In this document: positions 1 to 64,000 of the stretch, piece after piece
Position numbering within the stretch: the stretch's first letter is position 1
How the letters are laid out: every line of letters begins with the position of its first letter
Assembly: GCA_002633085.1 (NCBI GenBank)
Contig: NSIV01000013.1
Coordinates: forward strand, 1 to 64,000
From: Curvibacter sp. PD_MW3
GTDB lineage: Bacteria; Pseudomonadota; Gammaproteobacteria; Burkholderiales; Burkholderiaceae_C
DNA length: 64,000 nt
Direction of reading: 5' to 3'
Notes under the pieces: model-generated
The model's database searches: none
What the model was told of the DNA's origin: nothing
Seen by the model: only the letters and a program-made list of their open reading frames with translations
Made by a program: the position numbers and the translations under genes

Positions 1-60
1 GGGCAGGGGCATGGGGCGTAGGGCTCGCAAAAAGGTTACCGGATGTCGCCGAAAAAGCAA

Positions 61-91
61 AAAAGCCGCCTGGTAAACCTGGGCGGCTTTT
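61..91. terminator. Bidirectional intrinsic terminator
   Basis: Perfect stem AAAAGCCGCC / GGCGGCTTTT with an 11-nt loop; the A and T flanks allow termination on either strand. It probably serves a gene lying off the left edge. Nothing else is recognisable in bases 1-60. Confidence 0.8.
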
Positions 92-180
92 CTGGGGGAG
101 CGCAGTTGCAGTTTTCAACGGCATAAGTTCATTATGCATGAGCTGGAACGGCTGCGCATCGCTTGTTGCTGCAATGCATC

Positions 181-203
181 AAAACAGGGTTGGTCCCTGT
201 TTT
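181..203 (-). terminator. Terminator downstream of bcp
   Basis: Stem AAAACAGGG / CCCTGTTTT with loop TTGGT, starting 7 bases past the bcp stop codon. On the minus strand the stem runs out into GTTTT. Confidence 0.7.
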
Positions 204-209
204 TTCTTC

Positions 210-692
210 TCAGGCGGCGGCAGCCTTCTTGAGTACCTTGACGGCCTTGAGCACTTCGTCCACGTGGCCCGGCACCTTCAGGCCGCGCCATTCCTGCTTG
301 AGCTGGCCATCGGCGCCGATCAGGAAGGTACTGCGCTCGATGCCCTTGACCTTCTTGCCGTACATGATCTTGTTCTTGACCACGCCGAACATGTGGCACA
401 TCTTCTCTTCGGTGTCAGCGATGAGTTCGAAGGGCAGCTCCAGCTTGGCCTTGAACTCGTCGTGGGACTTCATGTTGTCGCGCGAAACACCGAACACGGT
501 GGCGCCGGCCTTCACGAAATCCTTGTATTTGTCGCGGAACTGCATGGCTTCCGTGGTGCAGCCGGGCGTGTTGTCCTTGGGGTAGAAATACAGCACAAGG
601 GTTTGGCCGAGGTGGGAAGTGTTGGAAACCTTGATGCCGCTGGTGGCATTTGCTTCAAATTCCGGGATAGGTTTGTTTACAACGATCGCCAT
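210..692 (-). CDS. bcp: Peroxiredoxin, Bcp/PrxQ family
   Basis: Thioredoxin-dependent thiol peroxidase of 160 residues that reduces H2O2 and organic hydroperoxides in the cytoplasm. The peroxidatic cysteine is Cys45 in NTPGCTTEA, on the usual YFYPKDNTPGC strand-helix junction. The resolving cysteine found five residues later in E. coli Bcp is absent (Met50 there). Cys99 is the only other cysteine and could resolve, as in other PrxQ subtypes; that is inference. The gene is monocistronic and followed by its own terminator. Length is normal for the family. Confidence 0.95.
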   Translation of the reverse strand: MAIVVNKPIPEFEANATSGIKVSNTSHLGQTLVLYFYPKDNTPGCTTEAMQFRDKYKDFVKAGATVFGVSRDNMKSHDEFKAKLELPFELIADTEEKMCHMFGVVKNKIMYGKKVKGIERSTFLIGADGQLKQEWRGLKVPGHVDEVLKAVKVLKKAAAA

Positions 693-822
693 AAGCCTTA
701 AATCTTGTGTGACAGGAGCTGTCGTATGGATGGTCGGGGTTTACGCTGTAACAGCTCGGTCGCGTCCCCGACTCAATTTATCATTTTACCTCGAAATTGA
801 TAACCAGGGAGGGCGGGGGGTG

Positions 823-1197
823 CTAGGGGCTTTCCAGTAGCAGGGCGGCGACCACATGCCGGCCTTCGCCTGCCAGGATGTTGTAGGTGCGGCAGGCGGC
901 TGCCGTGTCCATGGTTTCGATGCCGATGCGCCGCTCGACCAGGGCCTGGAGCCAAGCCGGCTGGGGAAAACGCAGGCGATCGCCACTGCCGAACAGCACC
1001 AGCTCGGGGCCGCTGTCGACCAGCCGGGCAAAGTGCGCAGCACTCAGCTCGCTGTAACGCGCACATTCCCAGTCAAACCGCTGACCACGCGAACCGACCA
1101 CCAGGCTGGTGGTGATTTTTTCTCCATCCAAGCCAATCCAGCCCGGGCCGTAGCCGCTGATGGTCTGAACGTCGAATTTGTCGGGCTGGAGTTTCAT
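823..1197 (-). CDS. Mth938-like (DUF498/Xcc1710) domain protein
   Basis: A 124-residue single-domain protein of the MTH938/NDUFAF3-like fold. Recognisable features are the N-terminal ISGYGPGWIGLDGE, the strand SLVVGS and the central ELVLFGSGDRLRFP, followed by GIETMDTAAACRTYNILAGEGR. The bacterial proteins have no settled biochemical role; the mitochondrial relative NDUFAF3 helps assemble respiratory complex I. It is divergent from the plus-strand aminotransferase at 1261, with only about 60 bp between them, so the two probably share a promoter region. Confidence 0.85.
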   Translation of the reverse strand: MKLQPDKFDVQTISGYGPGWIGLDGEKITTSLVVGSRGQRFDWECARYSELSAAHFARLVDSGPELVLFGSGDRLRFPQPAWLQALVERRIGIETMDTAAACRTYNILAGEGRHVVAALLLESP

Positions 1198-1260
1198 AGG
1201 AAGAAAGGAACTGTGGTCAAATTATAGGTTTCGCCCCGCTTTCAGCATCCCGGAGGGACT

Positions 1261-2490
1261 TTGAAAACCATACGTAAATCTGCCAAGCTGTCCAACGTGC
1301 TCTACGACATTCGCGGCCCCATCATGGATGCGGCCAAGCAAATGGAGGAAGAGGGGCAGAAGATCATCAAGCTCAATATTGGGAACTTGGCGGCTTTCGG
1401 TTTTGACGCGCCGGAGGAAATCCAGCAGGACATGATCCGCAACCTGCCCAATTCGGCCGGTTATTCCGACAGCAAGGGCATCTTCGGCGCCCGCAAGGCG
1501 GTGATGCACTATACCCAGCAGCAGGGTATGAAGGGCGTGACGCTGGACGACATCTACCTGGGCAATGGCGCCAGCGATCTGATCGTCATGGCCACCAATG
1601 CGCTGCTCGACGAGGGCGACGAACTGCTGCTGCCGGCCCCCGACTATCCGCTGTGGACGGCGGCCACCAGCCTCTCGGGGGGCTCGCCGGTGCACTACCT
1701 GTGCGACGAAGAGAACGGCTGGATGCCGGACCTGAACGACATCCGCAGCAAGATCACCCCGCGCACCAAGGGCATCGTGGTCATCAACCCGAACAACCCG
1801 ACCGGCGCCCTGTATTCCGAAGAACTGCTCAAGGGCATTGTCGACATCGCGCGTGAACATGGCCTGGTGATCCTGGCTGACGAGGTGTACGACAAGGTGC
1901 TCTACGACGGCGAGCACCATGTTGCGCTGGGCAGTCTCTCGGAAGACGTGCTGACGCTGACCTTCAATTCCCTCAGCAAGTCCTACCGTTCCTGCGGTTA
2001 CCGGGCCGGCTGGATGGTGATCTCGGGCGACAAACGGGGCGCACAGGACTACATCGAAGGCCTGAACATGCTGGCCAACATGCGACTGTGTGCCAATGTC
2101 CCGGGACAATGGGCGGTGCAGACGGCGCTGGGTGGCTACCAGAGCATCAACGACCTGGTGAAGGAAGGCGGACGGCTGCGCCGTCAGCGCGACCTGGCGT
2201 ACGAGCTCATCACGGCCATTCCGGGGGTGACGTGTGTCAAACCCAAGGCGTCGCTGTACATGTTTCCCCGGCTGGACCCCAAGGTCTACCCGATCGAGGA
2301 CGACCGCCAGTTCTTCCTTGAACTGTTGCGCGAGACCCGCGTGATGCTGGTGCAGGGCAGCGGCTTCAACTGGCCCAAGCCGGATCACTTCCGCATCGTG
2401 TTCCTGCCGTATGAAGACGATTTGCGCGAGGCCATTGGCCGCGTGGCCAAATTCCTTGAGAACTACCGAAAGCGCCACGCGCGCACCTAA
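1261..2490 (+). CDS. alaA: Alanine/valine-type PLP aminotransferase (AlaA/AlaT-like)
   Basis: Fold-type I PLP aminotransferase of 409 residues, probably making alanine from pyruvate and glutamate. Visible motifs are NPNNPTGALYSEE, LADEVYDKVLYDGEHH and the PLP-lysine motif SLSKSYRSCGYRAGW; RIVFLPYEDDL near the C-terminus carries the substrate-carboxylate arginine region. The start is TTG at 1261, chosen because CGGAGGG lies a few bases upstream and the family N-terminus (KSAKLSNVLYDIRGP) follows at once. It stands directly before hom, an arrangement consistent with co-transcription of amino-acid biosynthesis genes. Confidence 0.9.
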   Translation: MKTIRKSAKLSNVLYDIRGPIMDAAKQMEEEGQKIIKLNIGNLAAFGFDAPEEIQQDMIRNLPNSAGYSDSKGIFGARKAVMHYTQQQGMKGVTLDDIYLGNGASDLIVMATNALLDEGDELLLPAPDYPLWTAATSLSGGSPVHYLCDEENGWMPDLNDIRSKITPRTKGIVVINPNNPTGALYSEELLKGIVDIAREHGLVILADEVYDKVLYDGEHHVALGSLSEDVLTLTFNSLSKSYRSCGYRAGWMVISGDKRGAQDYIEGLNMLANMRLCANVPGQWAVQTALGGYQSINDLVKEGGRLRRQRDLAYELITAIPGVTCVKPKASLYMFPRLDPKVYPIEDDRQFFLELLRETRVMLVQGSGFNWPKPDHFRIVFLPYEDDLREAIGRVAKFLENYRKRHART

Positions 2491-2530
2491 TTTTGAAGAC
2501 GGCGCGACCGCGCCATGAACTGAGTCAAAG

Positions 2531-3865
2531 ATGAAAGCAATACAAGTAGGCCTGTTGGGCATCGGTACCGTGGGTTCGGGCACCTTCCATGTGCTCAAGC
2601 GCAACCAGGAAGAAATCAAGCGTCGCGCCGGTCGCGGCATCGAAATCACCATGGTCGCTGACCTCGATGTGGCTCGCGCCCAGAGCGTCGTCGGCCCGGA
2701 CGTGAAGGTGGTGAACGACGCCCGCGCCATCATTGCCAACCCCGAGATCGACATCGTGGTCGAGCTCATCGGCGGCTACGGCATCGCCAAGCAGCTGGTG
2801 ATGGAAGCCATTGCCGCTGGCAAGCACGTGGTCACCGCCAACAAGGCGCTGCTGGCCGTGCACGGCACAGAGATCTTTGCCGCCGCGTCCGCCAAGGGCG
2901 TGATGGTGGCCTTCGAGGCGGCTGTGGCCGGTGGCATCCCGATCATCAAGGCGCTGCGCGAGGGCCTGACGGCCAACCGCATCCAGTGGATTGCCGGCAT
3001 CATCAACGGCACCACCAACTTCATCCTGTCCGAGATGCGCGACAAGGGGCTGGACTTCGACGTCGTGCTGAAAGAAGCGCAACGCCTGGGCTACGCCGAG
3101 GCCGATCCGACCTTCGATATCGAAGGCGTGGACGCCGCGCACAAGGCCACCATCATGTCGGCCATTGCCTTCGGCATCCCGGTGCAGTTCGACAAGGCCT
3201 ATGTGGAAGGCATCACCAAGCTGGGCGCGCAGGACATCCGCTACGCCGAGCAGTTGGGCTACCGCATCAAGCTGCTGGGCATCACCAAGCGCACCGCCAA
3301 GGGCATCGAGCTGCGCGTGCATCCGAGCCTGGTGCCGAGCAAGCGCCTGATTGCCAACGTCGAGGGCGCCATGAACGCCGTGGTGGTCAATGGCGACGCC
3401 GTTGGCACCACGCTGTACTACGGCAAGGGCGCCGGCTCCGAGCCCACCGCCAGCGCGGTGATCGCCGACCTGGTGGACATTGCCCGCCTGCACACGGCCG
3501 ACCCGCTCAACCGCGTGCCGCACCTGGCTTTCCAGCCCAACACGCTCGACCAGGCCATGAACAACCTGCCCGTGCTGCCCATGAGCGAGGTGGTGACGAG
3601 CTACTACCTGCGTCTGCGCGTGGCCGACGAGGCCGGCGTGCTGGCCAAGGTCACCGGCATCCTGGCCGAGGCCGGCATCAGCATCGACGCCGTGTTGCAG
3701 CGCGAGGCCGACGAGGTGGGCGGCGAAGGCTCCACCCAGACCGACCTGATCATCCTGACGCACGATGCACGCGAAGGCACCATGAATGACGCGCTGGCCA
3801 AGCTGCAGGCGCTGCCGACGGTGCTGGCACCGATCGTGCGCATCCGCAAGGAAGAGCTGGCCTGA
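2531..3865 (+). CDS. hom: Homoserine dehydrogenase
   Basis: NAD(P)H-dependent reduction of aspartate semialdehyde to homoserine, the branch step to threonine and methionine. The 444-residue protein has an N-terminal Rossmann motif (GLLGIGTVGSGT), the catalytic core GIINGTTNFILSEM with EADPTFDIEGVDAAHK, and a C-terminal ACT domain from about residue 355 (YYLRLRVADEAGVLAKVTGIL) that normally senses threonine. The stop codon shares its last A with the thrC start (TGATG), so translation of the two is coupled. Confidence 0.97.
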   Translation: MKAIQVGLLGIGTVGSGTFHVLKRNQEEIKRRAGRGIEITMVADLDVARAQSVVGPDVKVVNDARAIIANPEIDIVVELIGGYGIAKQLVMEAIAAGKHVVTANKALLAVHGTEIFAAASAKGVMVAFEAAVAGGIPIIKALREGLTANRIQWIAGIINGTTNFILSEMRDKGLDFDVVLKEAQRLGYAEADPTFDIEGVDAAHKATIMSAIAFGIPVQFDKAYVEGITKLGAQDIRYAEQLGYRIKLLGITKRTAKGIELRVHPSLVPSKRLIANVEGAMNAVVVNGDAVGTTLYYGKGAGSEPTASAVIADLVDIARLHTADPLNRVPHLAFQPNTLDQAMNNLPVLPMSEVVTSYYLRLRVADEAGVLAKVTGILAEAGISIDAVLQREADEVGGEGSTQTDLIILTHDAREGTMNDALAKLQALPTVLAPIVRIRKEELA

Positions 3866-5280
3866 TGAAATACCTGAGCACCCGCGGTCATGCTGACCGC
3901 AAGCGTTTCTGCGAAATCCTGCTCGAAGGCCTGGCGCCCGACGGCGGCCTGTACCTGCCCGAGTCCTACCCGCAGGTCGACGATGCCACGTTGACCAAGT
4001 GGCGCAACCTGCCGTATGCCGATCTGGCGTTCGAAATCCTGTCGCTCTACATCGACGACATCCCGGCCGACGACCTGCGCGCCATCTGCCGCAAGACCTA
4101 CACCGAGGCGGTGTTCGGCACGAAAGAAATCGTGCCGCTGCGCCAGCTGGAAAACGGCCTGTACCTGGAAGCCCTGTCCAACGGCCCGACGCTGGCCTTC
4201 AAGGACATGGCGATGCAGCTGCTGGGCAACCTGTTCGAGTACGAACTGGCTCGCCGCGGCGAGCAGCTCAACATTTTGGGCGCCACCAGTGGCGACACCG
4301 GCAGCGCGGCCGAATACGCCATGCGCGGCAAGCAGGGCGTGCGCGTTTTCATGACCAGCCCGTTCGGCCGCATGAGCCCGTTCCAGCAGGCGCAGATGTT
4401 CAGCCTGCAGGACGCCAACATCCACAACCTGGCAGTCAAAGGCGTGTTCGACGATTGCCAGGATATCGTCAAGGCGGTGTCCAACGACCTGGACTTCAAG
4501 CGCCAGTACAAGATCGGCACCGTCAACTCCATCAACTGGGCGCGCCTGGTGGCGCAGGTGGTGTATTACTTCGCCGGCTACTTCCAGGCCACCAAGAACA
4601 ACAGCGAGAAGGTGAGCTTCACCGTGCCCTCCGGCAACTTCGGCAACGTCTGCGCGGGCCACGTGGCGCGCATGATGGGCCTGCCGATCGACAAGCTGGT
4701 GGTGGCCACCAACGAGAACGACGTGCTCGACGAGTTCTTCCGCACCGGCGTCTACCGCGTGCGCGGCAGTGCCGACACGCACGAGACTTCCAGCCCGTCG
4801 ATGGACATCTCCAAGGCCTCGAACTTCGAGCGCTTCGTGTTCGACCTGCTGGGCCGCGACGGCGCCAAGACCAAGGCCTTGTTCGGTGAGCAGCTGGGCA
4901 AAACCGGCCAGTTCGACCTGAGCCAGGATCCGGCCTTCGCGCAGGCGCACCAGCGTTATGGTTTTTCCAGCGGCAAGAGCACCCATGCCAACCGACTGGC
5001 TACCATCAAGGACACGTTCGAGCGCTTCGGCGGCATGATCGACACCCACACCGCCGACGGCCTGAAGGTGGCGCGCGAGCACCTGAGTGCCGGCGTGCCG
5101 ATGATCGTGCTGGAGACGGCGCTGCCGATCAAGTTTGCTTCAACCATCGTCGAGGCGCTGGGGCGCGAGCCGGACCGGCCGGCCAAGTTCGAGGGTATCG
5201 AGCAACTGCCCAAGCGCGTGACGGTGCTTGAGGCCGACGTGCAGGCCGTCAAGGCCTACATCGTTGCCAATTGCAAATGA
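3865..5280 (+). CDS. thrC: Threonine synthase
   Basis: PLP enzyme converting O-phosphohomoserine to threonine; 471 residues, the length of the type 2 (E. coli/yeast-like) class. The N-terminal YLSTRGHADRKRFCEILLEGLAPDGGLYLPE is characteristic, NGPTLAFKDMAMQLLG holds the PLP lysine, and GATSGDTGSAAEYAM and PSGNFGNVCAG are phosphate-binding loops. It overlaps hom by one base. A copy of the GCTATCAA repeat follows before mobB. Confidence 0.97.
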   Translation: MKYLSTRGHADRKRFCEILLEGLAPDGGLYLPESYPQVDDATLTKWRNLPYADLAFEILSLYIDDIPADDLRAICRKTYTEAVFGTKEIVPLRQLENGLYLEALSNGPTLAFKDMAMQLLGNLFEYELARRGEQLNILGATSGDTGSAAEYAMRGKQGVRVFMTSPFGRMSPFQQAQMFSLQDANIHNLAVKGVFDDCQDIVKAVSNDLDFKRQYKIGTVNSINWARLVAQVVYYFAGYFQATKNNSEKVSFTVPSGNFGNVCAGHVARMMGLPIDKLVVATNENDVLDEFFRTGVYRVRGSADTHETSSPSMDISKASNFERFVFDLLGRDGAKTKALFGEQLGKTGQFDLSQDPAFAQAHQRYGFSSGKSTHANRLATIKDTFERFGGMIDTHTADGLKVAREHLSAGVPMIVLETALPIKFASTIVEALGREPDRPAKFEGIEQLPKRVTVLEADVQAVKAYIVANCK

Positions 5281-5285
5281 AATCG

Positions 5286-5333
5286 GGCTTTTGCCCTTCA
5301 GGAATAAGCGTGACCAGCTATCAAAAACATAGC
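5286..5333 (-). repeat. Dispersed GCTATCAA repeat, copy 1
   Basis: Intergenic copy between thrC and mobB. It shows the family layout: a TTGCCCTTCA block, AAGCG, then CAGCTATCAAAAACATAGC. It aligns with copies at 32777 and 61181 in the same orientation. Confidence 0.7.
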
Positions 5334-5350
5334 GTTCTGAAGGTGGCCGC

Positions 5351-5887
5351 ATGAAGGTCATCGGCTTTGCCGGCTATTCCGGCTCGGGCAAGACCACGCT
5401 GGTCGAGCGCCTGATTCCCGAACTCAAGCTGCGCGGGCAGCGGGTTTCCGTGGTCAAGCATGCGCACCACAGCTTCGACATCGACCACCCGGGCAAGGAC
5501 AGCTGGCGCCACCGCGAGGCTGGCGCTTTCGAGGTGGTGATCGCCTCCGACCGGCGCATGGCTTTGATGCGTGAGTTCGAGCAGCCGACCGAGCTTTCGG
5601 TGCACCAGCTGATTGCCGAGCTGGATGACAGCGTTGACTGGGTGCTGGTCGAGGGCTACAAGAACAGCGACCTGCTCAAGATCGAAGTCTGGCGTGCGTC
5701 CACGGCCAAGCCGGTGCGTTATCCGGACGACGACTTCATCGCCGCCATAACCACCGACTCGCCCGACCAGTTGCCACAACCCACCGTGCTCGACGTGCTC
5801 AACCTCAACGATGCCGAAGCCGTCGCCGACTGGCTGATCCAGCATGCCGAGCGTTTTGACTACAGTCCCGAGTTGTACGCCGTATGA
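5351..5887 (+). CDS. mobB: Molybdopterin-guanine dinucleotide biosynthesis adaptor MobB
   Basis: GTP-binding adaptor (178 aa) that works with MobA when GMP is attached to molybdopterin. The P-loop GYSGSGKTTLVERLI lies at residues 6-20, followed by KHAHHSFDIDHPGKDSWRHREAGA and VEGYKNSDLLKIEVWR, both typical of MobB. It opens a tight four-gene molybdenum cofactor cluster and overlaps moeA by four bases (ATGA). Confidence 0.95.
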   Translation: MKVIGFAGYSGSGKTTLVERLIPELKLRGQRVSVVKHAHHSFDIDHPGKDSWRHREAGAFEVVIASDRRMALMREFEQPTELSVHQLIAELDDSVDWVLVEGYKNSDLLKIEVWRASTAKPVRYPDDDFIAAITTDSPDQLPQPTVLDVLNLNDAEAVADWLIQHAERFDYSPELYAV

Positions 5888-7140
5888 ACGCCCCACGCCC
5901 TCCCTTGAAAGCGCTGGACGAGGCCCTGGCCGAGTTGCTGGCCCATGCCCAGCCGCTTCCCGGCATTGAAGACATCACCACTTTTGACGGCGACGGCCGC
6001 GTGCTGGCGCGCGACATCGTCTCCGCGCTGCATGTGCCGCCGCAGGACAACAGCTCGATGGACGGCTACGCCGTGCGCTGCGCCGACGTGCGCGAAGCCG
6101 GCGTCGTGTTGCCGGTGTCGCAGCGCATTCCGGCCGGTGCCAGCGGTGCGCCGCTGCAGCCCGGCAGCGTGGCGCGCATCTTCACCGGCGCGCCGGTGCC
6201 GGCGGGGGCCGACGCCATCGTCATGCAGGAAGAGTGTGAGGCCGCAGGCGAGGGCAGTGTGCGCGTCAATGCCGTGCCGAAACCAGGCCGGTGGATCCGC
6301 CGCGCTGGCGAGGACGTCACGCGCGGCGCCGTGGTGCTATCAAAAGGGGAGCGACTGGCGCCGTCTTCATTGGGCTTGGCAGCCAGTATTGGCATGAGCA
6401 CGCTGCCGGTGGTGCGCCGCCCGCGCGTGGCGCTGTTCTCTACCGGCGACGAGCTGGTGATGCCGGGCGACATCGCGCCCGAGCACATGCCGCCCGGCGC
6501 GATCTACAACTCCAACCGCTTCTTCCTGCGCGCGCTGCTGCAGCGCCTGGGCTGCGACGTCACCGACTACGGCATCGTGCCCGACCAGCGCGACGCCACC
6601 CTCGATGCCCTGCGCGACGCCGCGCAGCAGCACGACCTGATCCTCACCAGCGGCGGCGTTTCGGTGGGCGAGGAAGACCACATCAAGCCGGCCGTGCAGC
6701 AGCTGGGCGAACTCGACCTCTGGCAGATCGCCATCAAGCCCGGCAAACCGTTTGCGTACGGCAAGATTTACCGTGGCGCCAACCGAAGTGCGCAGGACGC
6801 CTGCCACTTCGCCGGCCTGCCCGGCAACCCGGTGTCGAGTTTCATCACCTTCCTGGTGCTGGTGCGGCCCTTCCTGCTCAAGCTGCAGGGTGTGGTGGAC
6901 GTGGCACCCGTGAGCGTGGCGCTGCCGGCGCATTTCGACTGGCCGCGTGCCGACAAGCGCCGCGAGTTCCTGCGCGTGCGTCGCAATGCCGCTGGTGGTC
7001 TGGAGCTGTTCCCCAATCAGAGCTCGGGCGTGCTGACCTCGGCCGTCTGGGGCGACGGCGTGGTGGACAACCCGGCCGGCCAGACCATTGCCAAAGGCGA
7101 CACCGTGCAGTTCATGTCCTTTGCGGAGTTGATGGGATGA
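5884..7140 (+). CDS. moeA: Molybdopterin molybdenumtransferase MoeA
   Basis: Inserts molybdate into adenylylated molybdopterin; 418 aa. Motifs include PPQDNSSMDGYAVR, RIFTGAPVPAGADAIVMQEE, LFSTGDELVMPGD, IYNSNRFFLRALL, the MPT-binding LTSGGVSVGEEDHIKPAV and IKPGKPFAYGKI. It overlaps mobB by four bases upstream and moaD by four bases downstream, so the cluster is translationally coupled. Confidence 0.97.
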   Translation: MNAPRPPLKALDEALAELLAHAQPLPGIEDITTFDGDGRVLARDIVSALHVPPQDNSSMDGYAVRCADVREAGVVLPVSQRIPAGASGAPLQPGSVARIFTGAPVPAGADAIVMQEECEAAGEGSVRVNAVPKPGRWIRRAGEDVTRGAVVLSKGERLAPSSLGLAASIGMSTLPVVRRPRVALFSTGDELVMPGDIAPEHMPPGAIYNSNRFFLRALLQRLGCDVTDYGIVPDQRDATLDALRDAAQQHDLILTSGGVSVGEEDHIKPAVQQLGELDLWQIAIKPGKPFAYGKIYRGANRSAQDACHFAGLPGNPVSSFITFLVLVRPFLLKLQGVVDVAPVSVALPAHFDWPRADKRREFLRVRRNAAGGLELFPNQSSGVLTSAVWGDGVVDNPAGQTIAKGDTVQFMSFAELMG

Positions 7141-7388
7141 AGGTCAACGTCAAATACTTCGCCTCGATCCGCGAAAGCATCGGCACCGGCAGCGAAGCGC
7201 TCGACACCACGGCCGCTACGCTGGGTGCACTGCGCGACGAACTGATTGCCCGCGGCGGCGCCCATGCCGAGAGCCTGGCGCGCGGCCGTGCGGTGCGCGT
7301 GGCGCTCAACCAGGTGATGAGCGATGAGGTCACGCCCTTGAGCGAGGGTGCCGAAGTCGCCTTCTTCCCTCCTGTCACCGGAGGCTGA
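7137..7388 (+). CDS. moaD: Molybdopterin synthase sulfur carrier subunit MoaD
   Basis: Small ubiquitin-fold protein of 83 aa (MKVNVKYFASIRESIG...) that carries the thiocarboxylate sulfur for molybdopterin synthase. The C-terminus FFPPVTGG supplies the required Gly-Gly tail that is adenylated and sulfurated. The ATG at 7137 overlaps the moeA stop, and moaE begins one base after this stop. It partners with MoaE. Confidence 0.95.
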   Translation: MKVNVKYFASIRESIGTGSEALDTTAATLGALRDELIARGGAHAESLARGRAVRVALNQVMSDEVTPLSEGAEVAFFPPVTGG

Positions 7389-7389
7389 C

Positions 7390-7869
7390 ATGGCCAACCG
7401 CGTCTTGATCCAGACCGAAGACTTCGACGTCAACGCCGAGATCGCGGCCTTGCGGGCGCAGGACAAGCGCGTCGGTGCCGTCTGCAGTTTCATCGGCACC
7501 GTGCGCGACCGCAACGATGGCAGCGCGGTCAGTGCCATGGAGCTGGAGCACTACCCGGGCATGACGGAGAAATCGATCGAGGACATGATCGATGCCGCCT
7601 TCAAACGCTTCGACATCTACGCCGCGCGCGTCATCCACCGCGTCGGCCCCTTGCAGCCGCTGGACCAGATCGTGCTGGTGGCCGTGACCTCGGCACACCG
7701 CGGCGAGAGCTTCCAGGCCTGCGAGTTCCTGATGGACTACCTCAAGACCCAGGCGCCGTTCTGGAAGAAGGAACAGACGCCCGAGGGCGCGCGCTGGGTT
7801 GATGCCCGCGTCAGCGACGACAAGGCGCTGGCCAAGTGGGGCATTTCTTCCGGCAATTCGGCGGTCTAA
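7390..7869 (+). CDS. moaE: Molybdopterin synthase catalytic subunit MoaE
   Basis: Large subunit of molybdopterin synthase (159 aa), which converts cyclic pyranopterin monophosphate to molybdopterin with sulfur from MoaD. Visible motifs are GAVCSFIGTVRDRN, MELEHYPGMTEK, RVIHRVGPL and, near the end, FWKKEQTPEGARWVDA with the catalytic lysine region. I chose the ATG at 7390 rather than an upstream in-frame ATG inside moaD because the family N-terminus begins here, one base after the moaD stop. Confidence 0.95.
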   Translation: MANRVLIQTEDFDVNAEIAALRAQDKRVGAVCSFIGTVRDRNDGSAVSAMELEHYPGMTEKSIEDMIDAAFKRFDIYAARVIHRVGPLQPLDQIVLVAVTSAHRGESFQACEFLMDYLKTQAPFWKKEQTPEGARWVDARVSDDKALAKWGISSGNSAV

Positions 7870-7878
7870 TTTCTGAAG

Positions 7879-8307
7879 TCAGGCTGGCGCCACGCGGACC
7901 TGGTTGGCACGCCGGGTGAGCGGGATACCCAGACTCCGGCGCACGCTCGCGGGTGGATGACCACGGTGCTTCACCATCTTTGCATCAACACCACGTTTGA
8001 TACGCCAAGGGATGGGCGACCGCGAATGGCGCCTGCGTCTGGGTACGCCCACTCACCCGGCTTGAACTGCATGGCGGGTGTGTCACGGAAGTCCGAATTC
8101 ATCGCGCTCCAACATGGCTGGCATGAGCCGGGTGCTTGGGGACGTCCGGGCTCAGGCACCATTCGCGGTTGCCCATCTTTCTGCTTACGGGTACCGTCTT
8201 GATGCGATGATGGGCGCGCGCCTACCACTTGGGCCCGCGAGCGTGCGCCGAAGAACGGATCTCCCTAAGCGCCCGGCGTGCCAAGTCGCTTGCGAGGCGC
8301 CAGCTGA
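7879..8307. repeat. Large imperfect inverted repeat (~430 bp) between moaE and clpB
   Basis: The 553-bp gap between moaE and clpB is largely one inverted repeat centred near 8094. Pairing blocks keep a nearly constant register: 7904-7916 with 8272-8284 (13/13), 7937-7953 with 8234-8250 (17/17), 8011-8035 with 8153-8177 (23/25), and 8054-8060 with 8128-8134 (7/7). Each arm carries a related micro-ORF. On the plus strand at 8012-8065, 17 codons begin MGDREW and end HPA. On the minus strand at 8176-8099, 25 codons begin MGNREW and contain KHPA. The arms could be two diverged, oppositely oriented copies of a repeat element, or a structured RNA. Nothing identifies its function. Confidence 0.75.
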
Positions 8308-8372
8308 ATCGGTCCCGAACCAGCCGATCAACGCTGATTTGATGTTCATCAAGAACGTTTTCGGTCCCATCC

Positions 8373-8398
8373 CTTGAAATTCAGGGCAGGCACCCAAA
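8373..8398 (+). promoter_or_regulatory. Possible heat-shock (sigma-32) promoter of clpB
   Basis: CTTGAAA at 8373-8379, within CCCTTGAAA, matches the sigma-32 -35 consensus. Eleven bases on, CACCCAAA is only a weak match to the CCCCAT-type -10. The position 44-50 bp before the clpB start fits the known heat-shock control of clpB; the call is inference. Confidence 0.4.
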
Positions 8399-8422
8399 GC
8401 TGCGATGCAATCGGAGGATTTC

Positions 8423-11020
<2,598 letters not shown>

Positions 11021-11049
11021 GGGCAGCCGCCGCTCAAGGGGCACGAATT

Positions 11050-11097
11050 GCTATCAATTCAGTAGCTTCTCGCGCTTTCTATTCAAGGGCTGGCGCC
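11050..11097 (+). repeat. Dispersed GCTATCAA repeat, copy 2
   Basis: GCTATC-AATTCA-GTAGC followed by TTCTCGCG and ATTCAAGGGCTGGCGCC, in the same layout and orientation as the copies at 20307, 25540 and 45770. It lies just downstream of clpB. Confidence 0.7.
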
Positions 11098-11115
11098 CTG
11101 TTGGATGCAAAAAAG

Positions 11116-11150
11116 AACCCGCCGCCGGCACATGCCAGCGGCGGGTTTTT
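11116..11150. terminator. Terminator between convergent clpB and the 76-aa gene
   Basis: Stem CCCGCCGC / GCGGCGGG extended by GGCA/GCC, followed by TTTTT on the plus strand and preceded by AAAAAAGAA, so it can terminate both convergent transcripts. Confidence 0.85.
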
Positions 11151-11190
11151 GCTACCTGAGTGGCTGAGTGCTTGAGGCCGAGGCAAGCAT

Positions 11191-11421
11191 TCAGGCCTGC
11201 AGCGCCAATTCCACCGCCGTCTTGGCTTCTGTCAGGTCGGTGAAAAATCGCGTGGGTTGTGGCGTCGCTTTGGGCAGATGCGCGGGCGGTGCCCACAGCC
11301 GGTCGTCAAGCCAACTGGCCGCCCAGCCACCGATGTCCTTGCCCTTCAAGGAGCAGACCGGCACGCCATCGAGCTGCGCCGTCCAGATGCTGGGTGTTTC
11401 TTTCCAGGTGATGTTTGCCAT
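11191..11421 (-). CDS. Conserved hypothetical protein, 76 aa
   Basis: Unrecognised small soluble protein (MANITWKETPSIWTAQLDGVPVCSLKGKDIG...). It is rich in tryptophan and has no signal peptide or membrane segment. Third-position GC is high, as in the neighbouring real genes, and it ends just before the shared terminator, which supports it being expressed. No function is proposed. Confidence 0.6.
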   Translation of the reverse strand: MANITWKETPSIWTAQLDGVPVCSLKGKDIGGWAASWLDDRLWAPPAHLPKATPQPTRFFTDLTEAKTAVELALQA

Positions 11422-11508
11422 GGTGTCTTTAATGAATCGATATGAATCATTCTAGGAAGACTCTCTGGAGCCCGTCTATAGGGTTCTCTCTAGGTCGGAC
11501 GCCGGCCT

Positions 11509-12393
11509 TCATTCCTGGAACAGATCCGCGATCTGGGACCTGAGCCAGCGGTTGGCCGGGTCGTGCTGGTACCTTTCGTGCCAGTGCTGCTTGATCATGA
11601 AGCTGGGGAACGCGATGGGTGGTGCCAGCATCTTCACCTGCGCAATGCGCACCAGCGTCTGGGCCACGCGCAGGGGCACGGTGGCCACCAGGTCCGTATT
11701 GGCCAGCAGGTTGCCTAGGCCCGGCAGGGTGGGCAGGGAGAGGGTGATCTTGCGCTGGATGCCCTTGCGCGTGAGCGTCTTCTCGACCAGGTCCTGCCCG
11801 GTGCCCGCGGCCGTGACGACGACGTGGCTCTCGCGCTTGTAGAGGTTTTCCGTCATGCGCGCACCAATGCGCGGGTGCGTCTTGCGCACGACGCAAGCGA
11901 AGTTCTGCTGGAACAGGTTCTGCTGGAAGAAGCCGGCGTCCAGCTCCGGCATGAAACCCACCGCCAGGTCCGAGTCGCCGGACTCCAGCAGGCTTGCCGT
12001 GTCCGGTGTGATTCGCAAAATTTCAATCTGCACCGACGGTGCCAGCTCGTTGACGCGGTTGATCAGCGAGGGCAGAAACTCTAGGTGACTGAAGTCCGTC
12101 ATGCTGATGCGGAACTGCCGCTCCGAACGTGCCGGCTCGAACACCACCTGTTGCCGCGTAGCGGCCTGCAGGATCTGCAAGGCCTGGCGTAGAGGCTTGA
12201 CCAGCTCCTTGGCATGCGGGGTGGGCTCCATGCCCTTGGAGGTGCGCACGAACAGCGGGTCGTTGAACTGGTGGCGCAGGCGGCCCAGGGCCAGGCTGAC
12301 GGAGGTCTGGGGCAGGTCCAGGTTCTGCCCTGCACGGGTGACGCTCTTGGTCTTGTAGATCTCGTCGAAGATGGTTAGCAGCCGCATGTCCAT
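11509..12393 (-). CDS. LysR-family transcriptional regulator
   Basis: 294-aa LTTR with the N-terminal winged helix-turn-helix (LLTIFDEIYKTKSVTRAGQNLDLPQTSVSLALGRLRHQFNDPLFVRTSKGMEPTPHA) and a type 2 periplasmic-binding-like effector domain from about residue 90. It is divergent from the Bug/FAD-oxidoreductase gene pair across a 134-bp gap containing a T-N11-A box, so it most likely controls that pair in response to their substrate. The NahR/LinR/NodD-type phrasing of the HTH suggests an aromatic or organic-acid ligand; that is inference. Confidence 0.95.
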   Translation of the reverse strand: MDMRLLTIFDEIYKTKSVTRAGQNLDLPQTSVSLALGRLRHQFNDPLFVRTSKGMEPTPHAKELVKPLRQALQILQAATRQQVVFEPARSERQFRISMTDFSHLEFLPSLINRVNELAPSVQIEILRITPDTASLLESGDSDLAVGFMPELDAGFFQQNLFQQNFACVVRKTHPRIGARMTENLYKRESHVVVTAAGTGQDLVEKTLTRKGIQRKITLSLPTLPGLGNLLANTDLVATVPLRVAQTLVRIAQVKMLAPPIAFPSFMIKQHWHERYQHDPANRWLRSQIADLFQE

Positions 12394-12426
12394 TATTAAA
12401 ATTCCTGCTGATGTTTATTTTGATTA

Positions 12427-12439
12427 TGCGATGGACGCA
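12427..12439. promoter_or_regulatory. LysR-type T-N11-A box
   Basis: TGCG-ATGGA-CGCA is a perfect interrupted palindrome that fits the T-N11-A rule for LTTR binding. It sits in the LysR/Bug divergent intergenic region, about 90 bp before the Bug start. Confidence 0.5.
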
Positions 12440-12527
12440 ATAGTGGTCTGCGATTAATCTTGCGTTCGCTGCCCCGTGGCGGCTTTCCGTTGCAAGAACC
12501 ACCCGTTGAGTGAACAAGGAGATTTCC

Positions 12528-13508
12528 ATGCCTGTCCATCTGCAAAAACGTGCCTGGCTCGGCGCCCTGGCCTTGCTCGGCCTGCTTGCCAGCACGCCGC
12601 ACGCCTTGGCCGAAACTTGGCCGAGCAAGCCGGTGCACCTGTTGGTGGGTTTCCCCGGCGGTTCCACACCGGATGGCGCGGCGCGCGCCATTGCCGAGCC
12701 GCTGTCCAAGGCGCTGGGGCAACCGGTGATCGTGGAGAACAAGGTGGGTTCTTCGGGCAACATCGCCACGGCCCAGATCGCCAAGGCGACGGACGACCAC
12801 ACCTTGGGCATCGTCATCAACGGCAACCTGACCTCGGCCAAGATGCTGTTCCCCCAGTTGCCGTACGACCCGGCGCGCGACTTCACCTTTCTGACTTTGG
12901 TCGGCACGGCGCCGCTGGTGCTGGTGGCGCAGCCCGATGCGCCCGGCGGCAAAGCCTTCTTCGATACGGCGGCCGCGGCCGGTGACAAGTGGAACTACGG
13001 CTCGGTTGGCACCGGTTCGGTGGCGCACCTGGGCATGGAGCTGCTGAAGGCCCGTGTTCCGGGTCTTGCCGCAGTGCACGTGCCTTACCAGGGCAACCCC
13101 TTTGTCGTGACGGGCCTGCTGGGCAAGCAGATCGAGATGGCGCTCATGCCCCCCGGCATTGCGCAGCCGCAGATCAAGGCCGGCAAGCTCAAGGCCATTG
13201 GCGTCACCAGTAGCCGCAGCACGTTGGCGCCGGATATTCCGCCGCTGAGCGACGCCGGCGTGAAAGACTTCCAGCTCGAGGTGTGGACGGCGCTGGTGGG
13301 CCCGGCCAAGCTCAGCAAGGCCGCACAGGACCGGCTGGCCAGCGTGCTGCCGGCCGTGCTGCAGGACGCTGGTGTGCGCCAGAAGCTGTTCAGCCAGGGC
13401 TGGCAGGCGCCGGCCACGGCCTCGGCTGTGGCACTGAAGTCGCGCGTCCAGGACGAGGCAAAGATCATGCAGAACATCATCACCAGCCGCAGGATCAAGA
13501 TCGAATGA
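12528..13508 (+). CDS. Bug-family (TctC) tripartite tricarboxylate transporter substrate-binding protein
   Basis: Periplasmic solute-binding protein of 326 aa with a Sec signal peptide (MPVHLQKRAWLGALALLGLLASTPHALA) and the Bug core WPSKPVHLLVGFPGGSTPDGAARAIAEPLSKALGQPVIVENKVGSSGNIATAQIAKA. Bug proteins bind carboxylates or other small acids; no TctA/TctB membrane partners are nearby, as is common for orphan Bugs. I chose the ATG at 12528 because AAGGAGATTTCC precedes it and the signal peptide begins there; a GTG 18 bases upstream is in frame. Its stop overlaps the next gene's ATG (ATGA). Confidence 0.93.
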   Translation: MPVHLQKRAWLGALALLGLLASTPHALAETWPSKPVHLLVGFPGGSTPDGAARAIAEPLSKALGQPVIVENKVGSSGNIATAQIAKATDDHTLGIVINGNLTSAKMLFPQLPYDPARDFTFLTLVGTAPLVLVAQPDAPGGKAFFDTAAAAGDKWNYGSVGTGSVAHLGMELLKARVPGLAAVHVPYQGNPFVVTGLLGKQIEMALMPPGIAQPQIKAGKLKAIGVTSSRSTLAPDIPPLSDAGVKDFQLEVWTALVGPAKLSKAAQDRLASVLPAVLQDAGVRQKLFSQGWQAPATASAVALKSRVQDEAKIMQNIITSRRIKIE

Positions 13509-14857
13509 GCGGCCAACTCACAATGCAGGAACCCAGCCGCACGCTGTCCGTTTACGGCGAATACGACGTGGTGGTGGTGGGCGGCGGGCCGGCCGGCTTG
13601 GCCGCTGCGGTGAGCGCGGCGCGCCATGGCGCCCGCACGCTGCTGGTGGAGCGCTATGGTTTTCTGGGCGGCATGGGCACAGCGGGCGGGGTGACCAACT
13701 TCGCTGGCCTTTACGGACGTCGCAACGGCGAAATGCAGCAGCTCGTGCACGGCGTGGTCAATGACCTTCTGGCACGCATGGAGGCCCTGGGCGGCTTGAA
13801 CAAACCGCAGGATGGCATGCAGGGGCGCATCCGCGTGCGCTCCTATGACACCTCCATCTACAAGTGTGCCGCCGATCAGTTGCTGCTGGCCGCCGGCGTG
13901 GAGATTCTTTTTCATGCCTATGCGGCATCCGTCTTGAAGAGTGCAGACCGCATCGACGCGCTGGTGGTGGAAACCAAATCTGGGCGTCAGGCGATACGCG
14001 GCCAGGTTTTCATCGATTGCTCGGGCGACGCCGATGTGGCCGCTTTCGCCGGGGTGCCCTACGAGGTGGGCGATGGCCATGGCAGCGGCTTGTTTCCGAC
14101 CACCATGTTCCGCGTCGGCCATGTGGACGCACCCGCCGCGCTGGCCGCCATCGGTGAGTTCAGCGCGATCAACGAGTACATGGCGCGCGCGCAAGCGGCG
14201 TTTCCTGGTCGTTACGCCTTTCCCCGGATTGGGGCCATCATCCGGCCGCAAATCAACCCAACCGAATGGCGCGCCAATGTGACGCAGGTGAAAAATTCCC
14301 GAGGGCGCGCCATGAACGGCGTGGACGCGCGGGAGTTGAGCGCGGGTGAGCTGGAAGGCCGGCGCCAAACCGTCAATTACTTTGAATTCCTGCGTGAGCA
14401 GATCCCCGGTTTTTCAAAAGCGCAAATCGTGGAAATCGCACCGCAAGTGGGCATCCGCGAGACGCGGCGCATCGAAGGGCTGTATGCGCTGACCGGGGAA
14501 GACATTCTGGGGTCGGCACGCTTTGATGACAGCATCGGCATCAACGCCTGGCCCATGGAGTTGCACCAGGACGGCCGCATCGACTGGGGTTTCCCGCGCG
14601 ATGTCGAGCGCAGCTACAACGATCTCCCGTGGCGCATGCTGGTGCCGCAAGCCGTCAGCAACCTGCTGGTGGCCGGCCGCTGTGCCTCGATGACGCACGA
14701 AGGCCAATCTGCCGCGCGCGCCAGTGGTGGTTGTTTCGTCATGGGGCAGGCGGCGGGGACGGCGGCTGCCATGGCGGGCGGGCAACCCATGCAACAGCTG
14801 AATGTGGCCCGCCTGCAAACGCAATTGACGCGCGATGGTGCCTTGATCGAGCGCTGA
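13505..14857 (+). CDS. FAD-dependent oxidoreductase (FAD_oxidored, PF12831-type)
   Basis: 450-aa flavoprotein with an N-terminal dinucleotide-binding motif YDVVVVGGGPAGLAAAVSAARHGARTLLVE, the FLGGMGTAGGVTNFAGLYG segment typical of this family, DCSGDADVAAFAGVP and a C-terminal FAD site (NLLVAGRCASMTHEGQSAARASGGCFVMGQAAG). Substrate unknown. It begins within the stop codon of the Bug gene (ATGA at 13505), so import and oxidation of one compound are probably coupled, under the divergent LysR regulator. The start is fixed by this overlap; the open frame extends further upstream only as a shadow of the Bug gene. Confidence 0.88.
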   Translation: MSGQLTMQEPSRTLSVYGEYDVVVVGGGPAGLAAAVSAARHGARTLLVERYGFLGGMGTAGGVTNFAGLYGRRNGEMQQLVHGVVNDLLARMEALGGLNKPQDGMQGRIRVRSYDTSIYKCAADQLLLAAGVEILFHAYAASVLKSADRIDALVVETKSGRQAIRGQVFIDCSGDADVAAFAGVPYEVGDGHGSGLFPTTMFRVGHVDAPAALAAIGEFSAINEYMARAQAAFPGRYAFPRIGAIIRPQINPTEWRANVTQVKNSRGRAMNGVDARELSAGELEGRRQTVNYFEFLREQIPGFSKAQIVEIAPQVGIRETRRIEGLYALTGEDILGSARFDDSIGINAWPMELHQDGRIDWGFPRDVERSYNDLPWRMLVPQAVSNLLVAGRCASMTHEGQSAARASGGCFVMGQAAGTAAAMAGGQPMQQLNVARLQTQLTRDGALIER

Positions 14858-14877
14858 GCCCCAGGCGCCAAGACGCC

Positions 14878-14894
14878 CGCCATCACGGATGGCG
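14878..14894. terminator. Weak stem-loop between convergent genes
   Basis: CGCCATC / GATGGCG with loop ACG, between the FAD-oxidoreductase and the convergent MFS gene. It has no T-tract, so its action as a terminator is uncertain. Confidence 0.3.
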
Positions 14895-16115
14895 CTATGG
14901 GCGCAGGGGCACCTTCAGCCAGACACGCCCAACGGCCAGATGCGCCAGCAGGGCGATGACGCCATTGAGCAGCAGGGCTTCCCGCACACCCAGCAGGTGT
15001 ACCGTGATGCCCGTCACCAGGCTGCCCAGCGCCATGCCGCCCCGCATGGAGAGCATGAACAGGCTGACCGTCTGGCCGCGTATGCGCTCAGGCGCGCTCG
15101 ATTGCAGCAGTGCATTGGCCGAGGCGTTGCTGACCGTCATCGCAATGCCGGCCAGCACCATCAATGCGGGCAGGCCCCAGGTCCAGGGGTTGAGCGCAGC
15201 CAACACCACGATGGCGCCGTAACCTGCTGCAAACCAGGTGCTGAGCGGGCGCCGGTCATGCAGCGGATTGACGGCCAGCAAACCGGTCGCCCCGATCAGG
15301 CCGCCCACACCAAACGCGCCTAGCGCCGTACTGAACTGGCCGGCACTGCCTTGGAACACGTCCTTCACCAGAACGGGGGCGAAGGTGATGAGCGGCGCAC
15401 TGAGCAAGGAGGTCAGAAAGACCGTGAGCAGCGCGCCGCGCAGCCCCGGTTCGTGCAACACCTCGCGGACACCGGCTTTCAGCTTGTGCCGGTCGATCCC
15501 GCCGGTGCCGGCGAGCGTGCCGCGTGGCAGGATCCACAAGGCCACCAGGATGAACGGGACATACGACGCCGCGCTCACCGCGAACGCCCCGGCCAAGCCC
15601 ACGCTGGCCATCAGCACCCCGGCCACCGCCGGCCCCAGAATGCGCGAGAGGTTGAACTGGGTGGTGTTCAAGGCAATGCCGGACGGGATCTGTTCGCGCT
15701 CGACGATGGAGGGCACGATCGACTGGAAGGACGGCATCGACAGTGCATCGGTGATGCCCACCACCAGCGAGAGCACGATCACCATCCAGGGCTGCACCAT
15801 CCCCAGCACGAGCAGTACCACCAGCAACACCGGGCACAGCATCTGGATGGACTGGAAGACGGCGATGATGCGCCGGCGGTCCCCATGGTCGGCCAGCGCG
15901 CCGCCCACGAGGATCAACAACAGCACCGGGGCGCCCAGGGCAAAGGCATCGAGCCCGAGCAGGAAGGGCGATGCGCCCAGGCTCAGCATCAGCCACGGCT
16001 GCGCCACTTGCTGCGCCCAGGTGCCAATGTTGGCTAGCAGACTGGCAAACCAGAAGGTGCCAAAGCGCCGGGTGCCGAGCAGGCGGAGAGAGTTTCGGAA
16101 GGCGACGTTGGGCAT
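14895..16115 (-). CDS. MFS transporter, DHA3/EntS-like
   Basis: About 12 hydrophobic segments; starts RNSLRLLGTRRFGTFWFASLLANIGTWAQQVAQPWLML, which is the signature of the MFS_3/enterobactin-exporter-like branch, with LADHGDRRRIIAVFQ as the A-motif loop. Probably a drug or metabolite exporter; substrate unknown. The open frame extends to 16256, but the upstream part is not family-like. I placed the start at MPNVAFRNSLRLL (16115), although no good ribosome site precedes it; a TTG/GTG start near 16150-16160 behind TGAGGT is an alternative. Confidence 0.85.
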   Translation of the reverse strand: MPNVAFRNSLRLLGTRRFGTFWFASLLANIGTWAQQVAQPWLMLSLGASPFLLGLDAFALGAPVLLLILVGGALADHGDRRRIIAVFQSIQMLCPVLLVVLLVLGMVQPWMVIVLSLVVGITDALSMPSFQSIVPSIVEREQIPSGIALNTTQFNLSRILGPAVAGVLMASVGLAGAFAVSAASYVPFILVALWILPRGTLAGTGGIDRHKLKAGVREVLHEPGLRGALLTVFLTSLLSAPLITFAPVLVKDVFQGSAGQFSTALGAFGVGGLIGATGLLAVNPLHDRRPLSTWFAAGYGAIVVLAALNPWTWGLPALMVLAGIAMTVSNASANALLQSSAPERIRGQTVSLFMLSMRGGMALGSLVTGITVHLLGVREALLLNGVIALLAHLAVGRVWLKVPLRP

Positions 16116-16303
16116 GGGGAAGGGCAGGCGTGCACGGGTCTGCACGGACAAGCTTACCTCAGGGATTTCAGGGCGTCTTGGCAGATTAACGTCGAGAAGG
16201 ACGGAGTGGCTGGTTGGCCGAAGCAGGAAAGAGAAACTAGTCTCTTGTGTGAGCAAGAGGCGGGTTTTCTTATAAAGGGATTCTTAAGCTGAGCCGTTAT
16301 TCG

Positions 16304-17416
16304 ATGGTTTGGCGGAGAATGTCAGTGTCAATTCCACATGACCTTGCCATGCCATCTACAACTATTCGCGTACCCGAGCACCTTACTGCTTTCACGGTGT
16401 ACCCATTTTGTGAGCAATTGCAAAAGCAGCGACCTACGGAAGAATTGGTATTTGATTTCTCAAGAACGAAAACAGTAGAACCGTTTGGCATGCTTGTAGC
16501 TGCTAGCGAAATTGAACGCTGTGTCGCTTCGCACCCGGAAGCGAAATTCACATGCAAAAACTTCCAGCATATGACCTACGCAGCTCATATGGGATTCTTC
16601 AAGTCTTTTGGTTTGGATTTTGGGAGGAATCCTGGCGAGGCTGTTGGTAGTCGCAATTACCTCCCATTAACTTACTTCCGGAGTACCGATCTTCAGCGAT
16701 CTGCCATCTATGCTGGCCACGATGTAGGTGATGAGGTTGAGGCGCATAGCAAGCGACTCACGCAGACGCTTGTCGGAGAGAGTGAAGGGGAGATGTTTGA
16801 GACGCTTTCCTACTCCATTCGAGAAATCATGCGAAATGTTGTCGAGCATGCTACGGTTGATCAGTTCGGTGTATGCGCCCAGTATTGGCCAACGAAGGGG
16901 CGTGCCGAAGTTGCAATTGTTGATCGGGGCATTGGTCTGCGCGAAAGTATCAAGGCTAATCCACATATTGATGCAAGTACGGACAAGCAGGCCATCAACT
17001 ATGCATTGATGCCAGCTGTCTCCGGAAAAGCATTTAAGGGTGCAAGACGCCTAGAAAAAAGAGGCCCATGGACCAATTCTGGATTCGGCTTGTATATGAC
17101 CAACCGAATCTGTCGGAACGGTGGGACATTCTTTATTGCAAGTGGAGACACGGGCATGCTACTGACAAGTGGCAAAGGGGGAAAACGATACATCCCGACG
17201 TGTCTCAATGGTACGGCCGTGAGGCTGAGTATTCGAACCGAAAATCTGGGCACCCTTAAAGATGCTCTAGCTAGATATCGTGCTGATGGACTTCAAATTC
17301 AGAAGAAGTACGAAGAGATCGTCAGCATAGATCCATCTTCCGCGTCTCTGATGCTTTCGGATGATTTCGATTTGCGTGGATGGGATCGACTACTGAGCAA
17401 TCTTCGAATGAAATGA
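16304..17416 (+). CDS. STAS-like/GHKL-ATPase fusion protein, accessory gene
   Basis: 370 aa. Residues ~17-125 look like a STAS-type or anti-sigma-antagonist-like region (TIRVPEHLTAFTVYPFCEQLQ..., LVFDFSRTKTVEPFGMLVAASEIE). Residues ~160-320 form a GHKL ATP-binding fold: N-box SIREIMRNVVEHA with E174, N178 and H182, G1 box DRGIGL (207-212), and a G2-like NSGFGLYM (259-266). There is no phosphoacceptor histidine or receiver domain, so it is not an ordinary sensor kinase. It is visibly AT-richer than its neighbours and stands alone between MFS and HDAC-like genes, suggesting acquisition. Starts at 16319 or 16349 are possible. Function unknown. Confidence 0.75.
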   Translation: MVWRRMSVSIPHDLAMPSTTIRVPEHLTAFTVYPFCEQLQKQRPTEELVFDFSRTKTVEPFGMLVAASEIERCVASHPEAKFTCKNFQHMTYAAHMGFFKSFGLDFGRNPGEAVGSRNYLPLTYFRSTDLQRSAIYAGHDVGDEVEAHSKRLTQTLVGESEGEMFETLSYSIREIMRNVVEHATVDQFGVCAQYWPTKGRAEVAIVDRGIGLRESIKANPHIDASTDKQAINYALMPAVSGKAFKGARRLEKRGPWTNSGFGLYMTNRICRNGGTFFIASGDTGMLLTSGKGGKRYIPTCLNGTAVRLSIRTENLGTLKDALARYRADGLQIQKKYEEIVSIDPSSASLMLSDDFDLRGWDRLLSNLRMK

Positions 17417-17494
17417 TCTACGCTGCTGTTTAATCGATTTATGTTCGTCGCCCTCCAGTTCCAGAGAGCCACATAAAACAGAGACATAAGAGAC

Positions 17495-18427
17495 ATGAGC
17501 ACCCTGATCTACACCCACGAAGCCTGTTTTGACCACCGCCCCGGCCCGCACCACCCGGAGTCGCCCGAGCGTCTGGAAGCCGTGCTGGCCGCCCTGAAGA
17601 CACCAGAGTTTGCCGATGCCGTCTGGCGCGATGCGCCGCTGGGCACCTTCGAGCAGGTGCTGCACATCCACACGCCCGACTACGTGGAGACGGTGCAGGC
17701 CGTGTCGCCCATCAGCGGCTACCGTGCCTTGGATGCTGGCGATACCATCCTGTCGCCCGGCTCGCTGGAGGCGGTGATGCGCTGTGTGGGCGCGGCCTGT
17801 GCCGGGGTGGACGATGTGGTGAAGAAGGAGGCGAAGAACGTGTTCTGCGCCACGCGCCCCTGCGGCCACCATGCTGAGGCGGGGGAGGCCATGGGGTTTT
17901 GTGTCTTCAACCAGGCGGCCATTGCCGCGCTGCATGCGCGCCAGCAGCACGGCCTGCAGCGTGTGGCGGTGGTGGACTTTGATGTGCACCACGGCAACGG
18001 CACGCAGAACTCGTTTTACGACGACCCGGACCTGTTCTACGGCTCTTGCCACCAAGGCCAGTTCTACCCAGGCACCGGTGCGCGGCATGAGACGGGCGTG
18101 GCCCACAACATCGTCAACGTGCCGTTCCCCCGCGGCACCGGCTCGGCCGCCTTTCGTGCGGCCATGTCAGACGTGCTGCTGCCCGCGCTGCGCGAGTTCG
18201 CGCCCGAGCTGCTCATCATCTCGGCCGGCTTTGATGCCCACCACCTGGACCCGCTGGGCGGGCTGAAGTTCACCGACGACGACTACCACTGGATCACGCG
18301 CGAGCTGCTGCAGGTGGCTGACGAAACGGCCGGCGGCCGTGTGGTGTCGGTGCTGGAAGGCGGCTACAGCCTGGAAGGCCTGGCCAGCGGCACCGCCGCG
18401 CACGTGCGCGCACTCATGGGGCGCTAG
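17495..18427 (+). CDS. Histone deacetylase family protein (acetylpolyamine amidohydrolase-like)
   Basis: 310-aa zinc-dependent arginase/deacetylase-fold enzyme. It begins STLIYTHEACFDHRPGPHHPESPERLEAVLAAL, has the catalytic pair in RPCGHHAEAGEAMGFCVFNQAAIAA, and metal ligands in VVDFDVHHGNGTQNSFYDDPDLFYGSCHQGQFYPGTG and ISAGFDAHHLDPLGGL. Substrates in bacteria may be acetylpolyamines, acetylated small molecules or proteins; this one is unassigned. Its TAG stop shares the four bases CTAG with the stop of the convergent Spy-like gene. Confidence 0.92.
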   Translation: MSTLIYTHEACFDHRPGPHHPESPERLEAVLAALKTPEFADAVWRDAPLGTFEQVLHIHTPDYVETVQAVSPISGYRALDAGDTILSPGSLEAVMRCVGAACAGVDDVVKKEAKNVFCATRPCGHHAEAGEAMGFCVFNQAAIAALHARQQHGLQRVAVVDFDVHHGNGTQNSFYDDPDLFYGSCHQGQFYPGTGARHETGVAHNIVNVPFPRGTGSAAFRAAMSDVLLPALREFAPELLIISAGFDAHHLDPLGGLKFTDDDYHWITRELLQVADETAGGRVVSVLEGGYSLEGLASGTAAHVRALMGR

Positions 18428-18915
18428 CGCCCCCACTTGCGACGCAACTGCTCCTTCTGCTCGTTGGTCAGAATGGCGTCGATCCGTTTGCGCGCCTTCA
18501 GGGATGACTCGAACATTTCCTTCTGTGCGTCCGCCATGGTGTTGAACGCCTTGCGGGCCTCCGCCTCGTCCAGCCCGCCGGGGCCGAACATGTTGTTCAT
18601 GTGGAAGCCTTGCTGCTGCATATTGCCCATGAGCTGCCAGTGCGCCTTGGCGGTTTCCTCCTGGATCTGGTCGATCTTCTTGCGCTGATCTGCGCTGAGG
18701 TCGAGCCCCCAGTAGTCACCACGCCCGGCGTAGCCGCCCATCATGCCGGGACCCATGCCGTAACCGCCTTGGCCGTAAGCACCCATCATGCCCGGGCCCA
18801 TGCCGCCGCCATAGCCTCCCATCATCCCGGCGCCCATGCCGTAGGGCTGGGCCCAGGCCGAACCGGCGAGTAAAAGACAGGTTGCCATCGTTGTCAGTAT
18901 TTTTTTCACATCCAT
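18424..18915 (-). CDS. Spy/CpxP-like periplasmic protein with Met/Gly-rich N-terminus
   Basis: 163 aa with a signal peptide (MDVKKILTTMATCLLLAGSAWA). A Gly/Met/Tyr-rich stretch (residues ~21-57) carries three GMGPGMMG- or GMGAGMMG-type repeats. A helical domain follows (LDLSADQRKKIDQIQEE... and ILTNEQKEQLRRKWGR) with two LTxxQ-type motifs of the Spy/CpxP chaperone family. The Met-rich part could bind Cu(I)/Ag(I), by analogy with Met-rich copper proteins; this is inference. AGGAG precedes the ATG at 18915. The gene converges on the HDAC-like gene with overlapping stop codons. Confidence 0.85.
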   Translation of the reverse strand: MDVKKILTTMATCLLLAGSAWAQPYGMGAGMMGGYGGGMGPGMMGAYGQGGYGMGPGMMGGYAGRGDYWGLDLSADQRKKIDQIQEETAKAHWQLMGNMQQQGFHMNNMFGPGGLDEAEARKAFNTMADAQKEMFESSLKARKRIDAILTNEQKEQLRRKWGR

Positions 18916-19189
18916 CTCCTGTGCAGTTGATAGGCGCTGAATCAAGACGGCGGGAAGTTGCGCCCTGAACCCTCCCCGGTATCGGCATTCTCTTCCTGCT
19001 GGCGTTGCCGTGCGCATGTCCACACTCTGCGTGCAGGCTCTTGCACTTGATCAACAACCGGTGCGTGACGCGTGGGCGGTTGCTGAATGCCCGGGTTATT
19101 CCCATCAGTAATTTTGCGGAGGAACACGGTCTGAAATCGAGTGGGGGGCTGCGCTAGACTGGGCCGCTTTGATCCACACGAGAGAGACA

Positions 19190-20251
19190 ATGAACACTCG
19201 CCTGCTACGCCCCACCATGCTGCTGTCGGTTGCTGTCTTGCTGGCCGGTTGTGCCACCTCGCAGGCGCCGTCTGCACCTGCGGCCACCGTGGCGGCTGTG
19301 CCTGCACCGACGTACGACAATGCCGAGCCGCTGGGCGCGGCGATGGAGGGTTGGGTCTATCCCTACCCGGTGCAGATGCTGCAGTTCGAGCACGAAGGCC
19401 GCCTGCTGCGCATGGCCTACATGGACGTGCAACCGGCCCAGCCCAATGGCAAGACCGTGGTGCTGTTCCATGGCAAGAACTTTGGTGCCGAGTATTGGGC
19501 CAACACGCTGCGCACGCTGTCTGAGCAGGGCTACCGCGTGATCGCGCCGGACCAGATCGGCTTTGGCAGATCGGCCAAGCCCGAGATGCGCTACACCTTC
19601 GCCATGCTGGCCGACAACACCCTGCGTCTGCTCGACCACCTGAAGGTGGAGCGCGTGGCCATTGTGGCCAACAGCATGGGCGGCATGCTGGGTGTGCACT
19701 TCGCACGTCGTTACCCGCAGCGCGTTTCGGCCCTGGTGCTGGAGAACCCGCTGGGCCTGGAAGACTACGTGCCGAGCATTCCGCCGCAGCAGACAGCCAA
19801 CCTGCTGAAGCTGGAAATGGCGCAGACGACCACGAGCTATCGCGCCTTCATCAAGAGCTACTTCAAGGACAACTACCGGCCGGAGTTCGAACGCTTCGTC
19901 GAGCAGTTCGCCCGCATGCAGCGCAGTGCCGAGTACCCGCGCGTGGCCCACGTTTCGGCGCTGACCTACCAGATGATCTACGAAGGCCCGACCTACAACG
20001 AACTGCCCAAGCTGACGGTGCCCACGCTGCTGGCCATTGGCCAGCTCGACCGCACCGTCTTCGGCCGCCGCTTCGCACCGCCAGAAGCGGTGAAGAACCT
20101 GGGCTATTTCCCGCAACTGGGCAAAGACACGCAGAAGCGCATCCCCGGCGCCAAGCTGGTGGAGTTCGACAACGTGGGCCACGTGCCGCACCTGGAAGCC
20201 CCCGAGCGCTTCCACGCTGCGGTGCTGGCGTTCCTGGCGGACAAGCGCTGA
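19190..20251 (+). CDS. Alpha/beta hydrolase lipoprotein
   Basis: 353 aa with a lipoprotein signal peptide: MNTRLLRPTMLLSVAVLLAGCATS, lipobox LAGC with Cys21. The hydrolase fold shows VVLFHGKNFGAEYW (oxyanion HG motif), nucleophile elbow VANSMGGMLG, and the catalytic histidine in FDNVGHVPHLEAPERFH. It resembles haloalkane dehalogenase or epoxide/carboxyl-ester hydrolase types; substrate unknown, probably acting at the periplasmic face of a membrane. The ATG at 19190 follows GAGAGACA; an in-frame ATG exists 21 bases upstream. Confidence 0.88.
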   Translation: MNTRLLRPTMLLSVAVLLAGCATSQAPSAPAATVAAVPAPTYDNAEPLGAAMEGWVYPYPVQMLQFEHEGRLLRMAYMDVQPAQPNGKTVVLFHGKNFGAEYWANTLRTLSEQGYRVIAPDQIGFGRSAKPEMRYTFAMLADNTLRLLDHLKVERVAIVANSMGGMLGVHFARRYPQRVSALVLENPLGLEDYVPSIPPQQTANLLKLEMAQTTTSYRAFIKSYFKDNYRPEFERFVEQFARMQRSAEYPRVAHVSALTYQMIYEGPTYNELPKLTVPTLLAIGQLDRTVFGRRFAPPEAVKNLGYFPQLGKDTQKRIPGAKLVEFDNVGHVPHLEAPERFHAAVLAFLADKR

Positions 20252-20306
20252 GCGTGAGCACCTGAAGACGGGTTCAGCGATGCATGCCATATTCGTGAAG
20301 TGAATC

Positions 20307-20360
20307 GCTACTGAATTGATAGCTGTAGGCGAATATTTATCAAGGCCTGAAGGCCTGTTT
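20307..20360 (+). repeat. Dispersed GCTATCAA repeat, copy 3
   Basis: GCTACTGAATTGATAGC, then TGTAGGCG and TATCAAGGCCTGAAGGCC. It is nearly the same as the copy at 25540. Confidence 0.7.
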
Positions 20361-20374
20361 GATGCCTGAAATCA

Positions 20375-20410
20375 GAAAACCCGCTCTGGCGCAGGCCCGG
20401 GCGGGTTTTC
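20375..20410 (+). terminator. Intrinsic terminator after the hydrolase gene
   Basis: GAAAACCCGC / GCGGGTTTTC stem followed by TTTT. It lies about 120 bp past the hydrolase stop, beyond the repeat copy. Confidence 0.8.
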
Positions 20411-20540
20411 TTTTGGGGCCGCGTGCGGGTGCGGGTGGCAGAGGGCGCCGCCTGCGGTGGCACAATCGCCCGTCCTCGTCGGCTTGCATGACTTGCAGGC
20501 ACTTCAAGTTCCGGGCCTTGGCCACCACGTTTTCTTTTTC

Positions 20541-21797
20541 ATGACACTTTCACTCCAGGGCACGCTCGGCATCGACTTCGGCACCTCCAATTCGGCCATC
20601 GCCTGGGCCGACACGCATGGCTCGGCCCGGCTGATTCCGCTGGAGGGCCAGGCCACCGCCATGCCCACGGCGGTGTTCTACAACAGCGAAGACCTCAGCA
20701 TCCATTTCGGCCGCGACGCCGTGACGCAGTACCTCGAAGGCGCCGAGGGGCGGCTGATGCGCTCGCTCAAGAGCCTGCTGGGCAGCCCGCTGCTGCTGGA
20801 GACGACCGTCGTCAACAACCGGCAGATCAGCTTTCAGGACATCATTGCCACCTTCCTGGCCACGCTGCGCGAGCGCGCTACGCAGGCCTTGGGCGCCGCG
20901 CCCACGCGCGTGGTGATGGGGCGGCCGGTGCATTTTGTGGACGACGACCCCGAGCGCGATGCGCAGGCGCAGGCGTCGTTGCTGCAGGCGGCGCAGGCGG
21001 TGGGCTTTACCGAGGTGTCGTTCCAGCTGGAGCCGATTGCCGCCGCGCTGGACTACGAGCGCCGCCTGGACAAGGAGAGCACGGTGCTGGTGGTGGACTT
21101 GGGTGGCGGCACCTCGGACTTCACCGTGGTGCGCCTGGGGCCAGAGCGTATGACACAGGCCGACCGCACGCAGGACGTGCTGGCCACCACCGGTGTGCAC
21201 ATCGGCGGCACGGACTTCGACCAGAAACTCAGCCTGGAGCAGGTGATGCCGCTGCTGGGCTACCGCCATCTGGGGCCGCAGGGGCGCGAGGTGCCCAGCC
21301 GCATCTTCTTCGACCTTTCCACCTGGCACCTGATCAACTGGCTGTACCAGCCGCGTGCCCTGAGCGACGCCCAGGCGCTGTGGACCAATTACACCGATGC
21401 GCGCCTGCACCAGCGCCTGATGCATGTGCTCAAGCATCGCCTGGGCCACCGCATTGCCTACGAGGTGGAGCAGGCCAAGATTCGCTGTTCCCAGCAGGAC
21501 GGCGATACCGTGCTGGACCTGTCGGAGGTGGAGGCGAATCTCGCCGCGCCGATGGGCGTGGCCGACATGCGCGAGCACCTGGCCGCCTTGCTGGCACGCA
21601 CCGTGGCCTGTGCGCGCGAATGCGTGCAGAAAGCCGGTCTGACGGACGGTGCACTGGACGCCATCTACCTCACCGGCGGTTCTTCGGCCCTGCGGCCGTT
21701 CCAGCGCGCGCTGCAAGCCGAGTTTGCCAATGTGCCGCTGGTGGAGGGCGACCTCTTTGGCGGCGTGGCCTCAGGCCTGGCCTACACCCGGTCTTGA
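20541..21797 (+). CDS. yegD: Hsp70-family protein, YegD-like
   Basis: 418 aa, shorter than DnaK and lacking the substrate-binding and lid regions. It has the actin/Hsp70 ATPase motifs: phosphate 1 GTLGIDFGTSNSAIAWA, phosphate 2 VLVVDLGGGTSDFTVVRLG, and the adenosine motif IYLTGGSSALRPFQ. YegD-type proteins are presumed specialised chaperones with unknown clients. I chose the ATG at 20541 since the fold begins directly after it; the open frame upstream is not family-like. Confidence 0.9.
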   Translation: MTLSLQGTLGIDFGTSNSAIAWADTHGSARLIPLEGQATAMPTAVFYNSEDLSIHFGRDAVTQYLEGAEGRLMRSLKSLLGSPLLLETTVVNNRQISFQDIIATFLATLRERATQALGAAPTRVVMGRPVHFVDDDPERDAQAQASLLQAAQAVGFTEVSFQLEPIAAALDYERRLDKESTVLVVDLGGGTSDFTVVRLGPERMTQADRTQDVLATTGVHIGGTDFDQKLSLEQVMPLLGYRHLGPQGREVPSRIFFDLSTWHLINWLYQPRALSDAQALWTNYTDARLHQRLMHVLKHRLGHRIAYEVEQAKIRCSQQDGDTVLDLSEVEANLAAPMGVADMREHLAALLARTVACARECVQKAGLTDGALDAIYLTGGSSALRPFQRALQAEFANVPLVEGDLFGGVASGLAYTRS

Positions 21798-21834
21798 GCT
21801 GCGGCTGGGCCGCGCCCACGACCGGGCAGGGTGT

Positions 21835-22083
21835 TCAGCGGTAGAACGCTTCGACCTTGCCTTTGAGCTTGATCATCAACGGGTTGCCCTTGCGGTCCAC
21901 CGTCTTGCCCGCGGGCACCTTGACCCAGCCTTCGCTGATGCAGTATTCCTCGACGTCCATGCGCTCTTTCTCGTTGAAGCGGATGCCGACGTCATGCTCG
22001 AACACGGCAGCCACATAGTGCGGGCTGCGCGGGTCGATGGAGAGATGGTCGGGCAGGGCGGGGCGTTGCGTGGTGTCGGTCAT
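21835..22083 (-). CDS. DUF3297 family protein
   Basis: 82 aa. The sequence LSIDPRSPHYVAAVFEHDVGIRFNEKERMDVEEYCISEGWVKVPAGKTVDRKGNPLMIKLKGKVEAFYR matches the compact DUF3297 family, which is common in proteobacteria and has no known function. Some databases label relatives glutathione peroxidase without support. It lies directly downstream of the yebC-like gene on the same strand, so the two may share a transcript. Confidence 0.85.
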   Translation of the reverse strand: MTDTTQRPALPDHLSIDPRSPHYVAAVFEHDVGIRFNEKERMDVEEYCISEGWVKVPAGKTVDRKGNPLMIKLKGKVEAFYR

Positions 22084-22122
22084 GGCTGTCGCTTGTCAAG
22101 GAATGCGGGTCGGTAGCGGTCT

Positions 22123-22836
22123 TTAGTTTCCGAGGCCGGCAAAGATATTCTGCACATCGTCATTGGCGTCGATGGCGGCCAGGAAGGCTTCCACTTCTTC
22201 CAGCGCCTCGGCGCTCAGGCTGGCCGGGTCCACCGGGTTCTTGGCCTTGTAGCCGAGCTTGGCCGACAGGACGGTGAAGCCCTGAGCTGGCAGGGCGCGG
22301 CTCACCAGGTCGAGGTCGGTGGGGTCGGTCAGGAACAGCGTGGCACCGCCATCTTCGCCCGGCTCGAAGTCCTGCGCACCGGCTTCGATGGCGGCCAACT
22401 CGGGGTCGGCACCGGCGGCCGCGGGTTCGGCTTCGATCATGCCGACGTGGTCAAAGTCCCAGGCCACCGAGCCGGAGGTGCCGAGCTGTCCTTTGCGGAA
22501 CAGCACGCGCATTTCAGGGGCGGTGCGGTTGACGTTGTCGGTCAGGCACTCCACCATCACCGGCACGCGGTGCGGCGCGAAGCCTTCGTAGATCACGTGC
22601 TCGAAGTTGACGGCTTCACCGGTCAGGCCGGCGCCTTTCTTGATGGCGCGCTCCAGCGTGTCCTTGGGCATGGAGGCTTTGCGCGCCTGCTCCACCACCA
22701 GTCGCAGGCGCGAGTTCAAGGACGGGTCGGCACCGTTGCGGGCGGCGACCATGATTTCCTTGGCCAGCTTGCCAAACAGCTTGCCTCTGGCATCAGCAGC
22801 CTGTGCCTTGCCTTTTGCTTTCCACTGCGCGCCCAT
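22123..22836 (-). CDS. YebC/PmpR family (TACO1-like) protein
   Basis: 237 aa. N-terminal [70 protein letters not shown] is diagnostic; the [31 protein letters not shown] block and the C-terminal acidic domain complete the fold. Family members have been described as transcriptional regulators and, more recently, as translation factors that relieve ribosome stalling at proline stretches. The NKxxG-type start is closer to the YeeN subgroup than to canonical YebC. Confidence 0.9.
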
Positions 22837-23068
22837 GTCAGATCTTTCTTGCGGTTGCGGCGCGCCAGGGCGCCGGGTTTGTCGGGTCTGGGCCGGCGCG
22901 CAAGTTCAACGACGTGGCGCCGGACCGGGGGTCCTGTTTATACACCCTGATGAGGGGCCTCCCCTTGATGCTTCGCAGAAGAGGCGTGACCTGGCCAGGC
23001 CCGCTGCCCGCTTGATAAGATGACCGCGGGTTATCTCGGAGCGTGGCCACCATGGCCATGACGTCTTT

Positions 23069-24010
23069 ATGAAATACGCAAAACCTGCGGGGGCGAGCAG
23101 ACGGGCTCAAACTGGAAGATACCTTTGGCGGCTGGTGGCCGCATCGGTTGTCTCTTTGTCGGTGTCCTCTTGGGTCCATGCGTCATCATTGACTCTGGAG
23201 ACCCAGGATCTGGTCGTCTCAGACCAGTCGGGTCGAATGACAGATGCGCGGCTCAAGGTACTTGCCGGTCAGGCGCAGGAAACCCTCGATAAGGCATTGG
23301 CACTCTGGGAGGTCGACTCAGGGGCGTCCCGGCTCGGAAAAATCCGGGTGAAATTTGAAATGCCTCGGGGGCGTGACTACTACACCAGTGTCTTTGTTGT
23401 CGCTTCGGATGGCGCAGGTGGGCGCCGTGCCCGTGTCGTCATGGTCTATGGCTTTGAGAAAGACCCCATGACCATGGCGCACAAACTGACCAGCGCGGTT
23501 TTTCCGCACCCGGACAAACTGGTTCGCAACATGATGGGCGTTCCTGTGGAAGAGCGGATCGGCAACCGCATGTCGTTCCCTGGCTGTGGCCTCAGCAGCG
23601 ATGACTGGGCGTTGGCCTTCTTGCGCGCCAATGAACTTTTGCCCATCAGTGACCTGGGGAGTGATCATGCCTCATGGGGCCATCAGGTCGGCCCGGATGG
23701 CATTCCGCGCGTGGTGGACCGGATCAAGCAAACGAAGGGTTATGTGGAGGCGGGTTCCTTCGGCCGCTACCTTCTTCAGCAATACGGGTTTGCCAAACTC
23801 AAGCAGTTCTACCGACTGTCACTCCAAGGGGGCAGACCCTGGACGGAGGTGTTCGGCAAGGAGGTTGCCGCGTTGGACGGCGAATGGCGGGCAGCGCTGA
23901 AAGCGCAAGAAGCGAGCCGTGGCAAGAATGCAGACATCGCATGGGGGATGTTCAAGCAGAACCCCAACCAGGCTTGCGCCCTGGTGCAGGATCATGTCGC
24001 GGGGCCGTGA
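23069..24010 (+). CDS. Secreted protein resembling an inactive gluzincin (peptidase MA-like) fold
   Basis: 313 aa with a twin-basic N-terminus and hydrophobic core (RYLWRLVAASVVSLSVSSWVHA, residues 17-38) likely cleaved by signal peptidase. The layout (a beta-rich start, a central helix, then YVEAGSFGRYLLQQYGFAKLKQFYR) resembles gluzincin peptidases of the MA clan. Where HExxH is expected the protein has HKLTS (residues 138-142), so the metal site looks lost. No neighbour suggests a role. The fold assignment is my inference from motif order only; the reading frame and secretion signal are well supported. Confidence 0.6.
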   Translation: MKYAKPAGASRRAQTGRYLWRLVAASVVSLSVSSWVHASSLTLETQDLVVSDQSGRMTDARLKVLAGQAQETLDKALALWEVDSGASRLGKIRVKFEMPRGRDYYTSVFVVASDGAGGRRARVVMVYGFEKDPMTMAHKLTSAVFPHPDKLVRNMMGVPVEERIGNRMSFPGCGLSSDDWALAFLRANELLPISDLGSDHASWGHQVGPDGIPRVVDRIKQTKGYVEAGSFGRYLLQQYGFAKLKQFYRLSLQGGRPWTEVFGKEVAALDGEWRAALKAQEASRGKNADIAWGMFKQNPNQACALVQDHVAGP

Positions 24011-24050
24011 CGGTTTGCAGGCTGCATGACGGTTGTCCGGCATCCGGGTC

Positions 24051-24701
24051 TTAAAGACGTTTCAGCCACGTGAGGCGCTGCTGGATTTTGTCCCGCCAGT
24101 CGCTCGCGATCCCGGGGAGCTGTGCCAGTGCTTCAAGCGCCGCGATCGACGGCCGGTGCTCTGCCCACAGCCGCATGGCGTCGTGCAGCGTGGGCGCGTC
24201 AGATGCTGGTTGAAGCAGCTCGAAGGTGCTCCCGGGGCTGACCGTGCCGGCTTGCGTGACGCACAGGTACCAACCGGTCAGGTGGTTTCTGGCGATCCAG
24301 GCCGCGACACCTTCGCAGGCCAGCCGCTCATCGATCTTCCAGCAGGGACTGCGCGGCTGGCTAACCTGGAGTCGGGCGGTGCCCAGCTGCCAGATGTCAC
24401 CGATGCGGACATCGCGTTCGTCAATGTCGGCGGCCGAGAGGTTTTCACCCAGGGCGCCGGGCACCAGGGCTGCGGCAATCTCCGGGAAGCTTGTCGCCAG
24501 ACTCGCGTAGTGCCGGGCCGGATAGAGATGAACGGCCTTGTCCGGTCCGCCATGCACCCGTCGGTCCGCTTGCTGGTCACCGACGAAACCCTCTACCGTC
24601 AGTTCAACCGGGCCAGTAACAGGGGTTTTGAACATGCCGGTGGGCCGACCGGACGTCGGTAGCGGCTGGATGCCGCCGGTGAAGAGCGCGACCTGAACCA
24701 T
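24051..24701 (-). CDS. MOSC domain protein, YiiM-like
   Basis: 216 aa. The MOSC core shows GFVGDQQADRRVHGGPDKAVHLYPARHY and the molybdopterin/substrate cysteine in SQPRSPCWKIDERL, followed by a 3-alpha domain (RPSIAALEALAQLPGIASDWRDKIQQRL). E. coli YiiM is a molybdenum-cofactor protein that reduces N-hydroxylated purines such as 6-N-hydroxylaminopurine. The presence of mobB-moeA-moaDE elsewhere in the window fits cofactor supply. Confidence 0.9.
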   Translation of the reverse strand: MVQVALFTGGIQPLPTSGRPTGMFKTPVTGPVELTVEGFVGDQQADRRVHGGPDKAVHLYPARHYASLATSFPEIAAALVPGALGENLSAADIDERDVRIGDIWQLGTARLQVSQPRSPCWKIDERLACEGVAAWIARNHLTGWYLCVTQAGTVSPGSTFELLQPASDAPTLHDAMRLWAEHRPSIAALEALAQLPGIASDWRDKIQQRLTWLKRL

Positions 24702-24732
24702 CGGCTTCCGTGCTGGCCTCTTGTTCAGGCGT

Positions 24733-25443
24733 TCAGCCGCGCTTGGGAATGTTCAGGCCCTTGGCCACTGCCGGCCGTGCCACAAAGGCGGCCAGCACGC
24801 GGGTGACGTTCGGGAAGTCCTGAATGCCGACCAGTTCCCCGGCTTCGTAAAAGCCAACCAGGTTGCGCACCCAGCCAAAGGTGGCGATGTCGGCAATGGT
24901 GTATTCCTTACCCATGATCCAGTCGCGGCCTTCAAGCCGTTGGTCCAGTACCTTCAGCAGGCGCTTGGTCTCGGCCACGTAGCGGTCGCGCGGGCGCTTG
25001 TCTTCATAGTCCTTGCCGGCGAACTTGTGGAAGAAACCGAGCTGGCCGAACATGGGGCCGATGCCGCCCATCTGGAACATCAGCCACTGCAGGGTTTCGT
25101 AGCGGGCCGCCGGGTCGGTGGGCAGGAGCTTGCCGGTCTTCTCGGCCAGGTAGATCAGGATGGCGCCGGACTCGAACAGCGCCAGCGGCTGGCCACCCGG
25201 GCCGTTGGGGTCGAGGATGGCCGGGATCTTGTTGTTGGGGTTGAGGCTGAGGAATTCCGGCGAGAGCTGGTCGTTGGTCTCGAAGTTCACCAGGTGCGGC
25301 TCGTAGGGCAGGCCGGTCTCTTCCAGCATGATCGAAACTTTCACGCCGTTGGGCGTGGGCAGCGAATAGAGTTGCAGCCAGTCAGGGTGCTGGGCAGGCC
25401 ATTTGCGGGTGATGGGGAAGTTGGCGAGGGTGGTCATGGTCAT
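24733..25443 (-). CDS. Glutathione S-transferase, YfcG/Nu-like
   Basis: 236 aa with an N-terminal thioredoxin-like domain (LQLYSLPTPNGVKVSIMLEETGLPYEPHLVNF, SLNPNNKIPAILDPNG, LFESGAILIYLAEKTG) and a C-terminal helical domain (WIMGKEYTIADIATFGWV). The TPNGVKV active-site loop is that of nu-class enzymes such as YfcG, which use two glutathiones as a disulfide-bond reductase. Downstream of the divergent or unrelated CDF gene; no operon partner is evident. Confidence 0.9.
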   Translation of the reverse strand: MTMTTLANFPITRKWPAQHPDWLQLYSLPTPNGVKVSIMLEETGLPYEPHLVNFETNDQLSPEFLSLNPNNKIPAILDPNGPGGQPLALFESGAILIYLAEKTGKLLPTDPAARYETLQWLMFQMGGIGPMFGQLGFFHKFAGKDYEDKRPRDRYVAETKRLLKVLDQRLEGRDWIMGKEYTIADIATFGWVRNLVGFYEAGELVGIQDFPNVTRVLAAFVARPAVAKGLNIPKRG

Positions 25444-25539
25444 CAGAAAATGAATGTGGCGCCAATGTAGCCCAAGCCTGCGTTACGTGCAGGGCCGGCA
25501 ACCGACAACACCCAAGGGGCCAGGGTGATGATTTGGTTT

Positions 25540-25588
25540 GCTACTGAATCAATAGCTGGAGGCGCTTATTTGTAAAGGCCTAGCGGCC
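25540..25588 (+). repeat. Dispersed GCTATCAA repeat, copy 4
   Basis: GCTACTGAATCAATAGC followed by TGGAGGCG and AAAGGCCTAGCGGCC. The terminal CTA of this copy forms the TAG stop of the minus-strand CDF gene. Confidence 0.7.
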
Positions 25589-26533
25589 ATTTCCTTCAAG
25601 AAAATCATGGCAGGCCGGCATCAGTGGTGCGGTTGAGATCTGCAGCGTGGCGTGGTCGATGCGAAAGCGCTCATGGAGCGCCGCGCTGGTGTCACGCAGA
25701 AAGTCGTCCCCCGGATGGCCTGCTGGCATGACCAGGTGGGCGGTCAGCGCGATCTGCGTGGTGCTCATGGCCCAGACGTGCAGGTCGTCCACCCGTGTCA
25801 CGCCCGGGCGAGCGGCCAGCCAGGCGTGCAGGGCCGGCAGGTCGATGTGCGGCGGCACACCGTCGAACAGCAAATGCAGCGACTGGCGCAACAGGCCCCA
25901 GCTGCCGACCACGATGACGGCGGCGATGCCCAGGCTGATGACCGGGTCGAGCCAAGCCCAACCCTGCCACAGGTAGAGTGCGCCGCCGATCACCACGCCG
26001 AGCGACACCAGCGCATCCGCTGCCATGTGCAGGAAGGCGCCGCGCACATTGAGGTCGTGCTCGCGCCCGCGCATGAACAGCAAGGCGGTGGCGGTGTTGA
26101 CCACGATGCCCATGGCCGCCACGGTGATGATGGTCCAGCCTTGTGTGGCCTCGGGTGTGCCCAGCCGCTGCAGGGCTTCCAGGGCCAGCGAGCCCATGGC
26201 CACCAGCAACAGCACGGCGTTGGCGAAGGCGGCCAGGATGGAAGCGCGCCGCCAGCCGTAGGTGTGGCGCGCATTGGGTTGCAGCCGGCTGGCGAGGGCG
26301 GCCACCCAGGCCAGCAGCAGGCCGGCGACATCACTCAGGTTGTGGCCGGCATCGGCCAGCAAGGCCAGCGAGTTGATCTGCCAGCCATAAAAGGCCTCTA
26401 CCGCGACAAACGCCAGGTTGAGGCCGATGCCCAGGGCGAAGGCCCGGCTGAAGCTGGCCGGGGGTGCAGGGTGGTGATGACCGTGCGCGTCATGGTGATC
26501 GTGGTCGTGGTCGTGAGAAGGGTGGAGGCTCAT
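25580..26533 (-). CDS. Cation diffusion facilitator family transporter (CzcD/ZitB-like)
   Basis: 317-aa proton-coupled metal efflux protein, probably for Zn/Co/Cd. A cytoplasmic His-rich N-terminus (HDHDHDHHDAHGHHH) is followed by six membrane segments; LLADAGHNLSDVAGLLLAW holds the HxxxD metal site of TM2, and HMAADALVSLGVVIGGALY the second HxxxD site of TM5. The C-terminal domain (VDDLHVWAMSTTQIALTAHLV) is the usual metallochaperone-like fold. Its stop codon lies inside a dispersed repeat copy. Confidence 0.93.
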   Translation of the reverse strand: MSLHPSHDHDHDHHDAHGHHHPAPPASFSRAFALGIGLNLAFVAVEAFYGWQINSLALLADAGHNLSDVAGLLLAWVAALASRLQPNARHTYGWRRASILAAFANAVLLLVAMGSLALEALQRLGTPEATQGWTIITVAAMGIVVNTATALLFMRGREHDLNVRGAFLHMAADALVSLGVVIGGALYLWQGWAWLDPVISLGIAAVIVVGSWGLLRQSLHLLFDGVPPHIDLPALHAWLAARPGVTRVDDLHVWAMSTTQIALTAHLVMPAGHPGDDFLRDTSAALHERFRIDHATLQISTAPLMPACHDFLEGNGR

Positions 26534-26625
26534 GCAGGTCGCTCAGGGATTCGTGTGCCTTGCACAGTATGCCGTGCTGCGCATGCCCACATTGAGCGGC
26601 GGTGACTCTGGGCTAGGATGGCGGC

Positions 26626-27864
26626 ATGTCGAATACCTCCTCAAGTTCCGTGACGCCTGTCAGCTTGCGCCAGGACGCCAGTTTGATCGGCCTCATCGGC
26701 CTGGCACACCTGGTCAGCCATTTCAGCCAGCTCCTGCTGCCACCGCTGTTTCCGTGGTTGAAGGAGGCATTCAACGCCAGTTATGCCGAGCTCGGTTTCC
26801 TGATGACGATCTTTTTCGTCGTCTCCTGCACGGTGCAGACACTCTCGGGTTTCTGGGTCGACCGCTACGGCCCGCGGCCGGTGCTGTACGCCGGTCTGGG
26901 CCTGCTGGCGTGTGCCGCCTTCGGCTTTGCCCTGAGCAGCAGTTACGTGATGCTGATGCTGTTTGCCGTGGTGGCGGGTGCCGGCAACGGTGTGTTCCAT
27001 CCGGTGGACTACACGCTGATCAACCGCAAGGTCAGCGCGCCGCGCCTGGGCCACGCCTACAGTGCGCACGGCATCAGTGGCAACCTGGGCTGGGCCGTGG
27101 CACCGGCCTTGCTGGTGCCGCTGGCGCTGCTGTTTTCCTGGCGGGTGGCACTGGCGGCGGCTGGCACCCTGGTGCTGGCGGTGCTGGCCCTGTGCTGGGT
27201 TCAGCGCTCCCGGCTGGCCCTGCCTGCCAGCGCGCCGGCGGGGCGGCCGGCTGCCGGTGTAGCGGCCGAGGGCAGCTTGGCCTTTTTGCGCATTCCCGCT
27301 GTCTGGATGTGCTTTGCCTTCTTCTTCATCTTCGCCATGGCCTTGAGCGTGGTGCAGGCCTTTGCACCGGAAGCGGCGCGCCAGCTGCATGCCGTTCCCT
27401 TGAGCCTGGTGGCGGTGTGCCTGACGGCCTACATGGTGGCCAGTGCCAGCGGCATGCTGGTGGGGGGCTTTCTCGCCACTGATCCGGCGCGCAGCGAGCA
27501 GGTGGTCGGCAGCGGCTTTGCCGTGGCCGCCAGCATTTCGCTGCTGTTGGGTTTGGCTTCGCTGCCGGCGCTGGCGGTGCCGCTGCTGTTTGCCCTGATG
27601 GGTTTTGCAGCCGGCTTTGCCGGTCCTTCGCGTGATCTGCTGATCAAGCGCTCCACGCCGGAGAACGCCAGCGGCCGGGTCTATGGCGTGGTGTATTCGG
27701 GGCTCGATATCGGGCAGGCCGTCTCGCCATTGATCTTCGGGGTACTGATGGACCAGCAGGCCTATCGCCTGCTGTTCGTGGGCCTGGCGCTGGTGCAACT
27801 GACGCTGGTGGTGACGGCCTTCCGGGTGCGGCGTGTGCGGCGCACCGTGGCGGCAGCGGGTTGA
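26626..27864 (+). CDS. MFS transporter, Fsr-like
   Basis: 412 aa, about 12 hydrophobic segments. It opens LIGLAHLVSHFSQLLLPPLFPWLKEAFNASYAELGFLMTIFFVVSCTVQTLSGFWVDRYGPRPVLYAG, with GAGNGVFHPVDYTLINR in TM4-5, both resembling the fosmidomycin-resistance (Fsr) subfamily. Likely an exporter; substrate unknown. Divergent from the CDF gene with about 90 bp between them. Confidence 0.88.
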   Translation: MSNTSSSSVTPVSLRQDASLIGLIGLAHLVSHFSQLLLPPLFPWLKEAFNASYAELGFLMTIFFVVSCTVQTLSGFWVDRYGPRPVLYAGLGLLACAAFGFALSSSYVMLMLFAVVAGAGNGVFHPVDYTLINRKVSAPRLGHAYSAHGISGNLGWAVAPALLVPLALLFSWRVALAAAGTLVLAVLALCWVQRSRLALPASAPAGRPAAGVAAEGSLAFLRIPAVWMCFAFFFIFAMALSVVQAFAPEAARQLHAVPLSLVAVCLTAYMVASASGMLVGGFLATDPARSEQVVGSGFAVAASISLLLGLASLPALAVPLLFALMGFAAGFAGPSRDLLIKRSTPENASGRVYGVVYSGLDIGQAVSPLIFGVLMDQQAYRLLFVGLALVQLTLVVTAFRVRRVRRTVAAAG

Positions 27865-27880
27865 AGAGTTTTGGCCGGGC

Positions 27881-28702
27881 TCACTCGGCAACCGCTTTTC
27901 TGATCCAGTCCACCACGGCGTCGCTGGCAACGCCGGGTGTGCTCAGGTGCGTGGCCTTGACTTCCAGATAGGCGCTCTTCGGGTTGACGGGCAGCTTGTC
28001 GACAAAGTAGGCGCGGGCCGAAGCGAACAGCGGGTCCTGGTCGCCGATCACCACCAGGCTGGGCGTCTGCGGCGGCACGCGCGGCGCGGTGAGCGACATC
28101 TCTGCGTCCGATGCCGGGTCGAAGTAGCTGAGGTAATCGCGCGCCGTCATGATGACGGTTTGCTGCCGGCCCTGGTTGATGTCGTTGAAGCGCTCTTTCG
28201 TATCGCCTTTGTTGGCCGCTACCAGGGCGCGGGCTTCCTCGATGCTGTCGCGCACGGGCTTGAGCCGGGACGAGGTGAAATAACCCTGTGGCACATGACC
28301 GGGCGCCAGCAGCACCAGCGCCTGCACATCGCCCTGGCGCGCTGCAAAACTGAGCGCCGCGGGGCAGCCCATGCTGTGGCCGATCAGGACGATCTTGCGC
28401 GCGCCGCGTTCGCGCAGGGTCTTGACGTGCTGGGCCATCTCGGCCATGGCCTGGTCCCAGTGGACGTCGATGTAGCGGTTGCGCGACCAGGGCATGTCGG
28501 GCATGAGCACCGTCATGTGCTCGCGTTCCAGCCGCGTCTTCAGCACACCGAAGTTCGGGTCTTGCGGGCCGCCGGGGTTCTTGCCGTGCAGCATCAACAC
28601 GCCGATGCTGGCTTGTGCCTGCACGGCCGGGCTCAAGAGCAGGGCAGCCAGTGCCAGGAGCAGGATGGCTGCACGGATGAACATGGAGTGTGTCGGTTTC
28701 AT
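27881..28702 (-). CDS. Secreted alpha/beta hydrolase
   Basis: 273 aa with a signal peptide (SMFIRAAILLLALAALLLSPAVQAQA). The fold shows GVLMLHGKNPGG (oxyanion HG), nucleophile elbow LIGHSMGCPAAL, an acid in VVIGDQDPLFASA and a histidine in KATHLSTPG. It is probably a periplasmic esterase or lipase-like enzyme. It converges on the preceding MFS gene with 16 bp between them. Substrate not inferable. Confidence 0.85.
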   Translation of the reverse strand: MKPTHSMFIRAAILLLALAALLLSPAVQAQASIGVLMLHGKNPGGPQDPNFGVLKTRLEREHMTVLMPDMPWSRNRYIDVHWDQAMAEMAQHVKTLRERGARKIVLIGHSMGCPAALSFAARQGDVQALVLLAPGHVPQGYFTSSRLKPVRDSIEEARALVAANKGDTKERFNDINQGRQQTVIMTARDYLSYFDPASDAEMSLTAPRVPPQTPSLVVIGDQDPLFASARAYFVDKLPVNPKSAYLEVKATHLSTPGVASDAVVDWIRKAVAE

Positions 28703-28910
28703 TCAGGCCAGGCGCGCGGAGGGTGGGTGCATGGCAGAGGACGCCTTACCGGTGTTGATGGACATGACAGGCTCACCTGGAGTGATGTGGGTGAGCGGAC
28801 CATATCAAAGCCGTGTTGGTTTGTCATCCTGTGTGCCTGCTGACGTGCAGCGAGGCGTGCGCATCGACGTGGCCAACTAGGCAGGGGCCAAGCGTTCGCC
28901 CCTCGCCCTT

Positions 28911-29861
28911 CTAGAACAGGTAGCGCAGCGTGAACATCAGATTCATCTGCTCGGACCAGACCTTCACCCCGTTGGACCAGACCTGTTCGGCTTGTTCCAC
29001 ACTGTCAGTCCAGAGATGATCGCCTGTGGTCTCGATGCGCAGGTATTCAAACGTCACGCCTGCCGTCAGGTGCTTGTTCAGCGGGGCAGACAGTCCCACC
29101 TGCGCGTGCCAGGCGTTGCCGCGCGTGTCTTCGTAGGTCATGCGAATGCCCCGGCGCAGCAGATGGTGGTCGCGGTTCTTCCCGAACACGATGGCGCCAT
29201 CCACTTGACCGCTCAATCTCAGGCCGGGCACGTTGAAGTGCCGGCTCAAGTCATAGTCCAAGCGTGCGCCCAGAAAGTACTGCCAATACTTCTGGCTGAA
29301 CCGGATGCCGTCCCCTCGCAAAGGGTCCGCGGCCCGGCCCGGATCCGCTGGGTAAACCTGCAGACCATCGCGCGAGAGTAGATTCAGGTCCTGCCAGCGC
29401 ACGCCCACGACCGGCCGCACATCGAGTCCTTTGGGCAGGGGTATCCAGTCGCTTACCCGCATGTCGGCGTCCAGGCGCGCCATGTAACTCGGCTCGAACC
29501 GCATGCTGGATTCCGAATAGACGTCCTTCACGTTGACGGGGTGGGTTTCGCCGGTCCAGTCCGAATCCTTGAACTGCTCGTCCGAGCGTTGCGACATGTT
29601 GCGCAGGAGTTCGCCGCTGATGGTGAACCGGTCGAACTTGCGGCTGGCAGCCAGCCCACCGAACCACCCGTTCATGGGGAATTCAAGTCGGCTCAAAGGC
29701 GCTTGGTGCGGCGGGTCCGGGTTCCCGAATTCGTAGGAGGTGTGGCTGCTGAAATAACGCTTGGCGACGACGTCGACCGTCCAATCCCCCAGCTCGGCCG
29801 CATGGCCAGGCACGCAGAGGACGAAGATCAACAGAGCGAATGGCCTCAGCAGGGACGTCAT
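28911..29861 (-). CDS. Probable omptin-family outer membrane protease
   Basis: 316 aa: signal peptide (LLRPFALLIFVLCVPGHAA), alternating beta-strand pattern and a C-terminal aromatic residue (LRYLF), as in outer-membrane barrels. Against E. coli OmpT the segment order fits: RLEFPMNGWFGG for the LDW strand, KDSDW (D99, D101) for the Asp83/Asp85 pair, RFSQKYWQYFLGARLDY, and NRDHH (D231, H233) for the catalytic Asp210/His212 pair, then LNKHLTAGVTFEYLRIETTGDHLW. If correct it is a surface endopeptidase cleaving at dibasic or other sites. The alignment is by eye and overall identity is low. Confidence 0.6.
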   Translation of the reverse strand: MTSLLRPFALLIFVLCVPGHAAELGDWTVDVVAKRYFSSHTSYEFGNPDPPHQAPLSRLEFPMNGWFGGLAASRKFDRFTISGELLRNMSQRSDEQFKDSDWTGETHPVNVKDVYSESSMRFEPSYMARLDADMRVSDWIPLPKGLDVRPVVGVRWQDLNLLSRDGLQVYPADPGRAADPLRGDGIRFSQKYWQYFLGARLDYDLSRHFNVPGLRLSGQVDGAIVFGKNRDHHLLRRGIRMTYEDTRGNAWHAQVGLSAPLNKHLTAGVTFEYLRIETTGDHLWTDSVEQAEQVWSNGVKVWSEQMNLMFTLRYLF

Positions 29862-29947
29862 GAGGCCCAGTCTGCCATGACTTGTGCCGCCATGATTTGA
29901 CGCACCACAACGGCCGTGGCCGCTTGGAGTACGGGCCTTGAAACAGG

Positions 29948-29968
29948 AAAGCCCGTGAACCGGGCTTT
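29948..29968 (-). terminator. Probable terminator after the rhodanese gene
   Basis: AAAGCCCG / CGGGCTTT with loop TGAAC, about 60 bp past the rhodanese stop. On the minus strand it is followed by a broken T-tract. Confidence 0.55.
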
Positions 29969-30029
29969 GTGGAGGTGTTTGAAAGCCGTCAGCCGGTCAT
30001 CCGTGCACGCGGCTTTCGTGGGTTGGCGG

Positions 30030-30488
30030 TCAATGCTTGGGTTGAGCACCGCCGGCCTGGGCATTGGCATCCATGCCGCCCTTGGCTTTCCATGCGGTGA
30101 AGCCGCCATCCAGGATCTTGACGTTGTCCCATCCTGCGACGCGTAGCGCGAACCCGGCTTGCGATGACAGCGTTCCGCCATTGCAGTACAGCAGCACGGT
30201 CTTGTCTTTCGGGATCTGGCTGCTCTTGGCCAGCACCTGCCGCCATTCGATGTTGATCGCACCCGGGATGTGGTCCTTGGCAAACTGCCCCGCGTCACGC
30301 GTGTCGATGATCAGCATCTTGGCGTATTCACTCCTGGGAATCTGCTCGGGGAAGATCGTGGCGCCGCCGTAATCCACAAACTCCAGATAGCCGGCCATTT
30401 CATCGACGGCAGCGGCCTTGTTGTCGGCCCAGGCACTGGAGGTGATGAGCGACAGACCAATGCACAGCGCGGGGAAAAATCTTTTCAC
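30030..30488 (-). CDS. Periplasmic single-domain rhodanese
   Basis: 152 aa: signal peptide (MKRFFPALCIGLSLITSSAWA) and one rhodanese domain (LIIDTRDAGQFAKDHIPGAINIEW ... VLLYCNGGTLSSQAGFALRVAGWDNVKILDGGFTAWKAKGG). The persulfide-forming cysteine is Cys102 in loop CNGGTLS. It probably transfers sulfane sulfur in the periplasm. The start is GTG at 30488, supported by AGAGGAAACC upstream and by the signal peptide; longer readings of the frame are not family-like. The 5' region carries nested palindromes. Confidence 0.88.
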   Translation of the reverse strand: MKRFFPALCIGLSLITSSAWADNKAAAVDEMAGYLEFVDYGGATIFPEQIPRSEYAKMLIIDTRDAGQFAKDHIPGAINIEWRQVLAKSSQIPKDKTVLLYCNGGTLSSQAGFALRVAGWDNVKILDGGFTAWKAKGGMDANAQAGGAQPKH

Positions 30489-30489
30489 G

Positions 30490-30540
30490 AACAGGTTTCC
30501 TCTAATTAAATAAGTAATTGCTAATATAGCAAAACCTGTT
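30490..30540. promoter_or_regulatory. Nested palindromes upstream of the rhodanese gene
   Basis: Outer arms AACAGGTTT (30490-30498) and AAACCTGTT (30532-30540) enclose an AT-rich stretch with an inner palindrome TTGCTA-ATA-TAGCAA (30518-30532). This lies at once upstream of the GTG start, so it may be an operator or a 5' UTR hairpin. Confidence 0.5.
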
Positions 30541-30600
30541 CTGTGATTCGGCGTCAGGACTGGCCCGGCATGTCTCCGTGGTTGTCTGTTGAAAAAGGCC

Positions 30601-31500
30601 CTACACCGCGCTGCGATGGCGTGCCATGCAGGTGTCGAGCACTTCGGCGCAGTCGCGCTGCCACCAGTTCTGGGTAGAGAAGATTTCCACTTCGCTGTAG
30701 CCGGCAAAGCCGGCGTCTTCCACCCAGCCGCGGATGCGCGGGATGTCGATGACACCGTCGCCCATCATGCCGCGGTCGTTGAGCAGGTCGGTGGTGGGGG
30801 TGAGCCAGTCACACACATGAAAGGCCAGCACGCGTTGCTGCTCACCGGCGCGCGCGATCTGTGCCTGCAGCTTCGGGTCCCACCAGGTGTGGTAGATGTC
30901 CACGGCGACACCCAACGCGCGCGGGCCGGCCGTCGATGCAGCGCTGACCGGGTCGAGCAGGTCGCAGACGTCAAGCGCCTGCTCCAGCGTGTTGATGCAG
31001 GCGCGGTCGGCTGCGTACATCGGGTGCAGCGGCTCGATGGCCAGCGGCATGGCCTGCGCGCGCGCGTACTCCAGCAGTTCGGCAATGCCGTCCGTCACCT
31101 GACTGCGCGCCAGGGCGATGTCCTTGTGTGCTGCCTGGCCGGCCAGGGCGCCGGGCAGGCCGCCCACCACCAGCACCAGGCAAGCGGCGTTCAGTTCGCA
31201 GGCCTCGTCCAGCGCGCGGCGGTTGTCGTCGCGCGCGGCTTTCAGGCCGGCGGCATCAGCGGCCGGGAACATGCCACCGCGGCAGTAGCCCGAGAGCTCG
31301 AAGCCGTGTGTCTTCACCAGCTTGGAGATGGTGGCCAGACCCGCGGCATGCACCTGGTCGCGCCAGGGCGAGATGGCACGGATGCCGCGCTGCGCACAGG
31401 CTTCCAGGATGTCGGGCAGCGGCAGGTCGATGCCGCGCTGCTTGCGCACGGTGGCGGTGTTGATGGAAAGCCAGCGGTGGTCGGCAGAAAAGTCGCGCAT
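30601..31500 (-). CDS. Sugar phosphate isomerase/epimerase (TIM-barrel, AP_endonuc_2-like)
   Basis: 299 aa xylose-isomerase-like TIM barrel. Metal-ligand segments are visible as LAIEPLHPMYAAD (Glu), GVAVDIYHTWWDP (Asp/His), LAFHVCDW and GYSEVEIFS. It is last of four co-directional genes (Bug, Gfo/Idh/MocA, DUF993, this one), which suggests sequential oxidation and isomerisation or lyase steps on a sugar-like or polyol-like compound. Exact reaction unknown. Confidence 0.88.
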   Translation of the reverse strand: MRDFSADHRWLSINTATVRKQRGIDLPLPDILEACAQRGIRAISPWRDQVHAAGLATISKLVKTHGFELSGYCRGGMFPAADAAGLKAARDDNRRALDEACELNAACLVLVVGGLPGALAGQAAHKDIALARSQVTDGIAELLEYARAQAMPLAIEPLHPMYAADRACINTLEQALDVCDLLDPVSAASTAGPRALGVAVDIYHTWWDPKLQAQIARAGEQQRVLAFHVCDWLTPTTDLLNDRGMMGDGVIDIPRIRGWVEDAGFAGYSEVEIFSTQNWWQRDCAEVLDTCMARHRSAV

Positions 31501-31516
31501 GAACGTCCTTGTGTGC

Positions 31517-32725
31517 TCAGTCTTCGATGCCGTGCAGTGCCAGCAGCGTTTTCATGCGGCGTACGGCCAAGTCGGGTTGCTCCAGCAGCCCGGCCGCATC
31601 GGCCAGGCGGAACAGCTCGGCGAAGTGCAGCAGCGAACGCGTGCTTTGCTGCCCCCCTACCATGGTGAAGTGACTCTGGTGGCCGTTGAGCCAGGCCATG
31701 AAGACGACGCCGGTTTTGTAGAAGCGCGTCGGCGCGGCAAAGATGTGGCGCGACAGCGGCACAGTGGGGCCGAGAATGGTGTGAAAGCGTGCGGTGTTGC
31801 CCTGCGCCAGCTCGCCCAGGGCCGCGCTGGCGGCGGGGGCAATGGCGTCGAAGATGCCCAGGAGCGCATCACTCTGGCCGTGCACGGAGGCCGTGCCGGT
31901 GCCGTCGCCGGCAATCAGCTCGGCGTAGTTGAAGTCGTCGCCGGTGTACATGCGCACGCCGCGCCCATCCGTGCCACCGGTGGCTGGCAGGCGGCGGCGC
32001 ATGGCGATTTCCTTGTCCTTGTCGAGTAGCGAGATCTTGATGCCGTCCACCTTGTCCGCGTGCGCGGCGATGATGCCCAAGGCCGTGTCCATGGCGCGGT
32101 CGAGGTCGCGGCTGCCCCAGTAGCCGGTGAGGGCGGGGTCGAACACGTCGCCCAGCCAGTGCAACACCACGGGCTGTCTGGCCTGCGTGAGGATGCGGTC
32201 GTAGACGCGCTCGTAGTCGGCCGGGCTCTTGGCCACGCGCGCCAAGGCGCGGCTGGCCATGACGATGAGCTTGCCGCCGAGTTTCTCGATCGCGGCCATC
32301 TGCTCTTCGTAGCCGTGGATCACGTCGTCCACGCTCTTCACCTCGTCCAGTACCAGGTGGTCGGTACCGCAACCGGAAGCCACCAGTGCACCGGGCATGT
32401 CTTTTGCGGCATCAAGCGAGCGGCGGATCAACTCCAGCGAGGTTGGCCAGTCCAGGCCCATGCCGCGCTGCGCGGTGTCCATGGCTTCAGCCACGCCCAG
32501 GCCGAGCGACCACAGGCGGCGCCGGTAGGCGATCGTGGCGTCCCAGTCCACCGCACACTGCAGCCAAGGGTCAATGGCTGCACGCGGGTCAGCCACCACG
32601 TGGGCCGCCGAGTAGGCGATGCGGTTGAACTTCACGCCCGGCGTGGGCTGGATCGGTGTGGCACCGCTGAGCTTGTAGGTCTGCAACTGGCCCGCCGTGG
32701 TGGGCAGGGACAAGGTCAATGACAT
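31517..32725 (-). CDS. DUF993 family protein (dihydrodipicolinate synthase-like)
   Basis: 402 aa, class I aldolase/DHDPS-type barrel judged by its family (DUF993). Segments such as GALVASGCGTDHLVLDEVKSVDDVIHGYEEQMAAIEKLGGKLIVMASRALA and DGIKISLLDKDKEIAMRRRLP are consistent, and KISLLD would contain a candidate Schiff-base lysine. The reaction is unassigned. It lies 16 bp upstream of the isomerase gene, so the two are surely co-transcribed, and follows the Gfo/Idh/MocA gene after a repeat copy. Confidence 0.85.
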   Translation of the reverse strand: MSLTLSLPTTAGQLQTYKLSGATPIQPTPGVKFNRIAYSAAHVVADPRAAIDPWLQCAVDWDATIAYRRRLWSLGLGVAEAMDTAQRGMGLDWPTSLELIRRSLDAAKDMPGALVASGCGTDHLVLDEVKSVDDVIHGYEEQMAAIEKLGGKLIVMASRALARVAKSPADYERVYDRILTQARQPVVLHWLGDVFDPALTGYWGSRDLDRAMDTALGIIAAHADKVDGIKISLLDKDKEIAMRRRLPATGGTDGRGVRMYTGDDFNYAELIAGDGTGTASVHGQSDALLGIFDAIAPAASAALGELAQGNTARFHTILGPTVPLSRHIFAAPTRFYKTGVVFMAWLNGHQSHFTMVGGQQSTRSLLHFAELFRLADAAGLLEQPDLAVRRMKTLLALHGIED

Positions 32726-32776
32726 GGAGATTTCCTTGGCGAGGGCCGATCGGGTGCGCTTGGTTTAAGCATCCAA

Positions 32777-32826
32777 TTGGCCTCTGGTCCTTGATGAATA
32801 GGCGTGAGCTGCTATCAAACTTGTAG
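32777..32826 (-). repeat. Dispersed GCTATCAA repeat, copy 5
   Basis: TTGGCCTCTGGTCCTTGATG, AATAGGCGTGAG, then CTGCTATCAAACTTGTAG. It overlaps the end of the Gfo/Idh/MocA gene; the TTTGATAG of the repeat provides that gene's TGA stop. Confidence 0.75.
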
Positions 32827-33978
32827 TGGTGGTACGTCGACCCAGCGACGTTCCTTCCAGCTCTGCAGCGCGGCTTCCACCAGCTGCACGCCCTTGGCGC
32901 CTTCGGGCAGCGTCCAGCGGTAGGGTTCGTTTTCCACGATGTGGCGTATGAAGTGCTCCCACTGGATCTTGAAGCCGTTGTCGTAGACCTGCGTGTCCGG
33001 CACTTCCTGCCACTGCTCGAAGAAGTTCATCATCTGCTTCTCGTCCGGGTTCCATACCGGGCGTGGCGTGGTCACGCGGCTCTGCGCGCGGCAGGAGGAA
33101 AGCCCGGCCACGGCCGAGCCGTGCGTGCCGTCGACGTGGAAGGTGACGAGGTCGTCACGCCGCACGCGGGTGGCCCAGGACATGTTCATCTGCGCAATCA
33201 CGGGCTCGCCGTTGTGGCCGATGAGCTCGGCCGTGGCGTAGGCCGCGTCGTCGGCGGTGGCCTTGTAGGGCTTGCCGGCTTCGTCCCAGCGCTCGGGGAT
33301 GTGCGTGGCGGCTATGCACGAAACAGATTTCACCTCGCCGAACAGGTTGTCCAGCACGTAGCGCCAGTGGCACATCATGTCCAGGATCATGCCGCCGCCG
33401 TCCTCCGTCCGGTAGTTCCAGCTCGGGCGCTGGATCGGCTGCAGATCACCTTCGAACACCCAGTAGCCGAACTCCAGGCGCACGCTGAGCATGCGGCCGA
33501 AGAAGCCGGCGCGGCGCAGCATGTCGAGCTTGCGCAGGCCGGGCAGGAAGAGCTTGTCCTGCACGGCACCGTGCTTGAGGCCGGACTTCTCCGCTAGGCG
33601 TGCAATCTCCACTGCCTCGTTGAGGTTGGTGGCAATCGGTTTTTCGCAATAGACGTGCTTGCCGGCGCGGATCGCCTTGGCTAGCAGGGCGGGGCGCATC
33701 TGTGTGGTGCCAGCGTCGAAGAACACCGTGTCGTCGGGGTTGGCCAGCGCCTGGTCGAGGTCGGTGCCCCAGCGGGTGATGTTGTGCGCTTTCGCCAGTG
33801 CCTCCATCTTCTCGGCGTTGCGGCCGATCAGGATCGGGTCGGGCATCACCTTGTCGCCATTCGACAAGGTGACGCCGCCCTGTTTGCGGATGGCGACGAT
33901 GGAGCGGATCAAGTGCTGGTTCATCCCCATGCGGCCGGTCACGCCGTGCATGATGATGCCGAGTCTTTGGGTAGGCAT
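32815..33978 (-). CDS. Gfo/Idh/MocA family oxidoreductase
   Basis: 387-aa NAD(P)-dependent dehydrogenase with a Rossmann start (RLGIIMHGVTGRMGMNQHLIRSI), DTVFFDAGTTQMRPALLAKAIRAGKHVYCEKPIATN carrying the conserved EKP motif, and the GGGMILDMMCHWRYVLDNLFGEV helix (D..xH type) of the C-terminal domain. It probably oxidises a sugar, inositol or related hydroxyl. I chose the ATG at 33978, 25 bp after the Bug stop. The last residues and stop come from a dispersed repeat. Confidence 0.9.
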   Translation of the reverse strand: MPTQRLGIIMHGVTGRMGMNQHLIRSIVAIRKQGGVTLSNGDKVMPDPILIGRNAEKMEALAKAHNITRWGTDLDQALANPDDTVFFDAGTTQMRPALLAKAIRAGKHVYCEKPIATNLNEAVEIARLAEKSGLKHGAVQDKLFLPGLRKLDMLRRAGFFGRMLSVRLEFGYWVFEGDLQPIQRPSWNYRTEDGGGMILDMMCHWRYVLDNLFGEVKSVSCIAATHIPERWDEAGKPYKATADDAAYATAELIGHNGEPVIAQMNMSWATRVRRDDLVTFHVDGTHGSAVAGLSSCRAQSRVTTPRPVWNPDEKQMMNFFEQWQEVPDTQVYDNGFKIQWEHFIRHIVENEPYRWTLPEGAKGVQLVEAALQSWKERRWVDVPPLQV

Positions 33979-34003
33979 GGCAGGGTTCTCTTCTCTGGTT
34001 GAC

Positions 34004-34981
34004 TTACTGGGGTTGCAGGCCGGCGGCCTTGACGAGCTTGGCGTTGCTGGCGATCTCGTCTTTGATGTAGGCGTCGAACTGTTCGGGCTTGAGCGTCCAG
34101 GCATCGGCGCCGAGCTTGGCGAAACGCTCCTTCACGTCGGGCGAGGCCAGCGCCTTCACCACTTCGTCGTGCAGGCGGTTGACGATGTCCCGCGGTGTCT
34201 TGGCCGGGGCCATCATGCCGATCCAGAAGTTGAATTCGGAGCCCGGCACACCGGCTTCCGTCGTGGTGGGTACGTCGGGCAGAGTGCCCGTACGACGCGG
34301 CGAGCCGACGGCCAACGCCAGCAACTGGCCGCTCTTGATCTGGCCAATCACCGGGGCCACGGGCGAGAAGTAGTAGTCCACGCGGCCGGCGATCACCTCG
34401 GTCACGGCTTCGGCCGAGCCCTTGAACGGAATGTTGGTGGCCTGGATGTTGGCTGCCATCTTGAACTTCTCGGCGTTCAGGTGGGTGGCACTGCCCTGGC
34501 CGGCGGAGGCGAAATTCAGGCTGCCCGGCTTGGCGCGTGCGATGGCCAGCAACTCGCCCAGCGTCTTGATGTTCTTCGACGGCGCGATCACCAGCACGTT
34601 GGAGAGCGAGGAGATCGGCGTGATGCCGGCGAAGTCGCCCACGGTATCGAACGGCAGCTTGGCAAAGGTCGAGGGGCTGACCGTGTGCGAGGACGAGTGG
34701 ATCATGAGGGTGTAGCCATCCGGTGCCGCCGTGGCCACAGCAGCCTGGCCGATGGTGCCGCTGGCGCCGCCGCGGTTGTCCACCACCAGCGGCTGGCCCA
34801 GGCTGGCGCCCATCTTGTCGGCGATGGCGCGCGCAATGATGTCGGTCGTGCTGCCGGCCGCAAAGGGCACGATGACGCGGATCGGCTTGTTCGGATAACC
34901 GTTCTGGGCGTTGCTCTGCAGGGGCAGCAGGGCGGCTACGCAACTGAGCGTGGCCAGGGCGAGGCGGGCAAGCTTCTTCAT
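34004..34981 (-). CDS. Bug-family (TctC) substrate-binding protein
   Basis: 325 aa with a Sec signal peptide (MKKLARLALATLSCVAALLPLQSNA) and Bug core YPNKPIRVIVPFAAGSTTDIIARAIADKMGASLGQPLVVDNRGGASGTIGQAAVATAAPDGYTL. First gene of the four-gene operon; it presumably captures the compound that the downstream enzymes degrade. CAGGAGACATC precedes the ATG at 34981. A sigma-70 promoter and TetR-type operator lie 100-150 bp upstream. Confidence 0.93.
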   Translation of the reverse strand: MKKLARLALATLSCVAALLPLQSNAQNGYPNKPIRVIVPFAAGSTTDIIARAIADKMGASLGQPLVVDNRGGASGTIGQAAVATAAPDGYTLMIHSSSHTVSPSTFAKLPFDTVGDFAGITPISSLSNVLVIAPSKNIKTLGELLAIARAKPGSLNFASAGQGSATHLNAEKFKMAANIQATNIPFKGSAEAVTEVIAGRVDYYFSPVAPVIGQIKSGQLLALAVGSPRRTGTLPDVPTTTEAGVPGSEFNFWIGMMAPAKTPRDIVNRLHDEVVKALASPDVKERFAKLGADAWTLKPEQFDAYIKDEIASNAKLVKAAGLQPQ

Positions 34982-35078
34982 GATGTCTCCTGGTTCTGGG
35001 CATGAATGGACGTACACCACGGCAGGCCGCCTGTGCCTCAAGGGCACGGTGGTTTTGTCTTTGTGGCCTGCCGGCTGT

Positions 35079-35135
35079 TTAATTCACCAAAAGGTGAATA
35101 GAGCCATTCTAGAAATCCAGGAGGCGGCGCGTCAA
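35079..35135 (-). promoter_or_regulatory. Operon promoter overlapped by a TetR-type operator
   Basis: On the minus strand TTGACG (35135-35130), 18 bp, TAGAAT (35111-35106). Just beyond the -10, at the expected +1, is a perfect palindrome ATTCACC-AAAA-GGTGAAT (35082-35099). A bound repressor would block initiation of the Bug-Gfo-DUF993-isomerase operon. The 12-mer TTGGTGAATTAA recurs upstream of the tetR gene. Confidence 0.7.
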
Positions 35136-35148
35136 GCGCCGTTTGTCT

Positions 35149-35799
35149 TCAGTTTCTCAGGACATACCCTAGGATGACGTCGCTCATGTGCGACAGGCGC
35201 TCGTGCAACGCCTTGGGCGTCATCAGGTCGCGGCCGAAGATGGCCGAGAGGGTGTGCTGGTTGTTGAGATAGAAGTAGGCCATGCCGGCGATCGACACGT
35301 AGAGCTGCACGGCATCGATGCCGCCGCGGAAGACGCCTTCACGCCGGCCGCGCTCCAGGATCTCGGCCAGGGTTTCGATCAGCGGCAGGTTGGTCTTGCG
35401 TGCACGCTGGGACTGGGCCAGGTGACGCCCATGCTCCAGGTTTTCGCTGTTGAGCAGGGTGAGGAACTCGGGGTGTTCCAGGTAGTAGTTCCAGGTGAAT
35501 TCGGTCAGGCGGCGGATGGCCTGGGCCGGCGGCATGTCGACCAGATGCAACTGCTGTTCGGCGGCACGGATGTCGGCATAGGCGCTTTCCAACACGGCCA
35601 GGAAGAGCTCGTCCTTGCTGCTGAAGTAGTAATAGATCAGCCGCTTGTTGAGGCCGGCACGCTCGGCGATGCGGTCCACCCGCGCGCCGGCCAGGCCGTG
35701 CTGGGCGAACTCGTCGCGCGCGGCCTGCAGGATGACTTGCTGCGAGCGGTCGGCATCGCGCGAGCGCGGTTCTTCGGCGGCTGGAGCGGGTTTGCGCAT
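35149..35799 (-). CDS. TetR/AcrR family transcriptional regulator
   Basis: 216 aa. The HTH is QQVILQAARDEFAQHGLAGARVDRIAERAGLNKRLIYYYFSSKDELFLAVLESAY (residues ~19-74); the C-terminal ligand domain resembles the TetR_C (PsrA/RutR-like) type. It lies directly upstream of and co-directional with the Bug operon and divergent from the ThDP enzyme gene. Shared operator half-sites at 35079-35099 and 35817-35832 suggest it represses both the operon and itself. Confidence 0.92.
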   Translation of the reverse strand: MRKPAPAAEEPRSRDADRSQQVILQAARDEFAQHGLAGARVDRIAERAGLNKRLIYYYFSSKDELFLAVLESAYADIRAAEQQLHLVDMPPAQAIRRLTEFTWNYYLEHPEFLTLLNSENLEHGRHLAQSQRARKTNLPLIETLAEILERGRREGVFRGGIDAVQLYVSIAGMAYFYLNNQHTLSAIFGRDLMTPKALHERLSHMSDVILGYVLRN

Positions 35800-35816
35800 G
35801 GCGGTAATTTAACTGA

Positions 35817-35832
35817 TTGGTGAATTAATTCA
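35817..35832. promoter_or_regulatory. Second TetR-type operator (autoregulatory)
   Basis: TTGGTGAATTAATTCA contains the 12-mer TTGGTGAATTAA shared with 35079-35090 (opposite strand) and the palindrome TGAATTAATTCA. It is 18-33 bp upstream of the tetR start and could also act on the divergent ThDP gene. Confidence 0.6.
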
Positions 35833-35942
35833 AGTGCGGCGATAGAACGGCACGACGCATTGTCGTCGCGGCCGTGACCCGTCGCGGGGCAAGGGGACGG
35901 AGATAATCAGCGCGATTCAATGCAACAACACGGGAAACATAC

Positions 35943-37634
35943 ATGGCCAAGCAAGTCGCAGGACACCTGATTGTCGAGTGTCTGGTCAAGCAAGGTGTCG
36001 AGGTGGCCTTCGGGGTGCCGGGCGAGAGTTATCTGGCGGTGCTCGATGGTTTTCATGCCTACCGCGACCAGATCCGCTTTGTCACCAACCGGCAGGAGGG
36101 CGGTGCAGCCTTCATGGCCGAGGCGCAAGGCAAGCTCACTGGCCGCCCGGGCGTGTGCTTCGTGACACGCGGCCCTGGTGCCACCAACGCCTCGATCGGC
36201 GTGCACACGGCGTTTCAGGACTCCACCCCCATGGTGCTATTCGTCGGCGACGTCGCCAGCGACATGCGCGACCGCGAAGCGTTCCAGGAGGTTGACTACG
36301 GTGCCTTTTTCGGCCCCAGCACCAAGGGCTTTGCCAAGCGGGTGGAGCGCATCGACGATGCGCGCCGTATTCCCGAGTACGTGGCGCGCGCCTTTGCCAC
36401 CGCCATGAACGGCCGGCCCGGACCGGTGGTGCTGGTGTTGCCGGAAGACATGCTGACGCAGGATGTGGACGTGGCACCGCTGCCGCGCCTCGACGCGGTG
36501 GAGGCCTGGAGTGACCCCGGTGCCTTGCGCAGCCTGCGCGAGATGCTATTGAAATCGGAGCGTCCGCTGGTCATTGCCGGCGGTGGTGGCTGGACGCCGC
36601 AGGCCGCGCAGGCGCTACAGCGTTTTGCCGAGAACTGGAAGCTGCCGGTGGCCAATGCCTTCCGCTTCCAGGACACGTTCGACAACCACCACCCGCAGTA
36701 CGCCGGCGATGTCGGCATTGCGCTCAACCCCAAGCTGGCAGCACGCGTGAAGGACAGCGACCTGATCCTGGCCATCGGCCCGCGCCTGGGCGAGATGACG
36801 ACCGGCGGCTACACGCTGCTGGAAGCGCCGCGTACCCGGCAGAAGCTGGTGCACATCCACGCCAGCGCCGAGGAACTCAACCGCGTCTACCAGGCCGACC
36901 TGGCGATCAACGCCACCATGAACGCGGCCGCGCGTTCGCTCGAAGTGCTGAGCGCGCCGCCTTCGGTGCCGTGGGAGAGCTGGACGCAGGGCTGCCAGGC
37001 CGATTACCTGGCCAACTTGCAGCCGCAGACGTTGCCAGGCGACATTGACATGCCGGCCATCGTGGCCACGCTGCAAAAGCATTTGCCGGCGGATACCGTG
37101 GTCACCAACGGTGCCGGCAACTTTGCCAGCTGGGTGCACCGCTTCTGGCGCTACGCTGGCCTGGCCAAGGGCCACAAGACGCAACTGGCACCCACCAACG
37201 GCGCCATGGGCTACGGCGTGCCGGCCGGCATTGCCGCGGCCATTCTGACCGGCCGCACCGTGTTCACGATTGCCGGCGATGGCGACTTCCTGATGAACGG
37301 GCAGGAGCTGGCCACGGCGGTGCAACACGGCGCCAAGACCATCATCGTGCTGCTCAACAACGGCATGTACGGCACCATCCGCATGCACCAGGAGCGCGAG
37401 TACCCGCAGCATGTGAGCGGCTCGCACCTGCAGAACCCGGACTTCGCTGCGTTGGCACGTGCCTACGGCTATACCGGTGTGCGCATCACGCGCACAGCCG
37501 AGTTTGAAGCAGAGCTGAAGGCGGCCGTGGATCGCCCGCAGGGTACGCTGATCGAGATCACGCTCGACCCGGACGTCATCACCACGCGCGGCACCTTGAG
37601 CGCCATCACGCAGGCGGCGCTGGCCAGGAAGTGA
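35943..37634 (+). CDS. Thiamine pyrophosphate-dependent enzyme, acetolactate synthase-like
   Basis: 563 aa with the three ThDP domains: N-terminal Pyr domain (KQVAGHLIVECLVKQGVEVAFGVPGESYLAVLDGF, with the catalytic Glu region FVTNRQEGGAAFMAEAQGKLTGRPGVCFVTRGPGATN), a central domain, and the C-terminal PP domain with the GDGDFLMNGQELATAVQHGAKTIIVLLNNGMYGTIR metal motif (GDGx26N). Such orphan enzymes decarboxylate or ligate 2-oxoacids; this one is not the biosynthetic IlvB since no regulatory-subunit gene is adjacent. Divergent from tetR, so possibly part of the same catabolic regulon. Confidence 0.88.
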   Translation: MAKQVAGHLIVECLVKQGVEVAFGVPGESYLAVLDGFHAYRDQIRFVTNRQEGGAAFMAEAQGKLTGRPGVCFVTRGPGATNASIGVHTAFQDSTPMVLFVGDVASDMRDREAFQEVDYGAFFGPSTKGFAKRVERIDDARRIPEYVARAFATAMNGRPGPVVLVLPEDMLTQDVDVAPLPRLDAVEAWSDPGALRSLREMLLKSERPLVIAGGGGWTPQAAQALQRFAENWKLPVANAFRFQDTFDNHHPQYAGDVGIALNPKLAARVKDSDLILAIGPRLGEMTTGGYTLLEAPRTRQKLVHIHASAEELNRVYQADLAINATMNAAARSLEVLSAPPSVPWESWTQGCQADYLANLQPQTLPGDIDMPAIVATLQKHLPADTVVTNGAGNFASWVHRFWRYAGLAKGHKTQLAPTNGAMGYGVPAGIAAAILTGRTVFTIAGDGDFLMNGQELATAVQHGAKTIIVLLNNGMYGTIRMHQEREYPQHVSGSHLQNPDFAALARAYGYTGVRITRTAEFEAELKAAVDRPQGTLIEITLDPDVITTRGTLSAITQAALARK

Positions 37635-37680
37635 TTTTGCTGGGAGCGGGCGCCTTGCCGTAGGGAGGAGCGCCCAAGAA

Positions 37681-37708
37681 AAAAGGCCGACTTTGCAGTC
37701 GGCCTTTT
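37681..37708. terminator. Bidirectional terminator
   Basis: AAAAGGCCGAC / GTCGGCCTTTT with loop TTTGCA, between the convergent ThDP enzyme and SWIB/H1-like genes. Confidence 0.9.
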
Positions 37709-37727
37709 GCGTAACAGGCGAACCTGA

Positions 37728-38180
37728 TTACTTGAGGTGCTTGCCGATCAGGCCAGCCATCTCGAACATGGACACTTGAGCCTTGTTGAAGACTTCCTTC
37801 AGCTTGGCGTCGGCGTTGATCATGCGCTTGTTGACGGCGTCTTGCAGCTTGTTCTTCTTGATGTAAGCCCACAGCTTGCTGACCACTTCGGTACGCGGCA
37901 GCGGGCTGTTGCCCACGATGGAAGCCAGAGCGGCGCTGGGGGTCAGGGCCTTCATGAAAGCCGCATTCGGAGTGCGCTTCTTGGCGGGGGCCTTCTTGGC
38001 AGCGACCTTCTTGGCCGGAGCCTTCTTCGCGACTACCTTCTTGGCCGGAGCGGCTTTCTTCGCCGGGGCCTTCTTTGCGACTACTTTCTTAGCCGGAGCT
38101 TTTTTAGCAGCGACTTTCTTTGCCGGAGCAGCCTTCTTTGCGGGCGCCTTTTTTGCCGGAGCTTTCTTTGCAGTTGCCAT
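37728..38180 (-). CDS. H1-like lysine-rich protein with SWIB/MDM2 domain
   Basis: 150 aa. Residues 2-68 are a run of KKAPAKK/KKVVAKK/KKAAPAK repeats like the tail of eukaryotic H1 and betaproteobacterial HC1/BpH1-like proteins. Residues ~70-150 are a SWIB domain ([57 protein letters not shown] ... [13 protein letters not shown]). It probably binds DNA and compacts the nucleoid. The start MATAKK (38180) is chosen over one 33 bases upstream because the tail begins there. Confidence 0.9.
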
Positions 38181-38274
38181 GATTGATTGTCCTTCTAGAA
38201 GTTGATTAATCACCAGCGAAGAACTGCTTCTGCACTGGCATTGCGGATGCTACTGGAGAAAAATCGCATCTCCA

Positions 38275-38296
38275 AGCGAAAAATCGCTTTTTCTCC
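38275..38296. terminator. AT-rich stem-loop upstream of the H1-like gene
   Basis: AGCGA / TCGCT around AAAA, followed on the plus strand by TTTTTCTCC. It lies between the divergent H1-like and rraA genes; role uncertain (terminator-like on the plus strand, or part of a promoter region). Confidence 0.3.
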
Positions 38297-38421
38297 TCTG
38301 AGATGTTGTTTTTTTCATCGTAAGTCGCAAGGCAGTTTCAGGCGGAAAATAGCGCCAGCTTCATCTGTGCCCCCTGGACGGGGGCGTTCGAACCACCTTC
38401 ACCGAGAGGAAAACACCCCCA

Positions 38422-38919
38422 ATGAGCACCCCTTTTGCGACCTGTGACCTGTGCGACGGCTTCAAGAACGACAGCTCCGGAGACTTCCGTGTGCTGCCGC
38501 CGGTGTTTCGCGATTTCGGGGCGGTGCGCACCTTCTGCGGCCCGGTGGTCACGGTCAAATGCTTCGAAGACAACTCGCTGGTCAAGGCGATGGTGGACTC
38601 CGCTGGTGAGGGCCGCGTGCTGGTGGTCGATGGTGGCGGCTCGCTGCGCCGGGCGCTGCTGGGGGGCAACCTCGGGGCTGCTGCCGCGCGCAACGGTTGG
38701 GCCGGCGTGGTGATCGATGGTTGCGTGCGCGACGTGGCCGAACTGGCGACGCACCAGGTGGGCATTCGCGCGCTGGCCAGCATGCCGCTGCCGACCGAGA
38801 AGCGCAACGAAGGTCAGCGCGATGTGGCGGTACAGGTCCAAGGTGTCTGGGTGCGCCCGGGCGACTGGCTGTACGCCGACGCCGACGGCATCGTTGTCAG
38901 CGCCAGGTCGTTAGTCTGA
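38422..38919 (+). CDS. rraA: Ribonuclease E activity regulator RraA family
   Basis: 165 aa trimeric RraA fold (ATCDLCDGFKNDSSGDFRVLPPVFRDFG, VLVVDGGGSLRRALLGGNLGAAAARNGWAGVVIDGCVRDVAELATHQVGIRALASMPLPTEKRNEGQ). In E. coli RraA inhibits RNase E; some homologues are instead 4-hydroxy-4-methyl-2-oxoglutarate/oxaloacetate aldolases, using the same fold with a G-x20-R-D motif (here G...CVRD). Both readings remain open. Confidence 0.88.
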   Translation: MSTPFATCDLCDGFKNDSSGDFRVLPPVFRDFGAVRTFCGPVVTVKCFEDNSLVKAMVDSAGEGRVLVVDGGGSLRRALLGGNLGAAAARNGWAGVVIDGCVRDVAELATHQVGIRALASMPLPTEKRNEGQRDVAVQVQGVWVRPGDWLYADADGIVVSARSLV

Positions 38920-39152
38920 GTCTTTGTGCTGTGCGGGCGCATCGCCCGCACGATGTGTGAACGTGCGCTGTTCTGTCGCACGTCCTTGCGCACGCCTTCA
39001 TGCACCTGCGAGCAAGCGGGCGCATGTCTTTGTTGGAATGGTGTGTCGCACCCCGCGTGAACGTTGTCTGCAGCAGCATTTCAAAATGCATTTCTTTGTT
39101 TCATATTAAAAAATATCGGCATGATGCATTGCGGCAAATTTTCTCAATACGA

Positions 39153-39170
39153 GATATGTGATTTCATATC
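39153..39170. promoter_or_regulatory. Palindrome in the aceA upstream region
   Basis: GATATG / CATATC with a 6-bp spacer in the AT-rich 430-bp gap between rraA and aceA. It lies upstream of the two longer palindromes and could be a regulator or activator site. Confidence 0.3.
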
Positions 39171-39212
39171 GCAAACTGATGTTTGTAAGTCATTGATTTT
39201 CATAGATTAAAT

Positions 39213-39262
39213 TTATGTCTTCTATAAGACATAAGAGGTGTACAAAGTCTTATAGAAGACTT
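39213..39262. promoter_or_regulatory. Paired palindromic operators upstream of aceA
   Basis: Site 1 (39213-39234): arms TTATGTCTT and AAGACATAA around CTAT. Site 2 (39245-39262): arms AAGTCTT and AAGACTT around ATAG. Read on opposite strands, the two share GTCTTCTATAAGAC. Their centres are exactly 30 bp apart (three helical turns), ~90-120 bp before the aceA start. The rest of the 432-bp gap (38920-39351) is AT-rich with no gene that I can support. Confidence 0.7.
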
Positions 39263-39351
39263 AAAGTTCAGTCATCGGTTCTCGAAACGTGCCAATACGC
39301 CAAGCGCAGCGGCACCACCGACTGGTTTCATGTAACTCAAGGAGAAATCTC

Positions 39352-40671
39352 ATGCCGAAAAGCCTGACTGAACAACTCAGCCGCGAACAGCAGATCGCCG
39401 CCCTGGAAAAAGACTGGGCCACCAACCCCCGTTGGAAGGGCATCGAGCGCGGCTACACCGCTGCCGACGTGGTGCGCCTGCGTGGCTCCTTCCCGATCGA
39501 GCACACGATTGCCCGCCGCACCGCTGAGAAGCTGTGGGACATGCTGCACACCGAGCCCTACATCAACTGCCTGGGTGCACTCACCGGCGGTCAGGCCATG
39601 CAGCAGGTCAAGGCTGGCGTGAAGGCCATCTACCTGTCGGGCTGGCAAGTTGCTGCCGACAACAACACCTACACCTCCATGTACCCGGACCAGTCGCTGT
39701 ACCCGGTGGACTCGGTGCCGCGCGTCGTGGAAAGCATCAACAACACCTTCCGCCGTGCCGATGAAATCCAGCACGCCAAGGGCATTGATGCCGGCCACAA
39801 GGACTACATCGACTACTTCGCGCCCATCGTGGCTGACGCCGAAGCCGGTTTCGGCGGCGTGCTCAATGCCTTCGAACTGATGAAGGCCATGATCCGTGCT
39901 GGCGCCGGTGGCGTGCACTGGGAAGACCAGCTGGCTTCCGTCAAGAAGTGCGGCCACATGGGTGGCAAGGTGCTGCTGCCCACCCGTGAGTCCTGCCAGA
40001 AGCTGATTGCGGCCCGTATGGCTGCCGACGTGATGGGCGTGCCCACCCTGGTGATCGCCCGTACCGACGCGGAAGCCGCCGACCTGCTGACCTCCGACTA
40101 CGACGAGATCGACAAGCCCTTCCTGACTGGTGAGCGCACCAGCGAAGGTTTCTACAAGACCCGCAAGGGCCTGGACCAGGCGGTTGCCCGCGCCAACGCC
40201 TACGCCCGCTACGCTGACCTGGTGTGGTGCGAAACCGGCACGCCGGACCTGGACTTCGCCAAGAAGTTCGCCGACGCCGTGCACAAGGTTCACCCGGGCA
40301 AGATGCTGGCCTACAACTGCTCGCCTTCCTTCAACTGGAAGAAGAACCTGGACGACGCCACCATCGCCAAGTTCCAGCGCGAACTCGGCGCCATGGGCTA
40401 CAAGTACCAGTTCATCACGCTGGCTGGCATCCACTCCATGTGGTACAACATGTTCGACCTCTCGCAAGACTACGTGAAGCGCGGCATGTCCGCCTACGTG
40501 GAGCGCGTGCAGGAGCCCGAATTCGCTGCCCGTGACCGTGGCTACACCTTCGTGTCGCACCAGCAGGAAGTCGGTACCGGCTACTTCGACGATGTCACCA
40601 CCGTCATCCAGGGCGGCAAGTCCAGCGTGACCGCGCTGACCGGCTCCACCGAAGAAGAGCAGTTCCACTAA
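39352..40671 (+). CDS. aceA: Isocitrate lyase
   Basis: First enzyme of the glyoxylate bypass, cleaving isocitrate to glyoxylate and succinate; 439 aa. Motifs: [90 protein letters not shown] with the catalytic KKCGHMGGK loop (Cys), and [21 protein letters not shown] precedes the ATG at 39352; the open frame 63 bases upstream is not family-like. Malate synthase is not in the window. Control is likely through the paired palindromes upstream. Confidence 0.97.
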
Positions 40672-40700
40672 GCACGAAGTACCCAGTACTCGGCCATCCT

Positions 40701-40744
40701 ACGGGGCTGACGCACCTGCGACATCGCAGGTCCGTCGGCCCCGT
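40701..40744 (+). terminator. Long stem-loop after aceA
   Basis: Nearly perfect 21-bp arms starting ACGGGGC and ending GCCCCGT, with two mismatches and a very small loop, about 30 bp past the aceA stop. No T-tract follows, so it may protect the mRNA 3' end rather than terminate by itself. Confidence 0.6.
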
Positions 40745-40960
40745 GCAATTTCCGGGATCGGTTTGATTACTTTTGGAAATGCTGCCATTCAAGAGAATTA
40801 ATAAAGACTCATCGCATTTGGAAAAAGAAAAATTTAATTTACCTTATTAGTTTCTCTTTCTATATTTGCGGCATACCGATCCGGGCGCCTCATTTTCCAG
40901 GCGAGAACGCTGCGCTGAAACGATTTTCAAAACTACGGGCCCGAAGGGGCATCAATCAAC

Positions 40961-42061
40961 ATGAGCAAGAAATTCAACATCCTCATCCTGGGCGCGTCTT
41001 ATGGCTCCCTGCTTGCCAGCAAGCTGCTAATGGCGGGCCACTCGGTCAGCCTGGTCTGTCGCCGGGAGACGGCAGAGTTGATCAACCGCGAAGGCACCCG
41101 CGTGCGCGTGCCGCTCAAAGGCCGGGAAGGCTTGGTCGAGATTGATTCGCGCCAGCTGCCGGGCAAGCTGGACGCGGTTTCCCCGTCGCAAGCCAAACCC
41201 GAGCAGTACGACCTGGTCTGCCTGGCCATGCAGGAGCCCCAGTACAGCGCCCCGGGCATGCGCGAGTTAATGCAGGCGGTCGCCTTGGCCAAAGTACCCT
41301 GCATGTCCATCATGAACATGCCGCCGCTGCCCTACCTGGCTCGCATTCCTGGCCTGGATGCCAGTGGCCTGCGTGCCTGCTTTCACGACGCCACGGTCTG
41401 GGACCATTTTGAGCCCGGCCTGATGACCCTGTGCAGCCCCGACCCGCAAGCCTTCCGTCCGCCGGAAGAGAAGCCGAATGTGCTGCAGGTCGGTCTGCCG
41501 ACGAACTTCAAGGCGGCCCGTTTCGACAATCCGGCGCATACCGCCATGCTCGAACAGATGGAGGCTGACATTGCCGCGGCCCGTTTGAATGTCAACGGCG
41601 AGGTGCTGGATATTCCGGTCAAGCTCAAGGTGCACGACTCCATCTTCGTGCCGCTGGCCAAGTGGGCCATGCTGCTGACCGGCAACTACCGCTGCGTGCA
41701 GGCCGACGGCATGCGTCCGATCCGTGACGCCGTGCATGGCGACATCGAGAAGTCGCGCGAGGTCTACGCCTGGGTGGTTGAGCTGTGCGTTCAGTTGGGC
41801 GCTTCGCGTGACGACATGGTGCCGTTCGAGAAGTACGCTGCTGCCGGGCAAGGGCTGATGAAGCCGTCGTCGGCAGCCCGGGCCCTGGCGGCCGGAGCCA
41901 CCGACATCGAGCGCATCGACCTGCTGGTCAAGCTGGTGGCAGAACAGAAGGGGCTGAACAACGAGTCGGTCAGCGAGACGGTCAAGGTGGTCAACAGTTG
42001 GCTTGATCGCAACCGGAAGGCAGCCGCCGAAAAAAAAGCGGCTGAGGCGGTCGCCGCCTGA
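40961..42061 (+). CDS. Ketopantoate reductase (ApbA/PanE)-like oxidoreductase
   Basis: 366 aa with a Rossmann N-terminus (FNILILGASYGSLLASKLLMAGHSVSLVCRRETAELINREGTRVRV) of ApbA type and an all-helical C-terminus that ends in a charged, Ala/Lys-rich tail (KAAAEKKAAEAVAA). It is longer than canonical PanE (~300 aa) and lacks a typical MxxK-S catalytic signature that I can place with confidence, so pantoate synthesis is not assured. It stands alone between aceA and the thrS leader. Confidence 0.8.
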   Translation: MSKKFNILILGASYGSLLASKLLMAGHSVSLVCRRETAELINREGTRVRVPLKGREGLVEIDSRQLPGKLDAVSPSQAKPEQYDLVCLAMQEPQYSAPGMRELMQAVALAKVPCMSIMNMPPLPYLARIPGLDASGLRACFHDATVWDHFEPGLMTLCSPDPQAFRPPEEKPNVLQVGLPTNFKAARFDNPAHTAMLEQMEADIAAARLNVNGEVLDIPVKLKVHDSIFVPLAKWAMLLTGNYRCVQADGMRPIRDAVHGDIEKSREVYAWVVELCVQLGASRDDMVPFEKYAAAGQGLMKPSSAARALAAGATDIERIDLLVKLVAEQKGLNNESVSETVKVVNSWLDRNRKAAAEKKAAEAVAA

Positions 42062-42101
42062 GGCGGCGGGCGCCTCGGGCCTTCACTTCCTGCCGGTCAG
42101 C

Positions 42102-42133
42102 AAAAACGCCGGGGTCGAATCCCCGGCGTTTTT
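42102..42133. terminator. Intrinsic terminator
   Basis: Perfect AAAAACGCCGGGG / CCCCGGCGTTTTT stem with a 6-nt loop after the ketopantoate reductase-like gene. It isolates that gene from the thrS transcription unit. Confidence 0.92.
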
Positions 42134-42159
42134 GTTTCTTCCCCCCCCCGGGTTAGAAT
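42132..42159 (+). promoter_or_regulatory. Possible promoter of the thrS leader
   Basis: TTGTTT (42132-42137), 16 bp, TAGAAT (42154-42159). It overlaps the end of the upstream terminator and would give a leader RNA of about 180 nt before thrS. Confidence 0.45.
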
Positions 42160-42211
42160 GTCCCCATTGGACATATCGTCCGTCGACAAGAGCGAGAAAG
42201 GCATCCCGGTT

Positions 42212-42262
42212 ATGACACCGCGAACTACCACCACCCGGTTGATACGCCTCAGGGGTTGCTAG
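42212..42262 (+). CDS. Threonine-rich leader peptide upstream of thrS
   Basis: 16 codons: MTPRTTTTRLIRLRGC then TAG, with GAAAGG about 10 bases before the ATG. Five of 16 residues are threonine, four of them consecutive (ACT ACC ACC ACC at 42224-42235). It precedes a potential antiterminator and a terminator, and lies just upstream of threonyl-tRNA synthetase. This is the layout of a ribosome-mediated attenuation leader that senses charged tRNA-Thr. Too short to be a functional protein otherwise. Confidence 0.75.
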   Translation: MTPRTTTTRLIRLRGC

Positions 42263-42285
42263 TCCGCGCGCCCCGGGCGCCAAGT

Positions 42286-42302
42286 GCTATCAAATTCAAA
42301 GC
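42286..42302 (+). repeat. Dispersed GCTATCAA repeat, partial copy 6
   Basis: GCTATCAAATTCAAAGC, between the thrS leader peptide and its terminator. Only the core of the repeat is recognisable. Confidence 0.5.
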
Positions 42303-42330
42303 AAGGCGCGGTCTCTACCGCGCCTTTTTT
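42303..42330 (+). terminator. Attenuator terminator before thrS
   Basis: AAGGCGCGGT-CTCT-ACCGCGCCTT followed by TTTT, ending 18 nt before the thrS ATG. CGCGCC at 42267-42272, just past the leader peptide stop, could pair with GGCGCG (42305-42310) and prevent the stem from forming. A ribosome stalled at the Thr codons would leave 42267-42272 free; one at the stop codon would cover it. Confidence 0.8.
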
Positions 42331-42348
42331 CTTTTCTGCGAGTGAAAC

Positions 42349-44292
42349 ATGGTTCAGATTACGCTTCCCGACGGTTCCAAACGTGATTTCCCCGGCCCGG
42401 TGACAGTGGCCGAGGTGGCTGCCTCCATCGGCGCCGGCCTGGCCAAGGCCGCGCTGGCCGGCAAGATCCCCGCCGCAGACGGTTCCGGCTTCAAGGTGGT
42501 GGACACCAGCCACCAGATCACCGCCGACAGCCCGCTGTCCATCGTCACGGCCAAGGATGCCGACGGCCTGGAGGTCATTCGCCATTCCACCGCCCACTTG
42601 CTGGCCTATGCCGTCAAGGAGCTGTTCCCTGACGCCCAGGTCACCATCGGCCCGGTGATCGACAACGGCTTCTATTACGACTTCTCCTACAAGCGCCCGT
42701 TCACGCCCGAAGACCTGACCGCCATCGAGAAGAAGATGGCCGAGCTGGCCGCCAAGGACGAGCCGGTAGTGCGCCGCGTGCTGCCGCGCGACGAGGCCGT
42801 GGCTTATTTCAAGAGCCTGGGCGAGCACTACAAGGCCGAGATCATTGCCAGTATTCCGGCTGATCAGGAAGTGAGCCTGTACCGCGAAGGCAAGTTCGAA
42901 GACCTGTGCCGCGGCCCGCACGTGCCCAGCACCGGCAAGCTCAAGCACTTCAAGTTGATGAAGGTGGCCGGCGCCTACTGGCGCGGCGACCACCGCAACG
43001 AGATGCTGCAGCGGGTCTACGGCACCGCCTGGGCCAGCAAGGAAGAGCTGCAGCAGTACCTGACCATGCTGGAGGAGGCCGAGAAGCGCGACCACCGCAA
43101 GCTGGGTCGTGAACTCGACCTGTTCCACATCGACGACCACGCCCCTGGCCTGGTGTTCTGGCACCCCAAGGGCTGGACGGTGTGGCAGGGCGTGGAGCAG
43201 TACATGCGCCAGGTCTACCGCGACAACGGTTACCAGGAGGTCAAGGGCCCGCAGGTGATCGACAAGACGCTGTGGGAGAAGACTGGCCACTGGGACAAGT
43301 ACCGCGAAAACATGTTCACCACCGAGAGCGAGAAGCGCGAATACGCTTTGAAGCCGATGAACTGCCCGGGCCACATCCTGATCTTCAAGCAGGGCATCAA
43401 GAGCTACCGTGACCTGCCGCTGCGCTACGGCGAATTCGGCCAGTGCCACCGCAACGAACCCTCGGGCGGTCTGCACGGCATCATGCGCGTGCGCGGCTTC
43501 ACGCAGGACGACGGCCACATCTTCTGTACCGAAGACCAGATCCTGGAGGAGTGCGTCAACTTCACGGCGCTGCTGCAGAAGACCTACAAGGACTTCGGCT
43601 TCACCAACATCATCTACAAGATCGCGACCCGGCCGGAAAAACGCATCGGCTCGGACGAGAGCTGGGACAAGGCCGAAGCCGCCCTGATGGCCAGCCTGAA
43701 GGCCGCCAACTGCGAATTCGAGATCGCCCCGGGCGATGGCGCCTTCTACGGTCCGAAGATCGAGTACACGCTGAAAGACGCCATCGGCCGCCACTGGCAG
43801 TGCGGCACCATCCAGGTCGACTTTTCCATGCCCGAACGGCTGGATGCCGAGTACGTGGGGGAGGACGGCGGCCGCCATCGCCCCGTCATGCTGCACCGGG
43901 CCATCGTCGGCAGCCTGGAGCGTTTCATCGGGATTTTGATCGAGGAACACGCCGGCGCGTTGCCCACTTGGCTGGCGCCGGTGCAGGTCGCGGTGCTCAA
44001 TATCACCGACTCGCAGGCCGATTACTGTCGTGAAATTGCGGAAAAACTGCGGAAATCTCTGCCGAATCAAGAACTTAGAGTCATCACAGACCTGCGCAAC
44101 GAGAAAATTACGTATAAAATACGGGAGCATTCAATGCAGAAGCTGCCTTACATCCTGGTCGCAGGCGACAAGGAAGTGGCCGCTGGTGCCGTTGCAGTGC
44201 GCGCCCGAGGGAATCGTGACCTCGGTGTGATGTCCCTCGACGCATTCGTGCAAACCATCGCGGACGACATCGCTCACAAGTCTGTCGGCTAG
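42349..44292 (+). CDS. thrS: Threonyl-tRNA synthetase
   Basis: Class II synthetase, 647 aa, charging tRNA-Thr. Domains: N-terminal TGS ([27 protein letters not shown]), editing domain with [26 protein letters not shown] and the C-H metal site [19 protein letters not shown], catalytic core ([30 protein letters not shown], the Zn ligand Cys, [14 protein letters not shown], and [21 protein letters not shown] motif 3), and anticodon-binding domain. First gene of the thrS-infC-rpmI-rplT-pheST cluster; expression is probably attenuated (see the leader). Confidence 0.98.
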
Positions 44293-44378
44293 GCTCTTTT
44301 GGGGCCTATTGGCAGTTTGCCCGCGTGTACAGGACGGTTGACGCCACGTTAGTGGCAACAAATTTGAAGGATTGAACC

Positions 44379-44972
44379 ATCGCTACTGAATTTCGTGATC
44401 GCCGCCAGCGCGAAGAACGCAAACACCGTCTGAATCGGGAAATCATGGCGCCGGAGGTACGTGTATCCGGCCCCGACAATGAACCCCTCGGTGTGTTGAG
44501 TCTGGCAGAGGCCCTGCGATTGGCAGGCGATATGGATGTGGACCTGATCGAGATCGTGGCCACCGCCAATCCGCCCGTCTGCCGCCTGATGGACTACGGC
44601 AAGTTCAAGTTCCAGGAGCAGAAGAAGGCCGCCGAAGCGAAATCCAAGCAGAAGGTCATCGAGGTCAAGGAAATCAAGTTCCGACCCGGTACCGATGATG
44701 GTGACTACAACATCAAGTTGCGCAACATCAAGCGCTTCTTGGATGAGGGTGACAAGTGCAAGATTACCTTGCGCTTCCGTGGTCGAGAGATCACGCACCA
44801 GGAAATTGGCATGGCGCTGCTCAACCGCATGCGCGATGACTTGGCGGATCTAATCGTGGTCGAGCAGTTCCCCAAGCTGGAAGGCCGGCAGATGATCATG
44901 ATGATCGCGCCGGGCAAGAAAAAGGCTGGTGGCGCTGCGCCCAAGCCGGCAGCAGAAGCTGCTGCGTCGTAA
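44379..44972 (+). CDS. infC: Translation initiation factor IF-3
   Basis: 197 aa. IF-3 prevents 30S-50S association and checks initiator tRNA and start codon. Starts with the rare codon ATC at 44379 (ATC GCT ACT GAA TTT CGT...), encoding (M)[27 protein letters not shown], the family N-terminus, with GAAGGA spaced 7 bases before it. The first ATG in frame is only at 44445 and would remove 22 conserved residues. As with the AUU start of E. coli infC, the poor start codon is expected to allow IF-3 to repress its own translation. Confidence 0.93.
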
Positions 44973-45000
44973 AGATTCGTTTTCTGTCGGTTTGGTCACC

Positions 45001-45034
45001 GGCGGGAATCGCCGGGAAAGCGAGAGCTTTCCCG
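45001..45034 (+). promoter_or_regulatory. Stem-loops in the rpmI leader
   Basis: GGCG-GGAAT-CGCC (45001-45013) abuts a second stem CGGGAAAGC-GAGA-GCTTTCCCG (45013-45034) with a GNRA tetraloop. They lie in the 192-nt infC-rpmI spacer, which in other bacteria holds the L20-binding autoregulatory RNA; binding here is inference. Confidence 0.45.
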
Positions 45035-45164
45035 AAACGTGGTGAATCCCAGGATTTGCCACATCGGTGGCGGGTCTTGTACTCGCCACACAAGTGGCTC
45101 GGGGCCAACAAGTCCGGAATGGGTTTCCGGCGCCTCACGAGCACAATGTAAAAGGAGCATTCCA

Positions 45165-45368
45165 ATGCCCAAGATGAAGACCAAGAGCGCGGCGAAGAAA
45201 CGCTTCCGCGTTCGTCCCGGTGGTACCGTCAAGCGCGGTCAAGCCTTCAAGCGTCACATTCTGACCAAGAAGACCACCAAAAATAAACGCCATTTGCGCG
45301 GTGCAGTGACGGTGCATGAGACCAATATGGGTCACATGGCACAGATGCTGCCTGGCATGGGTATTTAA
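45165..45368 (+). CDS. rpmI: 50S ribosomal protein L35
   Basis: 67 aa ([25 protein letters not shown] ... [14 protein letters not shown]), typical length and composition of L35. AAAGGAGC is well placed before the ATG at 45165; the open frame is longer upstream but nothing there is ribosomal. It is followed 25 bp later by rplT. Confidence 0.97.
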
Positions 45369-45393
45369 TTAACGACGAACAAGGAGTAATCAA

Positions 45394-45753
45394 ATGCCTC
45401 GCGTCAAACGTGGTGTAACGGCTCGCGCCCGCCATAAGAAAGTTCTCGCCCTCGCCAAGGGCTTCCGCGGTCGCCGCGGTAATGTCTTCCGCATCGCCAA
45501 AGAAGCGGTGATGAAGGCTGGGCAATATGCCTACCGTGACCGCCGTACCAAGAAGCGTGTCTTCCGTCAGCTGTGGATTGCCCGTATCAACGCGGCAGCC
45601 CGTCAGTGCGGCATGACCTACAGCCAGTTCGCCAACGGCCTGAAGAAGGCCCAGATCGAGATCGACCGCAAAGTGCTGGCCGATATCGCTGTGCACGACA
45701 TGGCTGCCTTCGCTGGCATCGTGGAGCAAGTCAAGGCCAAGCTGGCCGCTTGA
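45394..45753 (+). CDS. rplT: 50S ribosomal protein L20
   Basis: 119 aa ([55 protein letters not shown] ... [42 protein letters not shown]). Early-assembly 23S rRNA-binding protein. In E. coli L20 represses rpmI-rplT translation by binding its own leader RNA; an analogous leader may be present here (45001-45034). Confidence 0.98.
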
Positions 45754-45769
45754 TCTTCAAGCCAGGTTT

Positions 45770-45816
45770 GCTATCAGTTAGATAGCATGCCACGCACAAG
45801 AAACAAGGGCTAGAGC
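45770..45816 (+). repeat. Dispersed GCTATCAA repeat, copy 7
   Basis: GCTATC-AGTTA-GATAGC, then ACGCACAAGAAACAAGGGCTAGAGC. It merges into the following terminator stem, so its GGGCTAGAGC end contributes to termination. Confidence 0.75.
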
Positions 45817-45838
45817 TTTAAAAGAGCTTTAGCCCTTT
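45805..45838 (+). terminator. Terminator between rplT and pheS
   Basis: AAGGGCTA / TAGCCCTT arms with inner AGCTTT / AAAGCT-like pairing, followed by TTTGTC. It partly separates pheST-ihfA from the upstream ribosomal genes; read-through or a separate pheS promoter would be needed. Confidence 0.65.
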
Positions 45839-45852
45839 GTCATTCTGAAAGC

Positions 45853-45898
45853 GATCAGGAGATGCGGGTGGGCCGGTGCCTACCCTGATGTCCTGATC
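45853..45898 (+). promoter_or_regulatory. Stem-loop in the pheS leader
   Basis: GATCAGGA (45853-45860) pairs with TCCTGATC (45891-45898); inner GGGT/ACCC pairs extend the stem. It ends 23 bp before the pheS ATG. No Phe-rich leader peptide is present, so classical attenuation is not supported. Confidence 0.4.
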
Positions 45899-45921
45899 TC
45901 TTTGCATAAGCGGATGTGAAC

Positions 45922-46974
45922 ATGAACGAGTTGGATGCCATCGTCGACAGCGCGAAAACCTCCTTTGTCGAGGCCACCACCCCGGTCGATCTGGAAAACG
46001 CCAAGGCGCGCTTTTTGGGCAAGGCCGGCCGCATCACCGAACTGATGAAGGGCATGGCCGCCCTGAGCGTGGAAGAAAAGAAATCGCGTGGTGCCGCCAT
46101 CAACGTGGCCAAGCAAGCGATTGAGGCCGCGCTGAACGAGCGTCGTCAGGCCCTGGCCGAAGCCGAATTGCAAGCCCAGCTGCAGGCCGAGGCGCTGGAC
46201 GTCACGCTGCCTGGCCGCGCTCGCGGCAACGGCGGCCTGCACCCGGTGTCGCTCACCATGGAGCGCATCGAGGCCATCTTCGGCTCCATGGGCTTTGAAG
46301 TGGCCCAGGGTCCCGAGATCGAGGCCGACTGGTTCAACTTCACCGCGCTCAACACGCCCGAAGACCATCCCGCCCGCTCCATGCACGACACCTTCTACGT
46401 CGAAGGCGGCAGCGAAAAGGCGCCGAACCTGCTGCGCACGCACACTAGCCCGGTGCAGGTGCGCCACGCGCTGCAGCATGTCAAGCAGCACCGCGCGCTG
46501 ATCGAGGCCGGTCTGCCCATGCCTGAGATCCGGGTCATCTGCCCGGGCCGTACCTACCGCGTGGACAGCGATGCCACCCATTCGCCCATGTTCCACCAGT
46601 GCGAAGGCCTGTGGATCGGTGAGAACGTGAGTTTCAAGGACCTCAAGTTCGTCTTCACCGATTTGTGCCGGACCTTTTTCGAGCGTGACGACCTGGTGCT
46701 GCGCTTCCGCCCCAGCTTCTTTCCCTTCACCGAGCCCAGCGCCGAGATCGACATCCAGTTTCAGAGCGGGCCGCTGGCCGGCCGCTGGCTGGAAGTGGCT
46801 GGCTCCGGTCAGGTGCACCCGAACGTGGTGCGCAACATGGGGCTCGACCCCGAGAAGCACATCGGCTTTGCGTTTGGCATGGGGCTGGACCGCTTCACCA
46901 TGCTGCGCTACGGCGTCAACGACCTGCGCCTGTTCTTTGATGGCGATATTCGTTTTCTCTCCCAATTCCGTTGA
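45922..46974 (+). CDS. pheS: Phenylalanyl-tRNA synthetase alpha subunit
   Basis: 350 aa catalytic subunit of the (alpha-beta)2 enzyme. N-terminal coiled coil ([45 protein letters not shown]) and class II core: [40 protein letters not shown] (motif 2 region) and [17 protein letters not shown] (motif 3). I use the ATG at 45922; a GTG six bases earlier is in frame and would add two residues. Confidence 0.97.
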
Positions 46975-47006
46975 ACGCCCGCGGACCACACACGAAGATT
47001 TAGACC

Positions 47007-49439
47007 ATGCAATTCCCGGAATCCTGGCTGCGCGAATTCTGCAACCCGACACTCACCACCCAGCAACTGGCCGACACCCTGACCATGGCTGGCCTCGAGG
47101 TGGAGGAGCTGCGCCCGGTGGCGCCGCCATTCACCAAGATCGTTGTCGGCGAAATCAAGGAAGCTGTACAGCACCCGAATGCCGACCGCCTGCGCGTGTG
47201 CCAGGTGGATGTGGGGCAGGGCAGTTTGCTCAACATCGTCTGCGGCGCGCCCAATGCGCGCGTGGGCATCAAGGTGCCGTGTGCTCTCGTGGGCGCGGAG
47301 CTCCCGCCGGGTGACGATGGCAAGCCTTTCAGCATCAAGCTGGGGAAGCTGCGCGGCGTGGAAAGCCAGGGCATGCTGTGCTCAGCGCGCGAACTCAAAC
47401 TGTCCGAAGACCACGGCGGCCTGCTGGAGCTGGCCGCTGATGCGCCCATCGGCCAGGACATCCGCATCCATCTGAATCTGGACGACACGCTCTTCACGCT
47501 GAAACTGACGCCGAACCTGGCGCACTGCCTCAGTGTCTACGGTGTGGCCCGTGAAGTGGCCGCGCTGACCGGTGCGCCGCTCAAGACACCGAGCTTCCCG
47601 CCCGTGGCCGCCAAGATCAACGACAAGCAAGCCGTGAAGGTCAGTGCTCCTGATCTGTGTGGCCGCTTCTCCGGTCGCATTGTGCGCAACGTGAACACCC
47701 AAGCCGCCACCCCGCCATGGATGGTGGACCGGTTGGCCCGCTGCGGCCAGCGTAGCGTGACGGCCTTGGTGGACATCTCCAACTACGTGATGTTCGAATA
47801 CGGTCGCCCGTCGCACATCTTCGACCTGGACAAGATCCACGGCGCACTGGATGTGCGCTGGGGCAAGCCAGGCGAGCAGCTCAAGCTGCTCAACGGCAAT
47901 ACCGTCACCGTGGACGGTGAAGTGGGTGTGATTGCCGATGACCAACAAGTCGAGTCCCTGGCCGGCATCATGGGCGGTGACGCCACTGCCGTGTCCGATG
48001 ACACCAAGAACGTCTACGTGGAAGCCGCCTTCTGGTGGCCCAAGGCGATCGCCGGCCGTTCACGCCGCTACAACTTTGCGACCGACGCCGGGCATCGCTT
48101 CGAGCGCGGTGTGGATCCGCAGCTGACGGTGGAGCACATCGAGCGCATCACCCAGCTCATCATCGATATCTGCGGCACGCCCGACACCGTGTGCGGGCCG
48201 ATCGACGACCATCAGGTGAAGATGCCGCAGGCGCAGCCGGTGACGCTGCGGGTGGCGCGCGCCGCCAAGATCATCGGCATGCCGTTGACCCAGGCGCAGT
48301 GTGCTGATGCATTGGACCGTCTCGGTTTGCCGCTGACACAGGCTGACGGCACCATCACCGTCACCCCGCCGCTGTACCGCTTCGATCTGCAGATCGAGGA
48401 GGATCTCATCGAGGAAGTGGCGCGGATGGTGGGCTACGACAAGCTGCCGCACATGCCGCCGCAGGCTCCTGTGGTGGCCAAGAGCCGTCCCGAGGCGCAA
48501 CGCAGCCAGTTTGCCGTGCGGCGCTCGCTGGCCGCGCAGGGTTACCAGGAGACCATCAACTACAGCTTTGTCGAAGAGCGCTGGGAACATGAGCTGGCGG
48601 GCAACCCGAATCCGATCAAGTTGCTGAACCCGATCGCCAGCCAGATGAACGTCATGCGCTCTTCGCTGCTCGGCTCGCTGCTGCAGGTGCTGAAGTTCAA
48701 CCTGGACCGCAAGGCGTCACGTGTTCGCGTGTTCGAGTTGGGCCGGGTGTTCCTGCGTGATCCCTCGGTGAAGAACAGCGACACCACGGTTGAAGGCTTT
48801 GAGCAGCCGATGCGCGTGGCCGGTATGGCCTGTGGTGCGGTTGACAGCCTGCAGTGGGCTGGCAAAGAGCGCAGCGTGGATTTCTACGACGTCAAGGGCG
48901 ATGTGGAAGCGCTGCTGTCGCCGCTCAAAGCCACCTTCGAGCCGGCGACGCATCCGGCCATGCACCCGGGCCGCTGTGCCAAGGTGCTGCTGGGTGGTCA
49001 GACCATCGGTTTTGTCGGCGAGTTGCACCCGCGCTGGCGCCAGGGCTATGACCTGGCGGTGGTGCCGGTGATGTTCGAGCTGGAACTTGATGCGGTCCTG
49101 CAGCGCGGCGTGGCCGCCTTCAGCAGCGTGGCCAAGCACCAGCCGGTGGAGCGTGACATCGCGGTCATCGTGGCCGAATCGACCAGCCACGCAGCCCTGA
49201 TGCAAGCTATCTGGGCCGCGCCGACGCAGGGCCTGTTGCGGGATGCGATACTGTTCGACGTCTACCGGGCCAAGCCGGGTGCGGCATCGGCCGGCTTGGG
49301 CGAGGGCGAGAAGAGCCTGGCGGTGCGTCTCACGCTCAATGGCGAAGAGGCCACGCTGACCGAGGAGCAAATCGAGTCGGCCGTGTTGGCTGTGCTGGGA
49401 CAATTGACGAGCCAGTTGGGCGCGCGTTTGCGCGCTTGA
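47007..49439 (+). CDS. pheT: Phenylalanyl-tRNA synthetase beta subunit
   Basis: 810 aa, full length. Domains in order: tRNA-binding OB fold ([27 protein letters not shown], around residues 45-150), B3/B4 editing domain ([11 protein letters not shown] ... [22 protein letters not shown]), B5 DNA-binding-like domain, a non-catalytic class II core and a C-terminal ferredoxin-like anticodon-binding domain ([18 protein letters not shown]). Pairs with PheS, 32 bp upstream. Confidence 0.98.
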
Positions 49440-49482
49440 GCCAGGTCTGACATATCAAAAGCAACAAGAGACAGCAGGCATC

Positions 49483-49818
49483 ATGGAAATCACGGTTGAA
49501 AGTCTGGAAACACCGGCGCTGACCAAGGCGCAGCTGGCCGAACTGTTGTTCGAGCAGATCGGGCTGAACAAGCGCGAATCGAAGGACATGATCGATGCCT
49601 TTTTCGACCTGGTGGCTGACAGCCTGGTGGACGGCAATGACGTCAAGATTTCCGGCTTCGGCAACTTCCAGATCCGGACCAAGGCGCCGCGCCCGGGGCG
49701 CAATCCACGCACCGGCGAAGCGATTCCGATCGAGGCCCGCCGCGTGGTGACTTTTCACGCCAGCCACAAGCTCAAGGAACAAATCCAGGACGAAGGGCGT
49801 ACGCCCCCAACCGCCTGA
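49483..49818 (+). CDS. ihfA: Integration host factor subunit alpha
   Basis: 111 aa HU/IHF-fold DNA-bending protein ([90 protein letters not shown]). The [11 protein letters not shown] beta arm with its intercalating proline region is typical. IHF-alpha heterodimerises with IHF-beta, which is not in this window. Its place downstream of pheT is the classic gamma/betaproteobacterial arrangement. Confidence 0.97.
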
Positions 49819-49922
49819 GATCAACAAACTGCAGGGTTGGCCCGACTTCGTGCAAACAGGCTTTGCATCTGGCCTCGACTTAGAGTAACCTTGCAGCTTT
49901 CTCTTGTACAGCATTGATTTCA

Positions 49923-50369
49923 ATGGAGAAAGCGCTCCCTCCCATTCCCGCCAAACGCTACTTCACCATCGGTGAGGTCGGCGACCTGTGTGGCGTCAAG
50001 CCTCACGTGCTACGGTATTGGGAGCAGGAGTTCACGCAACTGCGCCCGATGAAGCGGCGCGGCAATCGCCGCTACTACCAGCACCACGAAGTGCTGATGA
50101 TCCGCCGCATCCGCGACCTGCTTTACGACCAAGGCTTCACCATCAGTGGTGCCCGCAACAAGATGCAGGAATTGCTGCAGGTCGAGCGCGAAAAGAAGCG
50201 CAATGGCGAGGTCTTGCTGGACGGCGTGGAGGTATTGGAGATGAACGACGCCGACATGGCCGACTTCGTCGACAGCCAGCCGGATGAATTGTCGATGGTG
50301 GATGCGGACAAACTGTATCTGGTGCGCCGTGAGCTGGCGGAAATTCGGGACTTACTCTCTGCGCCTTGA
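49923..50369 (+). CDS. MerR-family transcriptional regulator
   Basis: 148 aa. The MerR HTH is KRYFTIGEVGDLCGVKPHVLRYWEQEFTQLRPMKRRGNRRYYQHHEVLMIRRIRDLLYDQGFTISGARNKMQ, followed by a short coiled helix and an acidic tail without cysteines, so it is not a metal sensor. It is commonly found between ihfA and tRNA-Pro in this lineage; regulon unknown. ATG at 49923 is used; an in-frame TTG nine bases upstream is possible. Confidence 0.9.
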   Translation: MEKALPPIPAKRYFTIGEVGDLCGVKPHVLRYWEQEFTQLRPMKRRGNRRYYQHHEVLMIRRIRDLLYDQGFTISGARNKMQELLQVEREKKRNGEVLLDGVEVLEMNDADMADFVDSQPDELSMVDADKLYLVRRELAEIRDLLSAP

Positions 50370-50409
50370 AGAATCAGGCCATTCTGCAGGTTATAATGCG
50401 AGGCTAGAT

Positions 50410-50486
50410 CGGTGTGTGGCGCAGCCTGGTAGCGCACTTGCATGGGGTGCAAGGGGTCGAAGGTTCGAATCCTTTCACACCGACCA
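50410..50486 (+). tRNA. tRNA-Pro (GGG)
   Basis: 77-nt cloverleaf: acceptor CGGTGTG / CACACCG, D arm with AGCCTGGTAGCGC, anticodon stem CTTGC/GCAAG around ATGGGGT giving anticodon GGG, T arm GGTTCGAATCC, and an encoded CCA end. Followed by a strong terminator. Confidence 0.97.
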
Positions 50487-50493
50487 TCAATCA

Positions 50494-50528
50494 AAAAGGG
50501 TTGGCAGGAAATTCCTGCCAACCCTTTT
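50494..50528. terminator. Terminator after tRNA-Pro
   Basis: 17-bp arms beginning AAAAGGGTTGG and ending CCAACCCTTTT, almost without a spacer, then GTCTTTT. Functions on both strands, so it also ends the small minus-strand gene at 50572. Confidence 0.92.
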
Positions 50529-50571
50529 GTCTTTTCTGCCGGTGGCGACGGTCAAGTGACGTGACCAAGTC

Positions 50572-50748
50572 CTACCAGGAAATCCGGGGGAAACCCGCCA
50601 GATACCACAAGATGAAGGCGGGGATCAGCACGGGCAGAGCCATGCCGACAAAGGCGACGGCCGTCATCAGAAGCGTACCGATCTGACTGAGCCAATCGCG
50701 CGATAGCTCAATGAGATCAACGTTCCAAAAATGCTGTTGCCGTTTCAT
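50572..50748 (-). CDS. Small single-span membrane protein, 58 aa
   Basis: Open frame MKRQQHFWNVDLIELSRDW... with a long hydrophobic stretch (residues ~23-53: IGTLLMTAVAF..., VLIPAFILWYL) and a basic N-terminus, consistent with one or two membrane passes. AGGTTG precedes the ATG weakly. It ends just before the tRNA-Pro terminator, which reads on both strands. No family recognised. Confidence 0.5.
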   Translation of the reverse strand: MKRQQHFWNVDLIELSRDWLSQIGTLLMTAVAFVGMALPVLIPAFILWYLAGFPRISW

Positions 50749-50871
50749 GTTTCAACCTGTTGCCGATGGGCGCAATGACGTAAGGTATCACGCCACCATG
50801 TCGTATTTGAACCTGAATTGTTTCAATTTGATACGCTGAATTGGCAGGTAAAGACGGCTCACGCAAACGGT

Positions 50872-51417
50872 TCAGACGATGTCCACGTCGTGGATCTGGA
50901 ACTGGCCGCGACGCCGGTCGGCAAAAAAGTGTTCCAAGGTTTCCTTCACCGTGCGAAAGGCGATTTCGTCCCAGGGAATTTCATCTTCCGCATAGAGCTG
51001 GGCTTCGATGGTCTCAAAGCCGGGGTCGAACTGATCGCTCAGCAAACGGGCCCGGTAGAACATGTGGACCTGGCCAACACGCGCGACATTGATGATGGTG
51101 AATAGGCCTTCCAGTTCGATCTGTGCACCGGCCTCCTCATGGGTTTCACGTGCAGCGCCTTGCGCCGTCGTCTCGCCTAGTTCCAGAAATCCGGCCGGAA
51201 GGGTCCATTTGCCAAAGCGTGGTTCGATGTTGCGCTTGCACAGCAGGATCTTGTCGCCCCAGTACGGCACGGTGCCCACCACGTTGAGCGGGTTCTCGTA
51301 GTGGATGGTGGCGCAGGCCGGGCAGATGGCGCGCTCCTTGGTATCGCCATCGTCGGGAATGCGATAGACCACGGCGATGCCGCAATTGCGGCAGTGTTTG
51401 ATCGGGCTGCGAAGCAT
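50872..51417 (-). CDS. Nudix hydrolase with N-terminal zinc ribbon
   Basis: 181 aa. A CxxC...CxxC zinc ribbon (Cys9, Cys12, Cys32, Cys35) precedes a Nudix fold whose box GFLELGETTAQGAARETHEEAG (from residue 76) matches G-x5-E-x7-REUXEE. This zinc-ribbon architecture is that of NADH pyrophosphatase-like (NudC-related) or ADP-ribose hydrolase-type enzymes; substrate not fixed. Ends in HDVDIV. Confidence 0.93.
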   Translation of the reverse strand: MLRSPIKHCRNCGIAVVYRIPDDGDTKERAICPACATIHYENPLNVVGTVPYWGDKILLCKRNIEPRFGKWTLPAGFLELGETTAQGAARETHEEAGAQIELEGLFTIINVARVGQVHMFYRARLLSDQFDPGFETIEAQLYAEDEIPWDEIAFRTVKETLEHFFADRRRGQFQIHDVDIV

Positions 51418-51441
51418 GATGAACGGAGTGTATAAAAGAAA

Positions 51442-51464
51442 AGGGCTCCGGATGAGGGAGCCCT
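51442..51464 (-). terminator. Terminator after the FAH-family gene
   Basis: AGGGCTCC / GGAGCCCT stem; on the minus strand it is followed by TTTCTTTTA. It ends the fumarylacetoacetase-family transcript before the Nudix gene. Confidence 0.8.
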
Positions 51465-51564
51465 GAAGAAGCCGGCAGGCTGGGAGGATTTATTTTTTTC
51501 TCGCTCCTCTTGAACTGCCAGTTTCTCAATTGACTAGACTGCGGTGTTTCGCAGCCTGTGGGGG

Positions 51565-52260
51565 TCAAACAACCTTGAGCGTGATCGGCTCCAGGCCGGC
51601 CACGCCGCCGCTCAGCGTGTCGCCGGGGACCACCGCAGCCACGCCTTCCGGTGTGCCGGTGTAGATCAGGTCGCCGGGCTTGAGCTCCCAGGCGGTCGTC
51701 AGGTGCTCGATGATCTCGCCGATGTTCCAGATCAGCTTGCTGACGGTGCTGCGCTGGCGGTCTTGGCCGTTCACCTGCACGTAGATTTCAGCGTTGTCCA
51801 CGTCGCCGGCTTGCGCCGCCGGCGTGATGGGGCCGATCGGCGCGGCTTCGTCGAAGGTTTTGCCGATGCACCAGGGGCGGCCAAGTTTCTTCTGCTCGCC
51901 CTGCAGGTCACGGCGGGTCATGTCCAGACCGACGGCGTAGCCGTAGATGTGCTTCTTGGCGTCCGCCGCCTTGATGTTCTTGCCGCCGATGCCAATGCAG
52001 GCCACCAGTTCGATCTCGTGGTGGAAGTCCTTGGTCAGGCTCGGGTAGTGCAGGGTGCCGGTCTGGCCGGCTTCCAGCAACAGGCAGGTGTCGGCCGGTT
52101 TGATGAAGAAGAAGGGGGCTTCACGCCCGGTGAAGCCCATTTCCTTGGCGTGCTCCACATAGTTGCGTCCCACGCAGTAAATGCGATTGACCGGGAAACG
52201 ATCCTTGCTGCCGACCACCGGCACGGACACGGGGGCGGGAGGCGTGATGACGTAGCTCAT
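51565..52260 (-). CDS. Fumarylacetoacetate hydrolase family protein
   Basis: 231 aa, of the FAH superfamily (YCVGRNYVEHAKEMGFTGREAPFFFIKPADT, with metal ligands in HHEIELVACIGIGGKNI, and GYAVGLDMTRRDLQ, KPGDLIYTGTPEGVAAVVPGD). Such enzymes hydrolyse acylpyruvates or decarboxylate oxaloacetate; with maiA at 56396 it could act in maleylpyruvate or fumarylpyruvate breakdown, but no adjacent pathway genes establish this. Confidence 0.9.
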   Translation of the reverse strand: MSYVITPPAPVSVPVVGSKDRFPVNRIYCVGRNYVEHAKEMGFTGREAPFFFIKPADTCLLLEAGQTGTLHYPSLTKDFHHEIELVACIGIGGKNIKAADAKKHIYGYAVGLDMTRRDLQGEQKKLGRPWCIGKTFDEAAPIGPITPAAQAGDVDNAEIYVQVNGQDRQRSTVSKLIWNIGEIIEHLTTAWELKPGDLIYTGTPEGVAAVVPGDTLSGGVAGLEPITLKVV

Positions 52261-52791
52261 GAAAATCTTTCTTCCTTGTGGATGCCCTGGCCTGTCGCAT
52301 CGGGCGGTCTAAAAAAACTGAAGAGCACGCAAGCGCTTGTGCATCACAAGCGTACAACTTGCCAAGACACGACGATCGCGTTCTTCGAGCGCAAATCGTA
52401 CAGGACTGGCAGGCCCCTTGGTATACGCAATTCCCGCCGTCTCCGCTGCGTGGCAAGCCCCGTACGGTATGGGCACCGGCAAGCTGCGCACCACGTGCGA
52501 GCCGCTGGGCTGCTGATTCCTGCCCCGTATGGTTGTGATACCGATGACCTGGCGCATGGCTTGCGTCAGCCCTGGGTAATCGAATATCTTGAAGATGCGC
52601 GGTCTGCGGAGAATGCGATGGCACTCTCGCGGTGCAGCCAAGCAGCCGATGCTGCTGCGGGCAATTCGCGTGGCGACGCTGTGCTGATGTGCTGCCTCTC
52701 CTCAAACGGGGTTGTTTCATATATGTATGCCTATTATTTACGCACCCAAACATCGGGAAAACCCGGTGTGGTGCACGCCTAAACTGACACC
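52261..52791. other. Gene-poor 530-bp interval
   Basis: No gene here can be supported. Present are a perfect palindrome CGCTTGTG-CAT-CACAAGCG (52334-52352) and a pair of loosely similar segments starting GCCCCGTA(C/T)GGT near 52459 and 52523, perhaps decayed coding sequence. An AT-rich patch (~52700-52740) is likely the marR promoter region. A 110-codon minus-strand frame (52309-52641) is open but has no recognisable features. Confidence 0.5.
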
Positions 52792-53238
52792 ATGTCCAAG
52801 AGCTTTGACTACAAGCATGCCCCTGGCCATCTGATCCGGCGAGCGCACCAATTTGCCTATGCTGTTTTCATGGAGGAGACGGCGGCATTTGACGTCACGC
52901 CGGTGCAATTCGCCATTCTCAATGCGCTGATGGATACGCCGGGCGAGGATCAGGTCACGCTGGCTGGCCGGGTGGCCTTTGATGCCGCCACCTCTGGGTC
53001 GGTGATCGGGCGGCTGGAAGCCAAGGGCTGGGTGCGGCGCGAAGCCGACACGCAGGATCGGCGCCGCAAGTTGCTGTGGGTCACGCCCGAAGGGGAACTG
53101 GCGGTACAGGGCATGAAGCGTGCCGTGGCCCGGGCGCAAGCGAAGATCCTGGAGCCCCTTGAGGCGGATGAGCGGGCCCAGCTTGTGGCCTTGCTGGACA
53201 AGCTGGTGTCAGGCCACGAGGGCGGGACCTCAGGCTGA
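52792..53238 (+). CDS. MarR-family transcriptional regulator
   Basis: 148 aa winged-helix repressor. DVTPVQFAILNALMDTPGEDQVTLAGRVAFDAATSGSVIGRLEAKGWVRREADTQDRRRKLLWVTPEG is the DNA-binding core with the wing DRRRK. It may respond to a phenolic or organic-acid ligand; target genes unknown. It overlaps the convergent monooxygenase gene by nine bases at its 3' end. Confidence 0.92.
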   Translation: MSKSFDYKHAPGHLIRRAHQFAYAVFMEETAAFDVTPVQFAILNALMDTPGEDQVTLAGRVAFDAATSGSVIGRLEAKGWVRREADTQDRRRKLLWVTPEGELAVQGMKRAVARAQAKILEPLEADERAQLVALLDKLVSGHEGGTSG

Positions 53239-53532
53239 CTTGGCCAACAGTTCGAAGTGCTCCACCACCGGTGGGGTGGCGAAGAAGGGGCCAACGATGG
53301 CGCGCCATTCGGCAAAGGCCGGCGACTGGCGGAAATGCACCGTATGGTCTTCCAGCGTGTCCCAGAAGATCATCAGGACATAGCGCTCCGGGTGCTCAAT
53401 GCCCTTGTTGATCTTGAAGCCCTGAAAACCCTTGGCCTGGCGGATCACGGTTTGCAGTCCACGCTGGATGGCTTCATCAAAAGCCGCTTGCTGGCCGGCG
53501 TGGATGCGGATGTCGGCAAGTTCGAGAATCAT
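53230..53532 (-). CDS. Antibiotic biosynthesis monooxygenase (ABM) family protein
   Basis: 100 aa dimeric alpha-beta barrel (ILELADIRIHAGQQAAFDEAIQRGLQTVIRQAKGFQGFKINKGIEHPERYVLMIFWDTLEDHTVHFRQSPAFAEWRAIVGPFF). Family members are cofactor-free monooxygenases or scaffold proteins; this one has no adjacent pathway. Convergent with marR. Confidence 0.9.
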   Translation of the reverse strand: MILELADIRIHAGQQAAFDEAIQRGLQTVIRQAKGFQGFKINKGIEHPERYVLMIFWDTLEDHTVHFRQSPAFAEWRAIVGPFFATPPVVEHFELLAKSA

Positions 53533-53607
53533 GGGTCGGTCTCTCCAAGGTAAAGATTTTCTGGCTTGCGAGTCTACGTCAGCGCCAGGGCCTCAATGTC
53601 GCTTGCG

Positions 53608-56310
53608 TCACGTATCGGGGTTGAGCATGCCCGGTGCGAAAAAGCGCAGCGTGTTGCGGCCGGCACCTTTGGCGCTGTACATGGCCAGATCGGCCTGCTT
53701 GAGCAACTCGTCGCCGCTGGCAGCCTGGCCCAGGAACAGGGTGGCGCCAATGCTGGGCGTGCTTTGGTAGATGTGTTCTTTGATCTCGTAGGGTTGGTTC
53801 AGGGTCGCCATGATCTTGTTGCCAACCAGGGTGGCCTCCTCGGTGGCTTCCGCCAGGCGGGGGTTGAGTTCCTGGAGCAGCACGACGAACTCGTCACCCC
53901 CCAGGCGGGCCACGGTATCAGCCTGGCGCACGCAGCTCTGCAGGCGTTGGCCGACTTGCTGCAGCAGCAGGTCACCGTAATCGTGGCCCAGGGTGTCGTT
54001 GAGTTGCTTGAACTTGTCCAGATCGATGAACAGCACGGCACCATGGTGCTGGCTGCGGCTGCTGGTGGCCAGGGCCTGTTCCAGCCGGTCTTGCAGAAGC
54101 CGTCGGTTCGGGAGCTTGGTCAGTGGGTCGAAAAAGGCCAGCTGGTGGATTTCTTCCTCGGCCGCCTTGCGTTCGGTGATGTCGTGCAGCGTGGCGACGT
54201 AGTGGCTCACGGCGTTGTTGTCGCCCCGCACGGCCGTGATGGTGGCGGATTCCGGGTAGACCTCGCCGTTTTTGCGGCGGTTCCAGATCTCGCCTTTCCA
54301 CACGCCTGTCGTCTGCAGGCGGGTCCACATCGCGGCGTAGAAGGCATTGTCGTGCCGCCCTGAACTGCGAAAACGCGGGTTTTTGCCCACCACCTCGGCG
54401 GCGGTATAGCCGGTGATAGCACTGAAAGCGCTGTTGACGCGCAGGATCAGGCCATCAGCGTCGGTGATGAAGATGCCTTCCTGTGTTTCAAAGGCAGTGG
54501 CGGCAATGCGCATTTCCGCCTCGTTGCGCCGCCGCTCGCTGATGTCGGAGAAGATGACCACCGTCCCCGTGACTTGATCGGCGTCGCGGATCGGGTGCGC
54601 CGAGTATTCGACGGGCAGCGGCGTGCCATCCTTGCGCCAGAAGACTTCTTCGACCGACTGGATCGGCGCACCGGAGATCGATGTCTGGTGCACCGGGCAG
54701 TCCTGCAGTGGATAGGGCGAGCCATCCGCGTGTTTGTAATGCACCAGGTCGTGGATGTTGCGGCCGATGATGTCCGCCACCGTGTACCCCAGCATCCGGC
54801 TGGCTGACTGGTTGATGAACGTGCACAGGCCGTCACGGTCCATGCCGTAGATGCCTTCGCCTGTGGATTCGAGCAGCAGCAGCCGTTCACGTGACAGGGC
54901 TTCGCGTGCGGCTTCTTCATATTTGGCCGCCGTGATGTCCTGCACCGTGCCGGCCATCACGGCCTGGCCTGTCGCGTTCAGGCTGCGGCTGCCACGGGCA
55001 TGCAGCCACTTGATGCGTCCGTCTGCCATGCGCAGGCGGTAGCTGATATCGAACGGCGTCTGGTTTTTCAGAGCGTGGGCATAGGTTTGGCCGACGCTGT
55101 GGCGGTCTTCCGGGTGCACCAGCGAGAACAGCACACGCGAAGCCACTTCAGAGCGCTCCCGCTCGATTTCAAGCATGCGGAACACCTCGTCCGACCAGGT
55201 CCAGCGGTCGGTTTCGGGGTCGTATTCCCAACTGCCCAGATGGGCGATGCGCTGGGCTTCAACCAAGTGGGCATGCTCGCTGTTCAGGCGGGCTTCTGCC
55301 TGTATGCGCTGGTGCAGCGTGCGCCCGATCCAGGTGAGGGAGGCCAATACCACCAGGCTGGCCCCTGCGCCTAGCAGCTGCAGCAGACGTTGCTGGGCGC
55401 TGATGGCAGCGTAGACCGCCTCGGGTGAGCGCGCCACCACCAGCAGCAAGGGATAAGCCACCACCCAGTGGTGGGCCCGGCCACGTTCGATCTGGTCAAA
55501 CGACGAGCGGGTGATGGCGAAGCCTTCGGGCTCGCGCATGAACTCCGCCAGAAGCCGGCTGGAGAGCCGGCTGCCCAGGTACTGTGGCAGATCGCGTGAG
55601 CGGCTCAGCAGGATGCCGTCGGTTGAAAACACCGACATGATGGTGTCGGCGCTGATCGCCAGCGGTTGGATGAAACGGGTCAGTTCTTCTGGCGACAGGA
55701 CGATCACGATCACGCCAAGGAATTGCCCGTTTTGGCCCACGATGGGACGCGACAACTGGATGCCCCAGCGCTGGGTGATGCGGCCCCGCATCGGTTCGCT
55801 GATGTAGAGCCGGTCGGCACCACCATTGGCAAAGTGGCGGAAATGCGGGCGGTCGCCCAGATACACCGGTGTCCGGTAGTTGGGCAGGTCACTGCTTTCC
55901 GTGTAGCCGGTGCGGCCGATCACTGTCACGCTCACGTTCAGCCCTTTGAGGGGACCATGGCGCAGCAAGCCAACCGTGCGCATCGGGTCGGCCTTGTTCC
56001 TCAGGTAGTCCTCGCGCAGAATGAGCAGCGCGTTGTCGATGCCGTTGAGCTGCCGTACCAGCGTTTCGTCCAGGATTTCCGTCAGGTGCGTCAGGTTTTG
56101 GTTGAAATCGGCGAGCCGCTCCGCTTCGGTGCGCTGGCTCTCCCACAGCACGACACTCCAGATCAGCGTCAGCAGCAGGACGCCCAGCAGCACGAGATCC
56201 CACAGGGAGGCGCAGGCGGACAGCACTGCGCGCAGCCAGTGTGCGTAGCGCTGGGCGAATCCAGGCGGATTCGCAGTCGGCGCGTCGGTGCTAGACATGT
56301 CGGTTTTCAA
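53608..56310 (-). CDS. Membrane-bound PAS-GGDEF diguanylate cyclase
   Basis: 900 aa. TM1 at ~37-56, a large periplasmic sensor of Cache type (~60-300), TM2 at ~305-330, three PAS domains (~340-460, ~465-590, ~595-715; the first PAS_3-like with GSWEYDPETDRWTWSDEVFRM), then a GGDEF domain (VLFIDLDKFKQLNDTLGHDYGDLLL, ARLGGDEFVVLLQEL) with an intact GGDEF active site and the I-site RQAD five residues before it. Thus likely active in c-di-GMP synthesis with product inhibition. There is no EAL domain after it. Confidence 0.95.
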   Translation of the reverse strand: MKTDMSSTDAPTANPPGFAQRYAHWLRAVLSACASLWDLVLLGVLLLTLIWSVVLWESQRTEAERLADFNQNLTHLTEILDETLVRQLNGIDNALLILREDYLRNKADPMRTVGLLRHGPLKGLNVSVTVIGRTGYTESSDLPNYRTPVYLGDRPHFRHFANGGADRLYISEPMRGRITQRWGIQLSRPIVGQNGQFLGVIVIVLSPEELTRFIQPLAISADTIMSVFSTDGILLSRSRDLPQYLGSRLSSRLLAEFMREPEGFAITRSSFDQIERGRAHHWVVAYPLLLVVARSPEAVYAAISAQQRLLQLLGAGASLVVLASLTWIGRTLHQRIQAEARLNSEHAHLVEAQRIAHLGSWEYDPETDRWTWSDEVFRMLEIERERSEVASRVLFSLVHPEDRHSVGQTYAHALKNQTPFDISYRLRMADGRIKWLHARGSRSLNATGQAVMAGTVQDITAAKYEEAAREALSRERLLLLESTGEGIYGMDRDGLCTFINQSASRMLGYTVADIIGRNIHDLVHYKHADGSPYPLQDCPVHQTSISGAPIQSVEEVFWRKDGTPLPVEYSAHPIRDADQVTGTVVIFSDISERRRNEAEMRIAATAFETQEGIFITDADGLILRVNSAFSAITGYTAAEVVGKNPRFRSSGRHDNAFYAAMWTRLQTTGVWKGEIWNRRKNGEVYPESATITAVRGDNNAVSHYVATLHDITERKAAEEEIHQLAFFDPLTKLPNRRLLQDRLEQALATSSRSQHHGAVLFIDLDKFKQLNDTLGHDYGDLLLQQVGQRLQSCVRQADTVARLGGDEFVVLLQELNPRLAEATEEATLVGNKIMATLNQPYEIKEHIYQSTPSIGATLFLGQAASGDELLKQADLAMYSAKGAGRNTLRFFAPGMLNPDT

Positions 56311-56395
56311 CCCAATATTTTACGAAGTGCGGGCCCAAGTGAACCCCGCTTTTGAGGGCGTGTGACGGGGCTATTTCCGGTTTATCCTCCATGCC

Positions 56396-57061
56396 ATGAA
56401 GCTGCACAACTACTTTCGTTCTTCTGCCTCGTTTCGCGTGCGTATCGCCCTGGCCCTCAAGGGCTTGAGCTACGAGTACATCCCGGTGCACCTGGCGCGT
56501 GGCGACCACAAGCTGCCTGACTACACGGACATCTCGTCCGATGGGCTGGTGCCGCTGCTGGAGGTCGAGGGCGAGCGGCTGTCGCAGTCCATGGCCATCA
56601 TCGAGTACCTGGACGAAACCTATCCGCAGCCGCCGCTGATGCCGGCCGATGCGCTGGGGCGTGCCAAGGTGCGGGCACTGGCGCAGTCCATCGCCTGTGA
56701 AATCCACCCCCTCAACAACCTGCGCGTTCTCAAGTACCTGGTGCGCGAACTCAAGGTGGAAGAAGAGGCCAAGAACACCTGGTACCGCCACTGGGTGCGC
56801 GTGGGGCTGGAGAGCTTTGAGCGGCAACTCGCCACGTTAGATGCACAGCGCCGGCAGGCCGGACTCAAGCCCTCGGTCTACTGCTGGGGCGGCACCCCCA
56901 CGCTGGCCGACTGCTGCCTGGTGCCGCAAATCTTCAACGGCCAACGCTTTGACGTGAACCTCGACGGCCTGCCGCTGATCATGGCGGCGCTCGATGCCTG
57001 CATGCAGCTGCCGGCCTTCCAGCAGGCGCAGCCCGCCAACTGCCCCGACAACGAGGTCTGA
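56396..57061 (+). CDS. maiA: Maleylacetoacetate isomerase (zeta-class GST)
   Basis: 221 aa. N-terminal motif YFRSSASFRVRIALALKGLSYEYIPVHLARG with the SSxSxRVRIAL active site of zeta-class GSTs, and GLVPLLEVEGERLSQSMAIIEYLDE. It isomerises maleylacetoacetate or maleylpyruvate with glutathione, in tyrosine/homogentisate or gentisate breakdown; the other enzymes of those pathways are not in the window. pgeF starts two bases after its stop, so the two are co-transcribed. Confidence 0.95.
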   Translation: MKLHNYFRSSASFRVRIALALKGLSYEYIPVHLARGDHKLPDYTDISSDGLVPLLEVEGERLSQSMAIIEYLDETYPQPPLMPADALGRAKVRALAQSIACEIHPLNNLRVLKYLVRELKVEEEAKNTWYRHWVRVGLESFERQLATLDAQRRQAGLKPSVYCWGGTPTLADCCLVPQIFNGQRFDVNLDGLPLIMAALDACMQLPAFQQAQPANCPDNEV

Positions 57062-57063
57062 TT

Positions 57064-57864
57064 GTGGCGGCTCAGCCCGGCATGCACCCTGACTGGCTGG
57101 TTCCGCAGTGGCCGGCGCCGGCCACTGTGCGGGCCGTTTGCACTACGCGCGCCGGCGGCCACTCGGTGGCGCCGTACGACAGCCTCAATCTGGGCGACCA
57201 TGTGGGCGACGACATCCTGGCGGTGGGGGCCAACCGGGCGCTGCTCCACGACGCCATGGCGGCGCGGCCGGTCTTCCTGTCGCAAGTGCACGGCAGCGGC
57301 GTGGTGGCGCTGGGCGGCCATACCGCCCACGGCACGCAGGCCGATGTCTGCTTCACACGCGAACGCGGCGTGGCCTGCACCATCATGGTGGCTGACTGCC
57401 TGCCGGTGCTGTTCACCGACACGCAGGGCAGCTTTGTCGCTGCGGCGCACGCCGGCTGGCGCGGCCTGGCCGGCGCGGCAGGCTTGGGCGTGCTGGAGTC
57501 GGTTTACAAGCATTTTCCGGCTGCGGACCCCGATGTAAATGCGCCAGAAGCTACAAAAATCATAGCGTGGCTGGGCCCTTGTATTGGGCCGGAGGCCTTT
57601 GAGGTCGGGCCTGAAGTCAAAGCGGCGTTCGAGGCGCACGCGCCGCAAGCGTCAGCCTGCTTCCGTCCTGCACCGACGGCGGGCAAGTGGCTGGCCGATC
57701 TGCCGGCGCTGGCACGTCAGCGTCTGGCGGCGCTGGGCATCACGCAGGTCTATGGCAATGACGGCAGCCGTGACTGGTGCACGCTGAGCAACCCGTCACG
57801 GTTCTTTTCGCACCGGCGCGACGGCGTCAGCGGGCGCATGGCTGCCTGCGTCTGGCTGGCCTGA
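57064..57864 (+). CDS. pgeF: Peptidoglycan editing factor PgeF (laccase-domain/YfiH)
   Basis: 266 aa multicopper-oxidase-like fold protein. FLSQVHGSGVV, ADVCFTRERGVACTIMVADCLPVLFTD, AAAHAGWRGLAGAAG and WLGPCIGPEAFEVG contain the His/Cys metal ligands. In E. coli it removes misincorporated residues from peptidoglycan precursors. Starts with GTG at 57064, two bases after maiA. The segment just before WLGPCIGP is encoded by a piece of the dispersed GCTATCAA repeat (57541-57566), kept in frame. Confidence 0.93.
   Translation: MAAQPGMHPDWLVPQWPAPATVRAVCTTRAGGHSVAPYDSLNLGDHVGDDILAVGANRALLHDAMAARPVFLSQVHGSGVVALGGHTAHGTQADVCFTRERGVACTIMVADCLPVLFTDTQGSFVAAAHAGWRGLAGAAGLGVLESVYKHFPAADPDVNAPEATKIIAWLGPCIGPEAFEVGPEVKAAFEAHAPQASACFRPAPTAGKWLADLPALARQRLAALGITQVYGNDGSRDWCTLSNPSRFFSHRRDGVSGRMAACVWLA
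57541..57566 (+). repeat. Dispersed GCTATCAA repeat inside pgeF, copy 8
   Basis: AGAAGCTACAAAAATCATAGCG within the coding sequence (encoding residues PEATKIIA), just before the conserved WLGPCIGP motif. It reads as an in-frame insertion in a surface loop. Confidence 0.6.
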
Positions 57865-58128
57865 GTCGGCTTCCTGCGCGTTTGCTTCGGGTGGCGTGGG
57901 CTGCTGGGCAGCCCGCCAGGCGGCCAGTTCGGCGGCTTCGCGCATCTTGCGCGCGTGGCGTCGTCCCGGTGCCCCTATCAGGTAAAGCACCAATGCCACA
58001 GGACCCACACCATAGAGTACAAAGGTGATGAGCGCACCCAGCACGGTGCCGGTGGTGTTGGTGGCTTCGGCCACGGCCATCATCAGGGCCACATAGAGCC
58101 AGCCAACGGCAATCAGTATCGGGAACAT
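57796..58128 (-). CDS. Small membrane protein, 110 aa
   Basis: Two or three hydrophobic segments (FPILIAVGWLYVALMMAVAEA, TVLGALITFVLYGVGPVALVLYLIGA) followed by a charged, proline-rich tail. Function unknown. Its 3' end overlaps the end of pgeF by 69 bp on the opposite strand, and the gene lies between pgeF and phaC, with which it may be associated in this lineage. Confidence 0.65.
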   Translation of the reverse strand: MFPILIAVGWLYVALMMAVAEATNTTGTVLGALITFVLYGVGPVALVLYLIGAPGRRHARKMREAAELAAWRAAQQPTPPEANAQEADSGQPDAGSHAPADAVAPVRKEP

Positions 58129-58213
58129 GGGGCAATTGATGACTGTCAGTTTTTCGAAGGGGTGGACCTGAGATACTGGCTGGCAACACTGATCAGCAGC
58201 ACAAGGACTAGGT

Positions 58214-59935
58214 GTGACACAGGATACTCCCGAATTCTGGGCCCAGGCGGCCCGGCAGTTCCAGCAGACCTTTGGCGACAGCTGGGTGAAGATGTTCCAG
58301 TCTTTCCAGGGGCTTGATTTGGGTCATGGCAGCCCGGCGGCCATGCCCGTGCCGGAGCACCCGGTGGGCATTGCACCCGACAAGCTGCAGGCGCTGCAAC
58401 AGCAGTACCTGCATGACCTGGCGCAGCTGATGCAGCATGGCCCCAGCGCGACAGCTTCCGGCGCCGACAAGCGCTTTGCCGCCAAGGCCTGGGGCGACAA
58501 CCCGCTGGCGGCACTGTCGGCCGCGGCCTACCAGCTCAATGCGCGTCTGCTGCTGCAGATGGCCGATGCCGTGCAGGCCGACGCCAAGACGCGTGCCCGC
58601 ATTCGCTTCGCCGTGGAACAGTGGGTGGCCGCCAGTGCACCGAGCAACTTCCTGGCGCTCAATGCCGAAGCGCAGCAGAAGGCGATCGAGACCAAGGGCG
58701 AGAGCCTAGCCAAAGGCATGCACAACCTGCTGCACGACCTGCAGCAAGGCCATGTGAGCATGACCGACGAGAGTCAGTTCGAAGTGGGCCGCAATGTGGC
58801 CACCACCGAGGGCGCGGTGGTGTTCGAGAACGAGCTGTTCCAGCTGATCGAATACAAGCCGCTCACGGCCAAGGTGTACGAGCGCCCCTTGCTGCTGATC
58901 CCGCCGTGCATCAACAAGTACTACATCCTCGACCTGCAGCCCGACAACTCGCTGATTCGTTATGCGGTCGCTCAGGGTCACCGCACCTTTGTGGTGAGCT
59001 GGCGCAACCCCGACGAATCGCTGGCGCACAAGACCTGGGACGACTACATCGAGGACGCCGCCATCCAGGCCATCCATGTGGTGCAGGCCATCAGTGGCGC
59101 CCAGACCATCAACGCCTTGGGCTTCTGTGTCGGCGGCACCATCCTGGGAACGGCGCTGGCGGTATTGGCAGCGCGCGGCGAGAAACCGGCGCACAGCGCC
59201 ACCTTCCTCACCACCTTCCTCGACTTCACCGAGACCGGCATCATGGATGTCTTCATCGACGAAGGCATGGTGCGCTACCGCGAGCAGGAGATGGGGCAGG
59301 GTGGCCTGATGAAGGGGCGCGACCTGTCCTCCACTTTCAGCTTTCTGCGCCCCAACGACCTGGTGTGGAACTACGTGGTGGGCAACTACCTCAAGGGCGA
59401 GACACCGCCGCCGTTCGACCTGCTGTACTGGAACAGCGACAGCACCAATTTGCCCGGGCCGTTTTACGCCTGGTACCTGCGCAACACCTACCTGGAAAAC
59501 AACCTGGTCAAACCCGGCCAGCTGACCGTCTGCGGCGAAGCGCTTGATTTGCGTCGGGTGGACATCCCGGCCTACATCTACGGCTCGCGCGAGGACCACA
59601 TCGTCCCGATCGGCGGGGCTTATGCCTCCACCCAGGTGTTGCCGGGCAAGAAGCGGTTTGTCATGGGTGCGTCCGGCCACATTGCCGGCGTGATCAACCC
59701 GCCGGAGAAAAAGAAGCGCAGCCACTGGATCCGCGCCGACGGCAAGCTGCCGACAACGCTCGATGCTTGGCTGGCCAGTGCGCAGGAACATGCCGGCAGC
59801 TGGTGGCCCGATTGGGCCGCCTGGCTCAAGGCGCAGGCTGGCAAGCAAATTGCTGCGCCCAAGACCTACGGCAAGGGCAAATACAAGGTGATCGAAGCGG
59901 CACCGGGCCGCTACGTCAAGGAAAAGGCGCAGTAA
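58214..59935 (+). CDS. phaC: Class I poly(R)-hydroxyalkanoate synthase PhaC
   Basis: 573 aa, polymerising (R)-3-hydroxyacyl-CoA into PHA at granules. N-terminal region FWAQAARQFQQTFGDSWVKMFQSFQG, then catalytic lipase box ALGFCVGGTILG with nucleophile Cys305, and the D-H partners in YGSREDHIVPIGGAYA and GASGHIAGVINPP. Starts with GTG at 58214. Heads the phaC-phaA-phaB operon. Confidence 0.97.
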   Translation: MTQDTPEFWAQAARQFQQTFGDSWVKMFQSFQGLDLGHGSPAAMPVPEHPVGIAPDKLQALQQQYLHDLAQLMQHGPSATASGADKRFAAKAWGDNPLAALSAAAYQLNARLLLQMADAVQADAKTRARIRFAVEQWVAASAPSNFLALNAEAQQKAIETKGESLAKGMHNLLHDLQQGHVSMTDESQFEVGRNVATTEGAVVFENELFQLIEYKPLTAKVYERPLLLIPPCINKYYILDLQPDNSLIRYAVAQGHRTFVVSWRNPDESLAHKTWDDYIEDAAIQAIHVVQAISGAQTINALGFCVGGTILGTALAVLAARGEKPAHSATFLTTFLDFTETGIMDVFIDEGMVRYREQEMGQGGLMKGRDLSSTFSFLRPNDLVWNYVVGNYLKGETPPPFDLLYWNSDSTNLPGPFYAWYLRNTYLENNLVKPGQLTVCGEALDLRRVDIPAYIYGSREDHIVPIGGAYASTQVLPGKKRFVMGASGHIAGVINPPEKKKRSHWIRADGKLPTTLDAWLASAQEHAGSWWPDWAAWLKAQAGKQIAAPKTYGKGKYKVIEAAPGRYVKEKAQ

Positions 59936-59973
59936 ACAAGCTGTCACCGATCAATCAAATACTGGAGGACATC

Positions 59974-61152
59974 ATGGAAGACATCGTCATCGTTTCCGCC
60001 GCCCGCACCGCGGTCGGCAAGTTCGGCGGCGCGCTGGCCAAGCTGCCGGCCACCGAGCTGGGCTCTCTCGTCATCAAGGCACTGCTGGAGCGCAGCAAGC
60101 TCGACCCGGCCCAGGTGGGCGAGGTCATCATGGGCCAGGTGCTGGCGGCCGGTGCCGGCCAGAACCCGGCGCGCCAGGCGCTGATGAAAAGCGGTTTGCC
60201 GAAAGAAATCCCGGCGCTGACCATCAACGCCGTCTGCGGCTCCGGCCTCAAGGCCGTGATGCTGGCCGCGCAGGCCGTGGCCTATGGCGACAGCGAGATC
60301 GTGATCGCCGGCGGCCAGGAGAACATGAGCGCCAGCCCGCACGTGCTGCTGGGTTCGCGCGACGGTCAGCGCATGGGTGACTGGAAGATGATCGACTCCA
60401 TGATCGTCGACGGCCTTTGGGACGTCTACAACCAGTACCACATGGGCATCACCGCTGAGAACGTGGCCAAGCAGTACGGCATCACGCGCGAGATGCAGGA
60501 CGCACTGGCGCTGGCCAGCCAGCAGAAGGCCGCCGCCGCGCAGGACGCCGGCAAGTTCAAGGACGAGATCGTGCCGGTGAGCATTGCGCAGAAAAAGGGT
60601 GATCCGCTCGTTTTTGAAAACGACGAATTCATCAACCGCAAGACCAATGCCGAAGCGCTGGCCGGCCTGCGCCCGGCCTTCGACAAGGCCGGCGGCGTGA
60701 CGGCCGGCAACGCCTCCGGCATCAACGACGGCGCTGCGGCCGTGATGGTGATGACCGCGAAGAAGGCCGCCACGCTGGGCCTGAAACCGCTGGGCCGCAT
60801 TGCCAGCTTTGCCACCAGCGGGCTGGACCCGGCCTATATGGGCATGGGGCCGGTGCCGGCTTCCACCAAGGCGCTGGCGCGCGCCGGCTGGAAAGCGGCC
60901 GACCTCGACCTGCTGGAAATCAACGAAGCCTTTGCCGCCCAGGCCTGCGCCGTCAATCAGCAGATGGGCTGGGACACCAGCAAGGTCAACGTCAACGGTG
61001 GCGCCATTGCCATCGGCCACCCGATTGGCGCCTCCGGCTGCCGCATCCTGGTGACGCTGCTGCATGAGATGCAACGCCGTGACGCCAAGAAGGGCATTGC
61101 CAGCCTGTGCATCGGTGGCGGCATGGGGGTGGCGCTGACGATTGAGCGTTGA
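59974..61152 (+). CDS. phaA: Acetyl-CoA acetyltransferase (beta-ketothiolase)
   Basis: 392 aa. Condenses two acetyl-CoA to acetoacetyl-CoA, the first step of PHB synthesis. Acylated cysteine Cys88 in [12 protein letters not shown], with [17 protein letters not shown] (His) and [14 protein letters not shown] (Cys). GGAGGACATC precedes the ATG at 59974, 38 bp past the phaC stop. Confidence 0.97.
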
Positions 61153-61180
61153 ACCGGGAGATTCAGCGTGTTTTAAGCTG

Positions 61181-61224
61181 TTGGCCCTTGTGGTTCATGC
61201 GCGAACAGCTATTGAATTGATAGC
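61181..61224 (-). repeat. Dispersed GCTATCAA repeat, copy 9
   Basis: TTGGCCCTTGTGGTTCATG, CGCGAACAG, then CTATTGAATTGATAGC, between phaA and phaB. Same orientation as copies at 5286 and 32777. Confidence 0.7.
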
Positions 61225-61247
61225 AATTTTACAACGAGGAGAGCATC

Positions 61248-61985
61248 ATGAGCCAGAAAATAGCCTACGTCACCGGCGGCATGGGCGGCATCGGCACCGC
61301 CATCTGCCAGCGCCTGCACAAGGAAGGCTTCAAGGTCATCGCCGGCTGCGGGCCGACGCGCGACTTCACCAAATGGCTGGATGAGCAGAAGGCGCTGGGT
61401 TACACCTTTTACGCCTCGGTCGGTAACGTCGGCCTGTGGGAATCGACGGTGGAAGCTTTCGGCAAGGCCAAGGCCGAGCACGGCCCGATCGACGTGCTGG
61501 TCAACAACGCCGGCATCACGCGCGACCGCATGTTCCTGAAGATGACGCGCGAAGACTGGGATGCCGTGATCGAGACCAACCTCAACTCCATGTTCAACGT
61601 CACCAAACAGGTGGTGGGCGACATGGTGGAGCGCGGCTGGGGCCGCATCATCAACATCAGTAGCGTGAACGGCGAGAAGGGCCAGGCCGGCCAGACCAAC
61701 TACTCGGCCGCCAAGGCCGGCATGCACGGCTTCACCATGGCGCTGGCGCAGGAGCTGGCGGCCAAGGGCGTGACGGTCAACACCGTGAGCCCGGGCTACA
61801 TCGGCACCGACATGGTGAAATCCATCCGCGAGGACGTGCTCGACAAGATCGTGGCCACCATCCCGGTCAAGCGCTTGGGCCAGCCCAGCGAGATCGCCTC
61901 CATCATCGCCTGGCTCGCCAGCGAAGAGGGCGGCTATTCAACGGGGGCGGATTTCTCGGTCAATGGTGGGTTGCACATGGGTTGA
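61248..61985 (+). CDS. phaB: Acetoacetyl-CoA reductase
   Basis: 245-aa short-chain dehydrogenase that reduces acetoacetyl-CoA to (R)-3-hydroxybutyryl-CoA with NADPH. Cofactor motif YVTGGMGGIGTAICQRL, NNAGITRDRMFLKM, catalytic Ser/Tyr/Lys in NISSVNGEKGQAGQTNYSAAKAGMHGFT, and the C-terminal SVNGGLHMG. AGGAGAGCATC precedes the ATG. Ends the phaCAB operon with a strong terminator. Confidence 0.97.
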   Translation: MSQKIAYVTGGMGGIGTAICQRLHKEGFKVIAGCGPTRDFTKWLDEQKALGYTFYASVGNVGLWESTVEAFGKAKAEHGPIDVLVNNAGITRDRMFLKMTREDWDAVIETNLNSMFNVTKQVVGDMVERGWGRIINISSVNGEKGQAGQTNYSAAKAGMHGFTMALAQELAAKGVTVNTVSPGYIGTDMVKSIREDVLDKIVATIPVKRLGQPSEIASIIAWLASEEGGYSTGADFSVNGGLHMG

Positions 61986-61998
61986 TGTTCTCGGCTCG

Positions 61999-62036
61999 CC
62001 AAAGACAAACCCCGCTGCAGCGGGGTTTGTCTTTGG
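61999..62036. terminator. Terminator after phaB
   Basis: Perfect palindrome with 19-bp arms centred on CTGCAG (core AAACCCCG / CGGGGTTT), working in both directions. Confidence 0.9.
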
Positions 62037-62113
62037 TTGGTCGATTACAGAAATTCGAACGCGAGATTGATTGAAATCTAGAATAAATATATACGTCTTA
62101 CTACCTATTTTTT

Positions 62114-63403
62114 ATGACGCCACTTCTAAGTCAGATAGTTCGTCTAACAAAAAATATTCTGCTTCAGGTAGAAGGCCCAGCAAGACGCCCATCAGTTCAA
62201 TTCTTTGCGGGGAAGCAAAGGCCTTTTCATTTCTCTGGAGGGCTTGGCCTATCTTGGTGGTACTCAAATGACACATTCCAGGCGATCGAGAATGTCTCTT
62301 TGTTGCTGATTGAGAGCGCATCAGAGTTTAAAGACTGTGATCTCGAGTCAGTTTCAGATGCGGTGACAACAACTCTTCAAGAGATATGTCTAGACAGCAG
62401 TATTTTCGATGGAGATGCTGTATTTCTTCGTCGCAATAGAAGCTTGTTTGATTGCCGCGTAGTTCCAGTTCCGCAATTTGCAGCCGCAATCCAAACAGAG
62501 ATGGAGTCCAGCCTTCGACGGCGTATTGGTCATCGATGTGTTCTTTATGCTGTTCCTAGATTTCAGGTTCCTAGCTTTTCTCTCGACGATGATGCAGTGC
62601 GTCTCATAAAAAGAGACGACGAAAAGGCGTGGGATCAGTTGATTGAAAAGGGCTATCGATTTAATGGTTGGACACCGCTTCGACCTCAGTTTGGAAATGA
62701 TCGGGACCTTACTTTTGCTCCTCCCGGAAACTTTGAGTGCATTTTTGTTGCGGAAGAGTATGGGACACCAAAAGGGGCGAGATTTAGCGGCATCTTGAGA
62801 TTTAGGAAGTTGGCGGCAATACTCTTCGCAATTGCATCAGAGAGTTCAGATGGGCCATTTTTTAAAGCGATGAGCCATCCGTATGAATTTCTCATTCATT
62901 TCCCCCATCAACTATCGAAAGAGGCGCAGATAACAAGAACAGATAGTGACCCTGTTGTTCCGTTTTATGTTGCCGACATCCCTGTTTCCTCAAAAGAGGT
63001 TCTGTTGATTCAGAACTGGTACGCCGCTAGCGCTCGCTGCTCCAGCTCTGACCGAAGTCGAATTGAGAAATCCAGTCATTTCTTCAATAGGGGAATGAAC
63101 TCAAATGACGTTGAGGCCTATGTAAATTATTTTGTGTCGCTCGACGCGATGTTTGGTGAGCGTGGCTCTGTCGAGAAGTCGATCCTGCGAGGATTGCGTG
63201 AGCTCAAACTGCCATCGGCTCTGGTGGAAAAAGCCACCTGGTTGTTTGACCTACGAAATGAAATCGTTCACGGAGGAAGTCGATTCATTTCAGAGTGGTC
63301 AAGGTTCGGACGATACAGGCAGCATTTTCAAACTCAACCTGCTGACGACGTTAGGCTTCTTGCGCAGACAGTATTGCTTCGCGCGCCTTATCTGTTCTCC
63401 TAA
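62114..63403 (+). CDS. Apea-like HEPN domain protein, accessory gene
   Basis: 429 aa, visibly AT-richer than its surroundings. The C-terminal ~110 residues (VEAYVNYFVSLDAMFGERGSVEKSILRGLRELKL ... ATWLFDLRNEIVHGGSR) match the Apea-type HEPN RNase pattern with an intact R-x4-H motif, R381 to H386 (RNEIVH). The N-terminal ~300 residues are unrecognised. HEPN ribonucleases of this type occur in anti-phage and toxin systems; a single-gene ApeA defence system is known. Family assignment is by motif; the gene lies alone between phaB and an xdhC-like gene. No ribosome site is visible before the ATG. Confidence 0.65.
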   Translation: MTPLLSQIVRLTKNILLQVEGPARRPSVQFFAGKQRPFHFSGGLGLSWWYSNDTFQAIENVSLLLIESASEFKDCDLESVSDAVTTTLQEICLDSSIFDGDAVFLRRNRSLFDCRVVPVPQFAAAIQTEMESSLRRRIGHRCVLYAVPRFQVPSFSLDDDAVRLIKRDDEKAWDQLIEKGYRFNGWTPLRPQFGNDRDLTFAPPGNFECIFVAEEYGTPKGARFSGILRFRKLAAILFAIASESSDGPFFKAMSHPYEFLIHFPHQLSKEAQITRTDSDPVVPFYVADIPVSSKEVLLIQNWYAASARCSSSDRSRIEKSSHFFNRGMNSNDVEAYVNYFVSLDAMFGERGSVEKSILRGLRELKLPSALVEKATWLFDLRNEIVHGGSRFISEWSRFGRYRQHFQTQPADDVRLLAQTVLLRAPYLFS

Positions 63404-63441
63404 TGGCTGGAATCTCTCTGTTCTTCTCACTTCTAGATGAG

Positions 63442-64000
63442 TTAGCTAGCTAAAGTTTCAGCTTTTGAAGCTAAATAGTCTCGACATGAATCTTCGCAAG
63501 TGATTTGTTTTGAGGCCTTGCTCGCTATCCCATTCTTCACCGCCACCACCTCCGCCATGATGGACAGCGCAATCTCGGCGGGTGTCTTGCTGGCGATGTA
63601 GAGCCCGGCCGGGCCGTGCAGCCGGTCCAGCATTTCCTCCGGAATCCCGAAGTGCACCCGCAGCCGTTCGCGGCGTGTGGCGCTGTTGCGGCGCGAGCCG
63701 ATGGCGCCGACGTAGAAGGCATCGGACTGCAGCGCGTCGATCAGCGCCAGGTCGTCGAGCTTGGGGTCGTGCGTGAGGGCCACGACGGCGGTGCGGGCGT
63801 CGGGCTTGAGGCGCAGGATCAGGTCGTCGGGCATCTCGTGTGTGAGCGTCACGCCGGGCAGGCTCCAGCTGGCGCGGTGTTCTTCACGCGGGTCGCAGAC
63901 GAACACTTCAAAGCCCAGGCTCAGCGCCATCTGACTCAGGAAGCGTGAGAGGTCGCCGGCACCGATCACGATCAGGCGGGCCTGCGGGCCCAGATACGTG
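63442..64000 (-). CDS. XdhC-family protein (partial at right edge)
   Basis: The frame continues past the edge of the window (…TYLGPQARLIVIGAGDLSRFLSQMALSLGFEVFVCDPREEHRASW). It contains the XdhC Rossmann domain and AVVALTHDPKLDDLALIDALQSDAFYVGAIGSRRNSATRRERL, which are typical. XdhC-type proteins help insert sulfurated molybdenum cofactor in xanthine dehydrogenase-like enzymes. The last ~25 residues (ASKASKQITCEDSC ... KAETLAS) look AT-rich and unlike the family, suggesting that the inserted accessory segment runs into this gene and supplied a new 3' end. Confidence 0.85.
   Translation of the reverse strand, partial: TYLGPQARLIVIGAGDLSRFLSQMALSLGFEVFVCDPREEHRASWSLPGVTLTHEMPDDLILRLKPDARTAVVALTHDPKLDDLALIDALQSDAFYVGAIGSRRNSATRRERLRVHFGIPEEMLDRLHGPAGLYIASKTPAEIALSIMAEVVAVKNGIASKASKQITCEDSCRDYLASKAETLAS

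Follow-up and report, generated by a model that had tools for sequence, protein, structure and literature searches.

Organisation of the thrS locus

The DNA analysed, referred to below as the window, is a stretch of 64,000 nucleotides from Curvibacter sp. PD_MW3 (contig NSIV01000013.1, assembly GCA_002633085.1, positions 1–64,000, forward strand); the leader features and the genes from thrS to the IHF-alpha-like gene described here lie on the plus strand. The thrS gene (42349–44292) is the first gene behind a leader, and the first 400 residues of its product, ThrRS, find matches in 290 of 299 sampled genomes of the family at an E value of 1e-60 or better. The open reading frames after thrS run in the same orientation and are taken to be infC, encoding IF3 (44379–44972), rplT (45394–45753) with rpmI just before it, pheS (45916–46974), pheT (47007–49439) and an IHF-alpha-like gene (49483–49818). 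The probable start codon of infC is AUC at 44379, 22 codons upstream of the ATG given in the list of open reading frames (window 44379–44445); non-canonical start codons are a known trait of IF3. Downstream of the pheT–IHF region, a tRNA-Pro (GGG) gene is followed by a terminator-like hairpin of 16 pairs (50410–50528).

Upstream of thrS lies a short ORF, MTPRTTTTRLIRLRGC (42212–42262, stop codon TAG), which reads ATG ACA CCG CGA ACT ACC ACC ACC CGG TTG ATA CGC CTC AGG GGT TGC TAG. Codons 5–8, ACT ACC ACC ACC (Thr5–Thr8, 42224–42235), are the putative control codons, and a fifth Thr codon is present at codon 2. The ORF is preceded by GAGCGAGAAAGG (42190–42201), conserved in an alignment of 28 relatives and containing the Shine-Dalgarno-like GAAAGG (42196–42201). 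Between the ORF and thrS the sequence predicts an intrinsic terminator (42303–42330), made up of a perfect 10-pair stem with a loop of four (42303–42326) and a T tract. The original prediction had placed a leader ORF with four consecutive Thr codons, the motif CGCGCC, a terminator and the thrS ATG in this region, and the coordinates of all of these are confirmed in the sequence.

The leader contains segments that can be paired in alternative ways. Segment 0 (GGCATCCCGG, 42200–42209) has segment 2b (CCGGGCGCC, 42273–42281) as its partner, in a stem that extends into the ribosome-binding region of the leader. Segment 1 (CCGCGAACTAC, 42218–42228) lies within the ORF and is overlapped by the Thr codons at 42224–42235. 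Segment 2 (CTAGTCCGCGCGCC, 42259–42272), which includes CGCGCC (42267–42272) and within which the leader stop codon falls, has two possible partners, segment 1 and segment 3, the latter being the terminator's 5′ arm (42303–42312); in the window, segment 2b is also able to pair with segment 3. The sequence GAGCGAGAAAGGC, at 42190–42201 of the window and in relatives, is kept in families f1 and f8 to a greater extent than the apparent Shine-Dalgarno sequence or the 0:2b stem would seem to require.

In the window, the calculated energy of the terminator hairpin is −17.3 kcal/mol, and that of the antiterminator duplex formed by 42260–42270 with 42305–42315 is −15.1 kcal/mol. The minimum-energy fold of 42198–42284 consists of the 0:2b and 1:2 stems, nested. 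When the 5′ part is masked, the minimum-energy fold predicted for the window before the terminator is complete has segment 3 bound to part of 2b and not to segment 2; either of the two would act as an antiterminator. The whole window leader is not unusually stable (z −1.56), nor is the leader minus its terminator (z +0.86), and terminator-like sites in 41500–48500 are no commoner than in shuffled sequences (5 against a mean of 5.9), the one in the thrS leader being the longest listed among them. The case for the leader rests on conservation rather than on folding energy.

Conservation of the leader peptide

Regions upstream of thrS were assembled from 109 loci at first and from 185 in total (167 + 18). 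A script yielded 84 leaders in the first set, after removal of one false ORF, and 143 in 167 regions once the loci of the order-wide search had been added; for these 143 it required either that codon 5 be Thr or that there be a core resembling Arg-Thr. A further 18 thrS regions, 17 of which gave a leader, brought the number to 160. Some genomes were fetched twice, and the 160 leaders comprise 155 distinct sequences, with 146 left at 95% similarity. The rows left out were L001 and L114, which are the window again, L047, where the ORF is false and the real leader has decayed, and L067 and L094, in which the match begins inside thrS. Alignment A1 consists of 28 of 57 dereplicated leaders, chosen by hand, and alignment A2 of 53 of 60 leaders, with L053, L080, L085, L093, L098, L103 and L109 left out for long spacers or odd N-termini.

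The 160 leader ORFs upstream of thrS come from the window's own family and from at least 16 others in the order, at least 17 in all; the ORF, its Thr codons and its stems, which the original prediction had proposed to look for among relatives, recur beyond the family. The shared build is a GAAAGG-like ribosome-binding region, ATG ACA CCG CGA ACT AC., a second segment, which in relatives frequently overlaps the stop of the ORF, the terminator and thrS. The core CCGCGAAC is invariant in the alignment of 28 relatives, and 3 of 8 pairs of the terminator stem change on both sides in A1. In the window's family and in several others the peptide starts MTPRT and continues with further Thr or with different residues. 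In distant families the Thr run comes behind other first residues (MFRTTTTTGK, MAFRTTTTG, MAFRTTTTGISTLA, MFKRTTTTRTSR, MQLNRTTTTS), and the N-terminal length of the leader varies across relatives. The core is Arg-Thr in 148 of the 160 leaders, with further Thr codons; in 12 the Arg codon is replaced by one for Leu or Pro (MTPLTT, MRPPTT) and Thr is retained. Because the distant families differ in their first residues, the common core of the predicted peptides is Arg-Thr plus a Thr run and not the exact MTPRTTTT. The run of four Thr codons originally predicted is present in the window, but it is not a constant of the family of leaders: the length of the run varies, and some families have Thr2 and Thr5 only (MTPRTCFFLR, MTPRTWKFTEIRR).

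As the leader script had required Thr at codon 5, the search was repeated on 13 bases ending before the changes at codon 4 begin, so that codon 5 was not used. Codon 5 is Thr in 124 of the 125 leaders from this search, and the sole exception, L038, a hit with three mismatches, is taken as spurious. Among 63 dereplicated leaders, Thr is found at codon 6 in 37, where all four third bases are used, and at codon 7, which is located outside the core of stem 1:2, in 21. Thr is the enriched residue at codons 5–7. The short ORF upstream of thrS therefore carries codons for Thr, the amino acid matching the gene that it precedes, as is expected of an attenuator.

Covariation of the alternative stems

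In the swap test, mean duplex energies are compared for segments paired with the partner from their own species and with that from other species. The input for the main test was 157 of the 160 leaders, dereplicated to 45. For stem 1:2, the protector, in which CCGCGAACTAC in the ORF pairs with the segment at the ORF stop, the mean energies were −10.73 matched and −9.70 swapped; for stem 2:3, the antiterminator, in which segment 2 pairs with the 5′ arm of the terminator, they were −14.09 and −12.46. In each case 0 of 10,000 swaps were as low, while two controls that used sequence lying 5′ of the ribosome-binding region came to 923 and 8,287 of 10,000; the effects of relatedness and base composition are only partly removed in these figures. 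Other subsets gave, for stems 1:2 and 2:3 respectively, 0 and 0 of 5,000 swaps (n=84), 21 and 1 of 5,000 (n=39) and 24 and 0 of 10,000 (n=50). The n=50 controls gave 1,351 of 10,000 for 1:3 and 9,891 for the upstream stretch with segment 3, and the upstream-to-middle control was weakly positive (457 of 10,000).

This last result was read as a further stem leaking into the control, and it led to the identification of stem 0:2b, in which the ribosome-binding and start region of the leader pairs with a stretch just 5′ of the terminator, nesting outside stem 1:2. In the window GGCatCCCGG (42200–42209) pairs with CCGGGcGCC (42273–42281); CAAAGCCATG with a CATGGCTTTG-like sequence in L220, and GGGAGTAAACCC with GGGTTACTCC in L226, are examples from relatives. 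In the main test (n=45) stem 0:2b gave −16.71 matched and −14.20 swapped, with 0 of 10,000 swaps as low, and the same count was obtained when 12 divergent leaders (−15.17 against −11.58) and 41 other leaders (−16.85 against −14.75) were treated apart. Mean z values against shuffles of the same sequences are −1.04 for 0:2b, −0.69 for 1:2 and −1.05 for 2:3, compared with −0.16, −0.38 and −0.25 for controls. Among trp leaders, occlusion of the ribosome-binding site of the leader peptide itself has been described.

Single leaders show concerted changes of the same kind. Where codon 4 is CCG in place of CGA (MRPPTT, for example L142), segment 2 is seen by eye to change too, and in L103, where the terminator has been replaced, segment 2 fits the replacement arm. 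In the family alignment of 28 members, covariation in stem 2:3 did not go beyond that of shuffled data (as good in 162 of 500 by cells paired and in 278 of 500 by covariation score); its columns hardly vary, so that pair counts within the family are uninformative. In stem 1:2 of the family alignment, 5 of 7 pairs depart by unpaired cells only.

Overall, we conclude that the predicted protector, antiterminator and 0:2b stems co-vary between species. This covariation points to an antiterminator that excludes the terminator and a protector that excludes the antiterminator, the two relationships by which an attenuator is recognised. It agrees, as does the −15.1 kcal/mol duplex, with the pairing originally proposed between the CGCGCC region and the 5′ arm of the terminator. 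The check for covariation in alternative stems that was proposed with it comes out positive for stems 1:2 and 2:3, with 0 of 10,000 swaps as low for each; the additional stem over the ribosome-binding region had been missed.

Promoter and upstream context

A probable −10 box of the leader promoter, TAGAAT (42154–42159), is apparent in the window from the sequence and from relatives, with no good −35 element; a sigma-70 scan of the window region, which also requires a −35 element, found no promoter. In 83 of 143 leaders a TANAAT box is present 28–110 nt 5′ of the ATG, its first base most commonly 48–51 nt before this codon. Given these boxes and the TAGAAT of the window, a transcription start downstream of 42330, an outcome that the original prediction had named as incompatible with it, appears unlikely.

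A tRNA-Val (GAC) gene lies directly 5′ of the thrS leader in 15 of 20 loci scanned (L143, L157, L220, L221, L224, L226, L228–L230 and L232–L237). Because this gene directly precedes the leader, the two may be co-transcribed in those 15 loci. In the window, which was also scanned, there is no tRNA-Val gene directly before the thrS leader.

Distribution, losses and false positives

A model built from 53 leaders, R2, matches 233 of 299 genomes of the family at an E value of 1e-10 or better, with one match each; in the order, at 1e-5, the count is 163 of 399 genomes. Adjacency to thrS was checked in the fetched loci: thrS adjoins the match in 60 of 70 loci from the first order search (L113–L182), one of these being the window itself, and in 18 of 20 further loci from the order. 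The 10 of the 70 loci that are without thrS all score 29.6 bits or less with model R1. One of these ten, L178, was rejected as a leader. The match (about 1187–1319, minus strand) covers the end of an ORF resembling a TonB-type receptor, its last codons reading ACCGCGAACTAC and the ORF ending ...RGRYVRGTANYKF, followed by a terminator with no thrS, and it scores 42.5 bits (E 1.4e-10) with R2. Chance matches to R2 therefore reach about 42 bits, and the weakest family and order matches are unsafe. In a class-wide search of 369 sampled genomes, 32.7 bits was the highest score reached outside the order, and seven such loci that were inspected (L213–L219) are all without thrS.

The script found no leader in 24 of 167 thrS upstream regions. 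Three of these (L017, L046 and L168) do have an Arg-Thr ORF; a fourth, L047, has a decayed leader with ATA at the position of the start codon, its segments and terminator remaining; and 20 are without a leader, 13 of which retain a terminator-like hairpin, as judged by eye. In L021, L048, L050, L068, L073 and L077, a terminator-like hairpin stands before thrS without a leader ORF; another gene ends close upstream, where there is also a TANAAT-like box. G298, which belongs to the same genus as the window, is without an R2 match at an E value of 1e-10 though thrS is present (E 1.1e-198), possibly reflecting loss or replacement of the leader within the genus. The identical leader at two contig ends of another genome (L222 and L223, G674) is probably an assembly overlap.

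A model for the control of thrS

Judged at the level of sequence, the thrS leader has the features that define a ribosome-mediated attenuator. Conservation and covariation in relatives support the threonine attenuation originally predicted, and we consider it highly probable that this leader is a transcription attenuator sensing the charging of threonyl-tRNA and controlling thrS, possibly with the genes behind it. We infer leader translation, stalling, termination, the direction of the response and the downstream reach of the control.

In the mechanism that we propose, transcription probably starts some 35–45 nt 5′ of the leader ORF. With ample threonyl-tRNA, the ribosome would reach the UAG in segment 2 and mask that segment, allowing the terminator (3:4) to form. 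With no ribosome on the leader, 0:2b and 1:2 would form one long nested hairpin in which segment 2 is occupied, and the terminator would again form. When threonyl-tRNA is short, the ribosome would stall on the start-proximal Thr codons (2 and 5–8), where it should sit over segment 0, in the ribosome-binding region, and segment 1, the 5′ strands of both stems. Segment 2, and in the window also 2b, would then be free to pair with segment 3, no terminator would form and thrS would be transcribed.

The off state would in this way have two latches, the protector stem and 0:2b, both opened by a single ribosome stalled near the start. We put this reading forward tentatively, jointly with control of the whole operon, and rate the pair at slightly under an even chance. 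If transcription does run on, one sensor of threonyl-tRNA would set the levels of ThrRS, IF3, L35, L20, PheRS and IHF and, as part of the same tentative reading, threonine charging and translation capacity would be coupled across much of the beta-proteobacteria.

Other explanations of the leader were weighed against these data. ThrRS might itself be the regulator, binding hairpins of the leader in the manner of the E. coli enzyme, with the small ORF incidental; E. coli ThrRS is named among self-regulating RNA-binding proteins in PMC2965389. What is conserved here, however, is an ORF that opens with a start codon, has an N-terminal part of variable length and contains in-frame Thr codons free at the third base, together with an intrinsic terminator whose loops differ in sequence, unlike an anticodon-like loop, and we regard regulation by the enzyme as very unlikely. 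Similarly improbable is a leader that responds to overall translation, or to Arg together with Thr, so that any early stall opens thrS–infC–rplT–pheST. The Arg codon before the Thr codons in 148 of 160 leaders and the succession of infC, rpmI and rplT after thrS would suit such a role, but Arg gives way to Leu or Pro in 12 of 160 leaders with Thr kept, and it is for Thr that codons 5–7 are enriched. Finally, the terminator might end a short independent sRNA or an upstream transcript, with the ORF as decoration, a reading favoured by the 13 of 20 leaderless regions that keep a terminator-like hairpin (for example L021, L048, L068, L073 and L077). Against this, the ORF, the Thr codons and the segment 2 pairing are retained jointly with the terminator upstream of thrS across families, and we give this explanation hardly any weight.

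Attenuation by threonyl-tRNA charging would account for the control of ThrRS in many beta-proteobacteria without the E. coli operator or a T-box, and it would give annotators an ORF and an RNA family where Rfam had no match. With protector, antiterminator and ribosome-binding-site latch changing together among them, the 155 distinct natural variants would make a good system for studying how attenuators evolve with their logic kept. Whether threonine controls an operon to which IF3, L20 and PheRS also belong can now be put to a direct test.

Comparison with known systems

Searches of the window leader against Rfam, at the gathering threshold and at E values up to 1 (five matches), gave nothing relevant; neither the Thr leader RF00506 nor the T-box model was matched. 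In the literature covered, which did not extend to one comparative study of 2010 with a fitting title, we found no description of a leader peptide for thrS in beta-proteobacteria.

In E. coli, ThrRS binds its own mRNA and blocks the translation of thrS. The target gene and the physiological aim are common to that operator and to the leader described here, which consists instead of an ORF and a terminator. The thrS T-box of Firmicutes senses the charging of tRNA-Thr at a terminator and needs no leader ORF. Both it and the present leader would sense tRNA-Thr charging at a terminator; here there is a leader ORF and no match to the T-box model.

Closer parallels are provided by attenuators of other synthetase genes, pheST in gamma-proteobacteria and trpS and leuS in Streptomyces, as described in PMC1262725, and by the hisS leader of Bacillus, an instance of leader-peptide control of a synthetase gene in PMC2965389. 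In these accounts, as here, the residue in the leader peptide matches the synthetase; the thrS leader differs in amino acid, gene and lineage, the comparison being one of descriptions and not of sequences.

The leader attenuators of amino acid operons, trp, his, leu and thr, are represented in Rfam by RF00513, RF00514, RF00512 and RF00506, according to PMC3766115. Like them, the thrS leader has a short ORF in which the relevant codon is abundant, an antiterminator and a terminator as alternative structures, and the same logic. It differs from them in controlling a synthetase rather than a biosynthetic operon and in being without a match to an Rfam family, in the position of its control codons at 2 and 5–8, right after the start, and in the possession of an extra stem over the ribosome-binding region.
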